Shown piece by piece: positions 1 to 34,773 of a stretch of DNA of 34,773 bases (position 1 is the stretch's first letter; every line of letters starts with the position of its first letter). The translations under genes were made by a program, and so were the position numbers. The notes beneath the pieces were generated by a model. The model saw only the letters and a program-made list of their open reading frames with translations. It was not told the DNA's origin and ran no database searches. The DNA comes from Chlamydiota bacterium (GTDB taxonomy: Bacteria > Actinomycetota > Thermoleophilia > Solirubrobacterales > Solirubrobacteraceae), in the NCBI GenBank assembly GCA_903970125.1, contig CAJCHW010000198.1:1-34773 (forward strand), in the 5' to 3' direction.

Positions 1-967
1 CCGCCGTTACCACCTCGACAGCCTGCAGCAGGATGCCGTAGGCAAGGCCGGCACCACCGTTGACACCGAACGCGGCCAGCACAACCACGCATGCCGCCTG
101 AAACACGCCCACGTTGGCGGGCGTGGGGGGGAGCACGGCGCTCACGTTCACAGCCAGCAACACCGCCGCAGCGCCGACCAATCCGGCCTTGTGTCCCAGC
201 CCCAAGGCAAGCAGCACCATGTAGCACGACAGCCATTGCAGCGCCCATGCCGACAGTTGCGCGACCACCGCAGGCAGGCCGTAGCGGGGATGGGCAAAGA
301 CCGCCAGGCCGCGACGCGCGAGCCTGAGCAAGCGCGCAAGCGAGCAAGCGAACGCGGCCACACGCTGGTTGTGGGAACGCTGTCCGAGCGCCACCAGCCG
401 CGGCCCTGCAAGCACAAGCGCAAAGATCGCCAGTGCCGCCGCAGCGGCCGCTGCGAGGCCGGTCTCATGACCGTGGAAGACCTGCACGCTAGAGAACGTG
501 ACCAGCGCAAGGATCGCGAGCGCGACGAGGTTCAGGAGCGTCTGCGACAGCACCGTTCCTGCGAGCACAGGGATCTGGCGCCTCCTGGGCCCGGGAAGAT
601 GGCGTGAAAGCACGAGCACGCGCGCAGCCTCGCCGAGGCGGCCTGGAAACACCGCCGAGCCCATCACGCCGATCATCGAGGCCCTCACGACCGGCGCCCA
701 GCCAATTTTTGTGTGCGGCAGCGCCGCGCTGAGGATCTCGTGCCAGCTGACCGCGCGTACGACAAGCGAGAGCATCATCACCGCGAGTGCTGCCGCCAAC
801 CACCCGGGCCGGGCTGTGCTGAGACTGTGGGCGACCTTGTGCGCGCCCAACTGGGATATCGCGAGCGCGACAAGGCCAACGAGCACGATCGCTACCGCCG
901 CGATGACCAGGCGCCGACGGTTGCCCGGGCGTCGCTGCGGGCTTGCCGGCACCGGCTCCACGCTCAT
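1..967 (-). CDS. LPG-synthase-type (UPF0104) membrane protein, 3' end cut by window edge
   Basis: This is an integral membrane protein of the lysylphosphatidylglycerol-synthase transmembrane family, the flippase-like half of MprF. From an ATG at 967 the frame stays open for 322 codons and leaves the window, so the C-terminus is unseen. Hydrophobic segments lie at roughly residues 19-39, 56-72, 135-158, 171-188, 233-256, 262-280 and 290-312. Family-type signatures are visible: PGRLGEAARVLVL near 108-120 and PPTPANVGVFQ at 280-290. The start lies 29 bp after the threonine synthase stop, so it is probably the last gene of a three-gene operon with that gene and the LeuRS-like gene. Family members are usually about 330 residues, or much longer when fused to an aminoacyl-transferase domain; the window cannot tell which. 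The substrate is unknown. Confidence 0.85.
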   Translation of the reverse strand, partial: MSVEPVPASPQRRPGNRRRLVIAAVAIVLVGLVALAISQLGAHKVAHSLSTARPGWLAAALAVMMLSLVVRAVSWHEILSAALPHTKIGWAPVVRASMIGVMGSAVFPGRLGEAARVLVLSRHLPGPRRRQIPVLAGTVLSQTLLNLVALAILALVTFSSVQVFHGHETGLAAAAAAALAIFALVLAGPRLVALGQRSHNQRVAAFACSLARLLRLARRGLAVFAHPRYGLPAVVAQLSAWALQWLSCYMVLLALGLGHKAGLVGAAAVLLAVNVSAVLPPTPANVGVFQAACVVVLAAFGVNGGAGLAYGILLQAVEVVTA

Positions 968-996
968 CGGGCCGGGTTTATCAGGCCGCCTACGGT

Positions 997-2304
997 TCAG
1001 GCGCCGACGCCTGCGGTTGCACCCTCGCGGAGCTGCTCAAGTGCATCGCGCATTGCATCCACGTGACAGGGAATCCCCATCAGCCAGGGCTTGTCGGGAT
1101 GGTCCTCAATCGTCTTCAAGCCGTTGCCCGTCAGTACAGCCACCGTCACGTCATCGGCCCCGATATGGCCCGCCTCCACAAGCTTGAACAACGAAGCGAT
1201 CGAGGTGCCGCCGGCAGGCTCCGTGAGGATGCCCTCGGTCGCCCCCAACAGGTCCACAGCCGCCCAGATCTCTGCGTCGGTCACGGTCGCGGCAACGCCG
1301 CCCCGCTGGCGCACGGCGTCGACGACAAGCATGCCGTCTCCGGGAGCACCAATCGCCAGCGAATGGGCGATCGTGGTCGGAGTGACCGGGTGGATCTCTT
1401 GGTCGCCGGAAATGATCGCGGTGGCGATTGGCGCACACCCGGCGGGCTGGGCGATGTGGAACTTGGTGTGTGCGGTCTGTGCCAAGCCGACGGTTTCAAG
1501 CTCGATCAGGCCCTTGTGCGCGCGCGAGGAGAGCGTGCCGCCGGCGGCGGGCAGGACTATGTGTTCAGGGGACTGCCAGCCGAGCTGCTCGATGATCTCA
1601 AACCCCTCCGTCTTTGCACCCTCGCTGTAGAACGGTCGTAGGCTGATGTTCGCGAACTCAAGCCCGACCTCGGCCCCCAGGCGACGGCATTCGCGATTGG
1701 CTTCGTCGTAGTTGCCGTCCAGCTGGCATACACGTGCACCCAGCGCACGGCATGCGCGCGCCTTGGTCGGCTCCAAGCGGTTGGGGTAGAAGACATACGC
1801 GGGCACGCCGGCCTTGGCTGCGAGCGCTGAGACCGAATGGCCGACGTTGCCCGTCGAGACGCACCCCAGCTCGGACTTGCCCAGCTCCAGCAGGCGCGCC
1901 ACCGACATCGAGACCACACGGTCTTTGTAGGAGAGCGTGGGCCGCATCGTCGAGTCGTCCTTGATGTACAGGTTCGAGAGCCCCAGTTCGGCGCCAAGCC
2001 GCTGGGCGTGGATCAGCGGCGTGAACCCCGAGTACTGCCCCACGCGCGCCTGGGCAGAGGCATCCATGATCGGCAGCAGCTCCTCAAAGCGCCAGATATT
2101 CTGCGGGCGCTCCGACAGCCCGAGCCCCTTGATGCGCTCGGCCGCGAGCTCGTAGTCGTAGGTCACGTCCAGGCAGCGCGAGCAATCCGGGCAGAACGCC
2201 TCGGTCTCGGTCAGCTCAAAAGTCTGACCGCAGCTCGGGCAGCGCATACCGGTCGCGCAGGAGCGCGTCGGCTGTCCCGAGCTGTGGATGTTGGGTGCTG
2301 CCAT
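997..2304 (-). CDS. thrC: Threonine synthase-like PLP enzyme with zinc ribbon
   Basis: A 435-residue cytosolic PLP enzyme of fold type II, most likely threonine synthase (O-phosphohomoserine to threonine plus phosphate). An N-terminal zinc ribbon is formed by C22/C25 and C38/C41 (C44 nearby). The PLP lysine is K127 in LSYKDR, where most family members have SFKDR. A phosphate-binding region of the STGN type follows (STGNVGHSVSA), and GNGLK lies near the C-terminus. The start is well supported: AAGGAGG lies 5 nt before the ATG at 2304. It sits 29 bp downstream of the LeuRS-like gene and 29 bp upstream of the LPG-synthase-type gene on the same strand. Related enzymes such as cysteate synthase or threonine dehydratases cannot be fully excluded. 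The zinc ribbon and overall length favour threonine synthase. Confidence 0.85.
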   Translation of the reverse strand: MAAPNIHSSGQPTRSCATGMRCPSCGQTFELTETEAFCPDCSRCLDVTYDYELAAERIKGLGLSERPQNIWRFEELLPIMDASAQARVGQYSGFTPLIHAQRLGAELGLSNLYIKDDSTMRPTLSYKDRVVSMSVARLLELGKSELGCVSTGNVGHSVSALAAKAGVPAYVFYPNRLEPTKARACRALGARVCQLDGNYDEANRECRRLGAEVGLEFANISLRPFYSEGAKTEGFEIIEQLGWQSPEHIVLPAAGGTLSSRAHKGLIELETVGLAQTAHTKFHIAQPAGCAPIATAIISGDQEIHPVTPTTIAHSLAIGAPGDGMLVVDAVRQRGGVAATVTDAEIWAAVDLLGATEGILTEPAGGTSIASLFKLVEAGHIGADDVTVAVLTGNGLKTIEDHPDKPWLMGIPCHVDAMRDALEQLREGATAGVGA

Positions 2305-2333
2305 CAGCGCCTCCTTACTCCCTGGACATGATC

Positions 2334-4589
2334 TTACGCGGTTTGCAGGTCACGATGCGGGTGCGGCGTTCGGTCGAGGCCCGCCGCGGCGAGCTCTGCG
2401 GCGAGGTGCGGCGCAAAAGGATCGAGCCAGTAAACGAGCACCGCGAGGGCGTCGAGAATGGCCTCGTGGTCCTCGCGGCTGAGCTGTCCGCGCTTTGCGA
2501 CGGCGCGCTTCTCAAAGTCTCCGATGCGCTCAAAAAGTCGCATGAGATCGCGCACGGCAGCGTGCATCTCCAGCTGCGTGAGCGCATCCGCGATCCGGAC
2601 GGCGCCGTTCTCGCTCCAGCTTGCGAGCTTTCGCCTCAGGTGGTCGGTCATGAGCTTCGGCGGCTCGCCGGCGCTTGAGGGCAGATCGGCAGGGTCCACG
2701 GCCATGGTCCTCTGGGCGAAGATCCACAAGGCTCCGAGAAAGCGATGGCAATGGGCCACCGAGCTCTCGCTCCAGTTCAGCGAGCGCTGCGGCCGCGCGG
2801 CATAGAGCACCGCCAAGCGCACGGTGTCGGCGCCGACCTCCTCCACGAGCGCATCCGGCTCGACCACGTTGCCCAGGTGCTTGGACATCTTGCGCCCGTC
2901 GCGGATCACCATCTCGTGCATCAAGGCTCCTGCGAACGGCTCGCCGTCGGCGAGAAACGCCAGTGGCCCGATGTCCCGCAGCGCCTTCGTCGTGATCCGC
3001 TGGTCGAACATGAAGTTGCCCGAATCCGAGCCCGCCACCAGGCGCTCGGAAGGCAGCCATGAGCGCAGATCGGGCAGCGCCAAAATCTCCTCGAGCGGGC
3101 GCTCGCGCTCGGACGCGGGTACGCACGCCGGGATCCACAGCCAGAGCGCGTCAAAATGGCAGTCGAGCGTGTCGGTCTCGCGCCGTGCCGGACCATCACA
3201 GGCCGGGCAGGTGGTCTCGAAGAATGTCGGGTCTTGCGCGAGCGGGTTCCCTGGACCGGTGGGCTTCAGATCGACGGGCAAGATCACGGGGAGGTGCTCG
3301 ACCGGAACCGGGACGGTGCCGCAGGCCTCGCAGTAGACAATCGGGATCGGAGTGCCCCAGGCGCGCTGTCGCGAGACCGAGAAATCGCGGGCGCGGTAGC
3401 GCACCGCCGGGCGTGACCGCGCAGGCGTGGTCGCGCCGGAGTCCCCGCGGGCGGCGCGCTCGGTGTCGTGCGCCCCGAGCCCGAACCTACGCGCGATCAC
3501 CGCATCGGTGCGGTCGCGGGCCGGGATGCCCAGCACCGCGGTCGGGCCAAAGCGCGAGTCAACGAGTGGCGAAATGAGCACCGGCAAGGGCTCGCCGCCT
3601 GCGGGGGCGTGCACGGTGTGGCCGGAATCCAGCACGGGTACCGCCTCGGCCTCGCGCGCGGCGCGGTCCCAGCCCCCTTGGCGCATCTCCTCGAGCTCTG
3701 CTGCCAGCCCCGGCTTGGTAGTCCAGCGGCCAAGCTCGGCATGACGTGGGGACATCAACACGAAGCGGGCCTCGGCGAGTCCCTCGGCGTGTGGGGTGAA
3801 CGCGGTCAGCATCTCTCCGGAGTCATCGGTTCCGGACAGGTCACACTCGACACCGTCAAGACGTCCGAGGACCTCGCGCTGGGAGCCCAGGGCGACGTCG
3901 TCCCAGTGCTTTAGCTCTGCGGCGCGGCGGTCATTCTCCTCGACATACGCCGAGATGCGCAAAAACCACTCCGGGCGCTCGACCAGTTCGACGGGTCCGT
4001 GGCAGCGCCAGCAGGTTCCGTTCTCGACCTGGATCGTGGCAAGCGTGGTGTGACACGTGGGACACCAATCCACGGTGCCCGTGCCGCGGTATATGAGGCC
4101 GGCTTTCAGCAGCGTCAAAAACAGCCACTGCGACCACCGGTACATGTTCGGCTCCGAGCTCGTGAACGTGCGCTCCCAGCCAAAGGAGAAGCCAAGGCGA
4201 TTGAGCTGGCCGCTCATGACCTCGGCACAGCGGCGTACCCACTCCGTTGGGGTCAGGTCTCGGTCGCGGGCGCTCAGCTCCGCGGGCAAGCCGAAGGCGT
4301 CCCAGCCAAACGCAAACAGCACCGCGTCGCCGCGGGCGCGACAGAAGCGTGCGTAGGCGTCGCCGATGGCGTAGGAGCGCACATGCCCCATATGGATGTT
4401 GCCCGACGTGAAGGGGGCCGACGCCTTGATGTAGATCCAGCGGCTGTACTCGTCGCTTGAGCCATCGGTCGGAGGCGTAGGCGTGGCGAAGGCATCCTGC
4501 GCGCGCCAAACCGCTTGCCAGCGAGCCTCGATCGCCTGCGGGTCGTACTCCGGGAGGGCGGCTGATTTGGTGTCGTGGGTGGTGGCCAC
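2334..4589 (-). CDS. Divergent leucyl-tRNA synthetase-like class I aaRS, short and editing-impaired
   Basis: A 751-residue class I aminoacyl-tRNA synthetase related to LeuRS; bacterial LeuRS is usually 800-870 residues. The HIGH motif is HMGH (66-69) in a LeuRS-like context and the KMSKS motif is KMSKH (567-571). Zinc sites are C176/C179/C193/C196 and C420/C423/C461/C464. The CP1 editing region is present but altered: FTPHAEGLAEA (264-274) stands where LeuRS has the threonine-rich TTRPDTLFGA, and IPARDRTD (355-362) replaces the usual PAHDxRD. The anticodon-binding helices near 690-740 are followed directly by the end of the protein, so the LeuRS C-terminal domain (the VQVNGK region) is missing. 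The start is a GTG at 4589 without a clear Shine-Dalgarno sequence. It is probably the first gene of an operon with thrC. It is unlikely to be the housekeeping LeuRS. Its substrate is unknown. Confidence 0.8.
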   Translation of the reverse strand: MATTHDTKSAALPEYDPQAIEARWQAVWRAQDAFATPTPPTDGSSDEYSRWIYIKASAPFTSGNIHMGHVRSYAIGDAYARFCRARGDAVLFAFGWDAFGLPAELSARDRDLTPTEWVRRCAEVMSGQLNRLGFSFGWERTFTSSEPNMYRWSQWLFLTLLKAGLIYRGTGTVDWCPTCHTTLATIQVENGTCWRCHGPVELVERPEWFLRISAYVEENDRRAAELKHWDDVALGSQREVLGRLDGVECDLSGTDDSGEMLTAFTPHAEGLAEARFVLMSPRHAELGRWTTKPGLAAELEEMRQGGWDRAAREAEAVPVLDSGHTVHAPAGGEPLPVLISPLVDSRFGPTAVLGIPARDRTDAVIARRFGLGAHDTERAARGDSGATTPARSRPAVRYRARDFSVSRQRAWGTPIPIVYCEACGTVPVPVEHLPVILPVDLKPTGPGNPLAQDPTFFETTCPACDGPARRETDTLDCHFDALWLWIPACVPASERERPLEEILALPDLRSWLPSERLVAGSDSGNFMFDQRITTKALRDIGPLAFLADGEPFAGALMHEMVIRDGRKMSKHLGNVVEPDALVEEVGADTVRLAVLYAARPQRSLNWSESSVAHCHRFLGALWIFAQRTMAVDPADLPSSAGEPPKLMTDHLRRKLASWSENGAVRIADALTQLEMHAAVRDLMRLFERIGDFEKRAVAKRGQLSREDHEAILDALAVLVYWLDPFAPHLAAELAAAGLDRTPHPHRDLQTA

Positions 4590-4632
4590 AAAAGGAGCTT
4601 AGAAGGGCGGCAGGCGGGGTTGTAAACGTCTC

Positions 4633-6849
<2,217 letters not shown>

Positions 6850-6929
6850 CTATAGCGCGTGTGTCTGGGACGCCGGCACGGTGGACTACGGATGGGACGG
6901 TGGTAATCCCGAGCTAGGTTGAGAGAGTC

Positions 6930-7043
6930 ATGGTCCTGTTGATTGTCATCGTCGTGATCGTGGCTGTGATCTTGGGATTCACCGTGTTCGTACGCCGACG
7001 CCGACGCCAGGGCGGCGTAATCGCGACGCGGGACAAGCGATGA
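6930..7043 (+). CDS. 37-residue single-helix membrane peptide coupled to PRC-barrel gene
   Basis: A small gene of 37 codons plus stop. From the ATG at 6930 it encodes an uninterrupted hydrophobic helix (residues 2-21, VLLIVIVVIVAVILGFTVFV), followed by a run of five arginines (22-26 region) and a short polar tail ending DKR. This is a classic N-out/C-in single-span topology by the positive-inside rule. Its TGA overlaps the ATG of the next gene (ATGA at 7040-7043), which indicates translational coupling and supports it being real. GAGAGAG precedes the start. I do not recognise a family. A membrane anchor or partner for the PRC-barrel proteins is a reasonable guess from position only. Confidence 0.6.
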   Translation: MVLLIVIVVIVAVILGFTVFVRRRRRQGGVIATRDKR

Positions 7044-7600
7044 GGATGTTCGTCACAGGCTCTGCGATCCGCGGTCTGCCTGTGGTCACGATCGCCGGTG
7101 GCGAGGATATTGCGGAGGTTCGCGACCTGATCTACGACCCACAAGTCGGACGCATCGTCGGTCTCACGCTCAACAAGCGTGGCTTTCTTGCCGGACGTGC
7201 ACGCGAGGTTCTGCCCGCAGCACAGATCCACGCAATCGGCCCAGCGGCGGTCATGGTTGCCGATGACAGCAGCCTCACGACCACTCGCGATGCTCCGTCC
7301 GATGTCCGCGAGCCACCGCGCGAACGGGACGTCACCGGCGACGAGGTCCTGACCGAGCACGGCACGAGGCTGGGCAAGGTGCGCGACGTGGTTGTCCTGC
7401 TGGGCTCAAACGGCGAGGTCGTTGGCTATGAGATCGAGGCCGCGTCCGGAGCCACCGGCTATATACCGCTGCCCGCCGAGTTCGCTGTATCGGGCAGCAC
7501 GCTGCTCGTGCCCGAGGCCACCAGGGACTTTGTCGAGAACGATCTCGCCGAGCTTGACGCGGCGTTCGACGATTTCCGCGCGAAGGTCGGCGCGTCATGA
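7040..7600 (+). CDS. Double PRC-barrel domain protein
   Basis: A 186-residue soluble protein with two PRC-barrel-like beta modules. The first spans roughly residues 1-75 and contains GSAIRGLPVV, then EVRDLIYDPQVGRIVGLTL. The second spans roughly 96-165 and contains DEVLTEHGTRLGKVRDVVV and VVGYEIE. A C-terminal helix follows (about 165-183). PRC barrels occur in photosynthetic reaction centre H subunits, in RimM, and in many stand-alone actinobacterial proteins, where they are thought to mediate protein or RNA contacts. The start is fixed by the ATGA overlap with the upstream 37-residue gene. Its own TGA overlaps the ATG of the following PRC gene (ATGA, 7597-7600). The specific function is unknown. 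Confidence 0.8.
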   Translation: MRMFVTGSAIRGLPVVTIAGGEDIAEVRDLIYDPQVGRIVGLTLNKRGFLAGRAREVLPAAQIHAIGPAAVMVADDSSLTTTRDAPSDVREPPRERDVTGDEVLTEHGTRLGKVRDVVVLLGSNGEVVGYEIEAASGATGYIPLPAEFAVSGSTLLVPEATRDFVENDLAELDAAFDDFRAKVGAS

Positions 7601-8043
7601 GCGACAGTTTCACTGCTGTTGCGGGGCGACAGGTGGTCAGTCAGCACAGCGCGGAGGCGCTTGGCGACGTCACGCACGTGCTGGTCGATGCCAGACGGCA
7701 CGAGGTCTCGGCGTTGATCGTGGGCAAGGGCCGCAAGGCGCTGGTGCTCGATTGGACCAATGTCGATGCGCTCGGCCCCGATGCCGTGATGGTTACCGAC
7801 GGGAGCGCCCTGCGCGCACCCCAAGATGACCGCGAGAGCGCCGCGGCGGACGGGCGGCTGGAGTTGCTCGGCAAGCGCGCGCTCGACGAGGCCGGTAATG
7901 CCCTCGGCGAGGTCACCGACGTGCGCTTTGACCCCGACACGGGCGCCCTCGAAAGCCTTCTCGTCGGCGAGTCCGAGCAGCAGGCGTCGTCGTTGCTCGG
8001 CGCCGGCGGCTACGCGGCTGTCTTCCAGGCTTCCACGACGTAA
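7597..8043 (+). CDS. PRC-barrel domain protein, paralogue of upstream gene
   Basis: A 148-residue protein with two PRC-barrel-like halves. The first (about 3-75) contains GRQVVSQHSAEALGDVTHVLVD and the second (about 85-140) contains LLGKRALDEAGNALGEVTDV. The spacing and the turn 'G-x-x-L-G-x-V' match the neighbour gene, so the two are likely paralogues or subunits of one assembly. It is the third gene of a tightly coupled operon, starting inside the stop of the previous gene. It ends with TAA at 8041-8043, and a strong hairpin begins 9 nt later. No signal peptide or membrane segment is visible. The function is unknown. Confidence 0.75.
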   Translation: MSDSFTAVAGRQVVSQHSAEALGDVTHVLVDARRHEVSALIVGKGRKALVLDWTNVDALGPDAVMVTDGSALRAPQDDRESAAADGRLELLGKRALDEAGNALGEVTDVRFDPDTGALESLLVGESEQQASSLLGAGGYAAVFQASTT

Positions 8044-8052
8044 CGACCCTGC

Positions 8053-8078
8053 CTGGCCTGAGCGACGGCTCAGGCCAG
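8053..8078. terminator. Hairpin between convergent genes, likely bidirectional terminator
   Basis: CTGGCCTGAGC (8053-8063), loop GACG (8064-8067) and GCTCAGGCCAG (8068-8078) form a perfect 11-bp stem. It lies 9 nt after the stop of the PRC-barrel operon and 7 nt beyond the stop of the opposing DUF4389 gene (8086). There is no T-tract on either side, so it may be a structural barrier or an RNA-end stabiliser rather than a textbook intrinsic terminator. Confidence 0.55.
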
Positions 8079-8101
8079 CGACGGCTCAGGCCAGCGACGG
8101 C
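8064..8101. repeat. 16-bp tandem repeat, about 2.4 copies
   Basis: The unit GACGGCTCAGGCCAGC occurs at 8064-8079 and again at 8080-8095, followed by a partial third copy (GACGGC, 8096-8101). The array spans the 3' arm of the hairpin and the stop codon of the DUF4389 gene, so the last codons of that gene lie in repeat sequence. Replication slippage is the likely cause. Confidence 0.8.
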
Positions 8102-8712
8102 CCGGGCACATCGGGCGGGCCGGGTGTCCCCGCCGTGCGTGTCTGTTCGTCTTGAAATGGCGGGTAAGTCTCGGTCAGCAGGCCCAGATATGCGTCGGAG
8201 CGCGCCGTGTATGAGGTGCCGAGCACCATCAGGTCAAACAGGCCTCGTGGCAGCTTGCCAGTGATCACGATCACGATCCAGGCAGCGACCGCGCCGATCT
8301 CGACCAGCAGCCCCATCACGTAGCGAAGGATCATCACCGGGATGGCCAAGATCGCCCTGAAGAAAGTCTTTGCGCGGCTGTAGCTCTCAAGCGGCCCTGC
8401 AAACTGCATCCGCACCGGGTACGCCGGGTCATCAGATCCGCCGAACGGAGGGTAGGGGTCGCACAACAGCACCGCGTATGACGTGGAGCGGGCGATGAAA
8501 CGGGTGAAACCGGCCACGAAGTCATATAGACCACGGGGATACTTTCCGGTGATCACAATTGCAAACCACGCGAGCACGATCACGACGTAGGCCACGATTG
8601 CGTAGACATACAGCCAGATCAAGAGGGGAATCGCAAGGATCAGGCGGACAAGGGCGGTCAGACGGTTACGCCGCTCCGTGTAGTCATCTACGAAGATGAC
8701 GGGGTAGGACAC
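8086..8712 (-). CDS. DUF4389 membrane protein
   Basis: A 208-residue integral membrane protein made of two similar halves, each with a pair of long hydrophobic helices. The first half contains LVRLILAIPLLIWLYVYAIV then WFAIVITGKYPRGLYDFVAG. The second contains FRAILAIPVMILRYVMGLL then WIVIVITGKLPRGLFDLMVL. The repeated ITGKxPRGLxD turn is the DUF4389 signature, and a YPPF motif follows each half. The start is the GTG at 8712: AAGGAGGAG lies 7 nt upstream, and translation in that frame further upstream (to 9027) is not protein-like. It converges on the PRC-barrel operon. The function is unknown; neighbouring PRC-barrel genes suggest an envelope-related role, which is inference only. Confidence 0.85.
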   Translation of the reverse strand: MSYPVIFVDDYTERRNRLTALVRLILAIPLLIWLYVYAIVAYVVIVLAWFAIVITGKYPRGLYDFVAGFTRFIARSTSYAVLLCDPYPPFGGSDDPAYPVRMQFAGPLESYSRAKTFFRAILAIPVMILRYVMGLLVEIGAVAAWIVIVITGKLPRGLFDLMVLGTSYTARSDAYLGLLTETYPPFQDEQTRTAGTPGPPDVPGPSLA

Positions 8713-9426
8713 GTACTCTCCTCCTTCTCGTGTTTGTGCGGCGTGCCGGCCTGTTCGGGCCTCCGCAGTACCGCCACGGTACGACAGCCGGCGGCGGAGA
8801 CGGGGCGATGGTCGCGATGGGCAGGCATCAGCTGCGCGCAGCACGACAAAAAAAGACGCAGCCGCGAGTCGTTTGAGGGACGCTCCCAGGCGGCCCGAAA
8901 GCCTCCTGATCAGGTGGCGCGGCCTCACACCTCGATGGCCTCGCTCTTGCGGCTCGCAACCGCGTCTAAGTTCAATGTAGGTGCACTGAGCGCCGATCGC
9001 AAGCCCAGCCGACGCGCGTTCCTGCACTTTGGGGGAAAAATACGGCCACTGGCGCGGTGCACGTCCCGCAGGCCGCCCGCCGGCTTGCTCGAGCGCTTCA
9101 GGAACTCAGGATCCGAGCGGTACCGTCAGCACCCGCCGCCGCCGGCGCCTTGGCGCACGCTCCCGCAGCGAATCAACCATGAACGTCCGATTGCTGTACG
9201 CCCTGCGCCGCAGCGACGAGCGCCGCCGCGGCCATCTCCAAGCACGGCGCCCTGCCAGAACCAGCGGGGACGCGACACGATCAGTGGGCTCCATGACACG
9301 TCTAGGTTTCGGCGCCTGCTCGGGTAGACCTGCTCGCCGTTTCAAACGGCGGATAAGCCGGCTCCACGTGCTCTGATAGCGTCGCGGCCGCAGTACCGTT
9401 CGTCGTCGGCTAGGGAGGGAGCAGGA
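8713..9426. other. Gene-free stretch of about 0.7 kb
   Basis: No reading frame here looks like protein: the open frames on both strands are Arg/Pro/Ala-rich and lack a ribosome binding site. The region holds the promoter of the DUF4389 gene near 8713-8800, an unusual GGGGGAAAAAT tract near 9031-9041, a perfect 17-bp palindrome at 9335-9351, and the ribosome binding site AGGGAGGGAGCAGG just before 9427. I see no tRNA-like cloverleaf or insertion sequence ends. A small RNA or decayed gene cannot be excluded. Confidence 0.5.
9335..9351. promoter_or_regulatory. Perfect 17-bp palindrome upstream of RCC1 gene
   Basis: CGCCGTTT, centre C, AAACGGCG: arms of 8 bp around one base, 75 bp upstream of the RCC1-repeat gene. 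There is no T-tract and the loop is too small for an efficient terminator, so a dimeric repressor site is more likely than an RNA hairpin. No regulator gene is adjacent, so the binding protein is unknown. Confidence 0.35.
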
Positions 9427-11412
9427 ATGACCAATAAAGGCTTGGTGTGCACGCTGATCCTGGGGTCGATGCTCAGCGTTGCGCTGGCGCCCGTCGCGAA
9501 CGCGACCCCCGCCGGCGAGCTCTACGGCGCAGGCGACAACGAATTCGGCCAGCTCGGCATCGGCGAGCTAAGCGACGAGTACGCGTTTCTCCCGATCTCG
9601 GACCCCGCGAGCGTGCTTGCGGCCTCGCCGGGTCAATACGCCACGCTCGCGCTGCTGGCAAACGGCACCGTGGTCGCATCCGGCCACAACGCCTATGGCG
9701 AACTCGGCGATGAAACCACCGAGGAGCAGGCGACACCGCAGAGGATCGCAGGCCTGTCCGAAGTGACCTCGGTGGCCGAGGGCGAAAGCCAGAGCTTCGC
9801 GCTGCTGGCAAACGGCACAGTCGAGGCGTGGGGGGATAACTCGCACGGTCAGCTAGGCGACGGCGAAGCCAACACGACCGGCTGTGAATGCCGCACCAGC
9901 CCTACGCTGGTAAAGGGCATTGGCGGCGCCGGCACGCTGTCAGGCGTGGTCTCCATCTCCTCCGGCCTCGACGACACCATCGCGCTGCTCTCGAACGGCA
10001 CGGTGGCGGCATGGGGCTACGGGGGCTACGGCGAACTCGGCGATGGCGCCGACGGAGTCAACGCCGCCAGCGATGTTCCCGTTCTGGTCAAGGGCGTTGG
10101 CGGTGAAGGCACGCTCTCAGGCGTCGTTGCGGTCTCGGCCGGCGCTCATGACAACGTGGCGCTGCTCGCGAGCGGCAGCGTAGTTGCCTGGGGCTACGGG
10201 GAACGGGGCGAACTCGGCGATGGCGCCTACGACACCAGCGATGTTCCTGTTTTAGTCAAGGGCGTTGGCGGCGCCGGTGACCTCTCAAATGTGAGTGCGG
10301 TCTCCGCGGGCGATTTCTTCAACCTGGCCCTGCTGTCAAACGGCACCGTGGCTGCCTGGGGCTCGAACGAATCCTACGAACTCGCCCAGGACACGACGGA
10401 ACGCAGCGATCTACCGGAGCAGGTGCCCGGTATCGCGGGCGTGAGTGCGATCGCTGCCGGCGCAAACTTTGTGCAGGCGTTGCTGACCAACGGAACACTC
10501 GAGGGTTGGGGCCAGGACGAAGACGGCCAGCTCGGCACCGGTACCTACAACCTCGGCGAAGGCACCGAAGGCGAGGTCCGCGTACCGACGGCGGCCACCA
10601 CCGTGGTACCGGGCGCGATCTACGGCCTGACTCACGGCGACGACAATGAAGACTCGCTGGTGCTTCAGGGTGCAACTCTGAGCGCTGCGAGCTCGAGTTT
10701 GGCCTTCCCCGAACAGGCGATCGGCACGCACAGCACACCGCAGAGCTTGACAATCACGAACGAAGGGCCCGGTGCGGTGGTGATCTCGGGCGAGGTCGTG
10801 ACGGACTCAGCCGCGTTCGACAAGACGGCCGACAGCTGTCAGGGCGCGACGCTCGTCGCGGACGCAACGTGTTCGGTGTCAATCAGCTTCTCACCGACTG
10901 CAGCCGGTATCGCGAGCGCCTCGCTCGCGCTTGCCTCGTCGGCTGGCACCACGCCGCTGACGGTGTCCTTTGCCGGCGTCGGCGTGGGGCCAAAGGCGGC
11001 GGCTCCGGTGCTCGGCCCACTGTCGTTGTCCAGCACTGTGTTTCGCGCCGCCGACACCGGACCGAGCGTTGTGAGCGCACTTGCGAGCGGGACCTTGGTC
11101 TACTACACCGACTCCACGGCCGCGACCACCAGGTTCACTGTCAAGCGGTTGGTCAAGGGCGTTGTCAACGGCGCCGGCAAGTGCGTGGCAGCCCACAAGC
11201 GTCGTCGCAAAGGGGTCCCACGCTGCACTTTGCTGGAGGTGGTCGGAAGGTTCTCCCACAAGGACAGGGCCGGGACCAACAGCTTCCGTTTCACCGGACG
11301 CGTCGATGGGCACAAGCTCAAGCGGGGCAGCTACCGGCTTGTCGCTGTGGCGACTTCGCCGGCCGGCGTCTCAAAGCCCAAGAAGGCCAAGTTCAAGATC
11401 GTGCGCCATTAG
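9427..11412 (+). CDS. Secreted RCC1-repeat protein with ASPM/SPD-2/Hydin-type domain
   Basis: A 661-residue exported protein. The ATG at 9427 follows AGGGAGGGAGCAGGA. The signal peptide is residues 1-26 (hydrophobic TLILGSMLSVALAPVANA, cut near ANA). Residues about 30-410 are RCC1/BNR-type beta-propeller repeats, seen as recurrent 'ALLxNGTVxAWGxNxxGELGDG' units; three central units are near-identical copies. Residues about 415-520 resemble a choice-of-anchor D / ASPM-SPD-2-Hydin Ig-like domain (LAFPEQAIGTHSTPQSLTITN, then CSVSISFSPTAAG). The C-terminal 130 residues, Lys/Arg-rich and beta-rich, end in KKAKFKIVRH; this tail style is common in secreted actinobacterial proteins. There is no sortase motif. 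Likely surface-bound or extracellular, perhaps adhesive or ligand-binding. No enzyme motif is visible. Confidence 0.85.
   Translation: MTNKGLVCTLILGSMLSVALAPVANATPAGELYGAGDNEFGQLGIGELSDEYAFLPISDPASVLAASPGQYATLALLANGTVVASGHNAYGELGDETTEEQATPQRIAGLSEVTSVAEGESQSFALLANGTVEAWGDNSHGQLGDGEANTTGCECRTSPTLVKGIGGAGTLSGVVSISSGLDDTIALLSNGTVAAWGYGGYGELGDGADGVNAASDVPVLVKGVGGEGTLSGVVAVSAGAHDNVALLASGSVVAWGYGERGELGDGAYDTSDVPVLVKGVGGAGDLSNVSAVSAGDFFNLALLSNGTVAAWGSNESYELAQDTTERSDLPEQVPGIAGVSAIAAGANFVQALLTNGTLEGWGQDEDGQLGTGTYNLGEGTEGEVRVPTAATTVVPGAIYGLTHGDDNEDSLVLQGATLSAASSSLAFPEQAIGTHSTPQSLTITNEGPGAVVISGEVVTDSAAFDKTADSCQGATLVADATCSVSISFSPTAAGIASASLALASSAGTTPLTVSFAGVGVGPKAAAPVLGPLSLSSTVFRAADTGPSVVSALASGTLVYYTDSTAATTRFTVKRLVKGVVNGAGKCVAAHKRRRKGVPRCTLLEVVGRFSHKDRAGTNSFRFTGRVDGHKLKRGSYRLVAVATSPAGVSKPKKAKFKIVRH
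9907..10387 (+). repeat. Three recent internal duplications in RCC1 gene
   Basis: Blocks starting near 9907, 10084 and 10252 are close copies at the DNA level, spaced 177 and 168 bp. Each encodes 'LVKGxGGxGxLSxVxxxSxG ... ALLxxGxVxAWG'. The first two match through to GGCGAACTCGGCGATGGCGCC (ending 10050 and 10227). The flanking RCC1 units share the fold but much less DNA identity, so these three arose by late unit duplication. Confidence 0.75.
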
Positions 11413-11413
11413 G

Positions 11414-11896
11414 GTGTGGGGCGCGCGCGTCCACATCCTCGAGCGCGAGCAGCGTCTCGGGCTGCCCCTGGGGCAGGCCTTTGAGTTCTACGCCCACGCG
11501 CGGAACCTGGAAACGATCACGCCGCCGTGGATGGCCTTCAGTGTGCTCACCCCGGAGCCCATAGAGATGCGTGCCGGCACTCTGATCGACTATCGCCTGA
11601 AGGTTCACGGGGTTCCGCTGCGCTGGCGCACGCGGATCGAGGCCTGGGAGCCGCCGCAGCGTTTTGTCGACATCCAGCTGCGTGGCCCGTATGCGCTCTG
11701 GGAGCACACGCATACGTTCGAGGCAGATGGGGACGAGGCAGTCGTGGTCGGCGACCGTGTGCGCTACGAACTCCCACTGGGACCGCTCGGCGAGATCGCA
11801 CACACACTGTTTGTCAAGCGCGATCTCGATCGGGTCTTTGAGTATCGCGAGCAGGTGGTCGCGCAGCGACTGCAGGGTTCCCGCACGGGGCTGTGA
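11414..11896 (+). CDS. SRPBCC/START-like ligand-binding protein
   Basis: A 160-residue soluble protein of the SRPBCC (Bet v1/polyketide cyclase-like) superfamily. It opens with the typical edge strand and helix (VHILEREQRLGLPLGQAFEF), then ARNLETITPPWMAF and the strands MRAGTLIDYRLKVHGVPLRW, with a C-terminal helix (LFVKRDLDRVFEYREQVV). Close family relatives are often annotated as SRPBCC or CDP-paratose epimerase-like proteins. The chosen start is the GTG at 11414, two bases after the stop of the RCC1 gene; the longer open frame upstream overlaps that gene and is not homologous to the family. The stop overlaps the sulfatase start (GTGA at 11893-11896), so the two are translationally coupled. 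The ligand is unknown. Confidence 0.8.
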   Translation: MWGARVHILEREQRLGLPLGQAFEFYAHARNLETITPPWMAFSVLTPEPIEMRAGTLIDYRLKVHGVPLRWRTRIEAWEPPQRFVDIQLRGPYALWEHTHTFEADGDEAVVVGDRVRYELPLGPLGEIAHTLFVKRDLDRVFEYREQVVAQRLQGSRTGL

Positions 11897-13617
11897 GTAC
11901 CCCTGCCAAGACTCCCTTCGCCGAGCGGCCGGCACGCAGGCAGAGGCTTGACCGCCGCGCGTTTCTGACGCGGACCGCGCTGGCGACGGGCGCGGCTCTG
12001 GTCGGGCTCGGTCTTGACCTAAATGGCAACGAGCACGGGGCCGAAGTCGCACGCCCGCCGGGTCCGCCGCAGTCGGGACCACCGAACATCCTCACGATCG
12101 TCGTTGACCAACTGCGCGCACCCGTGTGGATGCCCGCGTCCTTCGGGGCTGCCGCAGCGATGCCCAATCTCGCAGCGCTGCGCGAAAGGTCGGTGAGTTT
12201 CGAAAGACACTACACGGCGGCCAACGACTGCTCGCCCTCCAGAAGCGTGCTGTTGACCGGTCTCTACACCCACCAGACAGGTGTGATGATCACAGGCGCC
12301 GGCTGGCTCGACCCTCGCTTTCCCACGTGGGGCACGTTGTTGCGAGAGCTCGGCTACGAGACCGCGTATTACGGGAAGTGGCATCTGAACCCGAACACCT
12401 ACGCACCGCTTGAGCAGTACGGATTCTCAGGGGGGACCTATCCCTCGCCCGACGGCAGCCCCGGCCAGGGCACGCGCAAGGATCCCGCAATCGCCGACCA
12501 GTTCATCGACTGGATGACAGAACGCGGCGACAAGTCTCCGTGGGCTACGACCGTGTCGTTTGTCAATCCGCATGACATCGCTTGGTGGTACCGCTACACC
12601 AGGCGGATCAAGGTGGAGGCCGCGCCGCCGCGGCGGGCAACTGCGCTGCCGCCCAACTTCGAGACGCCCGACGAGCTTCTGGCCAAGGGCAAGCCGAAGC
12701 TCCAACTCGCGCTGCAGGACACAGCGGCGAGGGCCTTTGGACGCGTCGTCTATAGCGGCCCGGAAACGCTGACCTGGTGGACTCAGATGATGGACACGTA
12801 CCTGCTGCTGCAGCGTAATGTCGACACGCAGATAGGCCGGGTGCTGGCGGCGCTGTGGTCAAATCCCGCCGTGGCGGCGAACACGGTGATCGTGTTCACG
12901 TCAGACCACGGCGAGTACTGCGGCTCGCACGGTATGCGTGGCAAGGGCGCCTCCGCCTACGAGGAGGCCATTCGTGTTCCCCTTTACGTTTATGACCCCC
13001 GCGGCGTCGCCACCGCCGCCACCAATGTTCCTCGCACGCAGTTGACCTCGAGCGCTGACGTGGTGGCGTTGCATCTGACGCTCGCCCATGGCTCGAACGC
13101 GTGGCGCAAGGAGTCCCACTACGCCCATCTGGCCCAGCGTCACGACCTCGCCAGGATCTGTCGAGATCCACGCGCGCCGGGTCGCAGCTGGGTGCTGCAC
13201 GCCACCGACGAGGACGTCACGGAGTTCGCCTCCAAGGCCTATTCCTACGATGCACCCCGTCACGTCGTGGCCATGCGCACGCGGATGGGCAAAGTCGCGG
13301 TGTATTCAAACTGGCGCCCGGGCACGCTCGAGCCCGAAGCGCTTGGACAGGAAGCGGAGTTCTACGACTACTCCACCAGGGAGGGCCGCCTGGAGCTCAC
13401 CGGCCAGCACCGCGGATCGGCACACCAGGAAGCGCTGCGCACGGTGCTGCACGAACAGGCGATGCCGAGCGAGCTGCACGCGCCGCTACCGACTCAGCTG
13501 CAGACCGCACAGCGTCAGGGCCTTGCCAACTACCACTACCACGAGCAGGTCGAGGCGATCAAGGTCTTCAACGCCCACCGCCGCGAAGCGCCCACACCGG
13601 AACCGGAACCGCTGTAG
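11893..13617 (+). CDS. Tat-exported sulfatase family hydrolase
   Basis: A 574-residue member of the alkaline-phosphatase/sulfatase superfamily. The N-terminus carries a Tat-like signal (RRAFLTRTALATGAALVG, from 21), so the enzyme is probably exported folded. The mature part starts with the metal-binding strand NILTIVVDQLR (D72). The formylglycine motif CSPSR is at 113-117 (C113 to be oxidised by a formylglycine-generating enzyme), followed by LLTGLYTHQTG. Further motifs are YYGKWHL and TSDHGEYCGSHG (D338, H339). This motif set is typical of type I arylsulfatases, including choline-sulfatase-like enzymes. The start GTG at 11893 overlaps the SRPBCC stop. No FGE gene is present in the window. 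The substrate (sulfate ester or possibly phosphonate) cannot be determined from the sequence. Confidence 0.88.
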   Translation: MSTPAKTPFAERPARRQRLDRRAFLTRTALATGAALVGLGLDLNGNEHGAEVARPPGPPQSGPPNILTIVVDQLRAPVWMPASFGAAAAMPNLAALRERSVSFERHYTAANDCSPSRSVLLTGLYTHQTGVMITGAGWLDPRFPTWGTLLRELGYETAYYGKWHLNPNTYAPLEQYGFSGGTYPSPDGSPGQGTRKDPAIADQFIDWMTERGDKSPWATTVSFVNPHDIAWWYRYTRRIKVEAAPPRRATALPPNFETPDELLAKGKPKLQLALQDTAARAFGRVVYSGPETLTWWTQMMDTYLLLQRNVDTQIGRVLAALWSNPAVAANTVIVFTSDHGEYCGSHGMRGKGASAYEEAIRVPLYVYDPRGVATAATNVPRTQLTSSADVVALHLTLAHGSNAWRKESHYAHLAQRHDLARICRDPRAPGRSWVLHATDEDVTEFASKAYSYDAPRHVVAMRTRMGKVAVYSNWRPGTLEPEALGQEAEFYDYSTREGRLELTGQHRGSAHQEALRTVLHEQAMPSELHAPLPTQLQTAQRQGLANYHYHEQVEAIKVFNAHRREAPTPEPEPL

Positions 13618-13641
13618 CGGCCCTGATTTCGCCTGTGTGCC

Positions 13642-14430
13642 TTAGGTGCCCGTGGCAAGGCCCGTGGTACGTTCCGACCACCACTCTTCTGAAACGAGCT
13701 CGAACGCCCGCGTCCGCGACTGATCGTCCAGCCGGGTTGCCAGGTTGATCACGGACACCACCATGTCGTGCAGCCAATCATCGCTGGCGAGCTCCGACGC
13801 CGTCTCGGCCGCGATGCTTGAGCGCGTGAGGTTGCGATCTCGCCTGCTCTGATCCGGAGCCGGCTCGTTGTGCGCGAGGACGTTCCTTAGCCATTCCAGC
13901 CGCCCCGCGAGCTCCACGTGGCGATCGAGGATCTCGGCATACGGCCGAGCACCCACCATCACCGGGGCCCAGTTGGCGATCACCTCGGAGTAGTGCTCGG
14001 TCAACGCCAGTGTGAGCCGCTGCAGGCGAGCCCGCCCATCCTCGTCACCAACCAACGCGCGTGCAGCCGCCGATATCCGGGGCGTGTCCAACGCCAGCTC
14101 GACGTTACCCAGCAGCGAGTCTCGATCGTCGCTCGTGACGTCCATGACGCCAAGCAGCTCGAGCATCGCCGTCCACGTCGCTCGCGCACTCTGCGTCAGA
14201 GCAAAGAGGGTGCTCTGCGCGAGCAGGCTCCAGCGTCGCCGATCTCGCCGTTCGAGCACCTGATTGAGCACAACGACCGTGATTGCAACCACGAGCACGT
14301 TGGCGACCAGCGAAGTCAGCAGCGCGTGGCGTACCCAGAAGGATTCCACCAGGAAGTCCGATGCGATCGCGGCGGCAATGAGTGAAACACCCACCACGGC
14401 AGCCAACGCCAAACGCCTCTCGCTACTCAT
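13642..14430 (-). CDS. Two-helix membrane protein of unknown function
   Basis: A 262-residue protein starting at the ATG at 14430; the open frame continues upstream, but that part overlaps the divergent DUF1697 gene and looks non-coding. Two hydrophobic helices occupy about residues 6-28 and 36-58 (LALAAVVGVSLIAAAIA and LLTSLVANVLVVAITVVVL). A long, mostly helical and charged cytoplasmic part follows, with the segments RRDRRRWSLLAQ, DSLLGNVELAL and LERLRNVLAH-type helices (here LEWLRNVLAHNEP). I do not recognise a named domain. The architecture resembles small sensor-like or scaffold membrane proteins, but no kinase or HAMP motif is visible. It converges with the sulfatase (24 bp between the stops) and diverges from DUF1697. 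Confidence 0.6.
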   Translation of the reverse strand: MSSERRLALAAVVGVSLIAAAIASDFLVESFWVRHALLTSLVANVLVVAITVVVLNQVLERRDRRRWSLLAQSTLFALTQSARATWTAMLELLGVMDVTSDDRDSLLGNVELALDTPRISAAARALVGDEDGRARLQRLTLALTEHYSEVIANWAPVMVGARPYAEILDRHVELAGRLEWLRNVLAHNEPAPDQSRRDRNLTRSSIAAETASELASDDWLHDMVVSVINLATRLDDQSRTRAFELVSEEWWSERTTGLATGT

Positions 14431-14487
14431 CGCATAAGAGCTTAGGCGTCGGCCGGCGCGGGCGCCTAGACTGAGCGCCGAGCGAAC

Positions 14488-15021
14488 TTGAGACAGATAG
14501 TCCTGCTTCGTGGGATCAATGTCGGTGCGCACAACCGCATCGCGATGCCCCAACTACGCGACCTGCTCGCGGCGGCCGGATTTCAGCCGGTCTCGACGTA
14601 TCTGCAGAGCGGCAACGCGGTTGTGAGTGCCGATCTATCACCCGACCAGCTCGCCAACGCGTGTGAACGCGAGATTGGCAACGCCTTCGGCCTTGCCGTT
14701 GACGTGATCGTGCGCTCGCGAGACGATGTTGCCGAGGTTGTGCGCCGTAACCCGCTGGGTGCCCTTGCGTCCGACCCCAAGCGCTACCAGGTCACGTTCT
14801 GTGCGACAGCGCCCGACGCGGCGGTCGTGAGCAAGCTCGCAGGGCTGGCCGTGGCCGGCGAGAAGCTTGTTGCCGACGGCCGCGAGCTCTATGCGTGGCA
14901 TCCCGATGGGGTTGGCCGGTCGCGTTTGGCCACGTCACTTGCAAAGCACACGCTGGGCGTCGCTGCGACGGCGCGTAACTGGACCACGGTGACCGAGTTG
15001 TTGGCCATGGCCGACGCTTAG
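14488..15021 (+). CDS. DUF1697 protein
   Basis: A 177-residue cytosolic DUF1697 protein. The TTG start at 14488 is set by the family N-terminus, which follows at once: MRQIVLLRGINVGAHNRIAM, then LRDLLAAAGFQPVSTYLQSGN. The family's C-terminal TxRNWxTVTxL pattern is also present (ATARNWTTVTELLAM). Length is normal for the family. The biochemical role of DUF1697 is not established. No clear Shine-Dalgarno sequence precedes the TTG, which suggests weak translation or a near-leaderless transcript. It diverges from the two-helix membrane gene, with 57 bp between start codons, and converges with the UBP-type zinc finger gene. Confidence 0.85.
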   Translation: MRQIVLLRGINVGAHNRIAMPQLRDLLAAAGFQPVSTYLQSGNAVVSADLSPDQLANACEREIGNAFGLAVDVIVRSRDDVAEVVRRNPLGALASDPKRYQVTFCATAPDAAVVSKLAGLAVAGEKLVADGRELYAWHPDGVGRSRLATSLAKHTLGVAATARNWTTVTELLAMADA

Positions 15022-15091
15022 CGCGCGACCGCTACCGGCGCCCCGCGGCGTGAGTTCTCGCGGCAGGCGAGCAGGTGTGCCGGCGACCCGC

Positions 15092-15406
15092 TCAGCCGCC
15101 CAAAGGCGACGGCGGGATTCGGGTCTGGCCGTGCACGTCCGGAAGGATCATCGCGACCTCGTCGGCGAAGCACCAGGACCACTGCTCGCCGGGCTCCAGC
15201 GACCGGATGATCTCATGACCGCTTGCGTGGGCGTGGGCGGTGGCGTGGCGGTTGGGCGAGTCATCGCAACAGCCCACGTGGCCACACGTCAGACAGATGC
15301 GCAGATGCAACCAGGGCTGGCCCGCGCGTAGGCAGTCCTCGCAGCCGTCGACGGCCTCCGGCAGCTCCGTGATCGTAATCTGGTTGAGATGTGTGCACGC
15401 GGCCAT
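15092..15406 (-). CDS. UBP-type zinc finger protein
   Basis: A 104-residue protein that is essentially one UBP-type (ZnF-UBP) zinc finger. Candidate zinc ligands are C4, H6, C22, C25, C38, C41, C46, H54, H58, H60 and H64, with the recognisable core LRICLTCGHVGCCDDSPNRH and a following HASGHEIIRSLEPGEQWSWC. In eukaryotes this fold binds the C-terminus of ubiquitin. Bacterial stand-alone copies are frequent in actinobacteria and their partner is unknown. The ATG at 15406 is preceded by GGAGGGTGCC at suitable spacing. It lies 73 bp downstream of the DUF427 gene on the same strand, so the two may be cotranscribed. Confidence 0.85.
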   Translation of the reverse strand: MAACTHLNQITITELPEAVDGCEDCLRAGQPWLHLRICLTCGHVGCCDDSPNRHATAHAHASGHEIIRSLEPGEQWSWCFADEVAMILPDVHGQTRIPPSPLGG

Positions 15407-15479
15407 GGCACCCTCCGTTGGATTTTGTGGTGACGTTGGTCGCCGATCGCAGCAAGCGTGATCCGGCGAACGTAAGCAC

Positions 15480-16250
15480 TCAGCTGAACTTGGTAGACGG
15501 CCGCTGCTGGCTAACGCCGTCGATGAACACGTCGACTTTCTCGTCGTAGAAGGCCATCAGTCCGGCGATCTTCTGACACTCGGGCAGCGGCGTGGGGTAG
15601 CACCACGCCAGGTTCTCGTGGACTGCGTCTGGCAGGTGCACCGACCAGGACTGTGCCTGTCCCTTGTACGGGCAATGGGTGACCACGTCTGTGAGCTCGA
15701 GCAGATCCATTCGCACGTGTGTTTTTGGCAGGTAGTAGCGCACCGGTGGTCCGGTCTCAAACAGAATCCGTGGGCTTGAGGATTCCGCCACGGTGACCCC
15801 GTCGATCTCGACTCGGATCAGCCTTGAGCTGGGGAGGATGTCGACTCGCGTGTACGGGTCGCGCGGGTGCGTGAAGACCTCCTCGTCCTCCTCAAACCAA
15901 GCCTCCATCGCGTCCCAGTCGAGCCGGATCAGGTCGCGCAGCTCCGGCATCGGCGACTGCTCGTAGCGCAGCGCGCCTGCCGCGGCCTCGCTCCCACCCG
16001 TCTTGACCGTGTAGACGGTCCCGTCGCCGCGGCTCGGGGAGTGCGAGAAAGCGTCCTCTTTGTGCAGCAACTCGGTGCGAACATCAGCGGCAGGGAAGTA
16101 GTAGGTCGGGTAGTAGGGCACCTCCCACACCAGCACTGGGTTGATCGTGTCAGCGACAAGCTCGCCGCCGAGGTACGCGCGCACGCGCTTGGCCGACGAC
16201 TCGATCCGGAGACGGCCGCGCGTGCTGTCGCGCTCTGCGGTGGCGCTCAT
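15480..16250 (-). CDS. Double DUF427 protein
   Basis: A 256-residue soluble protein with two DUF427 modules: about residues 15-115 (RLRIESSAKRVRAYLGGELV ... VWEVPYYPTYYFPAADV) and about 140-245 (HPRDPYTRVDILPSSRLIRV ... FETGPPVRYYLPKTHVRMDL). The repeated 'V-x-W/F-E-x-x-x-P-x-x-Y-x-P-x-x-x-V' core marks each copy. A C-terminal AWCYPTPLPECQKIAGLMAFY closes the second, as is usual in this family. The start is taken as ATG 16250; the longer frame to 16367 overlaps the divergent gene and is not conserved-looking. The molecular function of DUF427 is not firmly known. It is divergent from the cNMP/TrxR fusion, with 90 bp between start codons. Confidence 0.85.
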   Translation of the reverse strand: MSATAERDSTRGRLRIESSAKRVRAYLGGELVADTINPVLVWEVPYYPTYYFPAADVRTELLHKEDAFSHSPSRGDGTVYTVKTGGSEAAAGALRYEQSPMPELRDLIRLDWDAMEAWFEEDEEVFTHPRDPYTRVDILPSSRLIRVEIDGVTVAESSSPRILFETGPPVRYYLPKTHVRMDLLELTDVVTHCPYKGQAQSWSVHLPDAVHENLAWCYPTPLPECQKIAGLMAFYDEKVDVFIDGVSQQRPSTKFS

Positions 16251-16340
16251 GACTAGACGGTAGCGGCCGGCGCCGCGCACACCGCCGAGCGCCACCGCCG
16301 CGCCATCGCGCGCGGACCGGACAACGGGAGCCACGGGGCT

Positions 16341-18014
16341 ATGGTTCTGGCCATCGCTGACGATCAACCGAGACCCGTGAGCGTCCCGCAGCCTGTCGAC
16401 TCGCCTGTGCTGAGCGCAGCCCAGCTCGCCGAGATCGCCCCGTTCGGGACCGAGCAGCCTGTGGTTGTCGGCGAGTACCTGTTCCGAGCCGGCGACGCCT
16501 CGTATGACCTGTTCGTCGTACTCGAGGGAGAGGTCGCGATCGTCCGCAGCGACACCGGGGATGAGCTGCCGCTGACCGTGTTTGAGCCGGGGATGTTCAT
16601 CGGCGAGCTGACACTGCTCACCGGCCAGCGCCGCTTCTTGAGTGCTCGTGTAACCAAACCGGGACGGGTACTCGTGGTCTCTCAGTTGGAGTTCCGGCGG
16701 CTGATGAGCGTCAAGCCCTCGCTGGCCGATCCCATATTCACGACCCTGCTGGCCCGGCGGGGGCAGATGCGCACCGGCGCTGCTGCGCTGGCGATCCGGA
16801 TCATTGGCTCACGCTACTCGCCGGAGGCCATGAGCCTACGGGCCTTCGCCGAGCACTCCCGGCTTCCGCATACCTGGGTCGATCTCGAGAGCGATCAGGA
16901 GATCCACACTGTGCTCAAGGCCATGGATCTGGGCCCGCAGGACACGCCTGTCGTGATCACCCCGACAGAGGTCCTGCGCAACCCCACACCGGCGACATTT
17001 GCCGAACACCTGGGCCTGACGTTTCAGCCGACGCCCGGCTACATCTTCGATCTGGTCGTCGTTGGCAGCGGGCCGGCGGGTCTGGCCGCGGCGGTCTACG
17101 GCTCGTCGGAGGGGCTGCGCACCGTCTGTCTGGACGCCGTGGCGATCGGCGGCCAAGCCGGCGCGAGTTCGCGCATCGAGAACTACACGGGCTTTCCCAA
17201 CGGGATCTCCGGCGCCGATCTCACATCCCGTGCGGCCGTTCAGGCGATGCGGCTGGGCGCGCGGATGAACGCCCCATGTGAAGTTGCCGGCCTGCGCACC
17301 GAGGCGGGGTTCCACGCGGTGGTGCTCGGCGACGGTACCGAGATCGCGACACGCGCGGTGATCGTGGCATCCGGCGCGCGCTACCGCCGGTTGGCTCTCG
17401 ACGACCTGGACCGCTTCGAGGGCGCGGGGGTCTACTACGCCGCGACCGACCTTGAGGCGAGGGTGTGCGACGGCAGGCCTGTGCTCGTGGTCGGGGGCGG
17501 CAATTCTGCGGGACAGGCCGCCATCTACATGGCCGGACGCCACTGCAAGGTCACGATCGCCATCCGGGGCGACGATCTGTCCCGCAGCATGTCCAGCTAT
17601 CTGGTCGATCGCATCGAGGCTGATCACAAGATAGATCTGCTCACGTGCACCGAAGTCGCCGGACTTGCCGGTGCCGATCACCTCGAGCAGGTGACGCTGC
17701 GCTCAGTGCCGGACGGCAGCACGCGGGCGATGCCCTGTTCGGGGCTGTTCTGCTTCATCGGCGCCAGCCCGTCCACCGCATGGGTCGGACCCGGCGTGAT
17801 GCTTGACGGCGCCGGATTCGTCCTCACCGACCGCCGGCTCGCAGACGCGCTACCCGCCGGCGGCGTCGACCCGCTGCCGTTTGAGACCTCGACGCCTGGG
17901 GTGTTCGCCGCAGGGGACGTGCGAGCCGGGTCGATGAAGCGGGTCGCGGCTGCGGTGGGCGAGGGGTCAAGCGCGGTGCGCTCGGTGCATGAGCGCCTTG
18001 CCTATGCGATCTGA
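16341..18014 (+). CDS. cNMP-domain / thioredoxin-fold / thioredoxin-reductase-like fusion
   Basis: A 557-residue three-part flavoprotein. Residues about 25-140 are a cyclic-nucleotide-binding-type beta-roll (FIGEL at 87-91), but the Arg that normally precedes the Ser/Thr-Ala of the phosphate cassette is Leu (FLSARV). Residues about 150-228 look like a glutaredoxin-type fold whose CxxC position reads GSRYSP (156-161). Residues about 235-555 are a thioredoxin-reductase-like module with the FAD motif GSGPAG (242-247), GGQAGASSRIENYTGFP, the NADPH motif GGGNSAG (385-391) and a C-terminal AAGDVRAGSMKRVAAAVGEG. The CATC redox pair expected before the NADPH fold is absent (AATDLEARVC). GGGAG-like sequence precedes the ATG at 16341; a GTG at 16378 is an alternative start. 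An FAD/NAD(P)H oxidoreductase using another acceptor is likely. Confidence 0.87.
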   Translation: MVLAIADDQPRPVSVPQPVDSPVLSAAQLAEIAPFGTEQPVVVGEYLFRAGDASYDLFVVLEGEVAIVRSDTGDELPLTVFEPGMFIGELTLLTGQRRFLSARVTKPGRVLVVSQLEFRRLMSVKPSLADPIFTTLLARRGQMRTGAAALAIRIIGSRYSPEAMSLRAFAEHSRLPHTWVDLESDQEIHTVLKAMDLGPQDTPVVITPTEVLRNPTPATFAEHLGLTFQPTPGYIFDLVVVGSGPAGLAAAVYGSSEGLRTVCLDAVAIGGQAGASSRIENYTGFPNGISGADLTSRAAVQAMRLGARMNAPCEVAGLRTEAGFHAVVLGDGTEIATRAVIVASGARYRRLALDDLDRFEGAGVYYAATDLEARVCDGRPVLVVGGGNSAGQAAIYMAGRHCKVTIAIRGDDLSRSMSSYLVDRIEADHKIDLLTCTEVAGLAGADHLEQVTLRSVPDGSTRAMPCSGLFCFIGASPSTAWVGPGVMLDGAGFVLTDRRLADALPAGGVDPLPFETSTPGVFAAGDVRAGSMKRVAAAVGEGSSAVRSVHERLAYAI

Positions 18015-18088
18015 GCCCGCGGACTGCGCGCCGGTTCAAGCTGCCGGTGCGGCGAATCGTCGCTGGCAGGCTGCTTGAATTCAGTAAA

Positions 18089-19993
18089 GTGTCCACGCGA
18101 CGTCGCCCTGCTGCGCGATCCCACAGAGCCGGTGTGATCGCATCGGTTCTGGGCGCCGGCCTGATCTCAGCCTTTGGGGTGGCTTTCGGTGCGAACACGC
18201 GCTCGCTACCGCGAGGCCTGTCGGCTTGCCGCAGCGACTGCCTGCAGGCCGCGCACGAGGTGCGTGTGGGCAAGCGCGTGCGCGGCGCGCGCCGGTTTGC
18301 GCGCCTTGTCGTGCGCGCGACCTCGCTCACCCATGTATCTGACAGCTCGCTCGCGGGCGTTGCAGTGGTCAAGAACAGTGGTGCTGTCAGGGCCCGCTCG
18401 TCGACTGCGGGCGTGTACTGGCGTGACGGCAAGCGCGGCACCCTGGTCCGGCTTGGCCGCTTCAAGGAGCCCGTGCTGCGGCCGGGCCATAGGCATAGGA
18501 AGCACTTCAGCGTGCCCGTCCCGGGGGATGCAGCCGCCGGCACGTACACCGTGAGCGTGTGCGCCAACGTGCGCCACCAGGTGCGCGAAGCTACGCGCAA
18601 AAAGCGGTGCCGGGTGGCGGGAGAGGTCGTCATCGCCGCCCACAAGGGCTCGCTTACGCCTTCGCCGGTCGCGACCACGCTCGACCTCTGCGGGCCGATC
18701 GGCCATGACGAGACGCTCTCGCCGCAGGATGCGGGCGCGTATCTGCTCACCTGCGACGTGAGCGTCGATCGTGGTGTGACCGTCACAGTGACAGCGGGGA
18801 CCGTGGTCAAGGCCGACGGCATGACTGGCATGCGCGTTGAAGGCGCGCTGGACGCCGATGGCACCGCCACCGATCCGGTCACGTTCACATCGGTGGACGA
18901 CAACTCGGTCGGAGGCGTCACGGGCGATGGCTCGACGACCGCCACCGACTGGATCGGGATCAACGTCGTCGATGGCGCCTCCGCGGACCTGCTCGGGACC
19001 ACGCTTGAGCACGCGACGACCGCGGTAACCGTGGGCGAAGAAGCTGAAGTGACGCTGCACGGGGCGATCCTGGACTCGAGCTTGGGAGTGTCGTCCAACG
19101 CCTTCGCTGACGTCACCGACGTCAACTGGGGCAGTTCCTCGGGACCCGCTCCCGCCGGTTCCGGCACGCATGTCGAAGGGGAAGGCGTGTGGGCGACACC
19201 ATGGGTTGGATATGTCGAACCGCCCCAGCCCGCGCCGGCCTCGTGGCAGCCCGAGAACTCGGCGTGCACCGATTTTGCGGTCTTCGGCGTGCGCGGCTCG
19301 GGCGAAGCGCCACAGGGCCATTCGCTCACATTCGCCAACAACGAAGCGGGCTTCGGCGAACGCGATCACCAGGCCCTTGCGGGCTTTCAGGCCGCGATGG
19401 AATCATCCGGCGGCTACAGCGCGAGTGATTTCGTGGCGCTGGGGCTGCACTACCCGGCCTTGGGCGTGAGCCTGCCCTTCTTTCTCACCGAGGAAGACCT
19501 GCAGAGCATCGACGCCGGCGAGGAAGAGCTCGTGTCCGAACTGCGCGAAGTCGTCGGCAGGTGCCCGAACGAGCGGGCGGTTCTGATCGGGTACTCCCAG
19601 GGTGCGCTCGTGATCCATCTGGCGCTGCGAACACTCGCGACGTCAGACCCCGCGCTGCTTTCCAGCGGCGCCATCGCCGCGGTGATGCTGATCGCGGACC
19701 CCGGCAAGGTCCCAGACGGCGGCGAAACACTTTGGGAAGCGGCCGAAGTCCAAGCAGCGCCAGGCTCGCAGGTGGCGAGCGCCAGCGGCATGTGGACCGC
19801 CGCCGGCGGTCGGGGTGCCGGGCCACTGCCGGCCGCCATCACCGGGCGTACCATCAGCTTCTGCGCCGATCACGACCCCGTGTGCGCGCTTGGGTTCGGC
19901 GCTCACCCGTCGGTCCACGTCGACGACTACAACGAATCGAACCTCGGCGCGATGGGACGATGGATGGCGCGCCGAGTGCTTGAACCCAGCTGA
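18089..19993 (+). CDS. Secreted beta-helix plus cutinase-family hydrolase
   Basis: An exported protein of 634 residues from the GTG at 18089; a GTG-initiated frame from 18047 would add 14 residues and a long n-region, so 18089 gives the better signal peptide (MSTRRRPAARS then a hydrophobic stretch ending GVAFGAN). Residues about 30-190 form a basic, Cys-containing beta-rich part. About 195-370 resembles a right-handed beta-helix (TVTVTAGTVVKADGMTGMRV ... WIGINVVDGASADLLGTTLE). From C393 (CTDFAVFGVRGSGE) a cutinase-family alpha/beta hydrolase follows, with nucleophile GYSQG (S503), ILIADPGKVP-like and DHDPVC segments, and a late HVDDY providing the likely Asp/His. Substrates are probably cutin-like, polyester or lipid ester. 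No close operon partners. Confidence 0.78.
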   Translation: MSTRRRPAARSHRAGVIASVLGAGLISAFGVAFGANTRSLPRGLSACRSDCLQAAHEVRVGKRVRGARRFARLVVRATSLTHVSDSSLAGVAVVKNSGAVRARSSTAGVYWRDGKRGTLVRLGRFKEPVLRPGHRHRKHFSVPVPGDAAAGTYTVSVCANVRHQVREATRKKRCRVAGEVVIAAHKGSLTPSPVATTLDLCGPIGHDETLSPQDAGAYLLTCDVSVDRGVTVTVTAGTVVKADGMTGMRVEGALDADGTATDPVTFTSVDDNSVGGVTGDGSTTATDWIGINVVDGASADLLGTTLEHATTAVTVGEEAEVTLHGAILDSSLGVSSNAFADVTDVNWGSSSGPAPAGSGTHVEGEGVWATPWVGYVEPPQPAPASWQPENSACTDFAVFGVRGSGEAPQGHSLTFANNEAGFGERDHQALAGFQAAMESSGGYSASDFVALGLHYPALGVSLPFFLTEEDLQSIDAGEEELVSELREVVGRCPNERAVLIGYSQGALVIHLALRTLATSDPALLSSGAIAAVMLIADPGKVPDGGETLWEAAEVQAAPGSQVASASGMWTAAGGRGAGPLPAAITGRTISFCADHDPVCALGFGAHPSVHVDDYNESNLGAMGRWMARRVLEPS

Positions 19994-20032
19994 GAGCGCG
20001 CCTCGCGTGGCGGAAATGCCCGGCCGAGTCGC

Positions 20033-20815
20033 CTACACCGGGTACGGTTGGGTACGAGCCACCGTGTCGGAGATCGTGTTCAGCACGAGCTCGGCGTTGT
20101 CCCACATTGGCAGGTGTCCACAGCCCGCCAGCGTCACCGTTTGAACCCATGACGGCGGATGGCGCGGCGGCGAGACCAGGTGATCGTGCTGGCCCCAGGC
20201 AAGTGTGACTGGCGCGCCGATCGCTGCCCAGTCCGTGAACGCGCCGCGGCGCATCTGCAGGTTCGCGGCGTCATAGCCCGGCGCCGTCAGCCAGGTGCTC
20301 ATCAGCCCGCGGGCGTCCTCGGCGCTCAGCCGGCCGCCATCGCGCAGTGTGGGTGAGAGCATCGCGCGACGGCCCGTTGCCGTGCCGGCCATGGCCAGCA
20401 GCGCGGGAGCGGCGAGCTGGGCCAGGCGGCGCGCGCTGCGGCGAGGGCGCTCCCCGGCGCCCAGGAGTGGTCTCGCCCACAGGCCTGCTGCACATAACGA
20501 GGTCACCGAGAACGCCCCACCGCGCGCGGCCGCCTCAAGCGCGACCCATGACCCCAGCGAATTGCCCACCAGATGGGCACGGCCGATGCCCAGGGCGCCG
20601 AGGAAGTCGATCGCGATCTCGGCCAGCCGCGCCGGCCGGGGCGAATCTGTCGCGGGCAACGGCGGCGTCGCACCGAATCCCGGAAGGTCAAGGGCGATGA
20701 CGTCGAAGCGGCGCGCGAGCGGCTCCAGCAGGGGGGCCCAGCAATGGTGGTCTGCACCAAGACCGTGGATCAGCAGCATGGGTTCGCCACTGCCCAGGCG
20801 CACGTGGCGCAGCAT
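20033..20815 (-). CDS. Alpha/beta hydrolase
   Basis: A cytosolic alpha/beta-hydrolase-fold protein of 260 residues when started at the ATG at 20815. That start lies 12 bp after the EAL gene's stop and gives the usual N-terminus MLRHVRLGSGEPMLLIHGLG. An ATG at 20893 would add 26 residues and overlap the EAL gene. The oxyanion region is HGLG (17-20), the nucleophile elbow is GNSLG (S86), the acid is probably the Asp in AWGQHDHLV and the base the His in GCGHLPMWD. This set fits esterases, lipases and C-C hydrolases of the MhpC/BphD-like group; the substrate is not evident. It is probably cotranscribed with the EAL gene and converges with the cutinase gene. Confidence 0.82.
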   Translation of the reverse strand: MLRHVRLGSGEPMLLIHGLGADHHCWAPLLEPLARRFDVIALDLPGFGATPPLPATDSPRPARLAEIAIDFLGALGIGRAHLVGNSLGSWVALEAAARGGAFSVTSLCAAGLWARPLLGAGERPRRSARRLAQLAAPALLAMAGTATGRRAMLSPTLRDGGRLSAEDARGLMSTWLTAPGYDAANLQMRRGAFTDWAAIGAPVTLAWGQHDHLVSPPRHPPSWVQTVTLAGCGHLPMWDNAELVLNTISDTVARTQPYPV

Positions 20816-20826
20816 GCCGTCCGTGT

Positions 20827-22251
20827 CTACGTTGTCGCGACCGACGTCGGCAGAGCCTGCGTCGCCGCTTGGCTGAGATCCGGCCATGGCCATCCCGGGT
20901 GGGCGAGGTAGAAGCCCTGTGCGAGGGGCACGTTGAGCTGCTTGAGCTTGTGCAGCTCGGCTAGATACTCGACGCCCTCAGCGACAAGCAGGCTGCCGAC
21001 CTGGCTGGAGTAGCCGGCGAGGGCGCTCACGAGCGCGGCACGGTCGCTTTGGTGGTCGATCCCGCTGACGAGTGAGCGGTCGAGCTTTAGGTAGTCGGGG
21101 AGCACCGCGGTGATCTGGCGCAATCCCGAGTATCCGGCCCCGATATCGTCCACCGCCAGCAGCGCGCCGCGTCGGCGTAGGTCGTCGATCGCCTGGCCCA
21201 CCTGGTCGTCGTGGCTGACGAGGGTCTCCTCGGTGATCTCGATGATCAGGCCCTCCAGATCGTCGGCCTGGCTGTTGCCGACGTGGTCGAGCATGGCGTA
21301 GGTCTCTCGCTCCAGCAGCGTCGCCACCGACAGGTTGACCGCCAAGCGTGTGCCTGGCGGGCGGCGCAGGAACAGGGCAAGCGCTGCCCGCAGGCAGGCG
21401 CGCTCCAGGGCCGATCGTTCACCGAGCTCCTCCGCGAGCGCAAACCAGTGCAGCGGACTGCGGTCCGCGCGTCGCCGATCAAAGCGCGCCAATGCCTCGT
21501 AGGCGTGAATCGCGCCAGTGTCAAGGTCGATGACGGGCTGGACAGCCATGCGCACGCCGTCACCGTCGATCAGCCTCGCCAGAGCAAAGCGCGCGTTGGC
21601 CTCCTCCTCGGCGCTGAGCGTCTCATGCGGTCCGGGCGCGGCCTGACGTACGCCACCGGGCGCGACGTCGAGGTCGTTGGCGACGCGTGCCGCGATGTCC
21701 CCTGCCAGCAACAGGGTCTCAGCGCTCTGTGCCTCCAGCCGCGCCTGTCGCAAGAGCCGGTTGAGCTCCCGCGTGAGCCGTCCGCTGGTCAGCAACAGCC
21801 CGAGCACAGCGACGCACATGGCTGCGTAATCGCCCTCGACGCGCTGCTCGCGCACGATCGGCAGCGCCAGTGCCACGATCACGACCGTGGGCCCGATCCA
21901 ATGCACCCGGCCACCGCGTGCCATCACGCCCGTCGCGACCGCCACCAGCCAGAGCAAGGTCAGGACGGTCACGTGCTGGTTTCCAAAGCCCACGATCAGG
22001 ATCGCGGCGGCTCCAGCCAGGGACTCCTCGACCCGCAGCAAAGACAGCCGCGACACAGTGAGTTGGACGAGCGAGGTCAAGAGGATCGTGGCAAAGCCGG
22101 CCAGACCCAGTGCAGCATGCGCCGGCAGGTGTGGCTGGGCGACGATAAGGGCGATGCCAACGACTCCCAGGATGATCCGCGTCGTTGCCGCCGTGCGACG
22201 CGCCCGCAGCACTGCAGGGTCGCGCTCGATCGCTTGAGACTGCTCGCTCAT
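20827..22251 (-). CDS. Membrane-anchored EAL-domain c-di-GMP phosphodiesterase
   Basis: A 474-residue inner-membrane signalling enzyme. Hydrophobic helices fill about residues 24-155 (roughly six spans), followed by a linker helix (RELNRLLRQARLEAQSAE, 161-178) and an EAL domain from about 222 to 460. Catalytic and metal-binding residues of active EAL phosphodiesterases appear intact: EALAR (E252), N306 in NLS, EITEE (E338), DDIGAGYSGL (D368, D369), KLD (K389, D391) and AEGVE (E425). No GGDEF domain is present, so the likely reaction is c-di-GMP to pGpG, controlled by a signal sensed in the membrane region. It diverges from the glutamine-synthetase-like gene across 179 bp and precedes the alpha/beta hydrolase gene. 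Confidence 0.9.
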   Translation of the reverse strand: MSEQSQAIERDPAVLRARRTAATTRIILGVVGIALIVAQPHLPAHAALGLAGFATILLTSLVQLTVSRLSLLRVEESLAGAAAILIVGFGNQHVTVLTLLWLVAVATGVMARGGRVHWIGPTVVIVALALPIVREQRVEGDYAAMCVAVLGLLLTSGRLTRELNRLLRQARLEAQSAETLLLAGDIAARVANDLDVAPGGVRQAAPGPHETLSAEEEANARFALARLIDGDGVRMAVQPVIDLDTGAIHAYEALARFDRRRADRSPLHWFALAEELGERSALERACLRAALALFLRRPPGTRLAVNLSVATLLERETYAMLDHVGNSQADDLEGLIIEITEETLVSHDDQVGQAIDDLRRRGALLAVDDIGAGYSGLRQITAVLPDYLKLDRSLVSGIDHQSDRAALVSALAGYSSQVGSLLVAEGVEYLAELHKLKQLNVPLAQGFYLAHPGWPWPDLSQAATQALPTSVATT

Positions 22252-22370
22252 GGCTATAAACAGACTTCGACAGATCCCGCGCGGGACTTGATTTGCGGCT
22301 GCCCTCTGTAGTTACGCGCGCCGGCGCGCCGCGGATGTCTCCTCGTCGGCCGGCCCCTTCGGCGTGCCAC

Positions 22371-22406
22371 TTGCACGATAAGGCGTACAACCTGTACCTT
22401 CAGGTT
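22371..22406 (+). promoter_or_regulatory. Promoter with overlapping 18-bp palindrome, amine-catabolism cluster
   Basis: A TTGCAC -35 (22371-22376) and a TACCTT -10 (22395-22400) are separated by 18 bp. The palindrome AACCTG-6-CAGGTT (22389-22406) has this -10 as its centre, 24 bp before the ATG at 22431. A repressor bound here would block RNA polymerase. The FadR-type regulator encoded two genes downstream is the natural candidate. The half-site pattern AACCT-N8-AGG recurs upstream of the permease gene. Confidence 0.5.
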
Positions 22407-22430
22407 TATGGTCAGCAGGGTTCAAACGCG

Positions 22431-23759
22431 ATGACGCTGGACGAGCTGCGCGAGGCGGTCGATGCGCGCACGGTGGACACCGTGCTGCTCGCGTTGACCG
22501 ACATGCAGGGCCGCCTCCAGGGCAAGCGCCTGACAGCCCGCCACTTTCTCGCCGAGGTCGCCGAACATGGGGCGGAGGGGTGCAACTATCTTCTCGGCGT
22601 CGACGTTGACATGACGCCCGCTGACGGCTTTGCGCTGTTCTCCTGGGAGCGCGGCTACGGCGACTTTGTGCTGCACCCGGACCTCGCCACCTTGCGACCC
22701 GTGCCCTGGCTCCAGGCCACGGTCGTCTGTCTCGCCGACGTCGCCTGGCAGGATGGATCGGAGGTGGTGGTCTCGCCGCGCCAGGTGCTGCGGCGCCAGC
22801 TGGCGCGCCTGGCCGAGCGCGGCTGGACCGCAAACGCAGGCACAGAGCTCGAGTTCATCGTGTTTCGCGACGCTTACGAGCAGGCCTGGAAGCAGGGCTA
22901 CCGCGGCCTGGAACCGGCCAACCTGTACAACGTGGACTACTCGCTGCTCGGGACCGCGCGCGTGGAGCCGCTGATCCGGCGAATTCGGAACAGCATGGAA
23001 GCGGCCGGGATGCTCTGCGAGGACTCAAAGGGCGAGTGCAACTACGGACAGCACGAGATCAACTTCCGCTACGCAGATGCGTTGAAGACCGCCGACGAGC
23101 ACGCGATCTATAAGAACGGGGTCAAGGAGATCGCGGCGCTTGAGGGCATGTCGATCACGTTCATGGCCAAGTACGACGAGCGCGAGGGCAATTCGTGCCA
23201 CATCCACTTCTCGCTGGCCGATGAACAGGGGCAGATCTTTCACCGCGATCAAGGGGTGTTTGAGGCCTTTCTGGCGGGGCAGCTGGCCTGTCTGCGGGAG
23301 CTCACGCTGTTGCTCGCGCCGAACATCAACTCCTACAAGCGCTTTGCGGACGCCACGTTCGCGCCAACCGCGGTGGCGTGGGGACGCGATAACCGGACGT
23401 GCTCGCTGCGTGTGGTCGGGCACGGTCCATCGCTGCGTTTTGAGAACCGTGCCGGCGGAGCCGATCTGAACCCATACCTGGCACTGAGCGCGATCGTCGC
23501 CGCGGGCCTGCACGGCCTTGAGCACGGCCTTGAGCTTGAGCCTGCGTTCGAGGGCAACGCCTACACCGCCTCCGAGAAGCCGCGCATCCCGGGCTCTTTG
23601 CGCGAGGCGCGCGAGCTCTTCGCCGCGAGCGGCGTCGCGCGCTCCGCTTTTGGCGACGATGTCGTCGACCACTACGTCAACGCCGCCGACGTGGAGCTGG
23701 AGGCTTTCGGCGCGGCGGTCACCGACTGGGAGCGCTACCGGGGGTTTGAGCGTTTGTGA
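22431..23759 (+). CDS. Glutamine-synthetase-like gamma-glutamyl ligase (PuuA/GlnA3-type)
   Basis: A 442-residue glutamine-synthetase-fold ligase. The ATG at 22431 is chosen because MTLDELREAVDARTVDTV is a normal N-terminus and the frame upstream is promoter DNA. Typical GS elements are the TELEFIVF strand, GNSCHIHFSL (metal/glutamate site), NSYKRF, AVAWGRDNRTCSLRV (ATP/glutamate Arg) and RFENRAGGADLNPYLALSA. The sequence and the cluster (FadR regulator, APC permease, ALDH, SDR) argue for a gamma-glutamyl-polyamine or gamma-glutamyl-ethanolamide ligase rather than the nitrogen-assimilating GlnA. The expected reaction is ATP + glutamate + amine to the gamma-glutamyl amide. The stop overlaps the GTG of the regulator gene (GTGA). 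It is probably controlled by that regulator. Confidence 0.85.
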   Translation: MTLDELREAVDARTVDTVLLALTDMQGRLQGKRLTARHFLAEVAEHGAEGCNYLLGVDVDMTPADGFALFSWERGYGDFVLHPDLATLRPVPWLQATVVCLADVAWQDGSEVVVSPRQVLRRQLARLAERGWTANAGTELEFIVFRDAYEQAWKQGYRGLEPANLYNVDYSLLGTARVEPLIRRIRNSMEAAGMLCEDSKGECNYGQHEINFRYADALKTADEHAIYKNGVKEIAALEGMSITFMAKYDEREGNSCHIHFSLADEQGQIFHRDQGVFEAFLAGQLACLRELTLLLAPNINSYKRFADATFAPTAVAWGRDNRTCSLRVVGHGPSLRFENRAGGADLNPYLALSAIVAAGLHGLEHGLELEPAFEGNAYTASEKPRIPGSLREARELFAASGVARSAFGDDVVDHYVNAADVELEAFGAAVTDWERYRGFERL

Positions 23760-24475
23760 CCGAGGTGCTCCCCGCGCCGGACACGGTTTTTGCGCCAGTG
23801 CGCTCGCAGACCGCGTTCGAGGAGACCGTCGAGCGGTTGGGCACCGCGATAAAGCTTGGACTGCTTCCACCCGGGACGCGGCTGCCCGCCGAGCGGGAGT
23901 TGTGCATGCGCCTGGGAATAGCCCGATCGACGCTGCGCCAGGCGCTCACGGCGCTGGCGCACAGCGGGCAGCTGCGGGCGGTCCGCGGTCGCGGTGGTGG
24001 CACGTTCGTGGCCGATCGCCAGCCGGCCGCGCAACCGCCTTCACCCGAGTTGCTGGCCGGCTGGCGTGAGGTATGCGACCAACGTCTGGCCGTCGAGTTG
24101 GGCGTGGCGGCGCTTGCCACCGAGCGCGCGTCGGCCGCGGCGCTGGACGCACTTGACCGCCTGGCCGCGACCCTGGAGGAGCTGCTCGGAGATTTCGCGT
24201 CCTACCGGCAGATCGACATCCTGCTGCACGTCGGGCTAGCCGAAACCACTGGCTCGTCGCGGCTCGTGATGGCGTGCACCGAGGCGCAAGGGCAGATGAC
24301 GGGCCTGATCTCGCTGATCGCCCACCCGCCGGCCGTGCTGTCCTCATCCAACGCCCAGCACCGGCGCATCCTGGCCGCCGTCCGCGATCGCGACGAAGCG
24401 CGCGCGATGGCGGCGATGGCCGAGCACCTGCGGGGCACCGAGCACGTGCTCGCCGGACTGTTGCCGAGCGCCTGA
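23756..24475 (+). CDS. GntR/FadR-family transcriptional regulator
   Basis: A 239-residue regulator. The N-terminal winged helix-turn-helix is clear (about 20-86; RLPAERELCMRLGIARSTLR then GQLRAVRGRGGGTFV). Residues about 100-230 form an all-helical FCD ligand-binding domain, with the DILLHVGLAETTGS segment that usually carries a metal- or ligand-contacting His. The GTG start at 23756 is fixed by overlap with the ligase stop. As part of the cluster it most likely represses the ligase and permease promoters and releases DNA on binding an amine-derived metabolite. Candidate sites are the AACCT-N8-AGG elements at 22389 and 24607. The effector is unknown. Confidence 0.88.
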   Translation: MTEVLPAPDTVFAPVRSQTAFEETVERLGTAIKLGLLPPGTRLPAERELCMRLGIARSTLRQALTALAHSGQLRAVRGRGGGTFVADRQPAAQPPSPELLAGWREVCDQRLAVELGVAALATERASAAALDALDRLAATLEELLGDFASYRQIDILLHVGLAETTGSSRLVMACTEAQGQMTGLISLIAHPPAVLSSSNAQHRRILAAVRDRDEARAMAAMAEHLRGTEHVLAGLLPSA

Positions 24476-24553
24476 GGGTCGTCGCCGGCGCGCACGCGGC
24501 GCCCGGCTTGGCCCCGTGTCCGGCGCTGTTTGCGGAATTTTGGCCACGTGCTC

Positions 24554-24584
24554 TTGACAGCCGGCCGTGGTCGCACCTATTGTC
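24554..24584 (+). promoter_or_regulatory. Promoter of the APC permease gene
   Basis: A consensus TTGACA (24554-24559) is followed by CCTATT (24577-24582, spacing 17) or TATTGT (24579-24584, spacing 19). The imperfect palindrome ATTGTCACGAT (24579-24589) overlaps the -10. A 155-bp gap separates the regulator stop from the permease start, so the second half of the cluster can be transcribed on its own. Confidence 0.55.
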
Positions 24585-24606
24585 ACGATTGAAGGACGGA
24601 TAGTCA

Positions 24607-24624
24607 AACCTTTTTCGTAAGGGG
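24607..24624 (+). promoter_or_regulatory. Candidate second regulator site overlapping the permease RBS
   Basis: AACCT-N8-AGGGG (24607-24624) shares its left half-site, spacing and AGG with the palindrome AACCT-N8-AGGTT at 22389-22406. The right half also serves as the ribosome binding site of the permease, so the match may be partly forced by that function. Confidence 0.3.
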
Positions 24625-24630
24625 ATGCCG

Positions 24631-26241
24631 ATGAGCGCAACGACAGCACCCGTGGGGCCTTTGAAATCCGACGAGCAGCGCCTTGCAGAACTCGGTTACA
24701 GGCAGGAGCTCAATCGCGGCTGGAGCGGGTTTTCCAACTTCGCGATCTCGTTCTCGATCATCTGCGTGCTGGCGGGCTGCTTCACAACATACGGGCAGGC
24801 ATTGAAGAACGGCGGGCCGATCGCGATCTCGATCGTGTGGCCGCTGATCTGCGTGGTCGTAATGGCCGTGGCGGTTGCGATGTCAGAGCTGGCATCGGCG
24901 TTCCCGACCGCGGGCGGCATCTACTACTGGGCGTCCACACTTGGGGGCCCCGCGTGGGGTTGGTTCACGGGCTGGTTCAACCTGATCGGACTCGTGGCGG
25001 TCGTGGCGTCGGTGGACTACGTGTGCGCGACGTTCCTGATGAACCTGCTCGGGCTATACGACGTCCATTTCATCTTCAACTTCACAAAGGCGGCGGCGGG
25101 CACCAGCGTGGACTATTCCGCGCACGTCAACTTCGCGGTGTTCGCGGTGATCCTGGTGGCACACGGGCTGATCAACGTCTTCTCAAGCCACCTCGTATCG
25201 CTGTTCTACAGCTTCTCGGCGTGGTGGAACATCGTGGGCGTCGCCGTGATCGTGGTGATCCTGGTCGCAGTCCCAAGCCACCATGCGAGCCTTTCCTACG
25301 TCTTCGGACACCGTGCCAACGTCTCGGGCTTCAGCGGCCACATGTACTGGTTCTACGTGCTGCCATTGGGCTTTTTGTTGACGATGTACACGCTTACCGG
25401 CTATGACGCCTCGGCGCATATCTCCGAGGAGACCAAGGGCTCGGCACAGTCGTCGCCGCAGGGGGTATGGCGGTCCGTGTTCTACTCCGCGATCATCGGC
25501 TGGATCGTGCTGCTCGCGATCACCTTCGCGATTCAGACGACCAAGGAAACGGAAATCCTGAAGGCGGGCTTCCCGGCGCTGGCGATCTTTACGACCGCGC
25601 TGAGCTCAGCGGCAGCGAAGGCCGTGATCCTGATCTCAACCGTCGGTCAGCTCTTCTGCGGGATGGCCTGCGTAACGAGCGCCTCGCGGATGACGTTTGC
25701 GTTCTCGCGCGACGGCGCCGTGCCGGGCCACAGCCTTTGGCGGCGGCTGAACAAGAACCGCACACCCACCTGGTCAGTGCTGTTCGTGTGCGTCTTTGCG
25801 ATGCTCGTGACGATCCCCGCGTACTTCCCGGACAAGCTGGGTACGCCGGTCGCGTTCCTCGCGGTCACCTCGATCTCGGTCATCGGCCTCTACATCGCCT
25901 ACACGATCCCCGTCTTTCTGCGCTGGCGGGCCGGTGACCGGTTCCAGCCGGGGCCGTGGACACTTGGTGCCAAGTACAAGTGGGTCAACCCGATCGCGTT
26001 CGTCTGGGTGGCGATCTGCGTGGTGATCTTCTGCCTGCCATTTGCACCAGAAGGCGTCTTCTTCAAGAGTGGGTTCACCTGGTCGGCGGTTAACTACGCG
26101 CCGATTGTCACGATTGTGACGATGGTGGCTGTGACGATCTGGTATTTCGGCTGGGCGAAGCGCACCTTCAAGGGGCCGATCCGCACGATCGACGACTCCA
26201 ACATGGCCGAGTCGTTGCCTGGTATCTCCTCGTCTCCGTAG
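24631..26241 (+). CDS. APC-family amino acid/amine permease
   Basis: A 536-residue inner-membrane transporter of the APC superfamily with about 12 hydrophobic spans. The first span follows the family-type GYRQELNRGWSGFSNFAISF; a later WASTLGGPAWGWFTGWFNLIG and the helix-6 region YTLTGYDASAHISEETKGS (substrate-site GYDAS and the conserved E) are characteristic of GABA/choline/amine permeases of the BAT1/HNM1-like group. Two start codons are in frame, 24625 and 24631. The Shine-Dalgarno AAGGGG ends at 24624, so the second ATG has proper 6-nt spacing and is preferred. Its place in the cluster suggests uptake of the amine used by the ligase, possibly a polyamine, ethanolamine or GABA-like compound. 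Confidence 0.88.
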   Translation: MSATTAPVGPLKSDEQRLAELGYRQELNRGWSGFSNFAISFSIICVLAGCFTTYGQALKNGGPIAISIVWPLICVVVMAVAVAMSELASAFPTAGGIYYWASTLGGPAWGWFTGWFNLIGLVAVVASVDYVCATFLMNLLGLYDVHFIFNFTKAAAGTSVDYSAHVNFAVFAVILVAHGLINVFSSHLVSLFYSFSAWWNIVGVAVIVVILVAVPSHHASLSYVFGHRANVSGFSGHMYWFYVLPLGFLLTMYTLTGYDASAHISEETKGSAQSSPQGVWRSVFYSAIIGWIVLLAITFAIQTTKETEILKAGFPALAIFTTALSSAAAKAVILISTVGQLFCGMACVTSASRMTFAFSRDGAVPGHSLWRRLNKNRTPTWSVLFVCVFAMLVTIPAYFPDKLGTPVAFLAVTSISVIGLYIAYTIPVFLRWRAGDRFQPGPWTLGAKYKWVNPIAFVWVAICVVIFCLPFAPEGVFFKSGFTWSAVNYAPIVTIVTMVAVTIWYFGWAKRTFKGPIRTIDDSNMAESLPGISSSP

Positions 26242-26325
26242 GCGCGCGCGATGCACGAATCTCACGAACCTGCGGCGTTCGCCGGGGCGGCGACGGATGG
26301 CTGACCGCTGAGCGATCGACTGGCA

Positions 26326-27675
26326 GTGCTTGAGCCCGCCACCGAGGCGGTGCTCACGGAGATCGCGCGCGCGGGCGTCGTCGAGGTCGACGAAGCCGTG
26401 GCCCGCGCCAAGGCGGCGCTGCCCGCGTGGCGAGCGATCTCCCCTGGCGAGCGCGCGCAGGTCCTGCGCGCGCTCGCTGACACCCTTGCCGCACACCACG
26501 AGGAGCTCGCGCTGCTTGAGGCGCGCAACGCGGGAAAGGTGATCACCGACGCACGCGGCGAGATGGGCATGGTGATCGACACCTTTCGCTACTACGCGGG
26601 CGCGCCGGAGCGACTGCTTGGCGACACGATCCCGGCGGCCGGCGGCCAGGCGTTCACCGTGCGCGAGTCGATGGGTGTGGTGGGTCTGATCACGCCGTGG
26701 AATTACCCGCTGACTATCGCCTCTTGGAAGCTTGCGCCGGCGCTCGCGGCAGGCAACACTGTCGTGCTCAAGCCGGCCGAGCTGACGCCGTTGACCGCAC
26801 TGCGGTTTGCCGAGCTAGCGCGAGCGGCGGGGCTGCCCGAAGGTGTGTTCAACGTTGTTGCCGGGCCCGGTGCCACGTGCGGGCAGCGCCTGGTGGAGCA
26901 TCCCGACGTCGCCAAGATCGCTTTCACAGGCTCGACCGCTGTCGGGCGCTCGATCGCCGCCGGGGCGGCGGCGACCATCAAGCGGGTCACACTCGAGCTC
27001 GGCGGCAAGTCGGCCAACATCATCTTTGCCGACGCCGATCTCGATGCCGCTGCGGCCGCGGCCCCGGCGGCTGTGTTCGGCAACGCCGGGCAAGATTGCT
27101 GCGCGCGCTCACGCATCCTCGTGCAGGAGTCCGTGATGGATCGTTTTCTTGAGCTGCTCGAGATCGGAGTCGGTGCACTGCGGGTCGGCGACCCCCTCGA
27201 TGAGGCCACGCAGATGGGGCCGCTGATCTCCGCCTCGCAGCGCGACACGGTGGCCTCATTTCTCGACGGCCAGGCACCGGTTGCCTTCCGCGGCAGCGCG
27301 CCGGAGGGTCCGGGCTTCTGGTTTGCGCCAACCGTGCTTGCCCCGGTCAAAGCGAGCGACCGCGTGGCTCAGGAGGAGGTCTTCGGTCCGATCGCAGCGG
27401 TGATCGCATTCGCGGATGAGGCCGAGGCGGTGCGGCTTGCCAACGACACGGTCTACGGGCTTTCCGGCTCGATCTGGACACGCGACGGGGCGCGCGCGCT
27501 GCGCGTGGCGCGCGCCGTGCAGACAGGAGTGCTGTCGATAAACGCGAACACATCGGTGCGCGTGAGCACGCCCTTCGGCGGCTTCAAGCAGTCCGGTTAC
27601 GGGCGCGAGCTGGGGCCGCACGCACTCGACGCCTACACCGAGGTCAAGACGATCTTCTACGCAACGGAGCAGTGA
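26326..27675 (+). CDS. NAD(P)-dependent aldehyde dehydrogenase (PuuC-like)
   Basis: An aldehyde dehydrogenase of 449 residues from the GTG at 26326. Catalytic features are TPWNYP (N126), VLKPAELTP (K149), ELGGKSANI (E224) and GQDCCARSR (C258 nucleophile). EEVFGP and TPFGGFKQSGYGRELG follow near the C-terminus. Family members are usually about 470-490 residues with more N-terminal sequence. In-frame coding potential continues upstream to a CTG at 26308 (LSDRLAVLEPATEA), preceded by a stop at 26302, while an ATG at 26297 gives only M-A-D-R before TGA. The true start may be the CTG. In the cluster it would oxidise an aldehyde formed from the gamma-glutamylated amine. Its stop overlaps the SDR start (TGATG). 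Confidence 0.87.
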   Translation: MLEPATEAVLTEIARAGVVEVDEAVARAKAALPAWRAISPGERAQVLRALADTLAAHHEELALLEARNAGKVITDARGEMGMVIDTFRYYAGAPERLLGDTIPAAGGQAFTVRESMGVVGLITPWNYPLTIASWKLAPALAAGNTVVLKPAELTPLTALRFAELARAAGLPEGVFNVVAGPGATCGQRLVEHPDVAKIAFTGSTAVGRSIAAGAAATIKRVTLELGGKSANIIFADADLDAAAAAAPAAVFGNAGQDCCARSRILVQESVMDRFLELLEIGVGALRVGDPLDEATQMGPLISASQRDTVASFLDGQAPVAFRGSAPEGPGFWFAPTVLAPVKASDRVAQEEVFGPIAAVIAFADEAEAVRLANDTVYGLSGSIWTRDGARALRVARAVQTGVLSINANTSVRVSTPFGGFKQSGYGRELGPHALDAYTEVKTIFYATEQ

Positions 27676-28436
27676 TGGCGACAAACGGACGGCTTGCGGG
27701 GCGCGTGTGTGTCGTGACTGGTGCAAGTGGCGGGATCGGTGCCGCCACGGTCGCCGTCTTTCAGCGCGAGGGCGCGACGGTGGTGGGGGTCGATCTGGAC
27801 GCCGATGCCCCCGGCGACCTCGCATTGGTGGCCGACGTGGCCGACGAGGATCAGGTGCAGGACACCTTCCAGCGTGTGCGCGACTCCTACGGCCATATCG
27901 ACGTGCTGTTCAACAACGCGGGCATCTCGCCCAACGACGACGCATCGGTGCTCGACACCGCGCTCGAGGCGTGGGAGCGCGTGCAGCGGGTCAACCTGCG
28001 CAGCGTCTTTCTGTGCTGCAAGCACGGCATTCCGCATCTGCTCGACAACGAGGGGCCGATGAGCGGCTCGGTGATCAACACCGCCTCATTCGTCGCCGTG
28101 ATGGGCGCGGCGACATCGCAGATCTCCTACACCGCCTCCAAGGGTGGCGTGCTTGCGCTCACACGCGAGCTGGGTGTGGAGTTCGCGCGCCGGGGCGTGC
28201 GTGTAAACGCGCTGTGCCCTGGACCCGTGGACACACCGCTGCTGCGCGAGCTGTTCGCGAAGGATCCCGAGAAGGCGGCGCGGCGGCTGGTACACGTGCC
28301 CATGGGCCGCTTCGCACGGGCCGAGGAGATCGCCAACGCGGCGCTGTTCCTGGCCTCCGACGAGTCCAGCTTCGTGACCGCATCGACCTTCCTCGTCGAC
28401 GGGGGTCTGAGCGCCGCCTACACGACGCCGCTCTAG
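27675..28436 (+). CDS. SDR-family oxidoreductase
   Basis: A 253-residue classical short-chain dehydrogenase/reductase. The nucleotide site is TGASGGIG (15-22) with NNAG at 80-83. The catalytic triad is S138, Y152 and K156 (YTASK), followed by NALCPGPVDTP and the C-terminal VDGG. D40 after the second strand (VVGVDLDAD) indicates a preference for NAD+ over NADP+. The ATG at 27675 overlaps the ALDH stop; a GTG three bases earlier is possible. It is the last gene of the plus-strand catabolic cluster and probably acts on an alcohol/ketone intermediate of the same pathway. Automatic labels such as 3-oxoacyl-ACP reductase would be nonspecific here. Confidence 0.87.
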   Translation: MATNGRLAGRVCVVTGASGGIGAATVAVFQREGATVVGVDLDADAPGDLALVADVADEDQVQDTFQRVRDSYGHIDVLFNNAGISPNDDASVLDTALEAWERVQRVNLRSVFLCCKHGIPHLLDNEGPMSGSVINTASFVAVMGAATSQISYTASKGGVLALTRELGVEFARRGVRVNALCPGPVDTPLLRELFAKDPEKAARRLVHVPMGRFARAEEIANAALFLASDESSFVTASTFLVDGGLSAAYTTPL

Positions 28437-28517
28437 GCAGGGCGTCGCCCAGCGCGAGCTGCTGATGCGTTTCCGGGCCGCGAGCCCCGCCGAGCCGTCC
28501 AAACGGCCGCGACCACT

Positions 28518-29981
28518 TCATAAGGCTGCGGCGGCGCGCACGAAAGCGCGCCAGCGCTCGCGCCGCTCGGCGCGCTCGCGGGGGTCCATCTGCGGCGCAA
28601 CCACGCGTCGGTGCGGTAGTCGCACCGCAGCGTCCTCGACGCTTGCGAAAACCCCCGCACCGACCCCCGCGAGCATGGCTGCGCCCAGAACTGTCGCATC
28701 GGCGCGCCCCACGGCGAGCGGCAACCCGAGCGCGTCGGCCTGAATTTCGAGCAGGGTCTCGTCGTTGGTGAGGCCGCCATCGACGCGGAGCTGATCGACG
28801 GGGACGACCGCGGCCATCGACTCGACGATGTCGGCGACGCGCCATGCGATCGCCTCAAGTACTGCGCGCGCAATGTGTGCCGCACCCACGCCCAGGTGCA
28901 GTCCCGCGATCACGCCGTGGGCCTCGGAATTCCACCAGGGCGCACCCAGGCCGGCAAGCGCCGGAAGCACGACCACACCGGCGCTGTCGGGCACCGAGGC
29001 CGCCGCTTTCGCCAGCGCGGCCGCGTCGGTCGCCAGGCCTAGGCCACCGGCCAGCCAGTCCAGCAGTGAGCCCGCCGCGAACACGCCGCCGTCCAACGCG
29101 CCCGCGACCTCGCCCACGCCGCCGGCGTCGTCCGGCGCCGCCCAGGCGATCGTCGGCAGCAACCCGGGCGCGCGGACCGGCCCATCGGTGCGTCCCAGCA
29201 CGAACACGCCGGTGCCATAGGTGGCCTTGCACTGCCCTGACGCCACGGCCCCGCATCCGGCCAGCGCAGCCTGCTGGTCGACAAGCTGGGCGCTCAGCGC
29301 CACCGGGAACGGCCAGCGCGCGTGGTGCAGCCGGCCAAGCGGCCCAAACGTGGGACCGATCGCGGGCAGGTGCTCTCGCTGCACACCGAAGGTCTTCAGC
29401 AGTTGTTCGTCCCAGTCACGCCCGCCGACCGCAAGCAGCTGGGTGCGCGAGGCGGTGGAGAGGTCGGTGGCGAACCGACCGCCGAGGCGGTCCGTCAGGA
29501 ACGCGTCGACGGTGCCCAGCCGCAGCGAGCCGTCGTCGCGTGCGCGTCGCACACCGCTGTCGTTGTCAAGCAGCCACGCGAGCTTGCCGGCCGAGAAGTA
29601 CGGATCCAATGGCAGCCCGGAGCGCTCCACCGCCTGCGGGTCGATCGCGGCCAGAAGGGTGTCCTGGCGTTTGTCCTGCCAGACGACCACCGGCGTCAGC
29701 GCACGACCGTCGCGCGCATCCCAGGCGAGCACGGACTCGCCCTGGTGATCGAGGCCCGCGGCGCAGACCTCACGGCCGCCGGACTCCGCGAGCAGCTCTG
29801 CGACCGTGTCCACGACGGCTTCGAGCACAAGCTCAGGGTCCTGCTCGACCCAGCCCGGATGCGGGTGCGACACGGGCACCGGCCGTCGCGCCTCGGCGAC
29901 CACCGTGAGGTCGCTGTCAAACAGGGCCGCCTTGACGGCGGTGGTGCCCTCGTCGATGCCCAGCAGCAGCTCGGCGCTCAT
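28518..29981 (-). CDS. FGGY-family sugar/polyol kinase (glycerol kinase-like)
   Basis: A 487-residue FGGY kinase of the hexokinase/actin fold. The start ATG at 29981 is fixed by the ATGA overlap with the upstream oxidoreductase and by the family N-terminus LLLGIDEGTTAVKAALFDSD. Further family features are LDHQGES, VVWQDKR (substrate loop), YGTGVFVLGRTD (ATP phosphate-2 region) and the RVDGGLTNDETLLEIQADAL segment. Similarity is greatest to glycerol and related polyol kinases. Pairing with a GlpA/GlpD-like FAD enzyme fits glycerol to glycerol-3-phosphate to DHAP, but other polyols are possible. It converges with the SDR gene, with 81 bp between stops. Confidence 0.85.
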   Translation of the reverse strand: MSAELLLGIDEGTTAVKAALFDSDLTVVAEARRPVPVSHPHPGWVEQDPELVLEAVVDTVAELLAESGGREVCAAGLDHQGESVLAWDARDGRALTPVVVWQDKRQDTLLAAIDPQAVERSGLPLDPYFSAGKLAWLLDNDSGVRRARDDGSLRLGTVDAFLTDRLGGRFATDLSTASRTQLLAVGGRDWDEQLLKTFGVQREHLPAIGPTFGPLGRLHHARWPFPVALSAQLVDQQAALAGCGAVASGQCKATYGTGVFVLGRTDGPVRAPGLLPTIAWAAPDDAGGVGEVAGALDGGVFAAGSLLDWLAGGLGLATDAAALAKAAASVPDSAGVVVLPALAGLGAPWWNSEAHGVIAGLHLGVGAAHIARAVLEAIAWRVADIVESMAAVVPVDQLRVDGGLTNDETLLEIQADALGLPLAVGRADATVLGAAMLAGVGAGVFASVEDAAVRLPHRRVVAPQMDPRERAERRERWRAFVRAAAAL

Positions 29982-31153
29982 CTTTCGGTGCTCATGGGAG
30001 CAGCTGGGGTCGACGGGTCGGCGTGGTATGCCGCGGCTCGCTGCCACCAGGAACCGGTGGTTGGCTGAGGCGGTGGGGTCGGCAGCGGTCGCGCAGGTTC
30101 CAGCCCGATCGCACCCTGGCGGGCAATCATCGCTGCGACGTGCTCACCGATTCCCAGCGCCGCTGACAGTCCCGTGGAGCGGATCGCGGCAACGTGAGTG
30201 AGCCCCGGCAGTGTGCGTGACCGCTCGATCACGTAGTTTCGCTGGCGCCCAGCGGGTCGCAGTCCGGCGTAGGCACCGATCTGTCGTGCACGTGCCAGCG
30301 GTGGGTACATCGCAACGGCACGGGGAATAATGAGCTCGGCAGCATCGGCCTCGACCGACCAGTCGGACTTGTCGTCGCGCTCGCGCGCAGTCGGTCCGGC
30401 GACGATCTGGCCGCCGACCGTCGGAAAGACGAGCACGCCCTTGCCCACGGCCGATGGGACCGGCAGCAGAATCTGCCGCAGTGGTTCGCCCGCCGGTGCT
30501 GAGAAGACGAAAAACTCTCCTTTGCGCGGGTACACGGTCACAGGATCGTCGTCGGCCATCCGTGCGACCGCGTCGGCGTGAAGGCCCGCGCAGTTGACCG
30601 CCGCACGCGCCACCACCTGCTCGCCGCTAGCCAGGGCTATCACCACGCGTCCGCCGGTCGCTGGAGCAAGTCCGGTCACGCGCGCGCCCAGCCGCACGGT
30701 CGCCCCGGCGGCCGCCGCGGCGCCTGCAAGCGCGTTGGCAAATGCGACGGGATCGGTGACCGCCTCCCCCGGTATTGCCAGCGAGCCTTCGTGGATGTGA
30801 ACCTCTACCCCGTTGGCACAGGCGTTGTCCGCGAGGGCGAGCACCGCTGCGCGCTCATCGTCGGTGGTCGCATGCAGTCGCGCACCGCATCGCCACAGCT
30901 CTATGCCAAGCTCATCGGCGAGTTCGTCGCGCAGTACGGCCGAGCGCAGAATCAGCTGCGTCTCAAGCTCGCCTGGAGTTGAGTCAAAGCCGGTGTGAAG
31001 GATTCCAGAATTGGAGCCACTGGCGCCCAACGCCAGCGCCGGCTCGGACTCAAGCAGCATTGCCTTTACGCCATGGCGTGTCAACGCGTGCGCGACGGCA
31101 CAGCCGACGATGCCGCCGCCAATGACCACGACCTGTGTATCTGCGGTAGCCAT
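29978..31153 (-). CDS. FAD-dependent oxidoreductase, GlpA/LhgO-like (DAO family)
   Basis: A 391-residue flavoprotein of the DAO superfamily. The FAD-binding GGGIVG (12-17) follows VVVIGGG. GSNSGILHTGFDSTPGELE (46-64) is the signature shared by glycerol-3-phosphate dehydrogenases and L-2-hydroxyglutarate oxidases. VNCAGLHAD, VYPRKGEFFVF and GLRPAGRQ support this. It has no membrane anchor or Fe-S domain (GlpA has an extra C-terminal part), and the C-terminus is Pro-rich instead (PLPTPPPQPTTGS). It is first in a coupled pair with the FGGY kinase, so glycerol-3-phosphate or a related phospho-polyol is the most likely substrate. A 17-bp inverted repeat lies 8 bp before its start. Alternatives are 2-hydroxyacid or amine oxidation. 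Confidence 0.82.
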   Translation of the reverse strand: MATADTQVVVIGGGIVGCAVAHALTRHGVKAMLLESEPALALGASGSNSGILHTGFDSTPGELETQLILRSAVLRDELADELGIELWRCGARLHATTDDERAAVLALADNACANGVEVHIHEGSLAIPGEAVTDPVAFANALAGAAAAAGATVRLGARVTGLAPATGGRVVIALASGEQVVARAAVNCAGLHADAVARMADDDPVTVYPRKGEFFVFSAPAGEPLRQILLPVPSAVGKGVLVFPTVGGQIVAGPTARERDDKSDWSVEADAAELIIPRAVAMYPPLARARQIGAYAGLRPAGRQRNYVIERSRTLPGLTHVAAIRSTGLSAALGIGEHVAAMIARQGAIGLEPARPLPTPPPQPTTGSWWQRAAAYHADPSTPAAPMSTER

Positions 31154-31160
31154 GACAGCT

Positions 31161-31177
31161 GCCTGAGTTTGTCAGGC
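31161..31177 (-). promoter_or_regulatory. Inverted repeat before the oxidoreductase-kinase pair
   Basis: GCCTGA-GTTTG-TCAGGC: perfect 6-bp arms around 5 bp, starting 8 bp upstream of the ATG at 31153. Its position suits a repressor operator for the oxidoreductase-kinase operon, or a 5'-UTR hairpin close to its ribosome binding site. No regulator gene is adjacent. Confidence 0.4.
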
Positions 31178-31267
31178 GCGAGCCGGCTGACCACGCTTGC
31201 CCAACCCGGATCGCGACGGCAGGCTACTGCGCACGCGACTGTTAACATGGCGGTTGGCTTGCTTTAA

Positions 31268-31353
31268 CTCTCGGTGGGCTCACGGTCCCGGCTCAGACAC
31301 TCGGCCGGCAGCGCGATCGCACGACTGTCATCGCGCACATCCATCGAGAGGAG
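31268..31353 (+). ncRNA. Structured 5' leader A (three-stem, SD-occluding)
   Basis: A predicted cis-acting RNA just before the membrane protein gene at 31360. P1 pairs CTCTCGGTGG (31268-31277) with CCATCGAGAG (31341-31350). P2 pairs CCGGCT (31288-31293) with GGCCGG (31303-31308) around a 9-nt loop. P3 pairs GCGCGAT (31311-31317) with ATCGCGC (31330-31336). The Shine-Dalgarno AGGAG is 31349-31353, so the 3' strand of P1 covers its first bases. A second copy (leader B) at 32755-32841 keeps the same stems and conserved blocks while its linkers differ. I cannot match it to a known riboswitch class from memory. Confidence 0.6.
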
Positions 31354-31359
31354 CGCTCA

Positions 31360-32013
31360 ATGCGCCGCAGAGTCTTTGATGTCCTCACCAGTGCCATCGG
31401 GATGGGCCTTGTGGTTGTGCTTCTCGTCGCAGGGGGTCTGCTGATGTGGGGTTACAGCTACGACCACTCAAACGTACGCAACCAGCTGGCCGAGCAGCAG
31501 ATCTTCTTCCCACCCAAGGCCGCCTTCGCGACTGCCAAGCCTGGAACCGAGATCACCCCGGCGATGATCCCGTATCTCGAGAAGTACTCAGGACAGCAAC
31601 TGCTCACCGGCCCTCAAGCCGAGGCCTACGCCGACCACTTCATCGCTGAACACCTTGCGGAGATGCCGTACGGCGGGATCTACTCAAAGATCAGCACAGC
31701 GGCACGCGCCGAACCAAAGAACACGGCGCTGGCAGCGCTTGAGACCACCTCCTTTCAGGGAACCACGCTACGTGGCCTGCTGCTGGAGGCCTACGGCTTC
31801 TCGAAGATCGGCACGATCATGCTCTACGGCTCGATCGCGTCGTTCATCCTTGCAGTGTTGATGCTCGGGCTCGTCGGCCTTGGGTTCCGCCATGCACGGC
31901 GGACTCCTGCCGAGCAGGAGCTGCTGGTGCCCAAGCGCAGTCCCGCAGCAGCGAAGGGCACCAATGGCGGGCCCGCGCCGCAGGCGCCAGAGCGAGAGCT
32001 CATAAAAACATAG
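31360..32013 (+). CDS. Conserved actinobacterial two-helix membrane protein of unknown function
   Basis: A 217-residue membrane protein. Helix 1 is about residues 11-31 (AIGMGLVVVLLVAGGLLMWG) and helix 2 about 150-173 (IGTIMLYGSIASFILAVLML). Between them lies an extracytoplasmic domain with QLAEQQIFFPPKAAF, a GTEITPAMIPYLEKYSGQQL segment, TGPQAEAYADHFIAEHL and FQGTTLRGLLLEAYGF. I recognise this as a widespread actinobacterial family without assigned function. The C-terminal tail is cytoplasmic and Pro/Ala-rich. The ATG at 31360 follows AGGAG at 6-nt spacing. The unusual point is its structured leader, which could gate translation. It converges with the ANTAR gene across a strong hairpin. Confidence 0.82.
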   Translation: MRRRVFDVLTSAIGMGLVVVLLVAGGLLMWGYSYDHSNVRNQLAEQQIFFPPKAAFATAKPGTEITPAMIPYLEKYSGQQLLTGPQAEAYADHFIAEHLAEMPYGGIYSKISTAARAEPKNTALAALETTSFQGTTLRGLLLEAYGFSKIGTIMLYGSIASFILAVLMLGLVGLGFRHARRTPAEQELLVPKRSPAAAKGTNGGPAPQAPERELIKT

Positions 32014-32059
32014 GCGCATTCGCGCAGACAAGTGACATAAATGGAACGCAGCGCGCACG

Positions 32060-32090
32060 GGCGTCGAGCGCTTAGCGCTGAACCGACGCC
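32060..32090. terminator. Strong hairpin between convergent genes
   Basis: GGCGTCG (32060-32066) pairs with CGACGCC (32084-32090), and inside it AGCGC (32067-32071) pairs with GCGCT (32075-32079). The structure spans the stop codon of the ANTAR gene (32072-32074) and starts 46 nt after the membrane gene's stop. There is no T-tract, so it is a terminator-like structure serving both strands. Confidence 0.45.
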
Positions 32091-32671
32091 TGGCGCTCTC
32101 CGGGCAGTAGCCGGTGGCCGTCGACGACCGCCGTGGCGAGGTCGACGAGCTTGCGGTTGTCGACGCGGGATTGGTCGCGCATCATCTCAAACGCGGCCGC
32201 CTCGTCGATGCCGTGGCGCTCCATCAAGATCCCCTTTGCGCGCTCGATCAGTGCGCGCCGCCCAAATGCGCCCTTGAGATCCTGGTACTCGGCAAAGCGT
32301 CTGAGCACGATGTCGATTGCGCTCTGCCAGTCCTGCGTGTCGGCGTCGCTGATGTGGGCAAAGATGCCGCGTTTGGATGCCTCGTTGATGAAGTTGGGGT
32401 CGCGCGCGTGCAGCAGCACGATCACTGGGCAGGCCGCCTCGGAGACGATCTTGTCGATAAGCGCAAGTGCGTGCTCTGAACTGTCTCCGAGTCCCACGAG
32501 CGCGACGTCGGGGCGCTCTCTGGCAGTCGCCGGCCCTACGTCTGCGACGGCGATCTCCCGGGCAATCACCTCGTGGCCGAGACTTGCGACGATCGGAGCG
32601 ACGAGCGCCAAGCGGTCCTTACGCTCGTTGGCGATCAGGACACGCAGGTGTTTGGTCTCAAGGTTGCTCAT
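32072..32671 (-). CDS. ANTAR-domain RNA-binding regulator with pseudo-receiver
   Basis: A 199-residue regulator. The N-terminal part (about 8-125) has a response-regulator receiver fold, but the phosphorylatable Asp is missing: the strand reads PDVALVGLGD, placing G60 where Asp is expected. The C-terminal ANTAR domain (about 136-185; LIERAKGILMERHGIDEAAA, then VDNRKLVDLATAVV) is a three-helix RNA-binding module that in other systems binds dual-hexaloop hairpins to antiterminate transcription. The ATG at 32671 is preferred over the TTG directly before it. The gene sits between two structured leaders on the opposite strand, which makes them candidate targets by position only. Control is probably not by classical phosphorylation. 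Confidence 0.87.
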   Translation of the reverse strand: MSNLETKHLRVLIANERKDRLALVAPIVASLGHEVIAREIAVADVGPATARERPDVALVGLGDSSEHALALIDKIVSEAACPVIVLLHARDPNFINEASKRGIFAHISDADTQDWQSAIDIVLRRFAEYQDLKGAFGRRALIERAKGILMERHGIDEAAAFEMMRDQSRVDNRKLVDLATAVVDGHRLLPGERQASVQR

Positions 32672-32754
32672 CAAGCTTGCGCCAGCCGCGATCGCAACTA
32701 CACGCCCGATTGCGGCTGCACGCCAGTGTTAGGATAGTGCCGGCTCTCCCAAAA

Positions 32755-32841
32755 TCTCGGTGGGCTCGAATTTCCGGCTCCGACACTCGGCCGGCAGCAT
32801 GCGATCGCGGGATGGTCGCGGCTTACACCCATCGAGAGGAG
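32755..32841 (+). ncRNA. Structured 5' leader B (second copy of the same fold)
   Basis: P1 pairs TCTCGGTGGG (32755-32764) with CCCATCGAGA (32828-32837). P2 pairs CCGGCT (32774-32779) with GGCCGG (32789-32794). P3 pairs GCGATC (32801-32806) with GGTCGC (32814-32819). Shared with leader A are TCTCGGTGGGCTC, the P2 hairpin and its GACACTC loop, CAGC, GCGATCGC and CATCGAGAGGAGC. The linkers differ in both sequence and length. One P3 pair changes from U-A in A to U-G here. The Shine-Dalgarno AGGAG is 32837-32841, again at the P1 end. Confidence 0.6.
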
Positions 32842-32848
32842 CCCAGCG

Positions 32849-33181
32849 ATTAGTTCTTCACCGAAGCACTTCGTGCGCGTCGAGCAAAGGCCGCAACAGG
32901 GCGCCGGCTCCGAGACAGGGCGGCCGACGCCCAGACGATCCGTACAGCAGCCGGACCGCGACGCCGAGCGGCATCTCGTCGCAGTGGCTGGGAGCCTGCG
33001 ATCGGCAACCGAGTCGGCCGAGCGCGGCGACTACCGTGACGCGCTCGGGTGGCTTGCCGTCCTGGAGGCGGTGGGTGAGGAGCTGCCCACGGCCTATATC
33101 GCCAAGCGACAGCTTTGGCTGTCCGCGTTCGCGGACGAGGAACAGCAGTGCGGTGCCGATGGGCACGAGCAGTCGGCCTGA
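32849..33181 (+). CDS. Small soluble protein with apparent ATT start, downstream of leader B
   Basis: A protein of 110 residues if initiated at ATT 32849. The Shine-Dalgarno AGGAG (32837-32841) lies 7 nt before this ATT, mirroring the 6-nt spacing at leader A's gene. No ATG, GTG or TTG lies at that distance in any frame. The first conventional start in frame is GTG 32873, which is 31 nt from the Shine-Dalgarno and would give 102 residues. The N-terminal 40 residues are polar and probably disordered. The rest is helical and protein-like (AERHLVAVAGSLRSATESAE, then GDYRDALGWLAVLEAVGEEL and AKRQLWLSAFADEEQ). I recognise no named domain. It has no signal or membrane segment. It ends 4 bp from the convergent VOC gene's stop. 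Confidence 0.6.
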   Translation: MSSSPKHFVRVEQRPQQGAGSETGRPTPRRSVQQPDRDAERHLVAVAGSLRSATESAERGDYRDALGWLAVLEAVGEELPTAYIAKRQLWLSAFADEEQQCGADGHEQSA

Positions 33182-33193
33182 CGCGTCAGCCGA
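33173..33193. terminator. Palindrome containing both convergent stop codons
   Basis: CTGACGCGTCAG (33178-33189) is a perfect 12-bp palindrome, extended to 33173-33193 by TCGG/CCGA with one bulged C. The TGA of the small plus-strand gene (33179-33181) and the TGA of the minus-strand VOC gene (33186-33188 complement) both lie in it. A shared terminator-like hairpin is likely. Confidence 0.45.
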
Positions 33194-33623
33194 TCTGCTC
33201 GGCCAGCTCGACGATGATTCCCTCCGGACCGCGGACGTAGCACAGCCGGTACCTGTCCTCATAGCGCTCCAGCTCGCCAACGAGCTCCGCGCCACGGGCT
33301 TGCAATGCGGCTACTACAGCGTCGATGTCGTCCACAGCAAATGTGACATGACGGATACCCGGGGTGTTCGCCGGCGCGTACGCGCCGGCGGATCGGCCCG
33401 ACGGGGCGTGAAACTTCGCAAGCTCGATCCGTCCGTGGCCGTCCGGGGTCTGGAGCATCACGATCTCCGCCTGGACTCCCTCCAGTCCCACCACGCGGTC
33501 CACCCAAGTGCCTTCGACCGGTGCCTGGCCCTGCAGCTCGAGTCCGAGCTCGAGAAAAAACTCGGTCGCTGCCGCGAGGTCGTCAACGACGATGCCCACG
33601 TGGTCCATCCGCTGGATTGCCAT
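33186..33623 (-). CDS. VOC-family (glyoxalase/dioxygenase-like) protein
   Basis: A 145-residue vicinal-oxygen-chelate protein with two beta-alpha-beta-beta-beta modules. The first begins MDHVGIVVDDLAAATEFFLE (from residue 6; H8 is a likely metal ligand) and ends IELAKFHAP (E at the metal position). The second begins IRHVTFAVDDIDAVVAALQA and ends with a YVRGPEGIIVELAEQIG-type strand, whose His/Glu complete the site. The ATG at 33623 is chosen because the family N-terminus starts there; the upstream extension is not protein-like. It follows the TetR gene on the same strand after 120 bp. The substrate is unknown; glyoxalase I, fosfomycin resistance or extradiol dioxygenase activities all use this fold. 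Confidence 0.87.
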   Translation of the reverse strand: MAIQRMDHVGIVVDDLAAATEFFLELGLELQGQAPVEGTWVDRVVGLEGVQAEIVMLQTPDGHGRIELAKFHAPSGRSAGAYAPANTPGIRHVTFAVDDIDAVVAALQARGAELVGELERYEDRYRLCYVRGPEGIIVELAEQIG

Positions 33624-33743
33624 GGGTTCGATGTTAGGCGCGCCACGTCCGGGGGTGCCGCGCGGACAGCCGTTCGGGCGCGCAAACTGTAGTGGCAACG
33701 AGTACGCAAGCGAGGACGGCCGCGAGGTCGGCGTCGCGCAAGT

Positions 33744-34292
33744 TCAGGGGCTATCGATTGTGGCGAGGAAGTCGTGGAAGGCGCGGTCGGTGCGGGCGGT
33801 GTCGCCGGTGGCGTCGAGGTCTCTGAGCAGGCCGCGGATGACCGCGAGCACGACGGTCGCCAGCTCGGGTCGGCCGACGCTGCGCATGCCTTCTTCAAGC
33901 GGTGCGAGCCAGTCGGTCGTCGCGGTCCGCCGGAAACCGGGCCAGAGTGGCTCTCCAGCGGTGTCGTGCAGCCGGCCGAACATGCGGAGGTAGGGCTCGC
34001 CCTGAGGCCCGGAGATCGCAGACCACGCGCGAGCCAGGGTGGCCGGGTAGGGCTCGTCGGGTCGCAGGCGTATGAGCTCGGTGAAGGCCTCGACCTGGCG
34101 CTGGCGGGCCTGTCCGAGAACCTCGCGAAGCAATCGGTCACGGGCACCGAAGTGGTAGATCAGCATCCGGTTGGACGTGCCTGCCGCGGCGGCCAGGGGC
34201 CCAAGCCGGTCCGGGAGCCCGTGCTCGAGCGCGTGGTCGGTGCACGCGTCCAGGAGCCGCTGCCTGATTTGTGGTTGGCGATGTCTGCCCAT
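33744..34292 (-). CDS. TetR-family transcriptional regulator
   Basis: A 182-residue TetR-type repressor. The N-terminal helix-turn-helix spans about residues 8-52 (IRQRLLDACTDHALEHGLPD, then LGPLAAAAGTSNRMLIYHFG), with the usual YHFG-type end of the recognition helix. The rest is the helical ligand/dimer domain (LARAWSAISGPQGEPYLRMF onward). The start is ATG 34292; the longer open frame is antisense to the next gene. It is divergent from the alpha/beta hydrolase at 34368, and an 18-bp palindrome between them is a suitable operator. It most likely represses the hydrolase and possibly itself. The inducer is unknown. Confidence 0.88.
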   Translation of the reverse strand: MGRHRQPQIRQRLLDACTDHALEHGLPDRLGPLAAAAGTSNRMLIYHFGARDRLLREVLGQARQRQVEAFTELIRLRPDEPYPATLARAWSAISGPQGEPYLRMFGRLHDTAGEPLWPGFRRTATTDWLAPLEEGMRSVGRPELATVVLAVIRGLLRDLDATGDTARTDRAFHDFLATIDSP

Positions 34293-34301
34293 GGCCCAAT
34301 G

Positions 34302-34331
34302 TTTACACGTAACGATCGGTACGTCTATTGT
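34302..34331 (+). promoter_or_regulatory. Promoter with operator in the spacer (TetR site)
   Basis: TTTACA (34302-34307) and TATTGT (34326-34331) form a -35/-10 pair 18 bp apart for the rightward hydrolase gene. Between them lies the palindrome ACGTAACGATCGGTACGT (34307-34324), symmetric except for one base pair of positions. A dimer bound there would cover the spacer and block RNA polymerase, a common arrangement for divergent TetR genes. Confidence 0.6.
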
Positions 34332-34367
34332 CTCGACACTAGATGGACACGCGATGAGGAGGTCATG

Positions 34368-34773
34368 ATGAGGGTCGTTTTCGTACACGGGGCATGCGTG
34401 AGGGACGGATCGTGGTGGTGGCACCGAACCGCCGAGCTGTTGGCCGAGCAGGGCCTCGCCAGCGAGGCGCCTGCCCTGCCGAGCTGCGGCGAGACGGGTG
34501 AGCCGACGCATGCGCAAGGCCCCGGGTTGGCGGAGGACGTGATGGCTGTGCGGCGCGTCTTGAGCGCGAGCGACGAGCCGACCGTTGTGGTCGCCCACAG
34601 CTACGGCGGGATCGTCACCGCGCAGGCGGCGGCGCGCGTCGAGGCGGTGCGCCATCTGCTGCTCATATCAAGCTACCTGCCCGAGGTCGGGCAGAGCCTC
34701 TCCTCGTTCGGCGAGGACGAGCCAGCCCCGTTCCTCGACATCGATCCCGAGGGCGGCACGTTGACCGTCCGGT
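34368..34773 (+). CDS. Alpha/beta hydrolase, 3' end cut by window edge
   Basis: The first 135 codons of an alpha/beta-hydrolase-fold protein; the frame is still open at the right edge. AGGAGG (34357-34362) lies 5 nt before ATG 34368, which is preferred over the in-frame ATG at 34365. The N-terminus MRVVFVHGACVRDGSWWWHR contains the HGxx oxyanion region, and the nucleophile elbow is VAHSYGG (S78). This pattern is typical of the salicylate-esterase/EstC-like hydrolases often paired with TetR regulators. The Asp and His of the triad lie beyond the window. It is most likely repressed by the divergent TetR protein through the palindrome in its promoter. Confidence 0.85.
   Translation, partial: MRVVFVHGACVRDGSWWWHRTAELLAEQGLASEAPALPSCGETGEPTHAQGPGLAEDVMAVRRVLSASDEPTVVVAHSYGGIVTAQAAARVEAVRHLLLISSYLPEVGQSLSSFGEDEPAPFLDIDPEGGTLTVR

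What the first reader, a model, noticed from the sequence alone, without database searches (positions are those of the whole stretch)
31268..32841. Twin structured RNA leaders that may occlude the ribosome binding site of two unrelated genes
Leaders at 31268-31353 and 32755-32841 share conserved blocks (TCTCGGTGGGCTC, the P2 hairpin with a GACACTC loop, CAGC, GCGATCGC, CATCGAGAGGAGC) and the same predicted P1/P2/P3 junction, while linkers differ in sequence and length. The downstream proteins are unrelated, so gene duplication does not explain the similarity. In both, the 3' strand of the 10-bp P1 stem overlaps the Shine-Dalgarno AGGAG, which suits translational control. Seen directly: sequences, pairings, positions. 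Inferred: riboswitch or protein-responsive element. I cannot assign it to a known class from memory.
Basis: partly seen in the sequence, partly recalled or inferred. Interest (0 to 1): 0.85.

Follow-up and report, generated by a model that had tools for sequence, protein, structure and literature searches.

The report
Tandem-hairpin mRNA leaders beside ANTAR regulator
Two similar mRNA leaders in this actinobacterial genome belong to an undescribed family of twin-hairpin RNA elements that nearly always sits beside, and travels with, one RNA-binding regulator of the ANTAR type, so they are probably its targets and may switch ribosome access on a set of unrelated genes.

Summary
The two leaders are real, alike, and unknown to Rfam. 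They belong to a family of about 40 copies in Solirubrobacterales and related groups. SL0 covaries strongly.

The element occurs with one ANTAR regulator: 14 of 16 genomes with a confident RNA hit hold a close orthologue, usually divergent and 66-132 nt away, while downstream genes are unrelated. In the window this is the gene at 32072-32674. Best reading: a new loop variant of ANTAR-target RNA. Without protein, the SL1 5' strand (GGCUCC) can pair with the SD; binding of the regulator to both hairpins should free it. The RNA family is shown; ANTAR binding is strongly inferred; translational activation is inferred. It lacks the A1/G4 hexaloops of known ANTAR RNAs.

The parts
31243..31248 (+). 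putative -10 element TAACAT of the promoter of leader copy 1
   Evidence: sequence; TAnnnT-like motifs at the same place upstream of most members; inference
31257..31279 (+). SL0 of copy 1: GCUUGCU [UUAACUCUC] GGUGGGC, 7 of 7 pairs
31288..31308 (+).
31350..31353 (+). Shine-Dalgarno GGAG of copy 1, 10 nt before the ATG at 31360 (counted from its first G)
31360..32013 (+). gene 1: 217-aa membrane protein of unknown family. Orthologues in G020, G019 and G017 do not carry the leader
32072..32674 (-). ANTAR regulator (degenerate receiver domain plus ANTAR domain), divergent from copy 2; proposed to bind both leaders
32730..32735 (+). putative -10 element TAGGAT of the promoter of leader copy 2
   Evidence: sequence; inference
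32743..32765 (+). SL0 of copy 2: GCUCUCC [CAAAAUCUC] GGUGGGC, 6 of 7 pairs
32774..32794 (+).
32838..32841 (+). Shine-Dalgarno GGAG of copy 2, within GGAGCC that is fully complementary to GGCUCC of SL1
32849..33181 (+). gene 2: small protein (ATT at the expected distance from the SD, or GTG at 32873); homologues in G013 and G071 also follow a copy of the leader

Best explanation
The two leaders are members of a previously undescribed RNA family: tandem hairpins with a shared 9-nt loop consensus at the 5' end of mRNAs, which are the targets of the neighbouring ANTAR regulator (32072-32674, minus strand) and form its regulon. In the free mRNA the Shine-Dalgarno sequence is paired. Both partners are strands of the tandem hairpins, so the open and closed folds exclude each other. 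An ANTAR dimer holding SL0 and SL1 should free the SD and turn translation on. This would be the translation-level counterpart of the antitermination model for EutV. Shown: the RNA family, SL0 covariation, the shared loop consensus, co-occurrence and adjacency with the ANTAR gene, and conserved SD/SL1 complementarity. Inferred: ANTAR binding, the direction (activation), and the signal.
For: RNA family: models R1 to R3 find about 40 copies. Covariation: with arms swapped between members SL0 scores z = 7.4 (0 of 2000 swaps as good); 25 double-change cells against 10.5 in shuffles, 0 of 500; the 5' arm of SL0 lay outside the model that found most copies (R2), yet 26 of 28 members pair at 6 or more of 7 positions at offset 0 and at most 5 of 28 at any other offset. 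SL0 and SL1 loops resemble each other, 4.8 of 9 identical against 3.0 in shuffles, 0 of 2000. ANTAR link: 14 of 16 genomes with R2 E <= 1e-5 hold a close ANTAR orthologue, against 5 of 216 others, Fisher p = 1e-16. The RNA lies 66-132 nt from a divergent ANTAR start in 14 loci, including G254 and G377 of another family that were found by RNA alone. Downstream genes are unrelated: amino-acid permease, epoxide hydrolase, aldehyde dehydrogenase, MMPL and MFS transporters, STAS, DUF4386. Residues that map onto the RNA contacts of EutV are kept: R and K invariant, E mostly, Tyr as Phe or Tyr (PMC8934654). SD switch: mean SD-free probability 0.13, partner mostly the SL1 5' strand, rising to 0.33 with both hairpins forced; lower than with the hairpin part shuffled in 25 of 34, p = 8e-5; the base after GGAG is a pyrimidine in 34 of 34 against 60 of 113 background sites, the next is C in 28 of 34 against 33 of 113.
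Against: No member has the tandem A1/G4 hexaloops of known ANTAR targets; such hairpins are no commoner than in shuffles (3 of 38 against 4.8). No binding data. Two genomes with confident RNA hits (G039, G144) lack a close orthologue. Some orthologue-bearing genomes show no leader (G078, G012) or only a remnant (G061). The predicted rise in SD accessibility is modest (0.13 to 0.33) and in the window copies absent (0.00 to 0.03 and 0.36 to 0.24). Copy 1 has only 4 of 6 SD/SL1 pairs. In mycobacteria ANTAR binding near the RBS represses translation (PMC8164766), so the sign could be opposite. Genomes are not phylogenetically independent, so the Fisher p overstates.
Confidence: 0.72

Rival explanations
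1. ANTAR-target RNA with the opposite sign: the bound ANTAR dimer represses translation by holding the leader in a form the ribosome cannot use.
For: Repression is the reported outcome for ANTAR RNAs overlapping the RBS in mycobacteria (PMC8164766). In the window copies forcing the two hairpins does not free the SD in silico.
Against: The tandem hairpins lie some 40-50 nt upstream of the SD and do not contain it. The conserved SD partner is a strand of SL1, so hairpin formation should open the SD.
Confidence: 0.2
2. Small-molecule riboswitch unrelated to the ANTAR protein.
For: Structured leader with SD pairing, on transporters and enzymes.
Against: Co-occurrence and adjacency with one regulator. 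Repeated like loops suit a protein dimer. The highly conserved parts are simple hairpins rather than a junction core. Downstream genes share no evident metabolite.
Confidence: 0.06
3. The conserved sequence is a DNA element (operator or divergent promoter of the ANTAR gene), not an RNA structure.
For: Most copies lie between divergent genes with promoter-like motifs just upstream.
Against: Compensatory changes in SL0 and P3. Copies far from the ANTAR gene precede SD and start codon at constant spacing. In L212 the copy is on the same strand as the ANTAR gene. The bases after the SD are constrained.
Confidence: 0.03
4. The two copies are a recent local duplication without function.
For: They lie 1.5 kb apart and are more alike to each other than to any other copy. 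Gene 1 orthologues lack the leader.
Against: Copies are maintained in several families with covariation, SD and spacing. A third copy in the same genome precedes an MFS transporter.
Confidence: 0.02

Closest known systems
ANTAR-target RNA, dual hexaloop antiterminator (EutV/eut, NasR/nasF, AmiR/amiE leaders; PMC3369931, PMC8934654)
   Same: Two small hairpins in tandem with a short linker (here 5-12 nt as a rule), like loops in both, in 5' leaders of several transcripts, next to an ANTAR gene, with an alternative fold excluded by hairpin formation.
   Different: Loops are 9-10 nt (YCARNNYUC) and not hexaloops with A1 and G4. The alternative fold hides a Shine-Dalgarno sequence instead of forming an intrinsic terminator. 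An additional third hairpin is present.
Actinobacterial and mycobacterial ANTAR RNAs overlapping the RBS (PMC8164766)
   Same: Actinobacteria, mRNA leaders at the ribosome binding site, transport and metabolic target genes, translation as the likely level of control.
   Different: Those were found with dual-hexaloop models and are reported to repress translation. Here the loops differ and the SD lies outside the two hairpins. Thermoleophilia are not mentioned in that paper (no hits for Solirubro or Thermoleophil).
Rv1626 (PDB 1s8n) and EutV (PDB 6wsh) response regulators
   Same: Receiver-like domain followed by an ANTAR domain; significant profile match. The G4-contacting residues of EutV are conserved or conservatively replaced.
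   Different: The receiver chemistry appears lost. The motif RVLIAEDEA of Rv1626 reads RVLIANERK, and the acceptor-site motif IMDVKM reads LVGLG; these changed residues are invariant in the clade.

Membership tests
ANTAR-target RNA (dual hexaloop class) | two tandem stem-loops with a linker of about 2-25 nt | tested here: met
   SL0 and SL1, linker 5-12 nt in nearly all of 38 copies; covariation of SL0
ANTAR-target RNA (dual hexaloop class) | hexanucleotide terminal loops | tested here: not met
   loops are 9 nt, SL1 9-10 nt
ANTAR-target RNA (dual hexaloop class) | A at loop position 1 and G at position 4 in both loops | tested here: not met
   A1/G4 hexaloop hairpins in 3 of 38 leaders, 4.8 expected by chance, no tandem pair
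ANTAR-target RNA (dual hexaloop class) | bound by an ANTAR protein | not testable with these tools
   only co-occurrence and adjacency with one ANTAR gene
ANTAR-target RNA (dual hexaloop class) | hairpin formation excludes an alternative, inhibitory fold | tested here: inconclusive
   SL1 5' strand or SL0 3' strand versus SD in silico; no opening seen in the window copies
ANTAR domain protein (window 32072-32674) | Pfam ANTAR PF03861 above cut-off | tested here: met
   67.4 bits against a cut-off of 27.3
ANTAR domain protein (window 32072-32674) | residues of the EutV-RNA contact (Arg142, Lys149, Glu160, Tyr164) | tested here: met
   map to R140 and K147 (invariant), E in most, F or Y (contacts from PMC8934654); mapping rests on a profile alignment
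phosphorylated two-component response regulator | acidic pocket and phospho-acceptor Asp in the receiver | tested here: not met
   acceptor position reads G (LVGLG), acidic pocket ANER
known Rfam riboswitch or leader | match above the gathering score | tested here: not met
   no hit for the window or for loci of other members

The most novel reading that the evidence does not exclude
A new class of ANTAR recognition: an ANTAR clade with a degenerate receiver reads tandem 9-nt YCARNNYUC loops and acts as a translational activator by pulling the SL1 strand away from the Shine-Dalgarno sequence, controlling a scattered regulon of transporters and oxidative or detoxifying enzymes in Solirubrobacterales and their relatives.
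Probability: 0.5. Interest if true: 0.78.

Novelty: new variant of a known kind. Interest (0 to 1): 0.66.

Why it matters
All ANTAR targets described so far, in the papers I could read, share the A1/G4 hexaloop. A regulator whose ANTAR domain keeps the contact residues but whose probable targets carry a different loop would show that the ANTAR code is broader than the search models used to find it, so many ANTAR proteins without known targets may have had theirs missed. It also offers a natural, compact SD-release switch, a defined regulon in a little-studied group of bacteria, and about 40 ready sequences for binding tests.

Tried and rejected
(1) Pattern scan of genome contigs with GGCTCNGACACTCGGCC: 80 hits, the cap, nearly all chance in coding DNA; the one true hit (L080) is the G013 contig already known. 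Viral contigs: none.
(2) P1 as the conserved regulatory stem: no more complementarity within members than between members (z = 1.1).
(3) A canonical ANTAR hexaloop hidden in the leader: none beyond chance. The 10-nt SL1 loops often read ARCGAY, which has A1 and G4, but without a closing pair and only in a minority.
(4) Weak class-level hits L284, L285 and L287 look like coding DNA. L232, L237, L238, L240 and L218 were dropped as chance.
(5) AlphaFold model of the ANTAR protein from 6 sequences: mean pLDDT 59.5, too poor for a fold search.
(7) A first automatic parse of the hairpins mis-assigned SL1 in about a third of members and was redone.

Full report
CHECK OF THE OBSERVATION. The leaders are present as described and align with 87% mean column identity. 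Copy 1 folds better than all of 200 shuffles (z = -3.6); copy 2 does not stand out (z = -0.7) and prefers another fold in which GGGCUC pairs with the SD-flanking GAGCCC. No Rfam family reaches its threshold anywhere in the window, and nothing relevant appears at relaxed thresholds. The own genome (2.66 Mb, 214 contigs, 87% complete) holds a third, more diverged copy, G000:C137:12745-12852, in front of an MFS transporter.

FINDING THE FAMILY. A two-sequence covariance model (R1) found L022 (genome G013, same genus; 35.8 bits) and L023 (G071, same family; 31.6 bits), both in front of homologues of gene 2. The G013 contig is titled Solirubrobacterales in the public record (L080). Searching the order (232 genomes) with R1, and looking upstream of gene 2 homologues, added L116, L117, L120 and L126, whose downstream genes are unrelated: an ANTAR gene itself (after a short ORF), an epoxide hydrolase, an amino-acid permease and a short ORF resembling an alcohol dehydrogenase start. 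Model R2 from eight sequences then gave strong hits in many genomes, with up to 13 matches at E <= 1 in G169 and 5 in G071. 38 copies were parsed by hairpin.

ANATOMY. With a fixed 9-nt loop, 26 of 28 members form at least 6 of 7 pairs, against at most 5 of 28 when the arm is slid by 1 to 4 nt (the register was chosen by pairing, so this control is somewhat generous). Swapping arms between members lowers the pairing score (z = 7.4, 0 of 2000). On the MAFFT alignment A7 the three helices together have 25 double-change cells against 10.5 in shuffles (0 of 500), and SL0 pairs in 87% of cells with pair types such as GC, CG, UA and UG at the same position. SL1 pairs in 98% of cells and hardly varies; its changes are mostly on the 3' arm (GCCGG to GUCGG). 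SL0 and SL1 loops are alike: YCARNNYUC in SL0, CCARCNYUC in SL1, with 4.8 of 9 identical against 3.0 in shuffles. A -10-like element lies a short way upstream of SL0 in most members, so SL0 should be at the very 5' end of the mRNA (inference).

It uses the 3' arm of SL0 as its 5' strand, so P1 and SL0 exclude each other. Across the family this complementarity is weaker and not covarying (mean 11.8 own against 11.5 swapped, z = 1.1). It is best seen as a local way of hiding the SD.

THE REGULATOR. The gene at 32072-32674 (minus strand), 68 nt from SL0 of copy 2, encodes an ANTAR protein (PF03861, 67.4 bits) with profile similarity to Rv1626 and EutV. In the order, 16 genomes have an R2 hit with E <= 1e-5; 14 of them are among the 19 genomes with a close orthologue (at least 76% identity). 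The table 14/2/5/211 gives Fisher p = 1e-16, an overstatement because genomes are related. The orthologue and the RNA are neighbours: divergent and 66-132 nt apart in 14 loci, on the same strand 208 nt apart in L212, and 0.5-1.0 kb apart in three others. A class-wide search with R3 (399 genomes) found the RNA independently in G254, G377 and (weakly) G430 of another family, and a later protein search found orthologues (71-79% identity) 66-100 nt away in G254 and G377 and about 1 kb away in G430. Copies far from the ANTAR gene exist in the same genomes (G169 contig 48; G071 at 1.27 Mb with the ANTAR gene at 0.09 Mb), as expected of a regulon. The genes behind the copies are unrelated to each other: AA_permease, EHN epoxide hydrolase, Aldedh, MMPL, MFS, STAS, DUF4386, zinc ribbons and small proteins.

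THE PROTEIN. The four EutV residues reported to contact the flipped-out loop base (PMC8934654) map through the alignment onto R140 and K147 (invariant), E in most, and F or Y. The receiver part lacks the phospho-acceptor aspartate (LVGLG) and the acidic pocket (ANER), and these replacements are invariant, so phosphorylation is unlikely to be the input. Pseudo-receiver ANTAR proteins such as AmiR are known (PMC3369931).

MECHANISM. In ViennaRNA ensembles of 28 members the SD is free with mean probability 0.13; its partner is most often the SL1 5' strand. With both hairpins enforced the SD is free with probability 0.33. The pairing GGCUCC:GGAGCC is perfect in 26 of 34. The two bases behind GGAG are constrained far beyond other SD sites of the same loci (pyrimidine 34 of 34 against 60 of 113; C at the next position 28 of 34 against 33 of 113). 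The SD is more hidden than when the hairpin part is shuffled (25 of 34, Wilcoxon p = 8e-5). This supports a switch in which the strands that build the regulator's hairpins otherwise hide the SD, so that binding turns translation on. The weak points are that the effect is modest and that in the two window copies themselves the forced-hairpin fold does not expose the SD in silico; copy 1 has only 4 of the 6 pairs. The sign of control is therefore the least certain step.

COMPARISON WITH THE KNOWN. Known ANTAR targets are tandem hairpins with hexaloops in which A1 and G4 are conserved and needed (PMC3369931; PMC8164766). The element works like these in layout, but fails the hexaloop and A1/G4 tests, so I do not file it as a member of that RNA family as defined. 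I call it a new variant: a probable ANTAR target with a different loop code and an SD in place of the terminator. No paper found in the library describes it; subscription journals and preprints are not held, so a prior description cannot be excluded.

CONFIDENCE. Real structured RNA family: about 0.97. Target of this ANTAR regulator: about 0.88. Activation by SD release: about 0.55; repression: about 0.2.

Noticed in passing
window 32849-32872: At the distance from the SD where other copies have ATG, copy 2 has ATT in frame with gene 2; either a rare start codon, a start at GTG 32873, or a degenerate start.
   Followed up: partly
window 32072-32674 (minus strand): The ANTAR regulator has a degenerate receiver whose altered acceptor and pocket residues (LVGLG, ANER) are invariant in the clade, so a non-phosphorylation signal is likely.
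   Followed up: partly
L208, L209, L210 (genome G169): One genome carries at least nine copies, seven within about 10 kb on one contig, several followed only by ORFs of 18-35 aa; short leader peptides, decayed genes or RNA products in their own right.
   Followed up: no
L022 (G013), minus strand about 1400-1510: The leader is followed by a 34-aa ORF whose stop overlaps the probable ATG of the gene 2 homologue (ATGA), suggesting translational coupling.
   Followed up: no
L245 about 3240-3400: Beside a more distant ANTAR paralogue (51% identity, genome G170) lies a tandem hairpin-like sequence with CGGCUCGAUCCCGCGGCCG, possibly a diverged relative of the element.
   Followed up: no
L018-L020, L134-L150: The domain of gene 2 (about 60 aa, SLRWAxESADRGDYxEALGWI) also falls within much longer open frames in related genomes, where it may be the end of larger proteins; it has no Pfam family.
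   Followed up: no
L120 1849-2406, minus strand: A small membrane protein loosely resembling gene 1 lies between the ANTAR gene and the leader in G213, hinting at a recurring neighbourhood of gene 1, ANTAR and leader.
   Followed up: no
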